Shown here one piece after another: positions 1-64,000 of a DNA stretch of 64,000 nt (positions within the stretch are counted from its first letter, which is position 1; each line of letters begins with the position of its first letter). The DNA is from Parietichytrium sp. I65-24A (lineage: Eukaryota > Sar > Bigyra > Thraustochytrida > Thraustochytriidae). The stretch spans positions 124,001 through 188,000 of the forward strand of contig BLSF01000068.1 in NCBI GenBank assembly GCA_012862575.1. Direction: 5' to 3'. The notes beneath the pieces were generated by a model that was not told where the DNA came from, made no database searches, and was given only the letters and a program-made list of their open reading frames with translations. Made by a program: the position numbers and the translations under genes.

Positions 1-33
1 GCGAATACTGGCCGCGCTGCCTGGTCTTGGGAA

Positions 34-2394
34 ATGGCCACTCTGGATGAGTGCTTAGAGGTGGTGCAGCAGGGGTCCGTGGCATTCGCGCTGTTCGCAG
101 CTGGAGCATTCTATCTTGCGGATCAAGCGAAAGGGTTGGCTCGCTCGTTAGGCATCGTTCCCTTGCGATTCGAATCATCCGGGAATGGCGAGATTCTGAT
201 CCCACAGCAGCAGCAGCAGGTTCAGGAGCAACAGCAACAGCAACAACAAGACAATGCCGATCGAGGCCGGAGACGAGTGCAAAAAATTGTCGTAAGATCT
301 GGAGCGCTGGTGGACAGCATCACGTTCTATTATGAGGGCGTTCCGAACGGTGTCACGTTTGGGGGGACCGGTGGAAATCCGCATCCGCCATTTGACCTCG
401 CTGATAATGAATGGGTAGTGGAGGTTCGCGGGCGCCGGGGCGCTTATATTGACCAAGTGCAATTTGTCACGAACCTTGGTCGCACATCCCCGGCGTATGG
501 CGGGAACGGAGGTGAGCAGTTCGCCTTTCGCACGGTTAATGGTGCTCCAATCGGGGGGGTGGATGTTATAGTGTCGATCAACGGGTGGATCCGATCAATA
601 CGCGGGGTCATCGAAGTAAGTAAAGTGAACATCTCTTCGCCAGAAACGCCACTATACATTCGCGAACGTGGGATTATTCGCGCCCACCAGCGAAGAGTAC
701 GGAGGCGCCTTCGATTTCTGCATTCCCTTGTCATCGCATACACATGCTTTCTAATGTTTGCGATGGGCGGCTTCGCGTTGGACATGCTTCGCGGGCCTGT
801 GCCTCTGGATTTTGACGACCTTTCCGCTTCTCCCGCTCGCGCTTTGGTCAGCATCCCAGCGAGCGCGGAAAAGCTCGCGGACAGCGTGAAGTTTTCGGAC
901 GGCCAAGAGTTGGTCCGCTGGATCATCTTAAACATTGGGGAGCCCACATCCATCACCAACGCGCAAGAAGATTTGCCCACGTCCAAGGTGGATAGAGGCC
1001 TCGAGGTCGTAGAAGCGTCCACCGTTGGAGTGTTGGTGAAGGAGATTGTGGAGCGCCAACCCGAAGCCCCCACATACCGCAGCCGGAAGAATGCGGCCCT
1101 GCGTACAGGAATCATTCGCAGACTCGACTTTAATACGCACGGGCTAGTTTTTGATGAGATCACAAACATATCTCCCAAATTTCGTTGGATGTGGTCGGGG
1201 CCAGCATTGGCCGATGATGACGACAGCACTGAAGAAAGCCGGCAAGGGAGAGGTGCTGGAACAAGTCGTCGCAGCCCTCGAATCCAGAAGGTCTATCCTC
1301 GATACTACGTTGACGAAACGTTTTCGCCCGTCATCTTCTACATTTGCTCTGGAGTGGTGCTTGTGGCTTTCCTTTACACCGCAAAAACGGAGTGGCGTCA
1401 ATCTACCGGGGTGGAAGACCCGGTCATCCAACGTTTTGAAATTGGGAATGAGGAAGGCTCCACTGACGAGCGAGCGCGCATCTTGGACGAGGAGGTTCTT
1501 GAAGAATCTACCCTCGTGCTGCCGTGGAGCTCGAGTGTAGTCGTTGTCACGCGAAACTGGCTGATCAAGACAAATTACCTCGGCCTGGATGCCATCGCAA
1601 TCAGTGACGCCAGACTCGTAGATCTCCGCGTCTCAGGCCGGTGGATCATGGGGGAGCTCGTCGAAATTGTTACGCTCCGGATTGAGAGTAGGCGATCGGT
1701 CACACAGACGGGGCACCACCGCCAAGCAAGGGCAACCTACTTTTTTGATGTGGCTCTCCCACGGATGCAGTTTGAACTATTACAGGCAAGCTTTATTGAT
1801 CGAGTGAACAAGCGTCAAGAGGAGTTGGTGAAAGACCACGAAAACCAGTTCCTTGGGCTCTTCAAAGACATGCTCTGCTCTCGCGTGGAAGCTGGGATCT
1901 CTTTCGACCCTGCCACAAATCACGACGAATGTCTGGGAGCTTGCGGGAGGGCCGCCTCGGTGCTGATCAATAAACGCTGCGATACCTGCCAAGAGCGCAA
2001 CTCGTGCTCTTGCGAGCCCCGCTGGTGCTATGACTGCCTCCTCCGGTGGTGGCTAACAAAGAACCGAACCCGAATCGAGATGTTGACCGCCGAAGATACC
2101 ATCGACCCAAGTTGGCAGGCGCGTTGTCCAACTTGTAGGGTTTACTTTTGCCTGAACGACATCGTCCCGAGAGCCGATCTGCCGCAGCTGCTAACCGCAG
2201 ATGTCGAAGAAGACGGCGGTGTCTCGAGCGACCCTATTCCTGAGGCCGGGCAGCAGGAAGCCGAGGTTGCGCAAGTGGAGCATGCTTCTGAATCTCTTGG
2301 TGCAGGTCAGGCTTCCAGCATTTCAGACCGAGAGCTCATGCGTCAGAGAGTCGCCGCGGCCGCGGAATTACGTCGCAGACTCGCACAGTCCTAA
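34..2394 (+). CDS. TMEM129: TMEM129-type membrane RING E3 ubiquitin ligase with inserted jacalin-like lectin domain
   Basis: 786 aa. The C-terminus (about residues 632-712) is an atypical Cys-rich RING with CxxC pairs ending in RCPTCRVYFC, as in the ER ligase TMEM129. Upstream, VVVVTRNWLIKT and the basic stretch before TM2 (RRRLRFLHSLVIAYT) also resemble TMEM129. Three membrane segments are visible: about 12-29, 230-250 and 430-449, matching the family's three-pass topology with a cytosolic RING. A Gln-rich linker (57-72) leads into a jacalin-like beta-prism domain at about 84-195: VVRSG..DSITF, GGTGG, E-x-x-V-x-G, FVTNLGR, YGGNGG. It lies in the TM1-TM2 loop, which is cytosolic if the family topology holds. 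The TM2-TM3 loop (about 180 aa) is much longer than in animal TMEM129. Known family role: ubiquitination in ER-associated degradation. Inference: the lectin domain recruits glycosylated substrates. The frame is open to the left window edge, so the true start could lie further upstream; the ATG at 34 is the first available. Confidence 0.85.
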   Translation: MATLDECLEVVQQGSVAFALFAAGAFYLADQAKGLARSLGIVPLRFESSGNGEILIPQQQQQVQEQQQQQQQDNADRGRRRVQKIVVRSGALVDSITFYYEGVPNGVTFGGTGGNPHPPFDLADNEWVVEVRGRRGAYIDQVQFVTNLGRTSPAYGGNGGEQFAFRTVNGAPIGGVDVIVSINGWIRSIRGVIEVSKVNISSPETPLYIRERGIIRAHQRRVRRRLRFLHSLVIAYTCFLMFAMGGFALDMLRGPVPLDFDDLSASPARALVSIPASAEKLADSVKFSDGQELVRWIILNIGEPTSITNAQEDLPTSKVDRGLEVVEASTVGVLVKEIVERQPEAPTYRSRKNAALRTGIIRRLDFNTHGLVFDEITNISPKFRWMWSGPALADDDDSTEESRQGRGAGTSRRSPRIQKVYPRYYVDETFSPVIFYICSGVVLVAFLYTAKTEWRQSTGVEDPVIQRFEIGNEEGSTDERARILDEEVLEESTLVLPWSSSVVVVTRNWLIKTNYLGLDAIAISDARLVDLRVSGRWIMGELVEIVTLRIESRRSVTQTGHHRQARATYFFDVALPRMQFELLQASFIDRVNKRQEELVKDHENQFLGLFKDMLCSRVEAGISFDPATNHDECLGACGRAASVLINKRCDTCQERNSCSCEPRWCYDCLLRWWLTKNRTRIEMLTAEDTIDPSWQARCPTCRVYFCLNDIVPRADLPQLLTADVEEDGGVSSDPIPEAGQQEAEVAQVEHASESLGAGQASSISDRELMRQRVAAAAELRRRLAQS

Positions 2395-2953
2395 TTCTCT
2401 GTGCTTTTATTTTTGTCGTCAGTGTTTAGCCCCGCATCCCTGTGCTTGAAGATGCGGAGTTTGCTCCGTCACTGCTCTACAACGGGTCCCATTTGACTTG
2501 TGTGTTGCACAGCGTTTACTTGTGCAACCTGGTCGGGGCCGAAGTATTTTTCACTTTTGGAGCGCTCAATATTCACGAGTACATATAGAGAAAGAATGTA
2601 CCCTGAACCTCTCCGGGAGAATTGGTGAGCAGCTCCTGTCATGTCGTCTTGCATGGCGTTGATTTTGATTTTGTATGATGATTGGGTCCCCTCCTTTTCC
2701 CGCGAAGCATCGAAAGGGAGAGGCAATAGTAATAAAGAAAGAGTAATATATAAGAAAGAGTCAAGGCCGATATCCAGATTGCCCATCAAGACCATTGCAA
2801 AGTAAACTACTAACATGAAATGAACAAGGCGGGCATGTGTCCTAGATTCCCTCCAACGCTTGGATGAACGGAAATTTTAGCAACATTTCTTTGGTTGCGT
2901 ATCTGTGCTCTCCGAATCGAGTGACTGCTGCAAGGTTGGGAAGTGATTGTTGC
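2395..2953. other. Convergent intergenic gap, no gene seen
   Basis: AT-rich 3'-flanking DNA between the convergent RING-ligase and M42-peptidase genes. No structured RNA, repeat or convincing reading frame was recognised. It presumably carries the 3' UTRs of both neighbours. Confidence 0.5.
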
Positions 2954-4240
2954 TCACAGGGGAGAGGCCTCGCGGGACTCGCGAAGATCAGGGTGCTGCG
3001 GAGAGAGCCCCTCGCTCGCCAATTCAGCGATAGTCTCGCTTACCAGGTGCGCTGCCGCAATAACGTCGTCTGTGCAACCGGCTTCGCTGATTGTGTGCAT
3101 GTTCCTAATCGGGACACCAATGGAGGTTGCCGCGCAGTCAATGGACGATAAGACCCCTGCCATAGCGTCTGTTCCTGTGTCGCGCCCGACTACGTCGAGC
3201 TGGAGAGGAATCGAGCTTCGAGCGCAAGCCTTTTTCACCACACTATTCAAGTTTGGAGATACGATCGAGCCAACAGAGAGCGTTGGCCCGCGTCCCATAC
3301 CAATGTCCGGAAAGTTTTTCCCCGACACGCCAGGCGCAGCATTGTAGTCGTGGTTAACGTCAACAGCAAGGAGTGCATGGGGTTTGAACAAATTGGTGAG
3401 GACCCGACTTCCAAACCTGCCAATCTCTTCGTGCGTTGCAAAAGCGAAGAGAACGCGGACATTATTGAGCAGAGCAGGATCCTGGGCAGCCTTGCCAGCG
3501 ACCAAATGAGCGGCTTTGGCGGTGATAAAGCACCCAAGCCCATTGTCGAGGTACGCCCCTTGGAAGGTATTGCGGCCCACCCCGCGTCTAATCGGCCTGT
3601 CCATGATGATGCTGTCGCCGACACTGATTCCAAGAGTGCTGGTGACTTGATCTTTGCGTTTCTCGCCGTGGATCTGAAGGTCAATGTACAGCTGCTCTGG
3701 CTTGATCCCCTTGGTGCCACTTCTCAACGACGGCTCTGCAAAGTGAATCGCGCCGAGCGCTTCCACCGTGCCCCCTTTGATCGCGCTATAGCTTCCTGGA
3801 GCGTCGGGCCGCTCCGAGTAGATGACGACCTCATTCCCGAGCAGCGTCATCGGCAGATGGCTGTCGCTGTCAATGTACACTTTGCCATCGTCAGCGATCT
3901 TGCGCACTTGCATGCGAATCTTGTCCAGGTGGCCGACCACCATGCACGTCAGCTTCTCCGGGCCAGCATTCGGGTCGGTATCCAACACCATCCCCGCGCT
4001 GCCTCTGAGCCTGTGCGTCTTCCACTGCGTCTTGCCGATGAACTCCTCCAGCTCGCCCACCATGGCCTGCTCCAGCCCCACGGGCGACGGCGCCGCCAAC
4101 ACGCGCCTCATGCTCTCAAACTCCGCGTCTTCCATGCGCATTTGCCATGGAAGCTTGCTCTGCTTCTCCGCCGCATGGCAAAGCCCACGCGCCTGCGACC
4201 GCACCGCCGCTCTTACAACCTTGCCAACCTTGCCAAACAT
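2954..4240 (-). CDS. M42-family metallo-aminopeptidase
   Basis: 428 aa, ATG at 4240. It matches the M42 (glutamyl/deblocking aminopeptidase, FrvX-like) co-catalytic zinc peptidases. All expected metal and catalytic residues are visible: His104 (VVGHLDK), Asp232 (AYLDNG), Glu271-Glu272 (THEEIG), Asp294 (AVDVNHD) and His382 (IRNMHT). The family removes N-terminal residues from peptides, usually in large tetrahedral homo-oligomers. The first 25 residues (MFGKVGKVVRAAVRSQARGL) are basic, lack acidic residues and are rich in hydroxylated or small residues, so they may act as a mitochondrial or plastid leader; this is inference. M42 enzymes are mainly bacterial and archaeal, so a eukaryotic copy may be of prokaryotic origin. 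The gene converges on the ligase and diverges from the PWI gene, with a 9-bp tandem array just upstream of its ATG. Confidence 0.85.
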   Translation of the reverse strand: MFGKVGKVVRAAVRSQARGLCHAAEKQSKLPWQMRMEDAEFESMRRVLAAPSPVGLEQAMVGELEEFIGKTQWKTHRLRGSAGMVLDTDPNAGPEKLTCMVVGHLDKIRMQVRKIADDGKVYIDSDSHLPMTLLGNEVVIYSERPDAPGSYSAIKGGTVEALGAIHFAEPSLRSGTKGIKPEQLYIDLQIHGEKRKDQVTSTLGISVGDSIIMDRPIRRGVGRNTFQGAYLDNGLGCFITAKAAHLVAGKAAQDPALLNNVRVLFAFATHEEIGRFGSRVLTNLFKPHALLAVDVNHDYNAAPGVSGKNFPDIGMGRGPTLSVGSIVSPNLNSVVKKACARSSIPLQLDVVGRDTGTDAMAGVLSSIDCAATSIGVPIRNMHTISEAGCTDDVIAAAHLVSETIAELASEGLSPQHPDLRESREASPL

Positions 4241-4274
4241 GCCTGCTTCACCTGACTTTCGGAATGTCCAAGTG

Positions 4275-4319
4275 CCAAAATGTCCAAAATGCCCAAAATG
4301 TCCAAAATGTCCAAAATGT
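4275..4319. repeat. Five tandem copies of a 9-bp unit, CCAAAATGT
   Basis: Five head-to-tail 9-mers (4275, 4284, 4293, 4302, 4311). One has C for T at its last base; a degenerate sixth copy follows. The array lies 35 bp upstream of the M42 gene's ATG, so it is in its 5' UTR or core promoter. Confidence 0.8.
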
Positions 4320-4895
4320 TCAAAGGACAGAACGTCAAAATGGCCAAAGCCGCACAGGACACACGTACTAGTACCAGCAAATGGACGGACCGTACTCGCC
4401 AGTATACTCGCTCAGTGTACTCGCCCAGTGCCCCCTTTCCTGTATCACGACATAACTTTATCACGACCCTTCATGGTCAGAGAGAGAGAGAGAGAGAAAG
4501 ACGTGCGTCGAGGACATGACGCTTGGCAGACTTGGCAGTGTGAAATGAGAAGAAGGGGGGCATTCGGCGATAGTTAGTTCTCCCCAGCGTCTGCCTCGTC
4601 TCGCACAGGAGAGCAGAGCAAAGTAGGAGAGCAGGAGAAGAGCAGGAGAAGAGGAGGGCAAGGGCTTCTTTCTGCCAAGGACAAAGCTATCTGCTATATC
4701 TGCTATCTCCAATCTCCAATCTTCAATCTTCAGCTGCTGCTGCAGGCCAGGCCAATCATCGGCGTTGTGGCGGTGGAGATCAAAGGCAAGAGACTGGAGA
4801 CTAGAGATTAGAGACAAGAATTTGGAGTTTCGAAGCTTTCCAAGCTGCAGGTCGTGGTGGAAGAGGTGGAAGCAGAGGTTAAATTAACAGTGTAA
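4320..4895. other. Divergent promoter region between M42 and PWI genes
   Basis: Non-coding gap shared by two divergently transcribed genes. It contains a palindrome TACTAGTA (4367-4374), a (GA)n tract near 4480-4498 and purine-rich AGAGCAGGAGAAG-type runs near 4610-4655. No gene was recognised. Confidence 0.5.
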
Positions 4896-5651
4896 ATGCA
4901 CTCACGGCAAGAGTTGGTCCGCGCCGGCCGGTTTCTTTCTGAGTCATTTGCATCTCTGCGGAGAATGTCGTCGGCGTCCAGTCAGCTGCACGGAGTCGGC
5001 GATGGCAAGGAGGAGATGGGACCTCGCGACAAGCAGGATGTGACGACCGTTCCTCGCGCACATGGAACTGGCGCGCAGGTGGTGGCGACGTGGGTGAAGA
5101 GAAAGGTCGTGGATCTCGTCGGCACGGACGATGATGTGCTCGCTGCTCTGATCGTGGGCCGTGCGACGATGTCGGGGATTCCGGAGAGTAGTGTTTCAAA
5201 TGATGCTTCCTTTCGAGGTTCTGGCTGCTTGGAAAACAAAGCAACTCTTACGAGCAGTGAACGCTGCTTGGATGCACGCGAGGTCGTGCTAGAACTTGCT
5301 CCTTTCCTGGGCGGAGAAGAGCCTGCCGCCAACTTCGTGGCCAGGCTATGTGAAGAGCTGTGGCGAGCTGAAGCAGGGCGTAGCGCAGTCGAGGCGGCAC
5401 CGAAAAGGTTGGCGCGTCGGCGGGAGCGAAGGATGAGATCTGGAAGGACACGGCGCAGGCTGGCGCGGCATCGCCGAACGAGATCGCGGAGTTCGTCGTC
5501 TTCACAAAGTGCTCTTTCGCGATCCAGCTCGAGCTCTGGGTGTGGGTCGCAAGGTTCAGAGTCGTCAGCGTTTGATCCGCGTCGCGGACCAGCTAGAATC
5601 AAGAGCTATAGAGTTGACGAAAACCACCGCCACAGTAAGCTTCAGCACTGA
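4896..5651 (+). CDS. PWI-like domain protein with RS-rich tail (putative splicing factor)
   Basis: 251 aa, ATG at 4896; Met24 is an alternative start. Residues about 61-158 follow the pattern of a PWI four-helix fold: an aliphatic residue before W-V-K-R-K (66-70), then DLVGTDDDVLAALIVGR, and later a helix ending F-V-A-R-L-C-E-E-L-W (147-156). PWI domains bind nucleic acid and occur in splicing proteins such as SRRM1 and RBM25. The remainder (about 170-220) is basic and then rich in Arg/Ser (TRSRSSSSSQ...), as in SR-related proteins. Together these suggest a nuclear pre-mRNA processing factor. The Pro of the name-giving PWI triplet is absent (ATW here), so the domain call is by pattern and needs a profile search. 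Confidence 0.6.
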   Translation: MHSRQELVRAGRFLSESFASLRRMSSASSQLHGVGDGKEEMGPRDKQDVTTVPRAHGTGAQVVATWVKRKVVDLVGTDDDVLAALIVGRATMSGIPESSVSNDASFRGSGCLENKATLTSSERCLDAREVVLELAPFLGGEEPAANFVARLCEELWRAEAGRSAVEAAPKRLARRRERRMRSGRTRRRLARHRRTRSRSSSSSQSALSRSSSSSGCGSQGSESSAFDPRRGPARIKSYRVDENHRHSKLQH

Positions 5652-5817
5652 AGCGCGATAGCTGGGCTGCGTGATGGTGAATTAGTGCAGAACCCCTTCC
5701 GTTCTGCCGTTCTGCCGTTCTTAATTTTTCACCTCGGCATCTTGTAAATGTAGCTCGTGTGCCAATCCACTTGCATTATGTGAACTCTGCTTTCACTTGC
5801 AATATTATGCAGCAAGC

Positions 5818-7485
5818 TTAAGCGTTGAACGAGTCCCCGATGCCGTCGGACTCGCTGTCGACGGCCGCTCCTTTGGTAAACAAGCCATCTTCGGAGTTTG
5901 ACTCGGACCCGACGTCCTCGCCGCTTGAGCTGTCAGAGTCATCTCCTTTATCATCACTATCCTGGTCGTCGTCATCACCAACATCATCATCACCTTGAGC
6001 GTCTTCAGAAGCAATCTCCTTCAAGATCCGATCTAGTTTGCCTTGAATCTGACCCTTGAATATTTTGCTAATAGTTGCTGATCCTTCTGGCGTCTCTAGT
6101 CTGGCGAGTTGATCCTTCAACAAAGCTATCAAATCGGCGTTCTTGGCGCGGTTCCGAGCAATCTCTACTTCCAAATGCTCCCACAAGAACTCCATGGGCG
6201 AGAGATCTGAGTAGTGAGGAGGGACAAGTAGAACTTTGTGTCCAGCCTCTTCCGCGAGCTGCACCACTTGACCCTTTACATTTTCAGCAACCCATTTTTG
6301 CATCGCAACTTTGGCTTCACTAAGAGAGGCGTTCTGTGCTAGTTGAGCCCCTCTGCTCTGAAGAAACGCAATCATTTCCTCCCTGCCCAATTTGACCCCG
6401 GCCAGTGCCTCTGGGGATTTTGCGAGGTGATATTTTGCAGCGTCCATGATAATGAGTGACGGTCCTTGCAAGCTTGGAAGCAAATTAGATTTCCACCAAC
6501 TTGCAAAACTAGCCCCAGTAAAATTCTTGTGAAGATCATCTGCGCTCTTTGTTTTCTTCTGTGCCTTGAAGACCATCACGGAGCCAGGAACAACCCCATG
6601 CAGCGAGTGGGTATCGTCTTTGATGCGTTGCACTGCGGCGATGACGCAGTACCCCTGAGCTTTGGCAGATTCTCTTCCCCTTTTCGGTGCTATTCCGACT
6701 CCCAAGTTACGAACGAGGTGTTCGTCCATATACGCCTCGTCGAGATAGACCTCATGCAAGCGGGAAACGCTTGGCTGATTGCGGTTATCCATGAGAATGC
6801 GGACGTACGCATCTCTACGAGCGACAATTGTCTCTTTGATATCGATGACTCCTCCCTTACGCCTCTGAAACCCGCCACGGAGGAGGAATCTCTGCGTGGC
6901 TCGTATTGCAGCCTGGTGCTGCTTGAGCGGGATGACATTCCCCGGGCCAATATCGACTTGAAGGATCTCCTTATCAATTAGGAACTCCATGACCTGCGTG
7001 GCTGTGGCGCGTTCGTTCTCAATCTGCCTCTCTCTAACAAAGTCCCGCACCATATAATATACATTCTTCGTGTGCGGCACTCTGGCCCGTTTCCGCTCGC
7101 GATTTCCGCGGTCTGTAAGAACTTCGAGGGACTCTTCAGCAGCTGTGCCGCCTTCTCCAATTGCATCAGTCCAAGCCTTGACCACCTTGCCCACCACACG
7201 ATTCGATCTTCCCAAGAGCCGGGCCGTCACATCATGTGCTTTCAGTGGCTCCTTCTTGCCCGTTCTCTGCTCCTTCTCAAGTCCTTCGCGGAGAACGCCA
7301 AAGTACACTCGCAGCACAGCAATGCGATCGTCTCTCGTCAAGACATGCCTGCCTCGTGCTTTCTCCAGCGCTCGAATCTGCTGGGCCACCGCGTCCAAGT
7401 TGCCCGATATGCGCTGCTTGGGAGGCTTCTCATCGCCCCGTCTGCGCTTCCCGCCCGCTTTTTGCTCCGAGGAGCTGCTGCTCAT
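5818..7485 (-). CDS. DDE (Tc1/mariner-IS630 superfamily) transposase, possibly domesticated
   Basis: 555 aa from the ATG at 7485; the frame extends a little upstream without an ATG. It has a basic N-terminus with a probable DNA-binding helical region. The catalytic core shows Asp249 (VYLDEAYMDEH), Asp348 (LIIMDAAKYHL) and Glu432 (HYSDLSPMEFLWEHLE), the three DDE positions in the Tc1/mariner-IS630 style. The second Asp and the Glu are 84 positions apart instead of the classic 34-39. The extra segment (LGREEMIAFLQSRGAQL...) looks like a SAP-type helix pair, as in some long-spacer lineages. The triad is intact and the frame unbroken. The C-terminus is a very acidic Ser/Asp/Glu tail (about 500-555). 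No terminal inverted repeats were found by eye in 5652-5817 or 7486-7980, so an active element is not demonstrated. The gene is divergent from the orphan at 7981. Confidence 0.8.
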   Translation of the reverse strand: MSSSSSEQKAGGKRRRGDEKPPKQRISGNLDAVAQQIRALEKARGRHVLTRDDRIAVLRVYFGVLREGLEKEQRTGKKEPLKAHDVTARLLGRSNRVVGKVVKAWTDAIGEGGTAAEESLEVLTDRGNRERKRARVPHTKNVYYMVRDFVRERQIENERATATQVMEFLIDKEILQVDIGPGNVIPLKQHQAAIRATQRFLLRGGFQRRKGGVIDIKETIVARRDAYVRILMDNRNQPSVSRLHEVYLDEAYMDEHLVRNLGVGIAPKRGRESAKAQGYCVIAAVQRIKDDTHSLHGVVPGSVMVFKAQKKTKSADDLHKNFTGASFASWWKSNLLPSLQGPSLIIMDAAKYHLAKSPEALAGVKLGREEMIAFLQSRGAQLAQNASLSEAKVAMQKWVAENVKGQVVQLAEEAGHKVLLVPPHYSDLSPMEFLWEHLEVEIARNRAKNADLIALLKDQLARLETPEGSATISKIFKGQIQGKLDRILKEIASEDAQGDDDVGDDDDQDSDDKGDDSDSSSGEDVGSESNSEDGLFTKGAAVDSESDGIGDSFNA

Positions 7486-7531
7486 CGCCCTTTCCGATCC
7501 TTCAGAGCTGCATACACTCTCGTCCAACTCT

Positions 7532-7566
<35 letters not shown>

Positions 7567-7980
7567 CATCTTCGTTGATTGAACATTCATCATTCATCAT
7601 TCAATGTTCAATGTTCATTTTGATTGACTGTGAGATCGATTGATTGATGGAGTCTATTACACAACTCGTGCAAGTCGGCTAGCGTCAGCTACGCAAAAAA
7701 CGTAAAACTAGCCGTTCACAACCTTCGCCGCCGGCTTACTCTTACCCATTATCTATCTGACTCCTAATCGCCGGGGCGGCAAAGTGACATGCGTCCGCGG
7801 GGACGCTGAAAGGTACGCAGGATCCTGGTTTCCGGTTCCCAGTTCTCGGCGCGCGGGTGTGCCGTTGTCTTGGTGCTCGGGTTCCTGGTTCTTGGTTCCT
7901 GGTTCTCGAAAGGAAGTCGCGGCGAGACGGTTGAACGACAGGTTAGTCACGTTGCCCAAAGCTACGTATCGGCGCAGCTG
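7486..7980. other. Divergent promoter region with (TCAA)n microsatellite
   Basis: Holds a tetranucleotide array of ATCA/TCAA units at about 7533-7566, short CATTCAT and AATGTTC repeats, and one TGACTGTGAG copy (7625-7634) of the dispersed 10-mer. No gene was recognised. Confidence 0.6.
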
Positions 7981-9510
7981 ATGATGGAAGATGCCAATGA
8001 GAACGTGGCCAAGTCTGCAGATGCAGCAGACGAGGGCCACGACGATGCTGCTGGCGAAATTGACGAACTCGACAGTGAAGAGGAATCAATCGACTCGGGC
8101 AGCTCCGAGGAAGACGCGTCTGAGCTGGCGGAAGGAAAGTCCACGTGGGATTACATCGAGGCCGCGGTGGAAAGGGTGTTTGAGTACGTAGACCGTCTTG
8201 CAGAGGAGAATGTCTTCGGTGCGAAAGGGCTTGGGCTCCAGAATTCTGCCTTGCGGAAGGCGTGGAATAGGACTTGCAAACTCAAGGAGGCCGTGGGGCG
8301 CAGAGACTTGGCAGGAACGACGGAGCACCTCGCGATCCTCGGCGAACAGCTGGAAGCTTATCCGCCCGGTGGGGAGCTCTATCAAGACGTAAAAAGCATC
8401 CTCAACGGCATAAACTACATCAAAGCCGAGGTGCAAGAGTTTACCGAATTCTTGAACGACCTTCCTGAGGATGTAAGAAACCAGGTCTGCGAGAAGCCTG
8501 AGATCTCAGAGTCTTCAGATGAGATTGATGTCGGCAAAGAGGGTGAGAAGGGTGGTGGGAGACGGGCAGCTCGAGCGCCACGACAAGGCAACACTGCAAT
8601 CTCTGCATTCGTGGCCCGTGCAGCTCTCGATATTCAAGTCATCCAGCGGGCCTTGTTGAAGAAGCTTCAAAGGTATGGCTGGTTTCTTCCCAAATACCCC
8701 GATCAAGTGTTTGCTTTAGGTGACGGACCAGGGGCGGACCTTAAAGGCTACAAGGTCGACCCAGCGAGAGATGACGCAGCGTTTGAGAAGGTTTTTGCAC
8801 AGGAAGAGACTACCCTTGCCAGGGCCGTCAACTTCCCGGTGAGCGACCCGGTAAAGGATCATATTGCCAGCATGGAAACTATTTTGGAGGAGTTTGGCCA
8901 ACTCAAAGCCAACCGCACGATGGATATGGTTCTTGCAAAGACTCTCGACGCGAAGCATTTTGCAGCGTCCGAAAAGAGGAAGGCTATTGCGGAGAGCTAT
9001 GACGCCGAGTTCAATCTTTTGGCGGAGAACAACGCTAGCGGAATAAATCGTTGCTACTCCTCTTATAATACTGGTCTTGTAAAGGGCATTGCTCGCGATC
9101 ACGAGGAAGCGGTCCGAGCTTTCGAAGATGCTCTTAAAGAGAGCTGTGCCAAAGAGTATTCGTGCGATGCCGCGCTTCGCTTGGCGCGAGCTAAACACGC
9201 AGAGGGTGAATCCTCCAGACCACTGACTGTGGACGAGAAGAACCAAATCCTGGAGGCTTACGACAGCGTATTGACTGAAGAAAGTCCAGAGTCAGAGCCG
9301 CATGACCCAATCGATTCAGAACGGACCTGGATGGCGTGTTTGGGCAAAGCCAGTGTTTTATATTCTGCGGGTGAATATTCAAAGTGTCTTGCTCTGGCGT
9401 CTAGCCCGCCAAGGTCAAGATCCGAATGTGACAAGTGTCATTTCTCGACATTCAGGAGGGAGCTGGAACTCCTCGGGGAGCTTTGCGAAGCGAGGCTATC
9501 CGTGGAATGA
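7981..9510 (+). CDS. Acidic hypothetical protein, possibly helical-repeat
   Basis: 509 aa from the ATG at 7981 (the next codon is also ATG). The frame extends to 7870, but that segment is low-complexity and unlikely to be coding. The N-terminal 70 residues are strongly acidic (DELDSEEESIDSGSSEEDAS). The rest is predominantly helical, with two amphipathic halves separated by an acidic/basic linker (SSDEIDVGKEGEKGGGRRAARAP). Late segments such as RDHEEAVRAFEDALKE and AGEYSKCLALA resemble single TPR-type helices, but no regular TPR array is visible. No signal peptide, membrane segment or catalytic motif was seen. I do not recognise the family. Unbroken frame and composition like its neighbours argue that it is a real gene. 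Confidence 0.65.
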   Translation: MMEDANENVAKSADAADEGHDDAAGEIDELDSEEESIDSGSSEEDASELAEGKSTWDYIEAAVERVFEYVDRLAEENVFGAKGLGLQNSALRKAWNRTCKLKEAVGRRDLAGTTEHLAILGEQLEAYPPGGELYQDVKSILNGINYIKAEVQEFTEFLNDLPEDVRNQVCEKPEISESSDEIDVGKEGEKGGGRRAARAPRQGNTAISAFVARAALDIQVIQRALLKKLQRYGWFLPKYPDQVFALGDGPGADLKGYKVDPARDDAAFEKVFAQEETTLARAVNFPVSDPVKDHIASMETILEEFGQLKANRTMDMVLAKTLDAKHFAASEKRKAIAESYDAEFNLLAENNASGINRCYSSYNTGLVKGIARDHEEAVRAFEDALKESCAKEYSCDAALRLARAKHAEGESSRPLTVDEKNQILEAYDSVLTEESPESEPHDPIDSERTWMACLGKASVLYSAGEYSKCLALASSPPRSRSECDKCHFSTFRRELELLGELCEARLSVE

Positions 9511-12095
9511 GGTGCCCCTAGTGTATTTGTGGCCCGACCCGGGCACAACTATCACCATTTTCAACTGCAAAATTGATTCAGCGCATTCTATCTTCCTCGA
9601 AATGCGCGGCGAGGGCAAGGAAGAACCGTGAGACCGTTTTGGACGGAAAGCTGAAGCGCTGAGGGTCTTGGCTGTGAGTGTACACGTACATAAGCTCTAG
9701 CTAAAGCCTAATCCCGAGAGAAAAATCCAGTGGATCAAATCTGTATCTTTCAAGTCCCGACGCGTCAACATCAACATCAGCAGTATCAGCAGACGGAAAG
9801 ACTCGCGACAGCGCTAGGCCTTGATTGGCAAAGGCACAAAAAACGAAACAGAGAACCTTCCGTCGCAACCGCCTCGCGAGCCACAACGCCACAACGCCAC
9901 AACGCCACAGAGTCTCAGGCACGTGGCCTTCGTAAGAAATCGCCGTCCACAGTCAGTTCACGATCAGTCAATTGACAAAGAAGCTCATCATCACAGACTC
10001 TCACAGACTCACAGCCAGGCTAGTCAGGCCCAGACTTTCGCAACCATGATTGCGGTGGCGGGTAGTACAAAACCATCACTTGGCGGAAGCGTTGAACATG
10101 CGGAAACAAACAGACAAGCAGACAAACAGACTCCATTGCTTTCATGGACAGAGTAGAATGCGAATGTGAAGAAGCCATGCCAGAAAACGTACGCTTGGAA
10201 CGCTTAGGACGCTTGGCAACGTCTCGGTCGCCTCCTGCGCGAATGCAAGTGCAAGTTAGTGAAAGTACAATCGCAATCGCAATCGCAATCGCATATGCAA
10301 GAGCGGCTTTGACAAAGGAGTGATTCTATAAAATGATCGCAATCGCAAAATTTACCAAAACTTTCCATCAAAAGTGCCCCGAAATTTTTGCCAAAATTTA
10401 GGCAAAAGTTTCGCTTCCCCACCTCACCCGAACTTTCTACCAATGATTACCCACTTTTACTGGTACTTTGGCCCTCTCATCACATTCATCACATCGACAT
10501 CGCCCTTTTCCTCAGCCTCTTTTCGGCCCAGCCTCATCGAGTCTTACCCTATCGCCCATACACCGCTTAGGGACGCCCTGGCGCACACCATTTCCGTGTG
10601 GACTCGGAAATCTCTGTGAGGGGACAGAGAGAGACGGAAAGAGGGAGAGAGGGGGAGAGAGGGAGGGTCCCATTCGCTAGTGCATGCTACCGACATGGGT
10701 AGTGCTTGAGGGATCCGGGTCGTAGGGTTTGCGGTAGGTGAGCGGTGAGAGTGCTTACTACCTTCCTTGTTCGCCTCTTCCGGCATTTTGAGCGACTAGA
10801 AGTGCGAGAAGGGCTTAGACTGAAGCGGTAGCAGAGATATGCCCGAGTATTAGCACTCAGTAATAGAACCTCTGTGAGTGGAGCACTTGTCTTCAGAGGT
10901 AAAAAAGAGCCATGAAAACTTTTCTTCGTTTGAAAAAAAAAATAATTCGACTTCTTTTTCCCTTGTCAGATGAATTGATTGTTCTTCACAGTCAATCAAG
11001 TTGTTTGCTCAACTCTGAGAATACTGTAAAATAATAAGTTCTTTCAAATCCAAAGTTGAACTGCCATGTTGAATCCGAGTCACTACAAAGTTGAACGTAA
11101 ACCGTCAGCTGTCACAGCACAAACTCTGACAACAGGGAAAAACAGAAAGCAATTTCAATCAACATCCCATACCGGTACTCAGTACAGACACAGACACAGA
11201 TTCAGAGATACAGATACAGATCATCAAGAGTCAGATGAGCTGCAGACTTTGAAGACGATTGAATACGTCTGAAACTAGAACCAGCATTCAGAATTCAGAA
11301 TTCAGAACAGAATTCATTGCAAACAGAACCAACCAACAACCAACCGTCGTAATTTGGTGCCGAGAGTGCGCGCCGCGTTACTCGCGTACCATGGTACCAT
11401 GGTACTGTCTGTCTCGCACAGTGACTAACTCACTCTGACTGACTGACTGACTCAGTGAGTCGGCCAGGCTTCCAGACAGAGAGACAGAGAGAGAGGAGCG
11501 CTATCGATAATCGATAATCGATAAAATGTGGTAGGCTAAGCGCCCGGCCCCTGGGCCGAAGTCGTCTTATCGCGGAGGCGTAGGTGGCGGTACGACCGGG
11601 GAGGTGCTGCAAGCACGAGCCGTAGCAAGGCGCCTAGGTGGGTGGGCGCACAGCATGGGCATATTTCGCCGACGCAGAAGCCATGTCGCCTCAATCGCTT
11701 CATTGAACATTGACTTGATTGACTTGATTGATTGAACAAACAAAGTTCTCTCTGTGTCTGTGTGGCAACTCTGGCAAGTCGACACTCTCAGGCAGGTCAG
11801 TCCTCGAGACTCAGACTCAGATGGCACTCGCTGGCTCGCTGGTGTGAAAGAAAAGAGTTCAGGTACCAAACAAAGCAAGAGAGCTCGAGTTGAGTTGAAC
11901 TGATTGAACTGTTCAACTAGTTCAACTTGTCAACTTGTTGAACTTGCACTCACTCACTCGCTCACTCACTGTCGAGTCGAAAACTTACGGCGCGTCTTCT
12001 GTCACTCGCGGGCTTGTTGCAACCGGTGTGGTCCGCACAGAGCCCGAAGAAGATCTCTGAAAGCGTGTCTGGGAGGGACGACGTTGCGAACGAGA
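9511..12095. other. Long non-coding gap rich in short tandem repeats
   Basis: 2.6 kb without a convincing gene. Visible repeats: CCACAACG-type units (about 9887-9907); CACAGACTCTCACAGACTCACAG (about 9990-10020); (CAATCG)n at about 10266-10292; GA-rich runs (10625-10670); CAGATACAGATACAGAT (about 11205-11222); AGAATTC triplication (about 11287-11306); a 20-nt perfect palindrome (11386-11405); ATCGATA tandem (about 11505-11523); and CACTCACTCACTCG runs (about 11947-11970). A TACCGGTA palindrome lies at 11170-11177. It probably contains the MFS transporter promoter. Confidence 0.6.
11386..11405. repeat. 20-nt perfect palindrome
   Basis: GTACCATGGTACCATGGTAC is identical to its reverse complement over 20 nt. 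It sits about 690 bp upstream of the MFS transporter ATG in otherwise repeat-rich DNA. It could be a dyad regulatory site or a chance by-product of ACCATGGT duplication. Confidence 0.7.
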
Positions 12096-13796
12096 ATGGG
12101 AGGCAATGATGGCGGCGGAAACGCTTCCGCCGAACCGCTCTTGAGTGCGATGCCCTCCACGCCGTCGTCAGACTGGGGGAGCGCGGAGACTCCGGTTAGC
12201 TCACGCAGGGGCTCTCGGCAGAGACTCATCGGCGATCGCACGTCTTCAAGGGTGTCTTTCGCCGATGGCTTCGGAGCCGAGGAGGAGGAGGAGGGATATT
12301 CCAATCGCTGCAGAGCGTTCTTCTCCAAGCCATCGACTCTGCTTTACGCGCCAATTAGCCTGAGCCTTGGCCTGCAGATGATGCTCGTGGGCACCATGCT
12401 TCCGCAGATCCAGGCCTCTTGGTTCACCAAGTGTGACCCAAACCTGAGCGCCGGGCATTGCAAACCAGATTACGAATCGGCGCAAGCCGTCGGTGGAATT
12501 GTCGACTCCATCCGAAACCTCTTCTCGTTCTTCTCGGTCGCGCTTGTGGGCCGCCTTAGTGACGTGCATGGCCGCAAGCCCGTCCTGGTGTTTCTCATCT
12601 TGGTGTCGGCTCTCCCGACAATGGCACTGTTTATGACTGATTCAAAATCCGCAGAGGTGTACTATGGCACTGTGATCCTGTGCGGGATGCTTGGTGTCGG
12701 ATCCACTCCTCTTGCGCTTGGCTCCGTTGGAAGCGCTTTCGTAGCTGACTCGTACAAAGCGGATGAACGACCGATTCAATTTGGGCTTCTCTTCGCCATT
12801 TCGACGATGGCCATGATTTTTAACCCAGTGATGGGCATGTTGACGCGCACGATGAATTATCAGCAAATCTACACTGTATCGCTCAGCCTTCTTTCTCTGA
12901 CAGTCGCCTATGTGCTTCTTGTATTGCCAGAGTCGCTCGCGAAAGAAAAGCGCAACACCTTTGAATGTGGCCGCACGCTCAACCCCCTGGCGCCTCTCCG
13001 CCTCATGTCTCAGTCTCAAGTGCTGAGATGGATCGCTCTGCTGCACTTTCTCAGCTCTGCAGCAGAGCTTGGTGTGAAAGAGATTGCGCTCGTTTACATA
13101 GACGACGTGCTAAACTTGGAAGGTGCGGCGGCACGTCAATTTAACAGCAATCTGTTCTGCGTGCTCGGTGTCGTGATGATGTTAGTGTGCAGTGTGGGCC
13201 TCAGATTCCTGCTGAAGCTTGATTTCCGGCCATCGACCCTTTTTGTGATCAGCCAGGTCAACAACGCGCTCCACATCTTTGTCTACATCCTCGTGGGTTA
13301 CTTTCCATTCAAATGGCTCCCGTTTCTCAACGCACTCCCGACTGGTTTGACAACTCTTGGCGGTGTTGCAATCAACGCCCTCGTTTCTGCCAATATGGGA
13401 AACCAGGAGCAAGGGTTCGCATTTGGTACTCTTGGAGCCGTCTCAGGAATTGCCGATATCATTTCGCCCCTGGTTTATTCAGAGTTGTTCTCCTACTTTG
13501 GCAAAAAGTACCACTTGCCTATGGTCCCTTTCGGGTTAGGGGTGATGTGCGCGCTGGCATCTGGGTCCATTGGCTACTTTGGGCCTCTGCGTAAATTTGA
13601 AACGACCCAGAAGAGGTTTTTAGCTCCTTCTCATTCAGTTCTCTACTCTGCGAACGAAAGCGACATGTTGGATGTCAGCGAGCAGGAAGATTCTCTCGTT
13701 GGAAGTGAACCAGCGAATGGCGAGCAATATGTCCCAATCTTGGATTCGCTGTCTACAGGCGACAGTGACCAGGAAGTGGCTCATCGCGAATCGTAG
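12096..13796 (+). CDS. Major facilitator superfamily (MFS) transporter
   Basis: 566 aa from the ATG at 12096. The frame is open back to 11904, but the upstream 64 codons have no transporter-like content. After a soluble, Ser- and Glu-rich N-terminus (about 1-75) there are about 12 hydrophobic segments. The MFS signature motif A is present in the loop after TM2 (VGRLSDVHGRKPV), followed by a TM4-like segment with GSAFVADSY. The overall look is closest to TetA-like and HIAT1/MFSD14-type carriers, that is, drug/H+ or sugar-like facilitators. The substrate cannot be deduced. Residues about 505-566 form an acidic, Ser-rich cytosolic tail. Short tandem AGAG repeats follow the stop codon. Confidence 0.85.
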   Translation: MGGNDGGGNASAEPLLSAMPSTPSSDWGSAETPVSSRRGSRQRLIGDRTSSRVSFADGFGAEEEEEGYSNRCRAFFSKPSTLLYAPISLSLGLQMMLVGTMLPQIQASWFTKCDPNLSAGHCKPDYESAQAVGGIVDSIRNLFSFFSVALVGRLSDVHGRKPVLVFLILVSALPTMALFMTDSKSAEVYYGTVILCGMLGVGSTPLALGSVGSAFVADSYKADERPIQFGLLFAISTMAMIFNPVMGMLTRTMNYQQIYTVSLSLLSLTVAYVLLVLPESLAKEKRNTFECGRTLNPLAPLRLMSQSQVLRWIALLHFLSSAAELGVKEIALVYIDDVLNLEGAAARQFNSNLFCVLGVVMMLVCSVGLRFLLKLDFRPSTLFVISQVNNALHIFVYILVGYFPFKWLPFLNALPTGLTTLGGVAINALVSANMGNQEQGFAFGTLGAVSGIADIISPLVYSELFSYFGKKYHLPMVPFGLGVMCALASGSIGYFGPLRKFETTQKRFLAPSHSVLYSANESDMLDVSEQEDSLVGSEPANGEQYVPILDSLSTGDSDQEVAHRES

Positions 13797-14867
13797 AGAG
13801 AGAGAGAGAGGGATAAAAAGAGAAGACCGACCAAGCTCTCTCTGCATTATTTTGTATAGCTCCCGAGCCGGGTCTCCGCGCCCGGCCGCGTTTTGATTTC
13901 CCCTTTTGTTTTGATTTACGTCTTTCTTCTAAAATCTTTTGTCTTTGAAAGGTAAAGAGTAAAAAATACAAACCAGTCAAGTTTCCCACATTTCCCACAT
14001 TCACAGTCAGCTTTTTTCTTTCAAGACGTGGACCAGTTCTTGCCATAATTTGAGGGAGCAGGACTTGTTGTATCACGGGCTCCTGAATCGTGTACAGCTC
14101 GAAGCTGTTAGCTGCCCACGCTGTGAAGGAGCACCAGCACGTCTTTCTAAGTGTCAAGCGTACTCTCTCGATGTGGACGCACAGTCAGCCCAAATACAAT
14201 TTCTCTTCAAGATTCAGGAAGAGACATGGGCGAAGATGGGCTAATTCGATGCTGACATCACGTGAGAAATGACGAACTATGAGAACCTTGTGTCGACTTT
14301 CCTAAAAAGACAGTTCGCTAAACGAGAAGCACCGGAACCAAACCCCCATCCTCTAGCCTCTGCATGCTGATTATTCTGATTATGCTGATCGAACTTAATC
14401 GAAGCCTGCGACAAACCTTGCGCCTTTTCCAATGTACCCTGGTACCTACTGTCCGTTTGCATCTATTTGCACTCGACACTCCAGCCGTGCAGAGAGACAC
14501 GGGCAGTCACGTACATTCTCATCCAAACAAACAGACAAACAAACAATCAATCAAACAAAGGAACGAATTCCGCAAACTGAGCCAGCTCCGAGTGGTCAGC
14601 GTGGCCAGGGTATGCCACAGTCCTCCATCCTCGTGGCCATTGCAATGCCATTATTCCCAATGATAATGTCAAGCCAATGATAATGTCAAGCTGTTAGCTA
14701 CCCTAAGCAGGTCATCCATCCACCTCCAGTTACAAAGCCATTCGTCCATCCATATCCATCCGTCCATCCATCCATCCATTGAAGTCTATGTACATTGTAC
14801 AAGGCTGAAGAAGATAAAGAAGATAAAGAAGGAGAAGAGGGAGAAGACAGTCGACAAGCTGAGAGGC
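13797..14867. other. Non-coding gap before the UPF0598 gene
   Basis: Contains (GA)n after the MFS stop, one TTCACAGTCA copy (14000-14009), AAACAAACAAACAATCAATC runs (about 14525-14558) and (ATCC)n near 14745-14780 directly upstream of the next gene. Short frames are present, but none with coding character. Confidence 0.5.
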
Positions 14868-15661
14868 ATGGCGTTGGCATCGCAGTTGCTGCGCCGAGCG
14901 CTGCTGCCACACAGCTTGGCTCGAAATGTGCTCTGCAGGAAGTTTAGTAGCGCCGGGGACGAGTTTAAGTACGCGGAGCAGATACAGGCGGCGCAGATAA
15001 AGAGCGCCAGCTTTTACGAGCGCGAGAGCCACCAGAGACACTACTTCTTCCATGTGGACTTGCAGGGAAGGCTATTCGCGGAAGATGTTGTAAGTGCGGC
15101 CTGAGCAGCGTGGGTGCGCAGGGGATGCGGGGCTCCGTTTGGTGGAGAGAGGATGGAAAATGGAGGAACAAGAAACTCACTCGCCTTCCGTTACACTCGC
15201 AGTTGCCAAAGAACGTTGCCACGAGCCTAAAGTCGGACAAGTTTTTGAACATGTTCTGGACTATGCTCCGCCCGAACGAGACGGGGATGCACACAGAATA
15301 CCCTTTCGTGTCTCCTTGCGCGAAGGAGATGAACTTTGTGATGCCCGCAGACACCCCCATTGTCTTTGACCGCATCGTGAGCGAAGGCGAAAAGGAGTAC
15401 CTCGCCTTCGCTGCCTCGATGAAGGAGGAGTTTGATCCAAGTCTGCTTTGCTGGGACGAGAGTACGGACCGACTGTACCATCCCGTGAGGAATCATCGCC
15501 GCCTGAAAGGTTCATTCGCGCTGCTGCGCAGCCACCTCGCCCTCACTCTCTCGCAGTCTTTCACCTTTACTGAAAATGGCGACGGGATTCTGCTGAAATG
15601 GGGCTCCAAGGAATACCCCATCACCAAGGTGCATTCGGGGATGGAACACGATTTGCACTGA
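14868..15661 (+). CDS. UPF0598 (C8orf82-like) mitochondrial protein, two exons
   Basis: Exons 14868-15089 and 15203-15661 are joined across a 113-nt GTAAGT...CAG intron in phase 0, giving 226 aa. The domain begins with YFFHVDLQGRLF, like the YFYYVD-QGQLF signature of human C8orf82, and continues with MLRPNETGMHTEYPFVSPC, MNFVMPADTPIVF and a late RLYHP. All are in the order of the UPF0598 family, whose function is unknown. The first about 28 residues (MALASQLLRRALLPHSLARN) are basic, without acidic residues, and are a likely mitochondrial presequence. Without splicing, the second exon's match to the family would lack its leader. The gene converges on the membrane orphan at 16171. Confidence 0.8.
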
Positions 15662-16170
15662 TTGCTGTACACTCTACCTGTAGATGTTTGTAAATTTCTT
15701 TTCACGGCGCGATTCGGTAAGTTGTTCCCCGGCCTCTGAAATTGCGATCGAAATTGTAGTACACAGGCAGCTCAAAGATGATCATACAAATTTTCCATAC
15801 TACTTCTGAAAATCGTTGAAGCTACATTTGTAAGAACTGAGAGCTTGCCCGAAACTACAGATATATTTGAAACAAAAGCGCCACTCTTCACGGCGGCTAC
15901 TGTGGTTTAAAAAGGGACAATGTAAAATGCTGACTTTCACCCATTTCTGAATACAGTTGACTTAACGAAAAAGAATGTAAATCCAACTATCTTGCTCTAT
16001 TTAGCCTCTTCTCCTTTGATGTATAATATGTATGAAAATCCTCACACAGCCAAATTCGATGACAGGAACCAGCAAAAACATAGTTTCCAAAAGTTGCTGA
16101 TTGACAGAGGACGAAGGAAAGGATCTCGAGAACGAGAACTAGGTCTTCGCCCTTCCGCGCAGAGTCGCTT
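15662..16170. other. Convergent intergenic gap
   Basis: AT-rich DNA between two convergent genes, presumably their 3' UTRs. No gene or clear repeat was seen. Confidence 0.5.
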
Positions 16171-17452
16171 TTAATCGGATCTCAAAGTCCTCTTACCGCC
16201 CTTCTTCTTTTCAGCAGAAGCCTTCGCTGCATTCTCCTCTGCTTCTTCGTCGGCGAGTTCTTTCAAAAAGACGGCTCTGATGAGCTTTGAAGTCCGCGGG
16301 AAATCCTCGCAGCCAAGTTCAAGCAAGGTTAATAGGTCTGCAGAAAAGCGGAGCGACTCTTCCTTCTTGTCGGAAGCCTCGAAAACAACATCTTCAATCG
16401 ATTGAAATGGGGTTGTTTTCCAGAGCTCAATGTACTCGTCAAACATTGGCGCCGCCTCTGCGACAGAGACCACAAAGAACAACAACTTCCTCCACTGTCG
16501 CAAGGAGATCGGGTGGCGAATTGACTCTTTCATCTGCTTCACCATCACGCCACTAATGGACTGGTCTGCTATGAGCTTGCCAATGGTGTCGCTGATGGAC
16601 TTGACAATCTCCGCTTCATTTTCCTCTGGCTGGTAAAACCCTTTCGCTGGTTCGGAAGTGGTGTTGACTACCCCATTATGGTCCACGATTTCGGCCATCG
16701 CGTCGTCGTTGATCGACTCGAGTCCATTAAACTTGTTGGCGAGAATATCTTCAATAGCTTCAATCGCCTGGCTAGTCATCTCGATATTCCTTGGCCAATG
16801 GACAGCGACGGCATGGAACCAAATCGCAAGTTGCACGAGCCACTCGTCAGCCCGTTCTTTCTCCACCTTCTTGATGAGCAGAGTGATAATGTTAAGGTCG
16901 TTTTCGTCGAGGTCAGCCTCCTCCTCTTGGGATCCGGTCCCGGCGATGAGCTCGTCGTCCGTGTGTTCGTAGAGAAAGTCCCTGTGATGCCGCACAGTAG
17001 CAGAGAAAATAAAACAACGGTTAGCAAAAACCGAGATGCATAACTAAACTGAGATGCAGAACAAAAAACCCTCCTTTTGCACACAAGACTTACCAAACGG
17101 ACTCAGTGTCTGTGAGGTCTTTTGGGTCTGGAATGTCGTCTACACTACCAGTCTTGGACTCAGTCTTCTTGTCCTTGCCAGAACTTTTGCCCTTCTTAGC
17201 ATCCGCCTTCGCCTGCTTCTTTTGCTGTTCTTCCTGGATGTTGTGCAAACCCTGGATGACTGGCCCCATGCGCTTCTGCACATCATCCACAGACCCAATG
17301 ATGGAGCTCTCGTAGTACCTCTGATAGTCCAAGAGATCCTCTTCCCTGCTATTCACGCTGTACAGCACCAGGACGGAGAAAAAAACGATGGCCACGAGCA
17401 CCGTCCATCTTAGCGCTTGCGACTTTTCCCTGTTCATCTTGTCGCCCGACAC
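16171..17452 (-). CDS. Single-pass membrane protein of unknown function, two exons
   Basis: Exon 1 is 17094-17452 and exon 2 is 16171-16981, separated by a 112-nt intron (GTAAGT...CACAG). The junction rebuilds a Trp codon and gives 389 aa (ATG at 17452). Residues about 15-33 (RWTVLVAIVFFSVLVLYSV) form one membrane anchor preceded by basic residues, so the large C-terminal part is probably lumenal or extracellular (type II). A Lys-rich segment (about 76-98) and an acidic segment follow the anchor. The remainder is helical (NIITLLIKKVEKERADEWLVQLAIW...) and ends in a basic tail (EKKKGGKRTLRSD). I do not recognise the family. The clean splice junction and the continuous coding character on both sides support it as one gene. 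Confidence 0.7.
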
Positions 17453-18299
17453 TCAAGTCGTCCCTGTACCCATCCAACCAAACCCGCCAAAGACGCGAGC
17501 AACCAATCACCCAAAAGACCATCAAACAACATACTCCGTCAGTAAGCGCCACACTCCGCACTCTCGACAGACACCGCAACCCCATGACGCTTTGTAAAAC
17601 AAAGAAAACACCAGGTCTCGGGGACTGCAACAGCCTTTTCACCGCCCCGTCTCCTATAGAGCACCAAATTCCACGCCAAGCACTGCGTTACAAAGCTCTT
17701 GTCTTGGAGAACGCAAAACTCACCTTTATATGCAAACTATCACTCTCTTGAGCCTTTCAACCTCCGCTTTGCGCGCTCCAATCGCCTGTTTGGGCTCTCC
17801 TCGTGTCCCACTCTCTGCTATGTTCGATTCGATGTCATCAATCAGTCAATCTCAGCAAATCAATCAAACAATTTCTCTATGAGCCCTACTCACATTTCCT
17901 ACCGTTTACATTAATGCCCGCTGATGGTGTTTCCTAGCCCTTGCTAGCCTCGTGCAGTAGCTGGCCGTAGTACGACAAATTCGCACCAAACATGGCCGAT
18001 TCATTGACGAAAATGGAGTTTGAAAGCCCGGGTCGTGTAATGTGTAATGAACCAACTCAATGCGGATCTCTTCTTGCGCTGTTACTTCCGAGCCACGGTT
18101 TACACTAAGGCATGTGACCCCTAGTAGAGCATGGATCCTAGCTAGCGCATTCTTATCGCGCAGTAACAAAGCCGGTAGGAGTGCGGGAGTGGCGCATAGT
18201 GGCGCTGTGTTTCTTGCGTATGCTTCCTTTTTGTTCTTTCCTGTTCCCCTCGTGGGAATTGGGCTTTTGCAGCAATTCCAGCTAGTTAGTGCGCACTGC

Positions 18300-18331
<32 letters not shown>

Positions 18332-18816
18332 GGAGGATATTTTGCGGTGCACGCCTGTTGTGAGGGAGAGGTACGTTATGGCGCTGGAGCTCAGTGGCCG
18401 CCGCGAAGGGACTGTGGGGGTTTGCATAGGTGTGCCGGTAGGGTCTCGAGATGATGATGATGATGATGCGACAGAGGTCATTTTGACGGAGATGGACGCT
18501 TTGACCTTTGACCTTTGACCATGTTGGCGAAAGGGAAAAATGAATGCGGAAAGTAGCAGATGGATGTGCCGCTTTGATGTTTGATGTTTAATTTTTGATG
18601 TTTGATGGTTGTTTGTTTGATGGTTGGGGCAAATGTGTGGGTAGTGGCGGTTTGGAAAGGTCAAGTGGTGTTGGGAGATAGATGGATGTTTTGGCTGACT
18701 TGTGTGATGCTTGGGAACTCCATGACGCGGGTGCTTGATGTTTGATGTTCGATGCTTGATGCTGGCATGGTGAATGGTGAATGGTGAATGTGGCGCAGCG
18801 GTAATTGTTGGCGGAA
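17453..18816. other. Divergent promoter region with GAAA and TTTGATG repeats
   Basis: Gap between the membrane orphan (minus) and PEX19 (plus). It holds (GAAA)n at about 18300-18330, (GATGAT)n at about 18449-18467, GACCTTTGACCTTTGACC at about 18501-18519 and repeated TTTGATGTTTGATG units (about 18570-18610 and 18737-18765) that continue almost to the PEX19 start. The long minus-strand frame across it is compositional. Confidence 0.55.
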
Positions 18817-19829
18817 ATGGCGCAGAATGACGACTTGGATGATCTTCTGAACAGTGCTCTCGATGAGATTGAGCACGATGAAGATGACGTGGAAGGCGTG
18901 AGCGATCTTTCGAATGCGGCCAAAAAGGCAGCGGACGAGTCTGCCAAGACTGCGAAGGAAGCAGATCTGGCTGCCAAGCAGTCAAATGCAGGCGAGTTTG
19001 ACGAAGCTGCTGCTCTAGACATGCTCAAGGGACTTGAGGATCCAGACTTCGCCAAGACTCTTGAGGAGACTCTCAGAATGATGAAGCTTGACGAGTCCGG
19101 CGGCGAAGGCGGTGAAAAGGACTGGGAAAATGACGAGGAGGTTGCCAGGACTTTGCAGGCCCTGGCAGAAGCTGCAAAGGGTCTCGAAGGCGCAGACGCT
19201 AGCCAATCAGAGGCGCTTGGCGAAAAGATCATGGAGGATCTCATGAAGTCTTTTGCAGGAACGGAGAACAAGGAAGACTTCCAGCAGGTGATGGACGGCA
19301 TGATGAGACAGCTCATCAGCAAGGAAGTCATGTACGAGCCCATGAAGGGCATTTGCGAAAAGTTTCCAGAGTGGCTCGCAGGTAGGTGACGGGGGCGTAG
19401 CTTGCTTATTGTGTTGATCCTCGGCCTGCGCACTAACCAGTCATTCTTGTGAATGGCCAGACAACGAGGCAAAGCTTGACGCAGATGAATATCAGCGCTA
19501 TGGCAAGCAATACCAGTATTATCAGCGCATCGTGGAGTGCTACGACACCGAACCCGACAACTATGGTCGCTTGACTGGTAAGTATCTCTGCAGACAATGC
19601 ACGTCTACTTTCAATCCTTTACTGATATTGATGCCACACTTGAACAGAGCTCTTTCAAGAGCTTCAGGATTACGGCCAGCCACCAGTGGAACTCGTGAAA
19701 GAACTTGCGCCAGGTCTCGAGACTGGTGAAGATGGCATGCCGAATCTGGCCGGGCTTGGTGGTCCAGGTTCCCTCCCGCCTCTCCCGCCTGGTATGATGG
19801 GGAAAGATGGTGGTTGCGCTCAACAATGA
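18817..19829 (+). CDS. PEX19: PEX19, peroxisomal membrane protein import receptor/chaperone, three exons
   Basis: Exons 18817-19381, 19461-19577 and 19648-19829 (introns 79 and 70 nt, GTAGGT/GTAAGT...AG) give 287 aa. The N-terminus DDLDDLLNSALDEIE matches the acidic PEX3-binding motif of PEX19. The C-terminal cargo-binding core contains SKEVMYEPMKGICEKFPEWL, then the exon 2-3 segment ending LFQELQDYGQPPVELVKELAPGL, both diagnostic. The protein ends Cys-Ala-Gln-Gln, a CaaX-type farnesylation box, as in other PEX19 proteins. PEX19 binds newly made peroxisomal membrane proteins in the cytosol and docks at PEX3. Its presence implies that the organism makes peroxisomes. The start ATG gives MAQNDDLDD; the frame upstream has no ATG. 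The first two exons alone would lack the CaaX box, which supports the splice model. Confidence 0.93.
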
Positions 19830-20426
19830 GATTAATGAGTGATGAAAGATCGACATACTCTCTGCAGCACCTTTGCTGCTTTGCTTGACGCTCAAGAGAC
19901 TCCTATCCACCAAGAAAACCTCGGCGCCATTTTCTCTCGAGATCCGCTGTGTTTGGAATACCTGAATTGACCCCGCCAAGGCATTTGGCACGCGCTCTTA
20001 TTCTTGCTCGCCTTCATCAAGACCTTCTTTGGCCTGGAGAAAAGTGGACGGATGGCTTGCAAAACTCGAATTGGCTACTACTTTTTTTACCCGTAAAAAA
20101 AGTCTGCAACGTTTTTTATATTGTTACCCTCCCCCCCCCCCAAAAAAAAAAAAAAGACGACGATGTAATTGATGCCGTCCATAGCACCGAACGAACGGGT
20201 CCCTCGTTCTGTTGGTGTAAATTGTTCTCTTGATAGTTTCGGGATTCTGAGACGTCAACTTGCAAAAACAAACGCCGCTGTTCGTTTTGGGCGGATGATT
20301 TGCAGGCACGAATACGAACGACGAACTTGAAAATGTGTGTGTTTTATTATAAAAGTTAAATTCACTGTCAGAGGAGATGAAGAAGAATTATATGCACGGG
20401 GTGAGGGAACAATTGGAGCGAACGCT
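19830..20426. other. Convergent gap with poly-C/poly-A run
   Basis: 3' DNA of PEX19 and the kinase gene. A C11-type run followed by an A13-type run lies at about 20131-20154, and one TTCACTGTCA copy at 20361-20370. No gene was recognised. Confidence 0.5.
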
Positions 20427-21758
20427 TTACGCAACAGTGCTGGTTCTGTTGTTGCTGGAGGAAGCTCCCACCTCAAGAGACGCGTTTCCAGGCAACAGCC
20501 CTTCGCTGGCAGCCTTGGACATGGCAACCTGCTGGCCCCAAGAAACCTTGGTCTGGTGCGCAGGCGAGTTGATGACGCAAGAGTTCTCCAGCTCCTGCTC
20601 CACCAAAGCGAGACGCTTCTGAATCTCCGGGAAGGTTGGACGCATTGCCGCACTTTCGTGCCAGCAATCCTTCATGAGCCTGTTGATCGACGGAGGGCAG
20701 TGGCGAAGGAGTGGTGGGCGCAAGCCTTTCTTGCCAACGCGGTATGGAAGCTCTACGCTCTCGTACTCTGTGTATGGCTTCTTGCCCGCGAAGAGCTCCC
20801 AGAGCACCACGCCAAAAGAATAGACGTCGATCTTCTCGTTGTAAGGCTCGCCGCGGAAGATCTCCGGAGCGACCCAGCAAGGTGTGCCGCAAACGGTCAT
20901 CGTCCTTTTGCGTCCCTCGTAAACGCGAGAAAGACCAAAGTCAGTGAGCTTGCATCTGAACCGCGAAGTCAAAAGCAGGTTCTCTGCCTTCAGGTCGCGG
21001 TGGATAATACGCGGCCGCAACGAGTGGAGGTAGGCCACTGCCTCGGCACAGTCCTTGGCGATAGTAATGCAGATCGACCAGGTCACTTGCACCTTTCGAC
21101 GGCGAACCATGCGCAACAAGGTTCCCACGCATCCCTCGCAGAGCTCGAAGAGCAGGGCATATGTCGGGTGTTTGCGAATGGCGCCGTGAAAAGACACGAT
21201 GCGATCGTGGCGGAGGACAGAAAGGATGCCGACCTCTTTGGCAAAGTCCTCGAGCATCTCAGCGCGCTCCATAGGGCTCTCCGGAAGGAAGACCTTCTTG
21301 AGAGCAAATATTTTGCCCTTGTACCGGCACTTGAAGACGTGACCGTAGGTTCCGCTTCCAATACTCTCTCGCAATTCGATCTCGTCGTAGTTCATGTCTA
21401 GCCCGTAAAACTCCTCGTCGTTCTGCTGCGCGACCTGGTTCTGGTTGCCTTTCGATGAGGAGCTGCGGGAACTGTCTGTGCTGCCGCTGCTCCTCCTAAT
21501 CCTACCTGCTGCCTTGCTATCTACATTGGCTGCTTCCGAGTCCGACTTGGCCACTGTTACAGCGTCCGCGCCTGCCTCTGCGGTCTCCCTTTTGACGAGG
21601 GTCTTGTCGTTCTGTGCGGAGGCCTTTATTATCTCTGTACTTTTTCCGGTTGCAGCCCCGGAAGCAGCTTCCGTCTGCTTTGGGGCCCGCTCCATGGCGT
21701 GCAACTCGCCGCCATCTTCTGGCAGAGCGATCACGGGGCGAGAGGTGTAGCAACCCAT
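20427..21758 (-). CDS. RAF/TKL-like protein kinase with N-terminal lipid-anchor motif
   Basis: 443 aa from the ATG at 21758; the frame upstream has no ATG. The kinase domain spans about residues 127-397. It has the Gly loop GSGTYG (134-139), Lys154 in FALKK, HRDLKAEN (252-260), DFG (273-275) and GTPCWVAPE (291-299). All key residues are present, so it should be active. The GTxxWxAPE activation segment, the IHRDLKxEN loop and the DVYSFGVVLWEL helix place it in the tyrosine-kinase-like (RAF/MLK-type) group, which phosphorylates Ser/Thr. The start MGCYTS carries Gly2 with Cys3 and Ser6, the pattern of N-myristoylation plus palmitoylation, which would place it at a membrane. Residues about 15-115 are low-complexity and Ser/Ala/Glu-rich, and contain no recognised regulatory domain. 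It converges with PEX19. Confidence 0.9.
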   Translation of the reverse strand: MGCYTSRPVIALPEDGGELHAMERAPKQTEAASGAATGKSTEIIKASAQNDKTLVKRETAEAGADAVTVAKSDSEAANVDSKAAGRIRRSSGSTDSSRSSSSKGNQNQVAQQNDEEFYGLDMNYDEIELRESIGSGTYGHVFKCRYKGKIFALKKVFLPESPMERAEMLEDFAKEVGILSVLRHDRIVSFHGAIRKHPTYALLFELCEGCVGTLLRMVRRRKVQVTWSICITIAKDCAEAVAYLHSLRPRIIHRDLKAENLLLTSRFRCKLTDFGLSRVYEGRKRTMTVCGTPCWVAPEIFRGEPYNEKIDVYSFGVVLWELFAGKKPYTEYESVELPYRVGKKGLRPPLLRHCPPSINRLMKDCWHESAAMRPTFPEIQKRLALVEQELENSCVINSPAHQTKVSWGQQVAMSKAASEGLLPGNASLEVGASSSNNRTSTVA

Positions 21759-24700
21759 GGCCCTCTTAATGCGGGTGAATGCGCTTGAGTTCGTTGTGCC
21801 GCTGCTGTCTAACTTCTTGGCGGTTGATCGCGTGAGCTGGAGAGCACGGACGCGAGGAAGCAATCCTTTGCGTCTCTAGTCTGCAGCGCACACGCACCCC
21901 AAGTCTCGAGAGACGAATCTCAACAAAGAGGAAAGAGATGGAGGGGCTCCGCGGACCGGCCTCTGACTGCTGCTCCTGCTGCTGCGTAAGTCTGCTCGAC
22001 TGCTATTGCTTGGACCGTCGTGCACGCGAGCAGGTCCGCCGGCAAAGGTTCAATTTGGGAACTGAAAGGCGACTGCCGCTAATTCACTCTCGGGAGTTTG
22101 CTCTGCACTATTGTACACGGAGGAGACTATGTCTCTACCTCCTTTTCCTTGCTTGCTCTATGCTCTATGCTGTTCTATTTCGATGTAGACGAACTGACTG
22201 CCCGCCTATGTTGTATCGGCAGCAAATGATTGACAGACTAACAGATTGACTGATCTGATTGTCGTTGCTGTTGCTGCTCTTCCTCTCAGGCTTGCTCCAT
22301 CTCTACCACTCGCTCTTCAAGTCCTTGTGCTCGGCTTTCAGTAGCCAAGATAAAACACAACGCGACTGCGATCACTATCACTATCGCTTGAATTCAATTC
22401 AATTCCATTCCATTCCATTCCATTGCATTGCATCGCGTCGCATTGCGGAAGGCTATACCTTCTTCTCTCGATGGCTCGGGCGACGGTTCAGCGATGCGAT
22501 TCGCACAATTGGCTTCTCGCCGGCAAGCTATAGGAGGGCTATGGCCAGCCATGAACCCAACGAGTAAATTGTGAACCAACGAAGGTTGGAGGATTTGCTC
22601 TTAAGCAGCCTTTTATCCTATCCCTTCTCCCTCCCTCCCTCCCTTCCTCCCTTCCTTCCTTCTTCCTTCCCGTTTCGTTCATTCATTCATTCACTCATTC
22701 ATTCTTTCCACTTTCGTCGCTTACACTGTTGATATGTACATTGTATTGCACGGCCAAAGTTAGAGTCCATCGTCACACGATAACCAGCTAACGTTCCTAT
22801 TGTGCGCTCGCACTCGTAGAGCGCGGCGCTAATCACTGCTAAGCTATCCGTCAACGTCTCTTTTTTTTTTTTTTCCAAATTTACTGTTAGTTCTTACAGA
22901 GTTAGTCCTCCGCCTTCTCCATCTTTTTCTCGAGCTCCGACTTGTTCTTCTTCTTCTTCTTCTTCTTCTGTTGCTGCTTGTTTGAAATGGACAGGTTGCG
23001 AACTGCGAATTGTGAATTGTGAAGGAGAGATATGGAAAGGTGTGATTGAAGAAGAAAAAGAAGAGAAGAAGAATAGACGTTTTAAAGAAATGAAGATGGA
23101 GGTAAGAAGAGCTAGTTTGCGAAAGAAAAAGTGTTAGTTTAAGTTTTTAGTTTCAAGCGGGGGATTGATTCCTTTATTTGTTTAGTTTCTAGCGGCGATG
23201 GGCGATGATGGATGGCGCCGATTTGGCCGTTCACAGCGATCGTAAGGAAGGGTTTCCGATTCAGACATTCAACCTTTCCATCCATCTACCGGTAACTAAC
23301 TATCAATGCATTTAGCCAACTTTTAGACCTGCGATTGACGCCATCTTCTTCTACTTGTCTTTGCGGACGAACCCATCACAGAAAGAGCACGGCTACGTGG
23401 AGCGCATCGGGTATATAGACAGTGTCAATCGACCGCAGTTATTCGCCACCCGCTCGCAGGACTGAATGCCAGCATAACATACCAACCCACCCACGCTCCG
23501 TTGTGGCGGCACGTTCGAGTGTATCGCAACATTAACCGATCCATCCATCTATCCATCCATCCATGCATCTCTCTATCTATCCATCCGTCCATCCTCGCAC
23601 GCAGGCGACGAATTGCGAATTGACTCACTCTAGCCTACTCGTTCCGCGCACGCTTTGTCCTTTGTTTTTTGCTTTTGGTTTTCCATTTTTGGGTTAAAAA
23701 TTCGAGCTTAAGCTATGTTGCAAAGTCGCGCTTCGCTCGCTTCTTTTGCTCACCGGAGAGCATCCGTGCACCACGTTGGATGGAGAGATGGAACAAACTA
23801 CACAAGTGCTCCCGAACGCATGAACGAACGATCGATCGATCGATCATCGTCGCAGCAAGGCAATGCTTTCACGTGCGCACCGTGCTCGAATGATATGAAA
23901 TGATACCAAATGGGTACGAAATGATACGAAATGTTGCTCAGTGATGCCAATGCGAGACTCGCGAGAGTGCAACAGCAGCAGGCCATGCACTTCGTGCATA
24001 CTCGCAGTCAGTACGTTCGTGTTTACAAATGCACGTACTGACGAATGGCGAAGATGCTGGGCTCTCCGGCCAAAGACTCGGAGAAGTCGGATGGTTCCAA
24101 GTAGCCGTAGCACTTGCTCCGATCTTATACTAGCGGACGATTGGATGGACCCCACCCCGCCAGGAGCTGGCGCAAGTCGGGTTACCGTTGACGACTCATC
24201 GAGCCTGAGCATGACCATGACCATGACCACGACCATGAGCATGGGCCTGTAGAATGTAGAATGTAGGTTGCATGTTGCATGTTGCGAAGCGCTGAGAAGA
24301 ATTGATTCCGACGCTCACGAAAGCGGTGTGATTTCGGGTGATTTCGGCGAAGAACGAGCTGGCTTGTGAAATTTGGCCTTTCCTTTTGTCCTTGTCCTTC
24401 ATTGATTGGCATCAATTGTCCTTGATGGCGCACAAATTCGGAATGGTGTAGGGTTGTAAATGAGAGAGAATGATACGGATAGGGGGAGTGTGGGGAGGAG
24501 AGATGGGAGGGGGGGGGAGGGTTTCGCGAGCGATTTCAATTGAAGTTTTGCATAATGCGCGATTGACCGCCTCTTGGTGGCAAGTCCAGACATTGCTAGC
24601 CCGAGTAAATGGCGAACGAGTACGAAAAAGTCAACAAGTGAATCGCGAAACTTTCGCGGAAAATATGACTTCCAGATGCATCAAAATGCTTTCTCAATGA

Positions 24701-24863
24701 CATGAGATGGTGCCGCCAACTCTTTGATTGGAGTTCAACCAACGCCGCTTTTTTTGTTTAAAAAAAAGTAGTTGGTGTCAATGTGCATAGACTTTTCGAA
24801 GGGTTTACTTGATGGGTTCATTTTACTATTGTCAGGCTCTTTTAGCATCATACTTCTTTTCAT
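21759..24863. other. Long gap with dense microsatellites and one possible short exon
   Basis: 3.1 kb. Visible: CATTC-type repeats (about 22395-22440, near-continuous CCATT/GCATT units); a pyrimidine-rich tract of CTCC/TTCC units (about 22620-22675); CATTCATT (about 22680-22705); a T15-type run (about 22861-22875); a (CTT)n tract that is part of the candidate exon at 22902-23002; ATCC repeats (about 23538-23594); GATCGATCGATC (about 23829-23845); ATGACC repeats (about 24210-24238); and a G-rich run (about 24508-24520). A TACCGGTA palindrome lies at 23287-23294. No full-length gene was recognised. Confidence 0.5.
22902..23002 (-). CDS. Candidate 3'-terminal exon of a tiny Lys-rich protein
   Basis: Reading the minus strand from a pyrimidine-rich tract ending in CGCAG at 23003, an in-phase segment encodes RNLSISNKQQQ, seven Lys, NKSELEKKMEKAED and a stop. 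It looks like a genuine charged helical C-terminus, not random translation. A compatible first exon, MASIA at about 23338-23353, exists in the right phase, but its donor is the weak GTCTAA. The upstream part is therefore unresolved and the whole call tentative. No family was recognised. Confidence 0.3.
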
Positions 24864-26006
24864 TCAAAGCAAAGCGACGCTACACAAAGCTACGTTGTCC
24901 GTAGATTGGAATGTTCTCAAGAGTGTTCCGGAAGATACATCCCACACGCATGCTACTCCATCTTGGGACACAGAAGCCACTAAATTTTGCCGCTCCGGGC
25001 CAGAAAAGAAGCTAAGGCCAAGGACCCAAGCCGTGTGCCCCTTTAAGCGATGCTTTAGTTTGAGGGTCCCTACGTCCCACACGCACACGAGCCCGTCGTC
25101 TGCGCCAGTAACGAGGAATTCGGAGGAAACGGCGATGCACTCGGGAAGTTTCGTGCTCACCTTGACTTGTGCTATCATCCCAATTCTGCTTTGCAGCCCT
25201 TCTTCGCTTCCGATCTCCCATGCCCTGCAAAGCTTGTCAGAGTGAAGAGAAAATAGCCTGACTTGGCCCCCCACGATCTCCTGGATCCGAAGCCCGCCGA
25301 ATGCGGGAGACTCAAGCTGTACGATCTCGACCAAAGAATACGTACTAGTGGACCTGTCCTTTGCCCACATATACAGTGCCGGGTCATCGCTCGCCGCCAC
25401 GATCATGGATCCATCTCGCGACATGCAAGCCGAGAAGACACATCCCTTGGGGTCATCAAGCGTCTGCAGCGGAGTCAGTGATCCTTCGGCAAACCTCCAA
25501 ACCTTGACTGTCGCATCATCCGAGCAGCTGCACAGAACAACGTCGCCAGATTCGCTATCTCGCGCGACGCTCAGCGCTCTGATGGATGAGGCATGAGCAT
25601 CCATCACTTGCCCAGTCATGAGCAGCTGATTTTCGTGCCCCAATTTCCACGCCCGGATTGCGTCATCATAGCCTCCGCTCACCAGGACACCGTCGCCGAT
25701 GCCAACCATGCACATCACCGACGCCGACCCGTGAGCTCCGCGCGCCAAGTCCTTCAGCATCAACTGCGGTTGCGTTTCTACCTGCGGCATGTCTTCACAC
25801 CCTTTGCTGTTGCTGCTCAATTTTCCACCCATCTCTTTCGAGCCGGCCTCTTCGCCTTCCACGGTCGCGCCACTTCCATCTGTCCCAGAACCTAGTCCTG
25901 TTCCTCCGCCTCCAGCGTCCTCGGCATCAAACAACTTACCGGGGACCACTGCCGCGCCGACCACGTTGCCGCTCCGGTCCCCGGCCAAGAGAAGCGCCAC
26001 TGACAT
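24864..26006 (-). CDS. WD40-repeat protein
   Basis: 380 aa from the ATG at 26006 (MSVALLLAGDRSG). The frame runs 14 codons upstream, but only from a GTG, inside repeats. The body has at least six WD-type repeats: GGYDDAIRAWKLG, CSCSDDATVKVWRF, AASDDPALYMWAKD, DKLCRAWEI, TGADDGLVCVWDV and ASVSQDGVACVWDV. These should close into a beta-propeller. Residues about 25-60 form a Gly/Glu-rich insert near the first blade. WD40 proteins act as scaffolds, and this one carries no other domain, so its partner is unknown. A short N-terminal unit (AGDRSGNVVGAAV) may be a degenerate first blade. It is divergent from the HDDC2-type gene, with a tandem duplication between them. Confidence 0.85.
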   Translation of the reverse strand: MSVALLLAGDRSGNVVGAAVVPGKLFDAEDAGGGGTGLGSGTDGSGATVEGEEAGSKEMGGKLSSNSKGCEDMPQVETQPQLMLKDLARGAHGSASVMCMVGIGDGVLVSGGYDDAIRAWKLGHENQLLMTGQVMDAHASSIRALSVARDSESGDVVLCSCSDDATVKVWRFAEGSLTPLQTLDDPKGCVFSACMSRDGSMIVAASDDPALYMWAKDRSTSTYSLVEIVQLESPAFGGLRIQEIVGGQVRLFSLHSDKLCRAWEIGSEEGLQSRIGMIAQVKVSTKLPECIAVSSEFLVTGADDGLVCVWDVGTLKLKHRLKGHTAWVLGLSFFSGPERQNLVASVSQDGVACVWDVSSGTLLRTFQSTDNVALCSVALL

Positions 26007-26029
26007 GTCGCTCTTTCCACACTTTCCAC

Positions 26030-26363
26030 ACTTCCCAAACTTGCACACTTGCCAACCTCCTCGCCCTCACTGCACAGAGACTTGACGCCGACTGGGACTC
26101 TTTTGGCACCCGCAGAATGTATGTACTTGCCACTGGGCTGCTGGAAAAGTGCTCGTTCGGGGAACAGCTCTCCCGCAATGGAGGCAAATTGTGAGCACTT
26201 CCAAAACTTGCACACTTGCCAACCTCCTCGCCCACACTGCACAGAGACTTGACGCCGACTGGGACGCTTTTGGCACCCGCAGAATGTATGTACTTGCCAC
26301 TGGGCTGCTGGAAAAGTGCTCGTTCCGGGAACAGCTCTCCAGCAATGGAAGCAAAATGTGAGA
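26030..26363. repeat. 167-bp tandem duplication in a divergent promoter
   Basis: Two head-to-tail copies with a period of 167 bp (about 26030-26196 and 26197-26363), near-identical apart from scattered substitutions. Matching anchors: TTGCACACTTGCC at 26041 and 26208, then GACTTGACGCCGACTGGGAC and GGCTGCTGGAAAAGTGCTCG in both. Copy 1 begins just 24 bp from the WD40 gene's ATG. Both copies can be read through as frames on each strand, but the encoded peptides have no recognised domain. Confidence 0.9.
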
Positions 26364-26748
26364 AATCTCTCTCTCTCTCTCTTGATGCAAATGCGAACGG
26401 CTTGCGCGATTGGCTGTCGAGTTCGCGAAACGTTGCGCCGGCACCGCGGACGCCCAACGCGCGAGCGAACGAATGAATGAATGAATGAATGAATGAATGA
26501 CTGAGTGAGTGAGTGAGAGAAGTTCAAGTATGTCGACGTCTTTATATCTGATTCGTATCAGCTCCACCATATCTCCATCAACTACAAAAGAGTCAACGCC
26601 GCCAACGAAGAGAGATTACGATTACACTTCTGGCAAACCAACCGCTCAGCCACGTTTGGTCTATTTGGTCCTCTCTCTTTCTCACACATACACACATACA
26701 CACATACACACGTACATACATTCTTGGGTCAGACCACATTGCGTCGAT
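26364..26748. other. Rest of the WD40/HDDC2 divergent promoter
   Basis: Holds a CT-rich run (about 26366-26382), (AATG)n at about 26473-26499, GAGTGAGTGAGTGAG next to it, and CACATACACACATACACA repeats (about 26682-26716) before the HDDC2-type start. No gene was seen. Confidence 0.55.
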
Positions 26749-27993
26749 ATGGCCAGCGAGCTCGTGCTCTTCTGCGACTGTCCCGGCGGCGTACGCGCGC
26801 ATGTGTCCGCGGACACTTGTGACGCCAGCCTGCTCGTGCGCGAGGCCATTCTGCGAGGCGTCGGGGGTGTGCAAATTGATGGCGATATAAGCGCGGCGCA
26901 AGCTGCGCAAGTTGAGAAGGCCAAGACGGAGCTGGAGAACGTGGCTCGACGCGAAGGAGGACACACACTGGAGTCGATGGCGTTGAAGGAGATGCTGCGC
27001 CAAGTCAAGTTCTCCGTGGTTCCAAGTGGAGATCCAAATGGAGATCCAAATGGAGATCCAAATGGAGATCCAAATGGAGATGTTGTACATGGACAACATG
27101 GAGAACTTGGGGAAGATGGAGGCCAACTCCTCGAGCGCCGGGAGAAGGAGATGTGCGAAACATGCCAGTCACGGTCGTGCGAATGTGCCGCGTCAAGGAA
27201 GAGAGCTCGGGCGGTGGCCGATGAAGGACCGGTTGGGGACGAGTGTAGTCTGAGTGAGCAGAATGGAGCAGCACTCAGGGTCGTCGAAAGCTTGCTACAC
27301 GGCGCTCAAGATGCGGAAAAAAGAACAATTCGCGGTCATGATCAAGCTCAGGAATCAACAGATACATCAAGTTGCCCGGAGAAAGACAACGTCGAAAGTG
27401 CACTTTCGTCGTGGGCGCCGGCTCCTGCGGACTGTGTGGCATTTATGCTGAAGGCCATGCAACTCAAGCAGCAGGTCAGAACTGGCTGGAAGCTCCGTGG
27501 AATCGATCCTGTGGAGAGTGTGGCTGACCATAGCTGGGGGGTGGCGTTGTGTTGCATCCTCCTTGCGGATCCAGGACTGGATTGGAAGAAGGCGGTGCTC
27601 ATGGCGCTCCTTCACGACTTATCAGAAGCTCTCGTGGGAGACTTCACACCGTCACAAATAAGTGAAAGCAAAAAGCACGAGCTAGAGCGGAAAGCCATGG
27701 AAGAGCTCATGGGTTGCTTTGGGTCCACTGGCTCGTCGCCAGGGGGCAAGCTGCCTGCTGCGCACATCAAAGACCTCTACGATGAATATGAAGCACGCCA
27801 AAGTCCAGAAGCCAAGCTGGTCAAGGATTTTGATCGTCTCGAGATGCTCTTGCAAGCCGAGATCTACGAAAGGCAGCATCAAGAAAAGTCTTTAGAAGAA
27901 TTTTTTGCTGGCGTGCGAGGTAAGATATTGCATCCCGTCGTCAAAGAGTGGCACAAAGCCCTCGAGACAGAGAGACAGGTTCGCAACAACTAG
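26749..27993 (+). CDS. HDDC2: HDDC2-like HD-domain 5'-deoxynucleotidase with long N-terminal extension
   Basis: 414 aa from the ATG at 26749. Residues about 226-410 match the HDDC2/YfbR family: RTGWKLRGID..ESVADHSWG (metal His261), LLHDLSEALVGD (His289-Asp290), a YDEYEARQSPEAKLVKDFDRLEMLLQ stretch (Asp362) and a C-terminal GKILHP. All HD metal ligands are present. The family removes phosphate from dCMP/dUMP-type nucleotides. The N-terminal 220 residues are extra compared with human HDDC2 (about 200 aa): about 1-90 is possibly folded, then a GDPN repeat (94-111, from 12-bp DNA units at about 27030-27078), then a Cys-rich stretch (CETCQSRSCEC) and low complexity. The role of the extension is unknown. 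An upstream in-frame ATG lies in the repeat-rich promoter and is less likely to be used. Confidence 0.88.
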   Translation: MASELVLFCDCPGGVRAHVSADTCDASLLVREAILRGVGGVQIDGDISAAQAAQVEKAKTELENVARREGGHTLESMALKEMLRQVKFSVVPSGDPNGDPNGDPNGDPNGDVVHGQHGELGEDGGQLLERREKEMCETCQSRSCECAASRKRARAVADEGPVGDECSLSEQNGAALRVVESLLHGAQDAEKRTIRGHDQAQESTDTSSCPEKDNVESALSSWAPAPADCVAFMLKAMQLKQQVRTGWKLRGIDPVESVADHSWGVALCCILLADPGLDWKKAVLMALLHDLSEALVGDFTPSQISESKKHELERKAMEELMGCFGSTGSSPGGKLPAAHIKDLYDEYEARQSPEAKLVKDFDRLEMLLQAEIYERQHQEKSLEEFFAGVRGKILHPVVKEWHKALETERQVRNN

Positions 27994-30717
27994 CTTGGCT
28001 CTGCGAAACTACTGCTGCGAGCAAGGTCCTCGTGTCTCGTTCAGCAAGGGCCCGTGGATGGTGGCCTAATGAGGAGTGAGGACCAGGGACGTGGGCGAGA
28101 AAGCATGAAACACGGAGGCATTTTTGTCACAAGTGGATCTAGCCGGGGGTACAGACGCAGGCTTGCTGATTTCCGTTTTCCTCTTTTCGCAGCATTTTGT
28201 CCTGCTAGTTGTCGAACCAGAGCAACAGCGAATAAATTTGTGATTCCGGCGCGTATGTGCTCCTAAATGCTTGGTGTTTGATGTATAGGCCCGATGTCCC
28301 CATTTCCGACCCATTCATCCTTGGTGAGTTAATCCTGGCGACGCGCTTGTCCTTGTGGTTTGAAGGTAATCTCTCTGAAACGGTAGTGACTCTGAGAAAA
28401 GTGGGCAACCAATCTATATTACTTCTGACTCGACTGGCGATTTTTTCAATTTGCAAAACAACTAAATTGATTTTTTAATATATCGCTTCGCCTTGTGGCT
28501 CAGGTAATTTGTTACCTGTCCTCCGCAGGCACCAAAGCCCTGGAAGTTCTAGGCGCGCGACAAAATACGATCAATTGTGCCATCTGAAAATGTATGATCA
28601 ATTGTGCCATCTCAAAATGAAAATGTGTCTTCACTGACAAAACTACATCCGCAGAAACTACCTCGGAGAAACTGAAGGACCACGCCTGTTCGAGCGATTT
28701 TGCCGTTCCGATCACACCGGAACAGGAAAAGCTTCCTCTGTTCCAAGCCAATGTCCCTCATGTTTGTTTGTCAGTTGTTTTCGCGCGTTTGTGCACGTTC
28801 GCCAAATTTGGCGTGTGCAGTGCGTTCGTGTGTGTAGAATTCAGATCAAGGTGTTGTAGTCCAGATGTGTCCAGTTTCAAGTCCACTTTCCAAGGTCGGA
28901 GATGAGATGATGCACACAGCAGAAACGTTCCAACTTGTGAACTCTGGAAACTCGTAGCATCATTCGTGTATGTTTGCATTCATTGAACGTGGCAGCAGTT
29001 CTAAACCCTAACGAAGATTTGCAAACTTGAAGTCGGAGTGGGATGCACGGCAACCTCGCCTATTCTTCAGTGAGAATAGATCATGATGTGAAAATGATTG
29101 TTTTCCGTTGCTTTTGGATTGATTTGTCTTTAAGATTGTAAGGTTGTAGTTACACAAAAGAAAAGCTCATGACTTTTGCACCAGATTGGTTCTCAATTGT
29201 GCGTCAGCCCTCCGACAAAGCGCGTTTTGAATGTAACACTTTCAGAACAGCGCAATACTTTTGACCAAGTGAATGTAATGGAGAGGCTCCACGGAAGTAA
29301 AGAATGGAAACCATTCTGACTTAGATGAACGGAACTGATGGACACACATTTGGATTTTTGCTTTTAACGAAAAGAATTTCGAGTTACTAGCTAGAAGAAT
29401 GGAGAGAACTTTGAATGCACAGCGTGCACAGCGCAATGGAGCCCAAAACAATCCATTTTGCACAGTTTTCACACATTGTTCACATCTACCGGTAGGTACG
29501 GATACCTATTTTCCTTACCAAGTCCATTTTTCCGTGGCTAGACTTTTCATTAAGACTTTGAAATTGCGTTTCCCAGGTCGTCTTGTGAGTCCTATAGAGA
29601 TAGCTTTCTCACTAGTTGTAAAAGGCGCCAAGTACACCTAGGAGGCTTATGCATACGATAGACAAGTATACGGACGGTTGACTTTGGAAAATCTTTCCAA
29701 AAAGAGTTGTATAACCCCCATTTAATTCGAGGGGAAAATTCCTGGGGAAAAGGGACGATCTCGTTTTGGTCCCAACTTCTCCTACCACAAATACTACTAC
29801 ACACTAACCCCTCTCCTCCTCACAGCTTTCCCGCTACCAACACCCTATCCATGCCTACTCTTGCTTTCTTCCTGCTCTTCACCCATACAGAGTCCTACCC
29901 GTTCTCCCTATTCCAATCATATGTATCCTTTCCTCTTTCCAATTCAGGGAAAATCCTTACTCCACTCCTACAGTACCCGCTAACCAGCCTCAAAAGTCAA
30001 ATGAATCCATTCCTTCCCTATCGCCCATCTACCTCACTGCCTAGTACCCACACTCGCAAGTCTGCGAGCGCGACGCTAGCACCACATAGCCTAAACTGTA
30101 GGAATCGGTGGAATGGAGTGGAAAGTGGAAAGGCTGAGACAACGGTGGAAAGAGCAGCTTGCGAGCGCGGAAAAAGGTATCGGCGAAAGAGCGTGCAAGG
30201 TGAGGGGGGCGCGCGCGGAGAGCGGACACTTTCGAACGGGAGAAGGAAGTGGAGAGGCGGTGAGCAAAGTGCGAGGCGGCGGACGCGGGCTTTACGTGGA
30301 GGTGTCGAGCGCGCGATTTGGTTTGCATTTGGCTGAGACTGGGCCATCGGCGCGGCTGGGACTCGAAGGCGGAGCGCGAATTTCGACTAATAAAGGACGG
30401 AGAGGTGGAGCGAACTGAAAGGTCGAACCTGTGTTACGAAGATACGGTGATACGGCGGCGGAAGAGACTGTGTGAGTGAGTGAGAGCGCCAAGTGGGACT
30501 GGGACGCTGCGAGGAAAAGTTGTCTGGGACGCATTTTCGATCGCGAGTTGTTTGGCGCTGCTGAGATCGTCTTCGGCGGACGTTGGTGTGGCGGCGCGAG
30601 GCAGGGGTCGTTGTTCGTTGTTCTTTGTCCTTGTTCTTGTCAGGCCGGTGTTTGGTGGGCATTGTCATCGAAGGATCGAGGGATCTGGGATTCGGGAGTT
30701 GATTGCGAGAAGCAACC
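27994..30717. other. Long non-coding gap
   Basis: 2.7 kb with no convincing gene. Notable: two near-identical units GATCAATTGTGCCATCT-x-AAAATG (about 28568-28592 and 28595-28620); a TACCGGTA palindrome (29487-29494); and a GC-rich, purine-rich stretch (about 30110-30700) immediately before the Ig-protein gene that probably includes its promoter and 5' UTR. The frames there are compositional. Confidence 0.5.
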
Positions 30718-32169
30718 ATGATGAAAGCTGTGCCGCTGGGCGAGCGCAATGGCGCAGAGCTACGTGGCAAGACCAACGAGCTGTCAAAACTGAACGGAGA
30801 CAGCGAAAACATTAGATTGGAGAATATTGGGTACGGCAAGAGCCCCACCAGCAAGAGGGGTCTCTCGAGAAGGGCCGTGCGAGGCGGCAAGATCGGCGGA
30901 GGGCTCTCTAGAACACCTAAGGGGCGCGCAGAGTCTGGCGACGAAGGGAAATATGTAGTTACTTACGAAGAAAAGGAAGACCTTTATTTGGATAAGAACG
31001 GCGGAAGTGGCCTGCGGGAACGCAAGAAGGTAGGCCCCCTGCAGCAAAAGATCCCGAGCGATCTCAGGACGGAGGCGGAGCAGGACGACTTGGCAGCGGT
31101 GGACCGGTTATTAGACTCAGACACCGAGCCGTCACCAGTTCATGCCAAACAGAAGAAGAGGTCGTCCAGAAGTAGATCGCCCAGCCCGAGGAGCAAAGAG
31201 ACCACATCAGCAACAGCAGACCTTGAAACGCACACACACTTAGAGCCACAAACCCCCCAATCAAAGACCGTTGCAACACGCTCAATCGCGTTTGTTATCT
31301 TATTTGGAGCGCTTGCTTTGGTCGGAGCAGCTTTGCTCAAGATGGGTCCGCGATACGAAATGCCGTCTTCCTCAAGCAAACCTTTTTTCCATTCCGTGCG
31401 AATCGGAGAGCCTGTGACTTTCGAGATTGACGCGGCAGGCGAACCGGCACCACGCTTTCAGTGGCGTCTGAACGGCGTCGATATCCCGAGTGCCACCAGT
31501 CGCAAGATGGTCATCGAGTCCGCGGGGCTCGACGATAGTGGCACATACACATGCATGGTCGAGAACCAGGCAGGCAGGTTTGTCTGGGAGGAAGGTTACG
31601 TAAACGTTCTCGCAAAAACCATTGCTGAGACCGGAAACGTCGAGGAAAAGTCTCACGTTGGGGAGGGCGAGCCGCTAAATTCGAGCGGTGATTCCGAGCA
31701 AGTGAAGAATGCTCGCATGTGCTTGCTCAAGCGCGCACCAGGCCCAGTCCGCCGCTCCGCGTCTGTTGACGGTGGCGCGGCAGTGATCGCAGCTGGCGAG
31801 TCCGCCGGCTACCTTGACTGCTTTCAGGCACTTCGAAGACTGGTAGGGCGCGGATCCCAATTGGACCCGAGGGCTAGACAAAAGCAACTCCGAGCCCTGG
31901 ACCTTTTGCGTTCTATGCACGGAACGTCCACCCAACGTTCCTCGCTTGTGAATGTGGTCAGTGCCATGAACGATTTGGCCCAAGCAAAGTTAGACAACCA
32001 GCCCATGGCTGCTCTTGAGGGCCTCCTGTCCAAAGCTGTGTTTGAGGCTGGCGTGTTTTGCGCCAGCACTCCGCAATGTGGAGAATCTGTCACCGGTGGC
32101 GCTCGAGATCGTATTATCAGCCTCGTTATGAACGCCCTCGCAGGCATGGACTCCGACCAACTGCTGTAG
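30718..32169 (+). CDS. Type II membrane protein with an Ig-like (I-set) domain
   Basis: 483 aa from the ATG at 30718, which has a good context (ACCATGATG). Residues 1-185 are basic and Ser-rich with RS-like patches (KKRSSRSRSPSPRS) and lack a signal peptide. About 189-207 (SIAFVILFGALALVGAALL) is one membrane segment. About 224-298 is an Ig-like fold: IGEPVTFEIDAAGEPAPRFQW (Trp249), then LDDSGTYTCMVENQAG with the F-strand D-x-G-x-Y-x-C motif (Cys279). The usual B-strand Cys is Ile237, so the intradomain disulfide is missing. The final about 185 residues are helical with scattered Cys and unknown function. Signal-anchor topology would put the Ig domain outside or in the lumen; this is inferred. 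Ig domains usually mediate protein-protein adhesion or recognition. Confidence 0.8.
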   Translation: MMKAVPLGERNGAELRGKTNELSKLNGDSENIRLENIGYGKSPTSKRGLSRRAVRGGKIGGGLSRTPKGRAESGDEGKYVVTYEEKEDLYLDKNGGSGLRERKKVGPLQQKIPSDLRTEAEQDDLAAVDRLLDSDTEPSPVHAKQKKRSSRSRSPSPRSKETTSATADLETHTHLEPQTPQSKTVATRSIAFVILFGALALVGAALLKMGPRYEMPSSSSKPFFHSVRIGEPVTFEIDAAGEPAPRFQWRLNGVDIPSATSRKMVIESAGLDDSGTYTCMVENQAGRFVWEEGYVNVLAKTIAETGNVEEKSHVGEGEPLNSSGDSEQVKNARMCLLKRAPGPVRRSASVDGGAAVIAAGESAGYLDCFQALRRLVGRGSQLDPRARQKQLRALDLLRSMHGTSTQRSSLVNVVSAMNDLAQAKLDNQPMAALEGLLSKAVFEAGVFCASTPQCGESVTGGARDRIISLVMNALAGMDSDQLL

Positions 32170-32540
32170 ATTGTCGGACTGATGAAGAAACGATCATCTC
32201 TCTCGGTCCTTTGCAAAAGAGCATTTATTTCACAATTGCTTGTTGCACTCGCGGGCCGAGTCGAGTGCATGTGTAATCTGCCTAACCTTTCCCCCCCCCA
32301 AAATTTTCGCTTCCGTGTAGCCCTTCTTTGGGACCCGGAGTCAAACATACATCATAATACGACAGCAAATAATATTCATCGCATCAGATAGAGTCTTTCT
32401 TTTCTCTGCTATCGGTTTGATCGTTGCGTTTACAGCAGTCTTTGCAAAAAAAGAAAGAATGAAAAATAAAGCAAGAAGCGAGCGGTAAACAAATGCAGCT
32501 TGTAGTTTACAATACAAAGCTTTGATACTCCTAATTCCTT
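32170..32540. other. Short convergent gap
   Basis: AT-rich 3' DNA between convergent genes, with a C9-type run at about 32291-32299. No gene was seen. Confidence 0.5.
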
Positions 32541-33621
32541 TTAAATGTTTAACAGAAACTTGGCAATAGTTTCGTACGCTGCAAATGTAATCGCTTGACC
32601 GCAGAACACCCTTGGCACCCTTGCGGAGAGACCCCTGTAAAAGCCAGAGACGCCGCTCGTTTGGTAGACCGTCTGCGCCACCTGCATGGTGCTTCCGCTG
32701 CTTCCAGCCTGCTGGATGTTTTTAATGACGTCCACCGGGTTATTAAACGCCACCGAGAGAGCGCCAACGGTTCCACCCGCGAGCATAAAAGTCGAGACTC
32801 CTTCGCTCTGTCCGGTCAGTTTGACAATAATATCCTTCGTAGGTTGATAAAGCATGAACCGGATCCCTACGCTGGACGCTTGCCGAAGAACGCATGGGAC
32901 GAGACCAACGAAAAGACCGCGAATTCCGTGCTCTTGCAGGATAATTTTGGTCGTGGAGTACATGGAGTTGTAGCGTTTTGCGCCGTCGCTGTTTGCTTCC
33001 GCCTGGCGCAGCACCTTGAGTCGTTCGGTCGGAGTTGTCCAAATAGCAGCTTCCATTGCTCCTGCGCCAAGGCCAGAAACGAAATTGACCATCGATTCGT
33101 TCTTGCTAGCCATGTCGTGACCCATCGCAAGTGTTGTGAGCTCTTTGCACTGCGAAAAGCTGAAGAAGCGAATAGCAGCTTTGGCCGAAGTTTGGGTCAG
33201 GAACGCCGGCATCCCATAGTACAGTGCCGGGACTCCTCCATGTCTGCCAATCTTGACAAGCGCGTCAACAGGGCCCTTGTACTGGTTTGGATTGATCTGC
33301 ATTTGCGTCTTGACAACGTCCAGAGGCATCGTTCCGATGACTTCGCAGGCGCCCGCCACGCCACCGCTACTCGAGAGTCCCGTGAACAGAGCACTCACAC
33401 GTTAATTTTGACAAAAGATTGCATCCAAAAGTCAAACCCTGATGCCAACTTCCATCAACTTACGCTACGAAATGCTTCCATCCTGCCAATTTAGTCTTCT
33501 CGGCCTTCTTGACCACCTTCGTTTCCGTGCTGCTCTGGTACCCGTCGCTCGCCACAAGCCTCTTGGACAAATGCCTCGCAAGTTTCTGCGTTTGCGCGGC
33601 GTCTAGCTTCTGCTCGTCCAT
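32541..33621 (-). CDS. Mitochondrial carrier family (SLC25) transporter, tricarboxylate-like, two exons
   Basis: Exon 1 is 33464-33621 (ATG at 33621) and exon 2 is 32541-33393, separated by a 70-nt intron (GTAAGT...GTGAG). The product is 336 aa. Three tandem about 100-aa repeats carry the carrier signature at their first helices: PLDVVKTQM, PTERLKVLR and PVDVIKNIQ. Motifs such as GAGAMEAAIWTTPTE, VGIRFMLY and FYRGLSARVPRVFCGQAITF resemble the citrate/tricarboxylate (SLC25A1) and oxodicarboxylate carriers. It should exchange organic acids across the inner mitochondrial membrane; the exact substrate is uncertain. Exon 1 adds a soluble 53-residue N-terminal extension (MDEQKLDAAQTQKLARHL...). Without it, the ORF would have to begin at a GTG, so the splice model is preferred. 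Confidence 0.85.
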
Positions 33622-34462
33622 CTTCCCACAGCCCAGCGCCTCCGACCCGCCACGTTCAACGCCCGAACAAACACAGAAGGCTCACACGCACCCCGTTTTC
33701 CTGGGATCGGACTGTCCCGGGTTGGCCAGTGGGCCTAGCAGCTTTCCACCGCTTTCTATTCGACCTTCCTGCTCGCGCTCAACTCGGCGGTTAACGCCGT
33801 GAGATCCACCGTCAGCACGCCCTTTCGACGAGTAGCAAAAGTCAACGAGTGAACTCGAACACTCGCAAAAGGCCGAAGGGCTTTCGTTCATCTTCATCTT
33901 CAACTTCATTCTTCATCTTCATTCACGACATAGATGATCCATTTCCACAAATGTTCAACTCCTGTTCAGTGAATATCTTCTGACAGTGAATTCTGTATTT
34001 CTCCAAGTCTTTGTGTCGTGAATGCCATTTTCCATAGTGCATGCACCGTAATGCATGCGCAACTAAGTTCCCCGGATCGTTCCGCTAGCCACCACGTATA
34101 CCACATAATCGACATGGACGGCGGGACGATTGTATACTCTCCTCCCTGGCGTTTTTGGCTTCTCAAATCTTCTCAAGATGCAACTGTTGATCTGTTGATG
34201 ATTGATGATTGAAGAGAAATTTCTGTTCAACAGTGTTTCTTTAGTAGCACCTATCCATTATTAACAACGTCATACAAAGTGACGAAGGAAAGATCTTGCC
34301 ACAAACGTACTACTAGTATTCACTGGTTGACAGCTACCATCTTTTACAGCCTTGCTTTCCACGATTCACCTCGTAACGTCAGACCCCACGTGACGCAAGT
34401 TGCACGGTGCACACCCTCTTCGTACCTTCGCACCAGTAGCACCAGTGCGCCATACCACTCGC

Positions 34463-34496
34463 TAGCACTGGCTAGCGGGCCAGTTCCCCAGTGCTA
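34463..34496. repeat. Inverted repeat, possible hairpin
   Basis: TAGCACTGG (34463-34471) and CCAGTGCTA (34488-34496) are perfect 9-bp inverted repeats around a 16-nt loop, in non-coding DNA. This could be a small hairpin or a factor-binding dyad; there is no T-tract to suggest Pol III termination. Confidence 0.6.
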
Positions 34497-34964
34497 CAGT
34501 CATTAGACAAAATGGTAGTATGCGAGGCTGTAGCTGCTCGTAGGGGTGCGAAGAGGCGAATAAGGGAAAGTGTATGTAAAGTGTCAAACCCCGACCTGCC
34601 TGACGACATCATTAACCATGGATAAATTGGTATTAGGGTGTCGTGCGTCAGCAAAGAGTCGGGATGGTACTCTGTGCATCATGACAGATGTATGAAATGA
34701 ATTATTGGCAATGCATTGACATTGACCATTGACACAATTGACCATGGAAAGAAAGCATTAGTATTGTATGCAAGGTGCGAAAGTTGGAGTTTGAGAGTTT
34801 GAGAGTCTCGGACCTGGAGAGTCTGGAGAGAGAGAGAGAGAGAGAGAGGAGTGCGAATGCTGGGCCGCCCATCGTCAGTCCGTGCGCACAGTCTCAACAG
34901 TGTAAGTCTCAATCTCGGGGTATGATTGAAAGTCTCAGCTTGGCATCTTCATCTTCAACTTCAG

Positions 34965-35140
34965 CTTCAACTTCGGTCGCCGGCCATACAAGCAAGTGCG
35001 TCGCCAGTCAGTCAGGGAGGTTTTGTTTGGCTTGAAAGAGTTGGTACTTTGTTCGGGCGTCTTCATTTTCGGTCCCCGGCCATACAAGCAAGTCCGTCGC
35101 CAGCCAGTCAGAAAGGTTTTGTTTGGGCTGAAAGAGTTGG
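34965..35140. repeat. 80-bp direct repeat, period 96 bp
   Basis: Two imperfect copies (about 34965-35044 and 35061-35140), each containing CGGCCATACAAGCAAGT, CGTCGCCAG and GGTTTTGTTTGG followed by GAAAGAGTTGG. Copy 2 ends 113 bp upstream of the ATG at 35254, so the repeat probably lies in that gene's promoter or 5' UTR. Confidence 0.85.
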
Positions 35141-35253
35141 CCAGTCAGTGTGTGGGCTGAGACTGGGGAGAGGTTTCTCGCTGCACAGGGACGTTGGCTT
35201 GGGTTGTGGATCGTTGATTGGCCATTGGGAGTTGAAGGAGCTGGCGGGAGAAG

Positions 35254-36405
35254 ATGAGTGTGGTTGCGGACGACGCTGCGCTGGAGGCGCTGTTTGCTGA
35301 TGGGATTGAGCTAGAATCGGAGAGTGTTCCAGTGGAAGAATGCCAGGGGCGTATTCTTGCTGCCGTTCCAGCTAGCGGAGGAAATGTTACACGCGGAAAG
35401 GTGCTGGCCGCTTCAGATCTAGAAGATGTCTTTCGGCACGGAGCATACGACCTGGAGGTGTACACACGAGTGCGCGTAATTGCTCTGGGCTTGGGAAAAT
35501 CGGACGAACGTGTAAAGCAGGTTCGGAGCTGTGTGGTGGCCATTTCGAACTGGTTCGCAGCATACGTTGACATCGCCGACCTGGGCGGAGTTTCGGACGT
35601 GGAATTGGAGAAAGTCTTGGCTAGCGATTCTGCGAATATCATCCTCGTCTGTGGAGAAACTCTAGAGGAGCTTGTAGACTGTTTGCCTGGGGACGTGGAA
35701 CTCTCGTCTGGTTTGGGGTTTGCGTTGGCGCCTCGCTCAGAGAGACCAGCATTGGTCGTCGCGGCGCCTCAGGTGGAGGTGCAAGGTGTCTCCCGTCAGT
35801 GCTACCCGATCTTCCGAGCAATTAATCGTCTTGCAGGAGTCGGTAGTGACGAGGATTCCGGTTTCCTTCCTCCCGTTGACATGAATCGCTGCTTAAACGT
35901 CCTGCCAGCACGGCGAAAAGACACTGAAAGCGTTTTTCAAATTTGTTTAATTAGCCTGGGGTCCGCTGAAAAACTCCAAACACACTCTCTCAAGAACTTT
36001 ATTCTGTGCCATGTAGGGTGCCGCGGGTTGATCAACTTTCGATTCGACAACTTTGAGCAGGCTAAAGAGCTTCTAGTATCTGTGTGCGGCGGAGAAAGTC
36101 AGACTGGAAATGTTGCCGATGTCTTCGTTGTCGAGAATGTCGTGAGCGGCTTTGATCTTCACGATCAACTGAATCGCGTCTGCGAGGAAGTCGGCTGCAC
36201 CATCGGCCAGCCTGTGGCTGAACCGATGGAGCCGCTACGAACCCTCATAATCTGCGTCACCAAAGATGAAAAACGTGTTTTCGGAATACAACGCGAGAAC
36301 GGGGGAAGAGGAGGCGAAGCGCTTCTTTCCTCTCGCCTAGCCTACATGGCGAAAGGTCTTAGAAATCGAGCAAAGGCTAACTCGAGGGCAAGCACCTCCA
36401 GATGA
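35254..36405 (+). CDS. Hypothetical protein, faint MoeA/molybdopterin-binding-like pattern
   Basis: 383 aa, ATG at 35254, uninterrupted frame. I do not firmly recognise it. The N-terminal half shows a weak resemblance to MoeA/gephyrin E domains: SVPVEECQGRILAAVPASGG recalls the VxxAxGRxLA segment, then RVRVIALGLG, YVDIADLGGVSD and SANIILVCGETLEELVDCL. The MoeA GDE and GGxSxGxxD catalytic-type motifs are not preserved, so at best it is a diverged relative. The C-terminal part alternates beta and alpha stretches (FILCHVGCRGLINFRF, ADVFVVENVVSGF, TLIICVTKDEKRVFG) and ends in a basic tail. No signal peptide or membrane segment was seen. It is divergent from the carrier gene. Confidence 0.65.
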   Translation: MSVVADDAALEALFADGIELESESVPVEECQGRILAAVPASGGNVTRGKVLAASDLEDVFRHGAYDLEVYTRVRVIALGLGKSDERVKQVRSCVVAISNWFAAYVDIADLGGVSDVELEKVLASDSANIILVCGETLEELVDCLPGDVELSSGLGFALAPRSERPALVVAAPQVEVQGVSRQCYPIFRAINRLAGVGSDEDSGFLPPVDMNRCLNVLPARRKDTESVFQICLISLGSAEKLQTHSLKNFILCHVGCRGLINFRFDNFEQAKELLVSVCGGESQTGNVADVFVVENVVSGFDLHDQLNRVCEEVGCTIGQPVAEPMEPLRTLIICVTKDEKRVFGIQRENGGRGGEALLSSRLAYMAKGLRNRAKANSRASTSR

Positions 36406-37777
36406 CCTGGAAGACCTCTTGCATAGAACTTTCACAACCTGCTCCTTTACTGTATCATTTCCCCGTTAAAACATTTCTTGTCGTCATCTGCGTCCTTCCC
36501 GTTCCACATTGCTAGTACCGACTGTACAAACTCCGAATACGATGTGCAGGAGCGCTTTGGCTCTATCTCTTCGCAAGCAGAGAATTGATAGCCATCTTCT
36601 TTCCTTCCGGGTCTCCATCAGTTCCTGATTCCGGTCCCATTTGGTAGTGACACTTTCAATTGATAAAAAATCAATTAGCGTTGCAGATCGCCAACAACTT
36701 GTGTTCACTCATGGGAGACTCGAGCTAGGAGTAATATAATTCAGCCTACAGTTCCACTATATAGTCTAAACATTGATGATAAGAACCCGCGGGACCCGGA
36801 GCGAGAACCGAGAGCAATAGAATACATAGGAAGTGGAGGTAACCCCGGCAATTATAGGTATGCATAGCTGAACTTTATGTGTTGTTGAGCAGAGCGCAGA
36901 CATCTATGCTCAAATACAGGTGCTGCAGCTGGGAATCCGAGGTTTCCAGGTCAGATTGCGAGAGATGGAGACACTGGAGACACAGAGGGAACAGTGAGAC
37001 AGGTGTTTGCTGAAAGCCAAGTTGTCCACTTTTCATTCTCGAAGTTACGTGGGCTTCGTTGGGCCGCAGTTGCCGCAGTGACTTGACAAGCCATCGAGGC
37101 AAAGGACAAAGGCATGCGTTGGCTTGCGCATCTCCCAGTTGCTGGGCCATTTCATGATTTCAGAATTTCAGGTCTCGACCGCAAGCTTACTCATCACAAG
37201 GCATCTCCAAAGTATTAAACCACGCGCGTGAGTTTGTATAGCTTCTTCACAGTGACAGTATTGCCTAGCTTAATTTTTGACGACCCATGTTTGCTGGGTT
37301 ATGAGTGGGTTCAACACCTGGTGGGTCACTCCGGATTTGATCAGTTAAATCGTTAGATAATATAATATGAGTGGGAATCCGCTGTCACAGAAGTGCCTGG
37401 ACTGCCCTTGTAAGCGTCTGACCCTCCCCTGAAATCCAAATCCGATTTGAAAGATGGGATTGACAGACCTACGGATATACATCCCCGCCAAATTTCGTTT
37501 CATATCCGTCTGCAAACACTTCCAGGGCCCTCGAATGTCACACAGAAACGTCTTCTCCAGGTTTGCACGAACGAGCAGATGTGTATGATGGTGTGCAGAC
37601 AAGGCAGCTCTATGGCGAACGGTAGCTAGTACCTAAGAATCGGATGATGATGAGAGAGAGACAAGAGAGAAAGAGAGAGATGGAATGTGGAACAGAAGCA
37701 GCAGACCCCAAACGAACGAAAGAGCAAGTACACGGCAAACTTAGCACGAAGAAAGCAAGCAACACCCACCCGCCAAG
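36406..37777. other. Non-coding gap
   Basis: 1.4 kb of mixed composition between the orphan and SCP2. No strong repeats and no convincing gene were seen. It probably includes the SCP2 promoter; a purine-rich AGAGAGAAAG stretch lies near 37650-37680. Confidence 0.45.
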
Positions 37778-38423
37778 ATGTCTCAGCAGATTTTCGACAC
37801 CCTCAGCAAGGCTGTTGCTGACCCAAAGAAGTGAGTTTGATGGTCGTCTCGGAGTAGACGTGCGTGCGACGGCGCGGTTGGATCGGTCCATGAAGTGCAG
37901 GCGGTTGGAGCTTTCTGTGCCTCGGCGTTCCCGTGGACTTTGCATGTGTCAACGCGCATGTTGTGCACGGGAAGAGGTTCGGACGGTCTCCTGTTGTGAA
38001 TGTGGATGTGGATGTGGACTAACCGGTGATGTGTTTCGATTTCGTTTTCCGCCTGCAGCAAGGATCAGATGAAGAAGATCAACGGTGTTTTCCAGTTCAA
38101 CTTGACCGGACCAAACCAGGAGTGGGTGCTTGACCTCAAGAACGGCAAGGTCGAGCAGGGCAAGGCTACCAAGCCAGATGTGACCCTCACCATGAAGGAC
38201 TCTGACTTCGTCAACCTCATGACCGGCAAGGCTAACGGCCAGCAGATGTTCATGTCCGGAAAGATCAAGTTCAAGGGCAACATGGGCATGGTGTACGTTG
38301 AAGAAACATTTTGTATGCTTGCGTCCCTGAAATCTTTGAATGTATTTGCTAACCTTCTTGATGACAATTTCGCGTTTTCGTTCCCACAGCATGAAGCTCG
38401 GAGACCTCCAGAAGATGGCTTAA
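37778..38423 (+). CDS. SCP2-domain sterol/lipid carrier protein, three exons
   Basis: Exons 37778-37830, 38059-38292 and 38390-38423 (introns 228 and 97 nt: GTGAGT and GTACGT donors, AG acceptors) give a complete 106-aa protein. It is a stand-alone SCP2 domain: IFDTLSKAV..MKKINGVFQFNL, then WVLDLKNGK, VTLTMKDSDFVNLMTGK, MFMSGKIKFKGNMGMVMKLGDLQKMA. These match the C-terminal domain of human SCP2 in order and spacing. The fold binds sterols, acyl-CoA and other lipids in a hydrophobic tunnel. The protein ends KMA, so it lacks the SKL-type PTS1 peroxisome signal and is probably cytosolic. Both introns interrupt codons, and joining them restores family residues across the boundaries. The last exon codes for only about 11 residues. 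Confidence 0.92.
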
Positions 38424-40341
38424 ATTCTTTCGTTTTTATTTTATTTCTCTATACCAAGCAAAACGTAATTATATTTTCAACGCTTGATCTTTTACAGTCA
38501 ATTCACTTCCAGTGGTGTTTGAGTTGTCAGACCCGTTTCTTTTTTTCTTCTTCTTCTTATAAGTTAAACTGTGTTACGGATTGCAAATGAAGTGAAAACT
38601 TTCTCAAGAAGAAGACTTCGGAGCAATAACAAGAATGCCGAAACCGAACACTGAACTGACGGCGAATTCCAGTTTCACAGTCAAGTCCGCGAGACCAAAA
38701 GGAGACGCGAATCTCAGAACAATAGAACAGGGGACATTTCTTTCTTGCAAGTAGATACATCCATCGCAGTTTGCCTCAACGTCACGACCAAAATGTGCCG
38801 AACAGCTTCCGAGTCCAGCATCAAGGAAGGGCCTGCATTCACTCACAGTCAGCTACGGCTTAAATTCCCTGAGTCAGTCCCGGCAAGGAGTCCAAGCCGT
38901 GAGTAAAGTCGGCACCAACCCATTTGCAATCGAACTCGTGGGGCGTCATCCTGCGTCAGCGAACGTGGTCCTAGTGTACTACTCCCTTTGCAGCGCAACG
39001 GAGTAGTGGAGGCACTGAGGTTGCGCAGCGTTCGTTGAAAAACTGAAAAACATCGCTTTACTGTTCCGTTAATAAACGAAGCCTTCGCGACCTTCGCGAC
39101 CTTCTGCGAGACTTGAAGTTTTCAACGCGTGTGTCTGTCCCGTCTCCGGGGTCGCCACCACTGCCACCACATGAAAACAAATGGGAATAAGTAAATGAAC
39201 AGAATTCAGAATTCAGAAGAATGACTCTTTGGAACACGGAATTCGGAAACTTTGTTGATTGAATTTTTTTGTTTTGCTTTTCCGTGTTTTCGAGATTGAC
39301 AAAACAGCGGGAACAGGTCGAAACAGTCGGCAGCGTTAGGTTTGTTGCACAGGCTTTTAGAACTTTGGAGAACCAACAATCGCAGTTTTCCTTCCTGCCT
39401 GTACAGCTCTGACAGCCTTCACATGCCTTCACAGCCAAATCATTTCAATTCATTGCATTCAATTGTTTTCTAATTTGAGTGATGATTGATTTCACTGTCA
39501 ATTGCTCATGAATTTTGAAAGAAGAAACGAAAAGAACAAAGATTGCAAAAAAATTTCGGAAAAAAAAGAGAGCTACCTATCAGCTCCTACGCATACATTC
39601 TGACGTCACTACTGACGTCACCATTCTCCAGTATCCTCCGCGAGGACCAGCGTTCCGTCTAATAAGCTCCTACTGCTCATCAGAAACGAACAAAGACTGC
39701 GGCCACTCCAGCCTACCCAAAGCCCTATATATCGGCTAGCCGGCCTCCTACGACGTATCTTCCCACGCTTCCACAGCCCTTCTTGCGCTTCGCATAGGCC
39801 TACTTACACAAAACCATAACTCCAGCCTCTGCACACGCCAGCATGACGTCAGCGCGCCCCTCACCGATTTGGTTCCCGAAAGAAAGTCTCCGAGACCAGA
39901 TTCACAGAATCCCAAAGCACACCTTGCGAGCGGTACTAGCGAATTCACTAGTGGGCAGTAGAGGTGTCCTCGACGCGGACTGGGGTACATACGCGCGTGC
40001 ATCGCAGAAGGATAAGACTGACTGTAAAGAGAACTAGGCTGACTGACTGACTGACTGACTGACTCGCGGAGAGAGAGATTTTGATAAGTCGATAGATTTT
40101 GATAGATCGATCGACTTTGATAGATTGATCAACTTTGATAGATCGATAGATCTGCGAAGTTGGAGAAGTTGGAGAAACAATTGGCGAGTATTGGAGTGGT
40201 GTATTTGATATAAGTTTGTTTAGTCGACTCATTTTGGTTGTGAGTTGCAGAGTTGGAGAATTGGAGCACTTGAAGATTCCCTAAAGTTTGACGGCCGAAG
40301 AGTTTGGAGAATACTGGCAGTGGAAAAAGTGGAAAAGGAAG
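38424..40341. other. Non-coding gap with motif copies and tandem repeats
   Basis: 1.9 kb holding three copies of the dispersed 10-mer (38674-38683, 38842-38851, 39491-39500), AATTCAGAATTCAGAA (about 39199-39216), (GACT)n at about 40040-40063 and an 18-bp tandem array (40080-40151). No convincing gene was seen. Confidence 0.55.
40080..40151. repeat. Four tandem copies of an 18-bp unit
   Basis: Units begin at 40080, 40098, 40116 and 40134. The consensus is TTTGATAGATCGATMRAY, with a few substitutions per copy. The array lies about 190 bp upstream of the DUF1279 gene start and is preceded by a (GACT)n microsatellite. Confidence 0.85.
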
Positions 40342-41177
40342 ATGATGATTGGACAAGTCATGCTGGCGAGCAGCCGAGGGCTCGTGGGCCTTGTGCCGGG
40401 AAGAGCGGCGTGGTCGCGAGGATTCAACTCGCACTCCAACTCGATCAGTATTGCCAGCAGAAACGGCGTTTCATTGGCTTCGGCGAGCAACCTCAGGCTG
40501 GTGCCGAGAAAGAGTGTTTGGGGCGAGTCAAGACTCATGCACAGTGCGGCCATGCGAAAGAAGAAGAAGCCAGTAAGTGGGAGTTCGCGCGAGCTTTTGG
40601 TAGTAAAGTTGTTGTGCTGACGCTTTCTTTGTGCCTGTTCTCATAGAGCAAGTTCCAAGAGCTCGTACAAAAGTACGGCATGCTAGTGATTGTTTTTCAC
40701 ACCGGCGTATGGGCATTGTTTCTTGCAGGAACCTTTGTGGCCGTGCATCACGATGATTTTGACATCAACTGGGTGCTGGATAAGGTCCTTCCATCCGTAA
40801 GTGTTGCTTGTCGTGACTTAATGGGATGGTTCGAGAGCGCTCGTCTAATTTTGTTGTTTGGGTTCTAGTCTATGGAGGATCGAAAGGAGAGTTTGCTCCG
40901 AGCGGCGCACTCGGAGTACGGCAAGTTTGCAATTGCTTATGCCATTACAATCGCATCCGGCCCTCTAAGACTAGCATTCACGCTTGCTACCGCGCCATAT
41001 CTTTCACAAGCGATTCAAAAAGCTGGAAATCCGCATTTGAAAAAACTACTGCTGCACAACGAGACTCTCGAGAATTTTATGGCAGACCCTATGTCCATTT
41101 TGCAGCGCTTCAAGGGCAAAACCCCTTCCGCTTCCAAGACTTCAGAGAGCACTGCAAAGGAGGCGTCCAAACATTAG
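40342..41177 (+). CDS. DUF1279/FAM210-like mitochondrial membrane protein, three exons
   Basis: Exons 40342-40572, 40647-40796 and 40869-41177 (introns 74 and 72 nt, GTAAGT...TAG, phase 0) give 229 aa. Exon 1 codes for a Met/Arg/Ser-rich, Asp-free leader (MMIGQVMLASSRGLVGLVPGRAAWSRGF), a good mitochondrial presequence. Exon 2 starts the domain: SKFQELVQKYGMLVIVFHTGVWALFLAGTFVAV, with the KYG-plus-membrane-helix pattern of DUF1279 (FAM210A/B). Exon 3 holds a second hydrophobic stretch (KFAIAYAITIASGPLRLAFTLATAPYL), then a charged helix and a Ser/Lys tail. FAM210 proteins are mitochondrial membrane proteins linked to mitochondrial translation and metabolism in animals; the role here is inferred. 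Met2 or Met7 could be the actual start. Confidence 0.8.
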
Positions 41178-41563
41178 AGGGATAGAAGGGGACGGCTGGT
41201 CAAAGTGGACTTGGATTTGAATTGTATTGTGCTTTCATTTGGCAAACTTGACCTTTCACACTTTGCGCCGATTCGTAGGCCCTTGTCGACTTTTGAGCAG
41301 TACACCCCGTCACAGCCCGCGTCTTGATACAAGCAAAGAGCCAAAGTGGGTGAGCGGGTGTCTGCAATTTACGAGAAGAGGGCAAGAGCGCCAGATCAAA
41401 GGACCCACCGCGAACATATTATGAGCAAACGTGCGAAAGCTTTTTTTCTTTTGGTCAACAAGAACATGATTGTCAGCTTTTAGTAGTTTTTTAAAATAAA
41501 TTGAGGAACGTAGAGATGTTGTGATGCGCAGAACGCGAAAACAAGTTTGGTTTGATTAATAGA
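41178..41563. other. Short convergent gap
   Basis: 3' DNA of two convergent genes. No gene or notable repeat was seen. Confidence 0.5.
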
Positions 41564-42598
41564 TTACTGTATTTCAAGCTGAATATCGTCGAATGACTCA
41601 TAACGTACATCTCGAGAAGAATGTTTCCGAAGGACCGTGCTTTGCCTTTGCAGCTCCGAGCTCTCGATGCGAAGAAGGTAGGGATTCTGGTCGCCTTGAT
41701 GGTGAAGCCATGGTTGCTGGTTGGTAGTTCCCTGAGGACTGGATTCGTAAACATCTCCAAAGGATTTGGGCGAGTCCGTGGTTGCGGATCTTGCAGAGGT
41801 GGGCGGAGAAGAGAATTCGCCAGGAGAGTTTGAAGAGTTTCCTGGCGACTTTGTTTGCGCAGAAGAAGGAGAGTGGACCGTGCGTCTGGCGCGCGGAAAC
41901 ATGTGCCTGGCATTCGACAGAACAAATGCTAGAGACACAAGACTTGCGACAACGATACCGACAATTTCCAGCCAGTCTTTGTCATCAAGGACGATGGACA
42001 AGAGTATTGGAGTTCCGAGCTTGACAGAGAGCAGCGCCAAAGCTCGAGTAGACTTGGTTTCAAAGCTCTCCGAGCCGCCGGAGTTATCCCCACAGCGATG
42101 CACGAGGTAGTATCCAGTCATGAAACACCCAATCGCACCGTGGATCACCAACGAAGACAGAATCAAGAGAACGGTGTCCTTGTGCACGGTTGCAGAACCA
42201 ACATACTCTGAGCGAAGCACAAAAAAGCCAATAATCAGTAGCACAAAGACCATGATCTCAATGAGGACGAGCCTGTGTCCTTTGGTACCAGGCGCCAGGC
42301 GCATAGTGTTGATGGCAACCAAATTTGTCATGTGTATACAGAGCAGAGGTGCCAACGCAAGAAGCTCCAGAGGATCTCGATTGCTCTGGAACAGGAGCAT
42401 GGAGATTGTGATCAATGCGCTCGCAACCGCAGAGACCGTGCCAAGTGCCCGCGTCATGTTAATTCCCTCCACATATTCAACTTGCGAGGCGCCTTTCGTC
42501 GGTCCATTGTAGCCCTCTTCTGGGCCTTCTTGCGCCTCCGTCCGGAAGCTGAGATTCCTCTCCCTCTTCGGCCTCGAGCCGGACCCTTTGGCCTTCAT
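41564..42598 (-). CDS. Six-TM membrane protein of unknown function
   Basis: 344 aa from the ATG at 42598. The frame continues about 20 codons upstream, but only from a GTG, so a 5' exon is possible. Six hydrophobic segments are visible at about residues 53-70, 79-97, 110-128, 142-166, 186-204 and 209-228. The loops contain RLAPGTKGH and a Cys-bearing HRCGDNSGG. Both ends are cytosolic-like: a basic N-terminus (RPKRERN) and a Ser/Pro-rich C-terminal tail (SPGNSSNSPGEFSSPPTS...) of about 110 residues. I do not recognise the family. It is not an obvious member of the nearby seven-TM pair, since the E-R motif and paired cysteines are absent. One TGACTGTGAG copy lies about 205 bp upstream. Confidence 0.65.
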   Translation of the reverse strand: MKAKGSGSRPKRERNLSFRTEAQEGPEEGYNGPTKGASQVEYVEGINMTRALGTVSAVASALITISMLLFQSNRDPLELLALAPLLCIHMTNLVAINTMRLAPGTKGHRLVLIEIMVFVLLIIGFFVLRSEYVGSATVHKDTVLLILSSLVIHGAIGCFMTGYYLVHRCGDNSGGSESFETKSTRALALLSVKLGTPILLSIVLDDKDWLEIVGIVVASLVSLAFVLSNARHMFPRARRTVHSPSSAQTKSPGNSSNSPGEFSSPPTSARSATTDSPKSFGDVYESSPQGTTNQQPWLHHQGDQNPYLLRIESSELQRQSTVLRKHSSRDVRYESFDDIQLEIQ

Positions 42599-43776
42599 CG
42601 CACACTTGGCAGAATATTCGATCAACGCATGCACACAGCGACTCCGCAAAGCATCCACCGCGTTTGGCCTCCACGAAAGCGCCGTCCCCCTCGTTGTCTG
42701 ATCCGCTTTATAGGTTTGTTTGCTTTCACCCCTTTCCTATGCCTTGAACTGCCACGCATCTACGCCATCTACGGTCATTCCGAACTCTGACTGGCTGTGA
42801 CTGTGACTGTGAGTTTTAATTGAAACCTACACACAGAGTCTGACTTTTGGCTTATGACTTATTTCTCTTTGCACTTTTCACATGTGACTTCTGAGCGCTG
42901 CAATCTTTGCAAGCTAAAATACAGTGCACAGCTGTTGTACTTGCTTCGTAGTTGTTTGCTGTTATTGGAGTTGTTGTGCACATTCGGGACATTGCAAGCC
43001 TAAGTAAAGCTTAATGACCTCCGTAAGCCAACTCCACATCTATTGGACTCATGTATGTGCTACTTCCAAGCCTTATTGGCAGATAGCTATTATAATAAGA
43101 CTCAACACCATGCCTTTCGATTTTGAGATATCGTGACTTGGATTGCTAGCCAATGGATTATCAATTTCTCCTATCCAGGGGTATTAGTACGTTGATGGGA
43201 AAAAGTTGCCAAGTGCACAGTGAGAAAAGAAAGAAAAACAGAGAATTATGACAGTGAATTTTTTTTTCCTGTCTCAGCCCAACACATCAAAGACCTTTCA
43301 AGCAACTGATTCATTCATTGTATTCATTCATTGATTCATTGTATTCATCCATTCATTCACTCACGGAACAGTATTTGCTGTCAGTGCAATGCGTTCCAAT
43401 GCGCAAAAGCCTTGAGTAATAAACTACGGGCACCGGAGATGTATCTCGGCAATGGCCACAGGTCAACCGCAGAGCGCTCACGTCTCCCTCTCGCTGTTCT
43501 TTTTCCTGTGTGTTTGATGTGGCCGTGGACAAAACCAGACAAGATCAGCCAAAGCCAAACGCTCTCCTAGCCTCTCGAAAGCATGCCAGTGGAGACCATG
43601 CTCAGCGGTCTCATGAGCTCTTGCTGTTCCGGTACTCACAGCATCTCCGTGGAAAGGGTTTCAACAGAATCACGATTCAGAACTTCAAGAGAATTCAGAT
43701 TTCCTTGCCGCAACGACAGCAGGTTGCTTGCGCAGACTTTTCAAAGTTGGATTTCAGAGCGCTCATGTCTTCGTTG

Positions 43777-43807
<31 letters not shown>

Positions 43808-44953
43808 TTTAGTGAGCATGAAATGCAAATGTGAAAGCGAAAGCGAATCCGCAGCCGACAAGAGAAGAAAATTAGCTCCGCTGCGTTGCAATGCGCTGCG
43901 TTGCGTTGATTTGCGTTGGCTCCTTCAGCTGCAAAGGGCGGCGGCCTGGGACATAACAACGGATTCATAGGCTTAGGAGCGAGGCGCATGGCGGGGGCAG
44001 CCGCACACATGAACGTTTCCAGCAAGAAAGTCCCGAACGCCACAGGCTCTCACAACGAATACACAACTCTCGAAACTAGCTCGTTGGGCGGGGGAAGCCA
44101 CGCTCTTCATTCCTTCCTTCCCTCTTTCCTTCCCACTTACAACAAACTTCCCGTCCATCATCGATCATCGATCATTGATGAGAGTGCCAGATGTGAAAAC
44201 TTTTTCCTCGTTGTCTTTGATCCATTCCATCATCAGGAGGAATGCACAACACTGCCAACCCATCTGTGATCTACGAGAAACAACAGCGACGAGTTTCAAC
44301 TCTCAGCCCGCAGCCTTGGGATTCAACATGATCCAACATCCTGCCTGCACAATGGCACCTGCAGCAGCTTTCGCGGCCAGTCCACTCTGCATTCACAAGC
44401 ATTCACAGAGGAAGAATTGAGTGGAATGTAATTTATTTTTTGTGAATCTGTGACCGATCGAGTGAGTGAGTGCAGGAAACGAAATGTCTAACAACTGAAG
44501 AATTATGTTCTCACAGCCTGCTCACAGCAGTCAACAAATTGAAAAATCAGAGAAAGTTGAGTTTGAGTTGGACTGGATTCGTTGGCACTACCGCACAAGG
44601 TAGCTGCTCGGTACTGACATCTGAGTGCACGGCGTAGAGTACTATAAGTTTTACCGTTTGAGTTGAAGGTCGTGATACCACCTACTATCACCTACTGTGC
44701 ACACAACTTGCACAGAAAGACGTTGTTCTTCCCTTGTTCAAATCAAGTTGCGTCTGAACCCAGGAGTTGTGCATTCGAAGAGGCGGGATTGGGCTTTTGG
44801 ATCCTTGATGATCCTTTCAATTGAGGAACAAAATCGAAGCCACTTCGCGAACTCGTCAAGCAGCCTCAGAATTGTACAGGAAAAGGCAAGTGCCCAAACG
44901 GTGATGAGTTGAGGGTAAAAATAGTTCACATGTAGTACCGATATTTCAAAAAT
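42599..44953. other. Long non-coding gap with microsatellites
   Basis: 2.4 kb. Holds 10-mer copies at 42804-42813 and 43249-43258, a T9-type run (43259-43267), CATTCATTGTATTCATTCATTG repeats (about 43312-43360), (ATC)n at about 43779-43808 and GCGTTGC-type repeats (about 43880-43915). No convincing gene was seen. Confidence 0.55.
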
Positions 44954-46177
44954 TTACAACAGTTCATCCAATGGGGATGAGCCACTGGTCCCGCTGCGCA
45001 CGGAAGTCACGAGCGTGCGGGATTTGGTCGTGCTGCCGCCGCTGACAGGTCGCTTCAAAACTTGATTCTCCATGGGCTCTTCAATTGACGAATCCTGCAA
45101 GTAGGACTCACGAAGCTCCATGCTAGAGTCCTTCTCCATGTCTGCAAATCGTGCGCTCTGTGTCCTCGCAGATATCCCCGACAGCTGCGTACTCGAGAGC
45201 TTGCGCAGAAAGGCCGGGCTTATGGAGCTGCGAAGGTCCAAAATCCTCTGGACCATGACCCGGATCTTCTTGGGAATCCATATGTATGTGATGCTCGTCA
45301 TCATCGCCACGTTGATGGTGGTGTCTATCGCGGACAAGGGATATGTCCAGGTCCAGAAAACCATCGTCCAACCGCCTTGCTGCGCGTACCCAATCGTAAT
45401 CCAAGTTAACATTATAAACGTCGTCAAAACCGCGATGAGGGAAGCTTTAAGGTTCGTTCGAATCATCTTTTTCATCGCCTTGGTTCCGGTGTCGTCCGTC
45501 AAGGTAGCTTGCGCAGAGCGAACGATCTGCCAAACGGGCAAGATGAAAACGATGAGATATCCTATTGATAACATCGTATCGAACAGCACAAAGATCACCC
45601 CAACGTATACCTCGATCAGGAACGCGCAGATTGCTCCGGACCACTGGGTCATCTCGGGCAAGTGCACTGCCGTTCCCCCGACGAGGACGAAAGACACAAC
45701 CAGCATTAAAGGACTCGCGTACGTGCACCATTTCAAAAGGTTCAACACACGGTTGGTGCGAGCAAAATTCCACTTCAAAGCGCTCACCAGGTTCGTGGCT
45801 TTGGCCCGCTCGTACAAAAATAGATAACAGAAAATGTTGCTTCCAACGTAGAAAACGGTGGCGAATTTGGGGGCCAAGTTGCAGCTTGGCCCCTTCCCGC
45901 TCCAGTCGTCCAAGAGAATGTTCCACGAGGTCATCTGCAAGACGAAGGCTGAGGTCGCTCCGCCAAGAATCCACAACACGACCTTTACCGAGTTGCTCTT
46001 CCGCCTGATGTTGAGCCGCAGGGCCACGCACGAGCAGACCATGACAAAGAAAAGGTACATCATCGAGAACGGCGCCAGCACCAGGTATATCCTTAGGTAA
46101 ACATTCAGAAATCTCTTCTCCCCGCTCGTCATGTTGACGTACACGAGCTCATCCTCGCCGACCTCTTGCATGCTCAT
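44954..46177 (-). CDS. Seven-TM GPCR-like receptor, paralogue A
   Basis: 407 aa, ATG at 46177, single exon. Seven hydrophobic segments lie at about residues 29-53, 64-84, 104-122, 150-171, 182-216, 243-263 and 272-300. The features fit a G-protein-coupled receptor: an outside N-terminus with a glycosylation site (NMTS, Asn15); Cys99 just before TM3 and Cys184 before TM5, placed like the conserved GPCR disulfide; and Glu-Arg at 123-124 at the inner end of TM3 (LYERAKA), placed like the E/DRY motif. TM7 ends WIPKK, then a long Ser/Thr-rich tail (about 310-407). It shares these marks with the gene at 47964. Known class sequences are not obvious. Ligand and G protein are unknown. Confidence 0.7.
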   Translation of the reverse strand: MSMQEVGEDELVYVNMTSGEKRFLNVYLRIYLVLAPFSMMYLFFVMVCSCVALRLNIRRKSNSVKVVLWILGGATSAFVLQMTSWNILLDDWSGKGPSCNLAPKFATVFYVGSNIFCYLFLYERAKATNLVSALKWNFARTNRVLNLLKWCTYASPLMLVVSFVLVGGTAVHLPEMTQWSGAICAFLIEVYVGVIFVLFDTMLSIGYLIVFILPVWQIVRSAQATLTDDTGTKAMKKMIRTNLKASLIAVLTTFIMLTWITIGYAQQGGWTMVFWTWTYPLSAIDTTINVAMMTSITYIWIPKKIRVMVQRILDLRSSISPAFLRKLSSTQLSGISARTQSARFADMEKDSSMELRESYLQDSSIEEPMENQVLKRPVSGGSTTKSRTLVTSVRSGTSGSSPLDELL

Positions 46178-47963
46178 CTCGCCCCAGCATCAATGCCTTC
46201 GCACTCGCGATTACTCGTTCGCCCCGTTCACCCAGTTTACGCGTTCACACCGGCCAGCCCGCTCGAGTTAGTTGCAGGCTGCAGGGCTGCGACTTGGCGG
46301 GCCTTCTTTTCACACTTGAAATCACCCCGTCTCTGCGCTCTCGCTTGTGGTGAGTGGTGAACGAACGCTTTTCACTTGCTGCTCGCGAGCGCGGCGCTCT
46401 GTTTTGTAAAACTGTTTTGGTGCAAACGCAGCGAACTAATTGCAATGATTCAGGCAAACGCGAGTCGCAAATGTGGCCAACGCACCACTTTGAGACCGGG
46501 GCTATCTAAGGGCTATTATTTGGCGCGCACTTTCGGGCCACGAACCCCCACCTACATCCGCCAACGCTCAGCTAGCAGCTAGCGGGTTTTGCACTCGAGT
46601 TTGGAATAGCTCGCGGTAAGACGCGTTTCCCAGCAAGTGTTGCGCTGTTGCGCTGGTCTCTGCGGCTCCCTCATTGCGCGAGAGTGAAGGTGTTCTCGGG
46701 CGGTGGGAGTTTCTCGATGCAGGCTTCTCAAGTTGCAGAAGCAAAGTCAAGTTGAAGAAGCAAAGGTGATGAAAGCATCGAAACATATCGAAACAACGAA
46801 ATGAGCCAATCGCTCTCATCGTTGGCATGATGGCATGATGGAATGATGGAGTGATGGCATGATGGACGCATGGCAATTGCGCCATCAACACACCTTCGTG
46901 GCCGCAATACTACTAGTTCGAGTCGGATTGAGCAGCGGCTTACTCTCTTGTCTCTCCACCCTGCGCCGGTTCATTGGCTGTTGTTCAACAGTAGCTTGCA
47001 CTTGGCCCTGTCGTCCACACTGTCCACACTGCATTGCCGAGAGTGGAGAGTGGGTTTTAACACAAGGCTTGCGCCGCCTTTCAACCTCAACCTCTCTCCC
47101 TCGCCTAGGACGAGAGTAGCATCGGTGTGCGCTGGGGTCACGGTTAAGGAAAAGTAAACGCTCTCGCTCTTTAACTTTGGTAAGTTCAAGATAGTGAGAG
47201 ATAGTTAGAGGCTGTTTTATGCTTTATGTCACAGTCCCAGCGCTGTTGTGCAGTAATTTTTGAGTTTCAAGCTAGCTCCCTTCAGGCACCTTCTGGCCCT
47301 GGCCATCTCTCTGCAAGAGTGCGTAGATGGCCGTGACCCCGCTTCCCTTCGCTGCCTTCCCTTCTTGTGTTCTGTTGTGTTCTGCATCACGATAATAATG
47401 GATGATCGATCGTCGATGATCGTCCCGTCTGACGTGAGCGAATGGGTGGAATGGAAGGGTACTCAGGCATCAACTGCGGATGCCGAGAAGTGCGGTGCGA
47501 ACGGTGAGAAATTGAAAGGTGAGGATGTTCGAGTCGTCGGTACGGTCTACTCTCGAAGAAACGTTGGCGATCACATAATGGGGAGTCCAAGTGGACACAC
47601 CCGTGACGGGTTGGAATGTGTTGGACAGCAATAGAAGCCAGTGGTTCCGACTTGCTTGACCGTCCATGAAGTAACAAAAGATGAGATGGTTTTCTTAAAC
47701 TCGACTCGCTCGTTTCTTGAAGAGTGCAGGCTGGTCGCACTTCTTCGAGACGGAACTTGTGAACGCCGTTCCTATGGGTGCTGAGTTTCACAATTGTAAC
47801 TCTGTCAGATGATTCGTTATTTAGTACACAGTTTTAAAAGATCACACCAAGAGCTCGTCAAGGTTGAACAAAGCGAAGGAGCTCCCGTGGCGAGGTATTT
47901 GGTTGGAGGCGCGGTTCCGTGCTCTCGCTGCTAGTGAAACAGATTTAATTTTGTAGTGGTCAC
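46178..47963. other. Gap between the two receptor genes
   Basis: 1.8 kb, non-coding apart from weak short frames (for example 47398-47634, plus strand, unrecognised). ATGATGGAATGATGGAGTGATGG-type repeats lie at about 46824-46865. No mobile-element remnant was seen. Confidence 0.5.
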
Positions 47964-49299
47964 TCAAAGTGTCCCGGTCTTGGGATCATGATACGAATTG
48001 TCAAAGCCTGTCTCTGCTGGCATTGGAACTAGAGAGGAAGGGAAATAGTCAACGTCAGTCTCGTGCATGACAGTGAAGGAAGCAGTCTCGTCATCATTGC
48101 TCTCGCGACTCGCTGAAAAGCAAGAGGTACAGTGGCAACAGAATCTTTCTACCAAACGCTGCAAGCGCTTCGGCATCCAGACTGCAGAGCCCATCAAAAG
48201 GATCGCCAGAGAGTTGGTTCCCATTTCAAACACAATCCCTGTCGTTTGGATGTGCCGAAGCCACGAGTCGGCCGGGTCTTCGTCCGTGCCTAGGTACAAG
48301 GAGGTCCCACTGACAAGAGATAGGTAGACGGCCGTGGTGGAAATCGCAAAGATCGAGTATCGAAGGTTCTTTCGCGCAATGTTTTTAAGCACAAGCTGGC
48401 GATGATCGGATTGGAGTGGGTTCCCTGGCTTGTTGAGGGCCTTCAAGAAGAATCGCACCGGCCCAATGAACAAATACAAGAGCAACAGCGAAAGCACGGT
48501 GTCCATGACCATGCTTGCCCACGCCAAGAGCGGGATTACCGACTGCACACAAGTTTGCTCTTGAAAGTATAGTTTTCCCGTGAAGAGGAATGCCGCTGCT
48601 ATGCCGAGCAGTGGGACCATTTGTATGCCTACGCGCACAACGGCAAATAGGATTGTCCTCGTTCTTCCGCGAGCGGATGTGCGAATGTCAACTGCCTGTG
48701 CACGTTCGAGAAGGCAAAGGTACATGAAATAGTTGGCAAAAATGTAACAAGGCGCGTACATTGCGCCGAGATACGTGCAGACTTGCCAGCTCATGCCTTG
48801 CCAAGGTGCAGCGATGATTTGTAGCACGAGGAGCATGCTGCTGAAAAATAAGTTGCCGAGCAGTTTGAAACGCAGGTTTTGAGTTTTGTCGCCTTCGTTG
48901 TTTGGCCCGCCAGAGGAAGATCCACCGTGGCGCGATTGCCACGAGCGATGAAGGATGAGACCCATGACGATGAAATTGAACATGGCCAAGGGGACAGCCA
49001 GCCAGCTGCCGAGAGTCCTCATGAAATAAAAGCTGTATGGCTCGGTCATGTCCCCAAACATGACAGTGGCCTCCTCCGTGCGCTTTGGAATGATTGAACC
49101 CATCTTGCCCGCCTCCGCAGGAGCAAAGACTCTCACGATGCCACGCCAGAGTACGCTGCTCCCCTCGCTGGTCGAATTTCGGGTCTGGACGTAACTGCCC
49201 AAAAGTAAGCCACACTGACTGTCTGTCTGTCCGCGAGTTTACGCCTGAAGAGACACTGGCACTAAAACGAGCTTACCAATAGGAGACTCTGCGAGCCAT
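47964..49299 (-). CDS. Seven-TM GPCR-like receptor, paralogue B, two exons
   Basis: Preferred model: exon 1 at 49277-49299 (ATG at 49299, MARRVSY), an 82-nt intron (GTAAGC...GGCAG), and exon 2 at 47964-49194. It gives 417 aa and removes the need for a TTG start. If unspliced, translation could begin at the ATG at 49103. It has the same layout as paralogue A: N-terminal glycosylation site (NSTS), seven hydrophobic segments, Cys147 before TM3, Cys223 before TM5, and Glu-Arg (171-172, LLERAQA) at the inner end of TM3. TM5 carries DTVLSLLLLYLFIGPV (A: DTMLSIGYLIVFILPV) and TM7 ends WMPKRLQRLVERF (A: WIPKKIRVMVQRI). The cytosolic tail is Cys-rich near the membrane (FCCHCTSCF), a possible palmitoylation site. 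Probably a receptor or sensor; ligand unknown. Confidence 0.7.
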
Positions 49300-52183
49300 T
49301 CGCTCTTGCGTTTTCTACTGAACAACCCTTGGCTCTACACATGCGTCGGTACAAATTGTACACTTGGCGCCAATTGTGGAACGTGGAAAACGTGGAACGC
49401 CGAGTCATATAGCTGATCCCAGAGGTCTCCTCAACAATCATTGAACGGTGCGCACTGGAGAAAGGGAGAGAGAGAGGCGGAAAGGATGGAAAATGAATAC
49501 AAATGAGTGAATGAGGTGAGTGAGGGGAGGCCGCGCATTTCAAGCGCAACCAAAGGCAATCACTCTCACCCTCTCACCCTCACTCACTCCACTCACTCGC
49601 TCACGTCTCCTACGCGCCTAGTATCTCAGATTCCTGACTCTCGAGATCTCCAGAGTAGACATGCATTCCGGTTGAGACTCTTGACTGCGAATATCAGTGA
49701 ACTTGAAATGTGAATGTGCATTCACTCTCCGCTTCCTGTTTACTCGTTGGCAACCGACTTTAATTTTCGAATATAACAGCGAGCGAAATTTGGATCGTTC
49801 AAGCTCTGCCAAACTTGACCAACAAAGCACAAACAAAGACGACGAGTCTCAATGCCGGTCCGCATGTCCGAGTTCACATTTGCATTACATCTGCATTTGC
49901 ATTTGCGTTCACTGTCAATTCACAACGTTTCCTGGAGGCCACGCTTTTACTAGTACGCTCCAAAAAGCGTTTCAAGTCATCATCTATCAATTCTGAGACG
50001 TGAGATCTGACTTTTATCCTTCACGCTCGACGAGAAAGAGGGATAAAGGTTCACATCTCTTCGGGCGCAATAAGCCTGTCTCCAACGCACTCTTCGAACT
50101 CGTTAGAGTCACCAAAAAATTAAAAAGAATGGAAATAGAAAAATGGAAAAATGGTCAAGTTGTCTCGTCTGTGTTTGCAACTCTTTTCGTGACCCAACTC
50201 TTGACCCTAACAATTCCCTACTACTACTTATCCCCCACGGATGGCCCTCTTCGTGCAAGGTACACACAATATCTTATCTTATTTACTAAATGATGGTTAG
50301 GATCGGTCAGATTCCCAGCGTAGGAGGTGGCCTAGCCAGGGTAGTGTTGACTTGAGCGCTATGGTTTACAGTAGGTCCAGGTGTCTAATTATTTGGACTC
50401 CCGAGTATCTTGAGTATTGGCAAACGAGATTGAGTGCTAGTGTTTCGAGTGGGGGATATTACTGGTGTCTAGCTTATAGTTGAATAAGGAGTTGGAAAAC
50501 GTTGTTCTTGAATGATAAGGCGCTCGAAGGGACCTCGTTTCTGCTTCTCTTTGGCCTCTTCTTGTTGATTGATTGATCAAGATTGATTGACCAAACTTTC
50601 TTGCTTTTTTATTCTATTTCGACGAAAACAAAGTCAACCAAACAACCATTGAAGATCTCATTTCTATCGCATCGATTCGTGCTCACAGTTAGAAGCTTGC
50701 ACGCGAGAGACGAACTATCCTGCTGACATCTGCTGACTGTGAAACAAACAGGTCTTTCCAATGATTTGATTCGTCAGAGTTTGCCTCTGCCATCGGCCGT
50801 GCTTCGACGAACGAGAATAAAGGCCGAGTCGAAGAGCGACGTGTGAGACCCGGCAAGCGTCTCAAGGAGGGATCACAATAGAGATCAGAGATTAGAGATC
50901 AGAGTTGAATGTTGAGAGTTGAGAGTTGAACTCTCGGGTTAGCTGTGCGGCGTCTGCGTGTGTGTGTGTGTGTTGGCATGTGTTGGCTCTTGACGGTAGA
51001 GACGACGGGGGCGGTTCTCTTGCACGCATTTGTGCAGCAGTGGATGATGGGCACGTGGTCACGAGGGACAAAGAGTGTAGTTGATGGGATGCGCTGATTC
51101 GCCATCTCCCGTACTCTCCCCTCGCCTCTTCCGAAAATGCCATTGTTTTCGGTGGTTGAGTGGTCGTGGATGCTCACTTTCGCAAATGTACCAGGATTTC
51201 GAATCCCGTACTTGAAGAGCGGCTTTCACGAGGCATGTGAACGCGGACTTTTGAGGACTTGAATGTCTCGTTGCACGTTGATGCATTGATGAGCGAGGAA
51301 GTCAATACACAACGCTCACTGTTTTGCATGTTTCGATAGACGCTCACAGTCCCGCCTTCGCTCGCGTGATGGGCTGACTGCGAAAAGTGGGTGGATTCGG
51401 AGACTTGATCATGATTTACAACTTATTTTGTCAACGTTCTTCTACATGTGAGCGGATGAACCCTTCCATTTGTTCTGCCGATCTGTAGGAACCGCTTCGA
51501 TGCGCGAGTCGTCAGGGTCTCGAGGCCTACTGGTTGCGCTTGTACCATGCCCATGGTGGTTCCATCGCTATGTTGTTGCGTGCTTTTGTGCCTCTCGCCG
51601 ACAACCGTCCCGTAAATCAGGTGACCGACGTGGAGACATCGTGAGTATAAACGCAGGCTCGCTGTAGTTCTGTTGGTTTGGTGATTGATGAATGCTTCTT
51701 GCACCTCTCTTCGATTGCCGTTCCGGCAAACCAGGTGATCGATGTGGCGGCCTGCACCACGATGGGTTAGGTGTTTTTTGATAAGAAGTCCTGCACCTGA
51801 AAACAGTGCACTGCTTGCAAGCTGTGCTCAAGGAGCGTCAAACCGAATCATGATATCGCACTGAAATACCCCCATGCTCTGAAGCGCTCAACGAGTTGCG
51901 AACGCGCACACAACCAAGAAGCGTCGCTCCTGAACCCGAACTCGCCTCCCTTCAGGCGAGCGCTGCTCTCCTGCGCTGAATCGATCGGTAGACCCGCTGA
52001 AAAGAACAATCTCTCGTTGGTGCAACGCAGCACTCTACAAGGGCTAAAATAAATAATTGTGTTAAAAGTTTTGATGTTCAGCGGTCGGGGCAGTATCGCC
52101 GACCTCGCGTTTGGCTGCCTGGCAAACTCTTGGGTAGTGTTTGCTGCTGCGAGTTTGGAAAGAATGCAAGACGAATAAACAGT
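49300..52183. other. Long non-coding gap
   Basis: 2.9 kb. Contains CACTCACCCTCACTCACTCC-type repeats (about 49561-49605), GCATTTGCATTTGCGTTC (about 49892-49910), 10-mer copies at 49908-49917 and 50734-50743, a TACTAGTA palindrome (49948-49955), TTGATTGATTGATCAAGATTGATTG (about 50563-50590), AGAGATCAGAGATTAGAGATCAGAG (about 50879-50904), (GT)n at about 50957-50972 and the imperfect repeat at 51591-51747. No gene was recognised. Confidence 0.5.
51591..51747. repeat. Imperfect direct repeat pair, about 44 bp each
   Basis: 51591-51634 and 51704-51747 share the pattern CCTCTC, then CCGT/CCGTT, then AAAYCAGGTGAYCGAYGTGG, with substitutions in between. The similarity extends leftwards by about 15 bp. 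It lies in non-coding DNA and could be a diverged tandem duplication. Confidence 0.5.
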
Positions 52184-52372
52184 CTACATCTTGGAGCGCA
52201 AGTCCTTCTGGCAGTTGCCGACGTTGATGAGGGTCTTGGAGCGAAAGAATTCCAACACCTTCTTCTCGCGCAGCGCGCTGCCAATCTTCTCCGCACCGTT
52301 GGTCACTTGCTCCTTCGAGCGGAAGCTCTTGGTCTCATTGACCTTGACGGCCACCAAACTCTTGTTTTCCAT
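52184..52372 (-). CDS. Small 62-aa hypothetical protein
   Basis: ATG at 52372, TAG stop at 52184. MENKSLVAVKVNETKSFRSK leads into a charged helical segment, NGAEKIGSALREKKVLEFF, then RSKTLINVGNCQKDLRSKM. Codon choice (AAG, GGC, CTC, ATC rich) resembles the confirmed genes and contrasts with the surrounding repeat-rich DNA. A TTCACAGTCA copy lies about 81-90 bp upstream. No family was recognised. It could be a complete small protein or the last exon of a longer one. Confidence 0.45.
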   Translation of the reverse strand: MENKSLVAVKVNETKSFRSKEQVTNGAEKIGSALREKKVLEFFRSKTLINVGNCQKDLRSKM

Positions 52373-53897
52373 GCTGTCCACTCTCCACTCTCCGCGAGAC
52401 GCTGGCCTTCACCGCTCTCTTCACTGACTGACTGACTCACGTTCGCACTCAATTCACAGTCAACAGGTTTTGGGTTTGCCAACTCGTTGTTGTCTCAGAG
52501 CTTTCGAGTTGAGCCTGCCTGGTAAGACTGAGCGGACAACGTACTATTAAAACTGAACGTGCTAGTATAAAAGGCTCTCTATTGTTGCTTGTGCACAAAG
52601 ATTTGGTTTCATTGGCGAGCGAATCGACCACTAAACTTCTGAACTCTGAGTAATTTACATTTCTGAATCCTGACAATTATGACTACTATTACAATTGTGA
52701 ACTGATTTTAATGATTTTACTTCAGTTAAAAAACAACCGAAACAAAATGACTGGAAACTTTTGCTACGCACGCGGGAAGTCGAGCGGGAGGCGCGCCAAC
52801 TTGGAGAAGGCCGTCCTTCTTTCCGTCTCTCTCCTCTGCCACGATACAGATGTATGTAAATAGCCTACGCCTGCCCTCTCTCTCACTGTCGATCGTTACT
52901 ACTAGTACCCGTGGGCAGAAGGAACTTTCTCAATCTCAACGAGAAAGAAAACGGCGCGAGGTTACGAGAATGAGAGTCTCCAGCGAGCTAGTCTGGAGAG
53001 CGACCAAAAGAAAAAGGACTTGTTTCCGAGCCAACAGTATTTGCATTGCAGACCACGCAGGCGTCTTGCTTCTTTGGCCAGCTTGTTCGTTTAGAATTCA
53101 GAATTGGAGGTGAATTGGACACCGGAGAGAGTGTTTTCCAAGAGGCTCTCTTCACATTTTCCCTCCCTTCTCAAGAAGCGAAGGGTTTCTCTCTCTCTCT
53201 CTCTCTCTTTCTGATCTTTCCAAACCACGAAGAAAAGTACTCACAGTCAGTACCACAAAGCAACAAAGTTTCAAGGCCAGTCTGAAAAATGGAAGCAGCA
53301 GCAAATTGGTTGGACTGCGATGTGGTCTCCGAGAGACAGAGAAGTTGAGCGAGGCGGAGACGTAGCCGCAGCAGTCATTGGCAGCCTCGAAATCCTCGAA
53401 CGGCAACAAGTGGGAGCACTCACGGTCAGTACTCACAGCGCGCGCGTTATTGTTACTTTTTCGAAAGAGCTACAGGATGCTATAGATAGCGTGGCCCCAA
53501 GCGAGGTACTGAACTGAGTATCAGATGTAGCAGGTGTCTCTCTCTGTCCAAGCTGAGATTCTCTGTGCGCGGGTAGCGCGGGTAGAGCCTCTGAGAGAGC
53601 TCTGACAGTGAGTCTGATTCACTGCAAACAGTATCCTCCTCTTTCCATCTCTCTTCTCTCCGTCTGTGAAGTCCATGAGTTTATTCATTTTGTCCATTGT
53701 GGACACAGAGCCAGAGCTGCGTTAAGTTATTTTGCCACTGTATTGTGCAGTACCAGTACTTGTACTGCTGCGCTTCGGAAGCAAGTAGCCTCATTTTTTC
53801 TTCACGTTTCGTTTTCTCGCGAGAACGCGTGACCGCGAAACTACGAACTAACTTATAGAATGTATTTGCTTTGACTGTGAATTAACTTAATGCTGAA

Positions 53898-53932
<35 letters not shown>

Positions 53933-54980
53933 GAGGCTCCACTGCACAAGGTTTGGCTCCACTGCACAAGTTTCTCTCGTTTCCTTTGTGATCCTTTGAG
54001 CATAACTTCTTCTCATGTTAAAGGGAGGAGCTCTCCGCTTTCCGCCGCCAGTCCGGTAACATTTCGCCAGCGCGTAGGCCTCGGTCATGAGACACCGGGT
54101 CGTGTAAGACCCAGCCGGCGCGCGGTGAGGGATTTGTGCCCGAGGGCGGAGCACACTTGTCGGTTGCATGATGCGAGTGTTACACGCCACGGGCGGATCC
54201 ATGGGAGTGAAGAGTCAGTACCGCGTGGTCTGGTAACAAGTGCACGCGTGCAGGGAGTTGGCGAAATGGGAGCGACCATCTCCCAAAATATGGCGAAAGA
54301 GGGTAGGAGATTAGCGGAATTGTAGTATGTTTTGTGTTTTCTTCTTCTGCTACTTCTGCTATTCGTTTCGATTGCGTTGAGCCTCTTCTTTGTTTTCGTT
54401 CGATCCATCAGATCAATCGATTGAATCAGATCGATCTCATTCGACTTGCCAAAACTTTTGAAGAATCAAACCGCGGAAACAAAACAGGAATGAAATAAGC
54501 AGGAACGACAATAACGTATCGCCAGAAGTTAGAATAAGTAATTGCTCACATCGGAAATACTGGAATTTGGCATTGCAATGACTGCATTCAAGCAGACTTA
54601 CAAGGATGGTCTTCTCCTGAGAATCTCTGCGATTGCGATTGCGATTGCGATTGCGATCCTTCGTTGAGCAGAGAAAATAGTAGAACACAGATTGACTGTG
54701 AGAATAAATTCGACAATCGAGAAATTTCGCGTCTCAGATCAACCGACAAAAAGAACTGATCAGGGAAGTGTTCGCGAGCTACTCTTTTGTTCCTTGAGGG
54801 ATATCATGGACTTTGCAATTGATGCATGCCATAAAATTAATTTGGTGGACTCGCATGGCTGGTGTATGAAGATCAGAGATTGTCAGACGAATGAAGTGAA
54901 TGATTGAGAAAATTGTTGGACGATTTGTGAGCAGGTACAGTATATGATCAAGAGATGAGATGGACGCCCGTGGTCTTCCT
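52373..54980. other. Long non-coding gap with the densest motif cluster
   Basis: 2.6 kb with six copies of the dispersed 10-mer (52453, 53240, 53603, 53872, 54693 and the near-match at about 53422), a TACTAGTA palindrome (52900-52907), (CT)n at about 53188-53210, (GAAA)n at about 53896-53931, (GCGATT)n at about 54628-54657 and the GC-rich block at about 54040-54270. No convincing protein gene was seen. Confidence 0.55.
54040..54270. other. GC-rich, hairpin-rich block; candidate structured RNA
   Basis: Sharp compositional contrast to the flanking AT-rich/microsatellite DNA. Visible stems: GGGTC/GACCC around 54107-54124 (loop GTGTAA) and CGCGTG/CACGCG around 54226-54252. No match to U-snRNA, RNase P, SRP, tRNA or 5S signatures could be recognised, and the plus-strand frame across it has no domain. 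Strand and ends are unknown. Confidence 0.25.
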
Positions 54981-56966
54981 TCACTCCATGGAACCAAGCG
55001 ATGTGAGCGTTCGCTGCCAATCGTCTGCATACACAAACTTTGAGCTGCCACCTAACTGGCCACTCGGAGCTGGGCTGCCTTCCAAAGAGAGTAGCTCGGG
55101 GTCTTCGTCATCTGCAGTTACCGGGGTCCGTGGTTGCGGAAGACTTCCTCGAGAACTGTTCACTGAGGCCAAAGGTTGAAAGTTTTCGTTCTCGGTTCTA
55201 GCCTGAGCATCGATCTTGCTCTCTGCTGGTGTCGGCGTCGGCGTCCGCGCTTCGTCTCCATATGGCTCCTCAGCGGGTTCGAGCTCTTCAACTGCTTGGA
55301 AAACTTCCTCTCGCGAAGCCCGCACGACTCCCAGAGTTACCATGGTCCCACCCTTTGCCAGGGCTTTCCGAACCTGCTCGCACGTAGGGGGCTCAATATC
55401 ATTCAGCACCGCTTTCACATCCAGTGGGCTGCTCTTCAGCATCCCCTTCACCTTGGCAACAGCCTTCTTTGCACTAAAACCACCAAGGGCAATAATAAGA
55501 TCTCCTTCACAGAGATTCCGTCTATCATCTTGCACGAAACTCTTCCCCACTTTCTTCACGACACAGCAGAATTCGTATACAGATTCGACTTCGATGCAAA
55601 ACTTCCCGGCTGCATTTCTTTTCAAGGTACATTCCTGCACGATTTGGTTGCTAGCTACTGCCGTTCGACTCGACCCTACAGACATTCTGGAACGCGACCT
55701 ACTCTTCGCCGTGCGCTCACGAGGAGTGCCCTCTTCCACAGCGTTGGTACCCAACGTTTTCCTCCGAGAACCTTTGCGATTTCTGGCCGACCCGGACACA
55801 GAACCCTCCTTCCTGGCACTGGCCGCCCCTTCATTGTCTGTAGAGTCAGGTCCTGGGGTGCGACGCTGCAGGTCTTGCATGAGCATTGCCTGTTCGTGAA
55901 GCAACCGTTTCTGTTCCTCTACCTGCTCCCGCAGTGCCTGGATCTCGCCGTTCAACCCGCCTGGATTTGACGACTGTTCAGATGTAACCGCCCCTTCGCT
56001 CTCTGCTGAGGCCTCTCTGCTGTCCAAAACATCTACACTATGCTCTTGCACTCTTGCGGAGGGGGCGCTCGACACCACCGGCTCCGAGCCGTGCTTGAAG
56101 GAAGTTGCTGCTGCACGCTCTGGAGTCGGACTTTGCAAACTAAGCGGAGGTGCCTTCTTTGGTTCGGGGCGATTTCGGAAAAAATAATTCCCCTCTTCCT
56201 CGTCCTCCACTCTGGTCGGTTGCCGGTGCCTCTGGGCCTGCCGCGTGGTTTCATTCGGCTGATTTTTTGCCTCTTTGAGAGCCATTTGCTCTTGCAGCAA
56301 CTTGCGTGTTCTCTCCTGCTCTCGCCTCTTCTTCAAAATTGCCTCTTGTTTCCAGGGAAACAATTTCGCAAAGTCTTCACCGAGATCTTCATTGGGGGTC
56401 TCTGCTGTACTCGTGCTAAGCATCACCTTGCGCTGCTCAGAAACGAAGCGGTTGCCATATCGCGCGCTTTCGAGCGTGCCGCACTCGACGCTTTGTGTCG
56501 CCTCGCTTGTGTCGGCTTGTCGCATGCGCCCCCGCGCAGACAGCCGTGCCTCGTCCTCGCCGCCATTGTTCTGTGAGTTTTCTTTTTTCTGGCGAATCTG
56601 TTCGGAGAGGATGTCCCTCATCTCCTGCTGTTTTTTTTGCTTCAACAGAATTTCGTCTTGCTTCCACTGAAACTTCTTATTGAAAGACGAGTCCGCCTCT
56701 TGATTCGGGAACGAAGCGGCTCCGCTTCCACTGATGCCATCTGCATACCTTTCGCGATCGTCGGCTTCGTCATGAAGTAGCTCACTGGTAGTTTTCCGCT
56801 GCCGGGCCGATCTCATTTGGCCAAAGTCCAACTTTTGAGAGCTCTTCTCCCGCACCTGCTGCTCCAATGCCTCTCGCACGCGAGCTTGCTCTTGCTGCTT
56901 CTTTAATATTTCATCGCGCTGCCAATCTTCAAGACGGTCAAACTGAAATCGCGCATGACGGTCCAT
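54981..56966 (-). CDS. Coiled-coil protein with three Trp-containing repeats and a PDZ-like domain
   Basis: 661 aa from the ATG at 56966; a stop lies in frame further upstream. The N-terminal third has three spaced copies of a charged helical motif, W-x-x-(D/E)-x-I-L-x-K-x-x-x-Q-x-x-x-R: RLEDWQRDEILKKQQEQARV (about 11), KFQWKQDEILLKQKKQQEMR (about 98) and LFPWKQEAILKKRREQERTR (about 205). Low-complexity linkers separate them. A further coiled coil (LREQVEEQKRLLHEQAMLMQ) and a basic Ser-rich region follow. Residues about 443-520 resemble a PDZ domain: CTLKRNAAGKFCIEVESV..VVKKVGKS..LCEGDLIIALGGFSA. The C-terminus is Pro/Ser-rich. The overall style is that of cytoskeletal or centrosomal scaffolds. 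No specific family was recognised. It is divergent from the methyltransferase gene. Confidence 0.75.
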   Translation of the reverse strand: MDRHARFQFDRLEDWQRDEILKKQQEQARVREALEQQVREKSSQKLDFGQMRSARQRKTTSELLHDEADDRERYADGISGSGAASFPNQEADSSFNKKFQWKQDEILLKQKKQQEMRDILSEQIRQKKENSQNNGGEDEARLSARGRMRQADTSEATQSVECGTLESARYGNRFVSEQRKVMLSTSTAETPNEDLGEDFAKLFPWKQEAILKKRREQERTRKLLQEQMALKEAKNQPNETTRQAQRHRQPTRVEDEEEGNYFFRNRPEPKKAPPLSLQSPTPERAAATSFKHGSEPVVSSAPSARVQEHSVDVLDSREASAESEGAVTSEQSSNPGGLNGEIQALREQVEEQKRLLHEQAMLMQDLQRRTPGPDSTDNEGAASARKEGSVSGSARNRKGSRRKTLGTNAVEEGTPRERTAKSRSRSRMSVGSSRTAVASNQIVQECTLKRNAAGKFCIEVESVYEFCCVVKKVGKSFVQDDRRNLCEGDLIIALGGFSAKKAVAKVKGMLKSSPLDVKAVLNDIEPPTCEQVRKALAKGGTMVTLGVVRASREEVFQAVEELEPAEEPYGDEARTPTPTPAESKIDAQARTENENFQPLASVNSSRGSLPQPRTPVTADDEDPELLSLEGSPAPSGQLGGSSKFVYADDWQRTLTSLGSME

Positions 56967-58622
56967 CACCGTTTTGAGTGCTATGTCTATCCACCGTGCC
57001 CAACGACCAATATGAGCGGGGCAGTGCTCTACCAGACAGGCCTCTCTGCAAAGAACGGTTAAGAGAAAGACTGCCTAGTTCACCGATTGCATCGAGACAG
57101 ATTTCCAAACCCCTGCAACTTTGCGCTGTGGAAAACCTGCAAACAACGTCAGGCACTCCCAACCAACACCGGAGCTCAGCAGCTCTCTCGTCTCCTGGAC
57201 CGAAAATCTCAGCACCGGCCAGCGCAGGAATAAGACCGTCCCGTCCGTTCGCAGATATCGCCACTTGCCACCCGCAAAGCGCTTAAACACTTGCGAAACA
57301 GTGTGAGATGAGCCGTCTCGAGACTTTTCGGCACTTTTAACCACGCTCACTGTCAACTCAACTGCGAAGCTAGAGCTAGAGCCTCGCCCTGGGCAATGTT
57401 GCCGGCCGTATTCGCAGTCACCCAGTCTTTCCCTTTGTCCCTTTGTCCCTTTGTCCCGAGTTGGCAATGGCCGCTTACCTAACTCTCCTCTCTTACCAAC
57501 AAAACACAAACAGCTTGGCGATGGGGATGTGAACTTCAACTGATACTGACTGTGAGTACCGGTAAAACTTATACGGAGCGAAAGCGGGCCGCGAATGAGA
57601 GCGTTGAAGCATGTTGAAGCATTGTAATTGTGTAATTGATAAGTTATAATTTTACAGTTCGGGGGTTGCAAGTTGAGTTTTGGTCATGTTGAAGGACTGG
57701 AAAAGTTGAGCATGTGAGAATGTGAAATTGTGAGATTGTGAGATTGTAAAAGAGTGAGAGCTGAGAGCTGAGTCGATTGGAGTTTTCTCAAGTCTTTTGA
57801 GTTCTCGAGCGACTATTCAAAGGGTCGTTCATTGATGCTTTGCTCTTCTTTTTCGTTTCGATTGTTTCGATCGATCAATTCAATCAATCAATCAAACTAA
57901 CAATCAAAATCAAATCAGAAGAATCATCCAAACAAACTCTGTTTCTGTCACAAGAGTCACAAGTTCCCAAACCCTTTTTTTGGACGTTGGAAACTGTTGT
58001 ACTGATACATAGTAATTACTCATTTTCCGTAGAACCTTATTCAAGTTCAAGAGTTGCAGTTTTTCTCTTGCATTCATCCGAGAGCCGAAGAGCTCTTTAG
58101 TGCACAGATAAGCGTGCCTAGGTGGTGCGTAGAAGTGAACGACTCCTTGTTCTTTATAACTTTTCCGGAACGATCTGGGAATGGGTGCGAATGGCGACAG
58201 TGTTGAGAGGGGGTACTCGAGTATCTCCGAAAAGCATTAGTGCAGATATAGTTTTGCTAGTGTTTGAAACCGCCGAGGACTGACTGGGCTGCTAGCTAGT
58301 CATGTGGTAAAGTGCACGCTCTTTTAGTTAGCAAGCAAGTAGTGTTCAAGATCTTGTGAGGTTTGGAGAGCGCAGACAGAGTTGCGGGCTAAGAGGTGAA
58401 AAAGCTGCGGCAGAAGATTGGAATGGAAAGTGCTCAAATGAAGTGTTGGACGAGGAATTATTGGACTGATAATTGCTGACAGTGGATTTTGCGTCTCTTG
58501 GGAGAGAGACGCAGACGGACTTGCTCGTTTTGACAGCTTTGGAGTGCTGCGAGAAGTGCCCTTCAAAATACCTATTTTTCATTGCGTGTCATCTTCCAGA
58601 CTGGGTTCATTGCAATTGTAGA
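56967..58622. other. Divergent promoter region
   Basis: 1.7 kb containing two 10-mer copies (57346-57355, 57547-57556), a TACCGGTA palindrome (57557-57564) directly abutting the second one, CCCTTTGTCCCTTTGTCCC (about 57431-57456), GTGAAATTGTGAGATTGTGAGATTG (about 57720-57748) and TCAATCAATCAATCAA (about 57880-57895). No gene was seen. Confidence 0.55.
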
Positions 58623-60152
58623 ATGTCGTTGAATTTACAAGATTGCTCAGGGCTCGCGAGCCCAGCATCATGCGATGCTACTGCGCAAGATTTTGGAGGA
58701 AACAATCAACTGCCGCTGTCCGATGAAGGTCAGATGCATGAAATCGAGGTTCAAGGGGAGGCGGTCAACAGGAGAAAGTGGCAAGACGAATTGTGGATAA
58801 CGTTAAGGCTGGAAGTTGCCGGCTCGGATGGCAGGACAAATGTTATAGTTCGCGTGAACAAGTTAGGCTTCCCGGAGCCAATTCGCTCGTCCCTATTGCT
58901 CGGAACTCGCCTCGAGGTCTCGGGGACACCAGCAGAGGAGGTCATCACGGCGCTGGGGAAGGTCGAGTCTATAAGTGCAACAAGAGTCCGAATCCTGCGT
59001 GCAAGCTCGACATCTGGGCTCAAGGGGATCGAGCGTCTTGTGGCTGCCTGTGCCGGTGGCTTTCTTGTCGAGCAGGAACTCTACGAGGCACTCGATCTAG
59101 GATCGCCTTTGATCGTAAGAGAGCTCTGTTCCATGGAGCCGGGGAGCGAGGAATTGAAGCAGGCTGCGAGGCGGATATCGCGGCGTCTGAAAGGTTTGCC
59201 AGAGTCACAGATGCGGCTGCGGCCTCCGAAAGTGAGTATGCAGGACAAAGAGATGCTCCGGACGCTCAGCGCACCAATCACCAATATCCGGAGTGTGGAA
59301 CACGTTGATTTGATCGCAAGCGCCGAGAGTCTTCCCTGTGAGCTTGTTTACGAATCCCAAAGTCACGATGGGGTTAGCCAGCAGAGTCAGGCTTCAAGAA
59401 TCGAGTATCTTCGACTGAAGAAAGAGCCACAGATTCGTTGGATGCTGCAAGTTGTAAGGCGCATGCTCGAAGAGTTGGGCGAAGGCATGGCAAGGCCGTT
59501 AATCATCGACGTTGGATGCGGAAGAGGGGACCTTTCGCTCAATTTGGCAGCTTCTTTCCCTGAAGTAAAAGTGGTTGGTCTGGACCCGAATTCTACGTCC
59601 GTCCAAGCAGCGCGCGAACGGAGTGAAGCGAAAACATTTGCCAATCTGACATTTTACGTATCTCAGGTTGAAGATCTCGTAGGAGTTAGTAACGAGGCAG
59701 AGCCACTTTTGTCTGCTCGACTGGAGTTGGCCCAGCACCTCCAGGAGGCAAAAGGAGGTTGTTTATTCGTAGGTCTTCATGCTTGCGGAGGTCTCTCGGA
59801 CGCGATTCTCGCGCTCACGACATTGTACCCGAACTCGAGCGCAATTTGTTGCACCTGCTGCTTCCCAAAGCACCAGAAACTGCGGGAAACGATGTGTAAG
59901 GGACAGCAGTTCTGGCACAATGCACAGTCAGCGAGACTTATGCAACTTTGCGAGCTCAATGGCGACCCTGCCGTGTCACAGACGGCCATGCAGATTTTCA
60001 ACTCGCAGAGACTCGATTGGATCAGTCAATTTTGCGGAAATGTTGACTGCCGGCTATTGTCATTCTCGAGTGATTACTCACCAAGGAATCAAGTCCTGTG
60101 TGTAATTCGCCGCTCTTCAGCGTCCCTGCAGGGACGAGAATTCTCTGCGTAG
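58623..60152 (+). CDS. SAM-dependent methyltransferase (METTL25/GSTCD-like) with N-terminal OB-fold-like domain
   Basis: 509 aa from the ATG at 58623; the frame upstream has no ATG. Residues about 290-420 form a class I methyltransferase core: motif I IIDVGCGRGDLSLN (294-307), acidic VVGLDPN (318-323), and LHACGGLSDAI (385-395) followed by CCTCCFPKH (409-417). The HACG and cysteine-bearing motifs are typical of the METTL25/RRNAD1/GSTCD group (Methyltransf_32 type). The N-terminal part (about 55-126) reads as five alternating strands (WITLRLEVAG, TNVIVRVN, LLLGTRLEVSGTP, GKVESISATRVRIL), like an OB fold of the tRNA-anticodon-binding kind. Inference: an RNA methyltransferase that grips its substrate with the OB fold. 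The middle (about 135-260) is helical and unassigned. Substrate unknown. Confidence 0.8.
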   Translation: MSLNLQDCSGLASPASCDATAQDFGGNNQLPLSDEGQMHEIEVQGEAVNRRKWQDELWITLRLEVAGSDGRTNVIVRVNKLGFPEPIRSSLLLGTRLEVSGTPAEEVITALGKVESISATRVRILRASSTSGLKGIERLVAACAGGFLVEQELYEALDLGSPLIVRELCSMEPGSEELKQAARRISRRLKGLPESQMRLRPPKVSMQDKEMLRTLSAPITNIRSVEHVDLIASAESLPCELVYESQSHDGVSQQSQASRIEYLRLKKEPQIRWMLQVVRRMLEELGEGMARPLIIDVGCGRGDLSLNLAASFPEVKVVGLDPNSTSVQAARERSEAKTFANLTFYVSQVEDLVGVSNEAEPLLSARLELAQHLQEAKGGCLFVGLHACGGLSDAILALTTLYPNSSAICCTCCFPKHQKLRETMCKGQQFWHNAQSARLMQLCELNGDPAVSQTAMQIFNSQRLDWISQFCGNVDCRLLSFSSDYSPRNQVLCVIRRSSASLQGREFSA

Positions 60153-63100
60153 ATTTTGTCGATGCTATTGGCTCGAGCGCGCGTCCGCGTTCGTTTTTTT
60201 AATTCGCAGTCGTGTTCACAGTAATGTATTTGATTTTGGCTTTACCGTTCAATTAATTGCAAGTTGTAAAAGGGAAAACTGTCCCATGACTTGAAGACTT
60301 GAAGCACTCACTGTCAGTGGTGTGCTAAAGCCACTCTCCTTCTTGCTCTTTCATGAGCAAGATTAGCCGAGAAACTGTCACTTTCGCCAACTCACGAGAG
60401 AGAAGAAAGGCTTGTGTCAAAATGCACGAATTGGTTGTTTATTTTCCTTAGCCGCTCGTTTGTTGCTGGCTTTGGCGAAATAGTGGTCGCCTTTATGATC
60501 GATCCTTTCGACGCTTGCCACGGAAGAGAAATGCAGCGCGAAATGGGTGGACGCACTGCAGTCTTCAGCTCGCTAGTCGGTTTAACGCACGGAGAAGCCT
60601 CGGTGCCTCCTGAAGTCCGCGTCTGACGCAAAACGCATCAAGATCTCTCGCCGAGCCACTCCTCTCCACGCGTCAAGACTCAAGACTCAAGACACAAGAC
60701 TGGAAGGAAAGAAGGAAGGAAGAAAGAAGGAAACCAAAAACAACAACAAGACGGCGATGTACGGCTGGTATTCATTCGATCTTTTTGCAATTACAAACAT
60801 TTATAATCGGCCACCGATCTGGCGTCCCAAAAAACTATCGAATCTCTTCGAAAGCCGTCTGAATTTCGAAACTCCCGGCACACCTTTGCTTATTTATTTA
60901 GCTCCTTCCGCCCAATCCGCAGACACAGCAGGACTGACTCACTGGCTCAGCTCACAGGCTGACGAGAAAAGTTCATTTCAATTTTACTGTACCGGTAATG
61001 AAAAGCTAACTCAAATGCTTCCAAAGATCTTGCGTCTCCCTCCACACATTCGCGGACATCGCGCCGGTTGCAAGCTGGGACTACGCGAGTGGCCAACCGG
61101 CGCTAACGTTGACGCCACTTTTGGGCAGCTCTCTCTTCTGCAAGTGCCAGGTGGCAGTCGCTACAGTAGCGTGGGGGAAGTCACGACTCAAGTGTCTAAC
61201 TGCGATCAAGCCTTGGCCGCCTTTCAATTTTTTTCAGATCACTTCTTCGCATTCTTCGCAGCCGGAAACGTTCAAGTATTTAACAACAGTCAGAACAAAG
61301 TTTGAGAGACTTGAAAGGATCAAAATGGTGTTGCATATCGCGAGGCTGCGCACGTCCGCACCCCACACATGAGCAGTACAAAAGTTCACGGCTGAGTGTG
61401 CAGAGACAGTCATGAATTTCTGGGATCTCACGAGAACATCGAATACTTCGAATAACTTAGCAGAAACTAAAAGGATGAAAAGAAAGAATAGAAAGTGAAG
61501 GAGTGAAATGAAAACGGGGAAGACGCTCGAAGAAACCGGTTTTCACAACCTACACACACACGCAGATCGAGCGAGAGCGGAGGGATACGATCAGATGCAC
61601 GCGCATTGCGATCTTTGACGGTGAGCCGCTCGTGCAGTTTCGGGCCTTCAAACTGGTCAAACGACTTTTGGCATTTAGAGTTCAGAAGTTTACAGATTTC
61701 AGAAATCACTTTCAGTCAGGTCAAAAGTGTGCAGACTTATGACAACGACATTGCTGCTCTCGGCTAAAGAGTGAGAACTTGAAGCGCGTCGGCCTCAAAG
61801 TGTGGGGCCTGATTCTGCGCGGCACAAAAGAGTCCGCAAGCGCTTTTTCATCTGAATTTTGAATTCTGCACAGACGAGATTCGCATCGAACTTCACGGTC
61901 AAGACCATCCAGCGCAGATCCCGACTCGCCGTCCCAACCAATGAACATTGAACACAACACAACGACGCACGGTGATCAGAGAACTGTTCTCTGCCGAGAT
62001 TTGTTCGTTGGAGTGCTACTGGGTGCTAGCTGTTAAGAGTATGATGGACGTGGTGAAATGCTCCGACCGAGGTGGTCTCAAGAGGCTTGTGCCTGGAAAT
62101 GTGACGAGCAAGAAGGCAGCTTGACTCAAGTATTTGTCTGCCAGCGTATATCTTAGTATACGTGGGGCAGCAGCAAGCTCTGAGCTCAGCTCTGCGTGTA
62201 ACACGTGTATCAAACAGCACTTTAAGTTTCATTTCATATTTTCGACCCACTCCTTTCGACTAGCGGTTGGAAACTGAACCTACGGCACTCTAAGATAGCT
62301 TACAATCCTTCATACGATGTACAAAAGGATAACAATTACCTACTTACATCCATAACCCAGCAACGAATAGCCCTCATAACCCTTTCCTATTCAAATCAAT
62401 AGCTCGCACACTCTTGTAGCACTCCTCTCACAACTCCCATATTAACAATTATTATTGTCTACTGTAGCACGAAATTCATTATAGAAGTAGTAGATACTTT
62501 TAAGAGAAGGCGGAAAGGCGGAAAAACTAGACGTTGACAGACGTTATTAGCGCCGTAGCTGGTTCTAGCTGTGCACCATGAGTGAGGCAACAGATGGATC
62601 GACTAGTTTGGAAAGCCGATCGAATAGTATAAACCCTGAGAGCCAAACCTTCAATTTGATATTGACCAAACGTTTGCGCTCTTCCTCATAATCAGAGAGG
62701 TCTGATTGGTCTGATTTGTCAGCCGTGCGTATCCGTGGCGGTAAAGGTTTCTAAGATGCAGCAAGAGAGCAATTCATTCGATGAGGTTGGTGAGGTTGGT
62801 GAGGTTGGCGAGTTGAAAATAGATCCTCGGCGGATGATTTGAGAGCTTTGCTTTTCCACGTATATCTAACATTGTCCACTCTAAACAGTAAGAGTCTCGC
62901 TGCTAGCACACGAGTCTCGAGAGGAAACAGTTTGTGTGATCTTTTGATTGACTGTGAGCTCTTTTATTTTGATTGACTGAGTGAGCTCTCGAGCGATAAC
63001 CGTTCGAAAGTGCTCAAGCTTTGGACATGAACGTTCACATGAGTCACCCAGTGCTCGATATCCTTTAATGTTGTTTGCATATTAATTAAAACACCATCGG

Positions 63101-64000
63101 TTTTTGCAGAATTCAGAGCTCAGGAAATAGGACCTCCAACGCAGTGTGCGAATTTGTACCTCCTCGGAGTGCACCAGCGGTCAAAGACACGGCGTGTTAG
63201 ACAACCAATCCGAATTGGAATGTCGCGCTAGTGTAGAGATGTCTGTGAGGTTGTTGCGGCGAAATTTAAATCGACATGCCACGCTGATACGACCCATGAG
63301 ACTGCTGTCCACAAGCCCCGCAATTAGACTAGTATTGTCTCGAAAGAGGACTCTCGAGTCTGAGCAGCAGGAACTCACTTCACAGTTAAGACAAAGTACT
63401 CACTGCCAGAAACGGAGCGGTGAGAAAGGGAGGGAGAGAGAGAGAGAGCACATACTGCTTTTGTTTGGGCCGATTGAGCCCTCCTTGGTCGGCCTCTTCG
63501 TACACCACCCACCTTTTTCTTGCGCGCATTGATCACTCATGTTTGACCAGCGCCTCAAGTCCATCAGTGGCTAAGCCCAACCGGTCCAATTGTTCCGAAG
63601 GCAATCACAAGCTTCTCAGGAGGTTCAAATCAATCGAAGGGGTGCGCTTTAGTACCAGTATCTGTTTGCCTGGGACACGGACCAGAGCATCGCACCGATT
63701 GACTCGCGTGTGCACCAGACTTTGAAAACGTGGCGGTCAATTCTGATCCATCTTACCACCGACGTGCGCAAAGAGACACTTTCGGAGGCAGGAAAATACC
63801 CCACGGCCACTACAAAAACCCAAAGACCTAAGCCGTCTCTCGGGGCAAACCTACAGCCAACCCAACTGGCCAGACACAGAGCTACACAGGATCCTCGACA
63901 CGCACACTTTTCAGCAATAGGTGATCGATCACCATTGCTCAAAGACGAGTCGGGATCCTTGCCGAGAAAGAACGCCGCTCGAAACGAGTTCGCCAATCCC
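60153..64000. other. Long non-coding right end
   Basis: 3.8 kb with no convincing gene. Visible: 10-mer copies at 60307-60316 and 62949-62958; CAAGACTCAAGACTCAAGACACAAGAC (about 60676-60702); AAGGAAAGAAGGAAGGAAGAAAGAAGGAAA (about 60704-60733); a TACCGGTA palindrome (60990-60997); GAGGTTGGTGAGGTTGGTGAGG (about 62784-62810); and (GA)n at about 63428-63448. A minus-strand frame at the extreme right (63649 to the edge) stays open but has no recognised content. Confidence 0.5.

Follow-up and report, generated by a model that had tools for sequence, protein, structure and literature searches.

Cytosolic reading of sugars by ubiquitin ligases has been described in mammals, for SCF-Fbs1/Fbs2, and in plants, for F-box/Nictaba proteins (PMC6389600, PMC5485960). 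In the account cited, SCF-Fbs1/Fbs2 (FBXO2/FBXO6) are multi-subunit ligases that bind the innermost part of the glycan and couple the reading of N-glycans on ERAD substrates to their ubiquitination (PMC6389600). A few F-box/jacalin proteins have also been named in Arabidopsis and soybean (PMC5485960).

Two further systems are relevant for the locus described here. According to published predictions, human TMEM129 is a 362-residue protein of Nexo-Ccyto topology with transmembrane (TM) segments at residues 6-26, 56-76 and 95-115, a cytosolic loop 1 of 28 residues and a lumenal loop 2 of 17 residues (PMC5127023). Its RING is of the C4C4 type, which is conserved in orthologs, and the protein occurs in complexes with UBE2J2 and Derlin-1 (PMC4024746). 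It has been studied in the degradation of HLA class I driven by a viral protein (PMC5127023, PMC4024746). The second system is griffithsin, a mannose-binding lectin from a red alga that contacts mannose through Ser27, Tyr28, Asp30 and Gly44 at site I, through Asp67, Tyr68, Asp70 and Gly90 at site II and through Asp109, Tyr110 and Asp112 at site III (PMC6723950). Its ligands are mannose, glucose and GlcNAc, and single replacement of Asp30, Asp70 or Asp112 partly inhibits its binding to gp120, which is nearly abolished when all three are replaced (PMC6835697). Griffithsin is a domain-swapped dimer (PMC6723950, PMC6835697).

Architecture of the Gene

The window is the whole stretch of DNA that was analysed, 64,000 nucleotides of a contig of the thraustochytrid Parietichytrium sp. 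I65-24A. Near its start we find a gene that almost certainly joins a jacalin-type lectin domain to a TMEM129-type ligase, judging from its predicted product (Table 1). The reading frame comprises 786 codons with no internal stops, and window position 34 is its first ATG; the frame itself starts 18 bases upstream of window base 1 (L008:5884).

A Pfam scan of the fusion protein (max_evalue 1) found two families, and no F-box family was among them. Jacalin (PF01419) is matched over profile positions 11-122 of 136 (E = 2.5e-13, 51.1 bits, curated cut-off 22), and Tmpp129 (PF10272) over positions 78-347 of 349 (E = 5.4e-25, 89 bits, curated cut-off 27). Both families are thus above cut-off in one frame, in agreement with the preliminary description, which had read a single polypeptide with a jacalin-type domain and a TMEM129-like part from the letters and had proposed comparison with these two profiles. 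The GGTGG, FVTNLGR and YGGNGG motifs and the Gln-rich linker that it listed are present as well.

Table 1. Features of the fusion gene, in window coordinates and residues of the predicted protein.
Feature	Residues	Window position	Strand	Basis
Jacalin-TMEM129 fusion, single open frame, 786 aa		34..2394	+	
Putative TM1 / signal anchor, marginal hydropathy	8-29	55..120	+	
Gln-rich linker, directly N-terminal to the lectin domain	58-72	205..249	+	
Jacalin-type (griffithsin-like) lectin domain, Pfam match	74-176	253..561	+	Profiles
GALVD, equivalent of GxxxD of griffithsin CBS I; Tyr to Leu	90-94	301..315	+	
GGTGG loop, equivalent of griffithsin Gly44 (CBS I)	110-114	361..375	+	
GAYID, equivalent of GxxxD of griffithsin CBS II; Tyr and Asp70 kept, Asp67 to Ala	136-140	439..453	+	
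GGNGG loop, equivalent of griffithsin Gly90 (CBS II)	156-160	499..513	+	
Basic stretch before TM2, 7 K/R, 0 D/E	214-228	673..717	+	
TM2	231-249	724..780	+	
TM2-TM3 loop, predicted lumenal, no Pfam family	250-428	781..1317	+	
TM3	429-450	1318..1383	+	
Tmpp129 (TMEM129) homology	433-711	1330..2166	+	Pfam
Cys-rich RING region, 11 Cys, 0 His	633-706	1930..2151	+	

The Lectin Domain

The lectin domain probably extends beyond the Pfam match to about residue 198, and its homology to griffithsin points to a beta-prism I fold. Griffithsin is the top solved-structure match of the window protein (E = 9.7e-11), and with a profile of six related domains it comes second (E = 1.2e-18) to a Parkia lectin (E = 1.4e-19). 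As a control, an HMM independent of the window was built from three bacterial jacalin-type domains (two of locus L034 and one of L035); it gives the window protein 61.8 bits, whereas none of 2000 shuffles of this protein scores above 6.7 bits.

The site residues were mapped on the printed griffithsin alignment, in which the chain numbering was taken as that of the papers plus one. At site I the Asp and the loop Gly are kept, with Leu in place of Tyr and Ala in place of Ser, while at site II the Tyr, Asp70 and the loop Gly are kept and Asp67 is replaced by Ala. The alignment stops short of site III, which was judged by a pattern count: GG first occurs at residue 110, and no further GxxxD follows the GAYID motif as far as TM2. 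Lacking the first GG loop and the final GxxxD, the domain keeps two of the three griffithsin-type sites and falls short of the full pattern of a GxxxD and a GG loop at three sites. Sugar binding is plausible since the Asp and the loop Gly are kept at those two sites, and the affinity may be low because the third site is missing and the first kept site has Leu instead of Tyr.

Jacalin matches are found at three places in the genome (42.5 Mb, 172 contigs), each on a different contig, and in each of the three aligned domains the first and second positions are occupied by GxxxD. The domains of the other two loci, L006 and L007, also have no GG before the first GxxxD within the aligned stretch, and that of L006 has no last GxxxD either. 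In L007 there are extra GxxxD strings, one of them in its last third, which the alignment does not put at site III, so the loss of this site is uncertain there. From these comparisons, the two-site form looks common to at least L006, rather than a decay of the fusion copy. The bacterial domains (three, from two loci) have three GGxGG loops and GxxxD at each of the three positions.

The L006 gene (4743-7166, +, contig C62) encodes 807 residues with an N-terminal jacalin domain, no signal peptide evident by eye and a long Leu-rich 'LLRLLL..GEPS' repeat tract, Jacalin being its sole Pfam family above cut-off. The L007 gene (3-4040, -) encodes at least 1300 residues with a jacalin domain, Ala-Pro-Thr repeats and, by eye, an apparent signal peptide; its product is probably secreted or exposed at the cell surface. 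Outside this genome, scans of viral contigs confirmed no relative, either of the complete protein or of its lectin part, and 2 of the 79 prokaryotic stretches that match a search pattern encode a relative. These are a two-domain lectin of a Terriglobia MAG (L034, 2587-3867) and a lectin of Marinibactrum halimedae (L035, 2575-3330), both with complete three-site griffithsin-like motifs and secreted-looking by eye; no ligase domain was noticed in either of them.

Orientation in the Membrane

Three TM segments had been proposed, with the lectin between the first and the second. Hydropathy was judged on two scales, one of which is home-made and only roughly approximate. It shows TM2 and TM3 clearly (peaks of 1.93 and 2.13) and TM1 marginally (1.34). 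The order of the segments is as proposed; homology of TM1 and TM2 to those of TMEM129 was not detected, and 'between TM1 and TM2' therefore rests on segment order. The Tmpp129 profile positions that cover TM1-TM2 (1-77) are unmatched in residues 1-69 or 193-279, which are short and poorly conserved pieces. Searched alone, residues 1-69, 193-279 and 253-435 gave no Pfam match at max_evalue 10, a search of little power for such short pieces, in which the HMMER filters remove most matches above about 0.1 in spite of that threshold. It is likely that the lectin interrupts the ancestral loop 1, as opposed to being part of an N-terminus that was remodelled. The present loop 1 has about 200 residues. 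Loop 2 has about 180 residues, compared with 17 in human TMEM129 (PMC5127023), so the expansion noticed at the outset is real.

The counts of K/R versus D/E are 0/3 at the N-terminus, 3/1 in residues 33-47, 7/0 just before TM2 and 1/4 at the start of loop 2, so that the majority of the flanks agree with Nexo-Ccyto. In the flank after TM3 (residues 451-465) they are 2 versus 3, which does not support the Nexo-Ccyto topology. There is also a NISS sequon at residue 199.

Two clear TM segments separate the lectin from the RING, and thus both lie on one side of the membrane, whether TM1 is inserted or not. Ubiquitination is not expected in the ER lumen, and a RING has to be cytosolic in order to work. 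Hence, if TM2 and TM3 are real and the ligase works, lectin and RING should both be cytosolic. The charges around TM2 and the topology of human TMEM129 also support a cytosolic lectin. As evidence on topology, we think that this parity argument is stronger than TM1.

Ligase Region and Its Possible Partners

The Cys-rich region is consistent with a C4C4 RING, the eight putative zinc ligands of which were assigned by eye. No solved-structure match was obtained for the C-terminal 364 residues at max_evalue 10. In a six-frame search of the assembly (42.5 Mb, 172 contigs), the fusion gives the one Tmpp129 match above cut-off, so it is the only TMEM129 member seen and not a spare copy, as far as the completeness of the assembly and the reach of a six-frame search permit. 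A second, sub-threshold match on contig C4 (E = 0.16) comes from a frame that contains five hydrophobic segments, and it was treated as chance.

The genome encodes STT3 (E = 8.7e-44, the match being in two pieces), ALG3 (E = 4.5e-121), two Derlins (E = 2.0e-59 and 1.0e-45) and a peptide:N-glycanase-like protein with a GRCGEWAN motif, to which solved peptide N-glycanases are matched at 2.1e-54. Judging from these genes, the organism should make mannose-extended N-glycans, have components for dislocation and be able to deglycosylate proteins in the cytosol. On this reading, the substrate that a glycan-reading ligase needs should exist.

Among the 20 of 32 UQ_con matches that were examined, no membrane-anchored E2 of the UBE2J2 kind was seen, introns being able to hide an anchor: none of the 20 open frames has a hydrophobic segment at its C-terminal end, and in two there is one inside the UBC domain. 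This counts, if weakly, against the mechanism that is proposed below. The Fbs-type FBA domain had no match in the genome, nor in any of 14 control genomes, so its absence is not established.

Possible Function

The preliminary description went further and proposed that one protein recognises the glycans of retrotranslocated substrates and also ubiquitinates these substrates, a dual role that the architecture may permit. In the mechanism that we prefer, an ER-membrane ligase of the TMEM129 family would read mannose-type glycans via a cytosolic two-site lectin. Lectin and RING would both be placed on the cytosolic side of the ER membrane, where the lectin would engage the mannose-type N-glycans of proteins leaving the dislocation channel, ahead of their removal by peptide:N-glycanase. 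The bound substrate would be kept beside the RING and its E2 and in this way become ubiquitinated. The fusion would then correspond to the glycan-reading SCF-Fbs ligases, but as one chain that is anchored in the membrane. To this mechanism as a whole we assign a probability of roughly 0.5. More tentatively, and with somewhat less confidence, we suggest that the N-glycan itself could be the degradation signal at the membrane, by a handover from lectin to RING within the same molecule that competes with peptide:N-glycanase and dispenses with SCF. It speaks against mannose reading that the mammalian cytosolic F-box sugar readers, as described, bind the innermost part of the N-glycan and not the outer mannose (PMC6389600).

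The main alternative is that the jacalin domain is a module for protein-protein contact or self-association, which tethers the ligase to a partner or drives its oligomerisation and does not serve to bind sugar. The loss of one of the three sugar sites and the lack of the stacking Tyr at another would suit such a role, and griffithsin itself is a domain-swapped dimer (PMC6723950, PMC6835697). Nevertheless, the domain of the fusion retains both remaining pairs of GxxxD and GG loop, and the jacalin genes of L006 and L007 likewise retain GxxxD at both positions; we think this alternative unlikely, if worth keeping in view. A sugar-reading role of another kind, in which the lectin detects sugars from damaged endomembranes or engulfed microbes, as Fbs3 does or galectin-3 together with TRIM16, has precedent in cytosolic partnerships of lectin and ligase (PMC6389600) and fits with the ligand range of griffithsin, which covers mannose, glucose and GlcNAc (PMC6835697). 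It seems improbable to us, since the relationship to TMEM129 suggests a place at the ER dislocation complex (PMC4024746) and since a membrane anchor is predicted for the fusion protein.

Two more objections concern the gene and its orientation, and we give very little credit to either. An artefact of the gene model or the assembly, with two genes in place of one or with the lectin segment spliced out, could be imagined in a genome where introns are apparent in other genes, as in the STT3 match that is split in two pieces. Against it stand the 786 codons in one stop-free frame, a third-position GC that is alike between segments of the gene (0.611, 0.549, 0.596 and 0.621) and the strongly conserved domain that, by the shuffle-controlled HMM, sits in that same frame. 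The other objection is that the lectin might face the ER lumen and select substrates there like the lumenal ERAD lectins, in which case the weak TM1 would be read as a cleaved signal; the sequon at residue 199 and the non-basic flank after TM3 would agree with it. With TM2 and TM3 real, however, the RING would be lumenal too, where ubiquitination is not expected, and the flank of TM2 on the lectin side has seven basic residues and no acidic one. In human TMEM129, moreover, loop 1 is cytosolic (PMC5127023).

Compared with the known systems, the fusion shares with TMEM129 the Tmpp129 region, the Cys-rich RING towards the C-terminus, the preceding TM segments and probably the Nexo-Ccyto topology, but it has 786 residues instead of the 362 of the human protein, a lectin in loop 1 and a loop 2 of about 180 residues where human TMEM129 has short loops. 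With griffithsin and the mannose-type jacalin-related lectins it has in common the jacalin profile and two sites with GxxxD and a GG loop, whereas griffithsin is a free lectin with three sites and the fusion carries its two-site domain, preceded by a Gln-rich stretch, inside a membrane ligase. The plant F-box/jacalin and F-box/Nictaba proteins likewise combine a lectin with a part of a ubiquitin ligase and are thought to act on cytosolic sugars, but they are substrate adaptors of SCF, in contrast to a membrane-spanning RING protein. The proposed principle is the same as that of SCF-Fbs1/Fbs2, which are multi-subunit ligases, unlike the single chain of the fusion. The lectin fold of Fbs1/Fbs2 differs from the one expected for the fusion's lectin. 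We regard the gene as a TMEM129-type ligase whose mode of action may resemble that of the lectin-type SCF ligases, without its being one of them.

The architecture had been put forward as one without known example. This holds for the presence of a lectin within a RING ligase that spans the membrane, of which no description was found in the openly licensed literature, and does not hold for the principle of joining lectin and ligase, for which the F-box lectins are precedents. The natural substrates of TMEM129 in normal cells are poorly characterised. As a domain fusion, its joining to a lectin in this gene hints that the TMEM129 ligase handles glycoproteins on the cytosolic side. If the preferred mechanism is true, sugar reading would seem to have been tied to ubiquitination in an ER-membrane RING ligase, independently of the F-box lectins found in plants and in animals.

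Genomic Surroundings

Shortly upstream of the start of the fusion gene (L008 5648-5866), a 43-base unit is repeated in tandem in 5.1 copies. The adjoining gene (window 2957-4240, -) encodes what we take by eye to be an M42-type aminopeptidase-like protein. A Pfam scan that covered 10 of the 20 listed frames of the window found a DDE_3 transposase-like frame (5821-7485, -), with E = 1.1e-6 and 29 bits barely above the cut-off of 28.6, and an immunoglobulin-type domain (30718-32166, +; best E = 1.4e-10), which is unexpected in a protist.

Beside the secreted-looking jacalin gene of L007, on contig C134, there are overlapping frames at 5370-7280 and 5450-6088 (+), which we assume by eye to be TnpB-like and serine-recombinase-like and to form an IS607-like element. 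The GC content there is 0.444, below the 0.48-0.58 of the genome loci on other contigs, and this stretch could be mobile or related to giant viruses.
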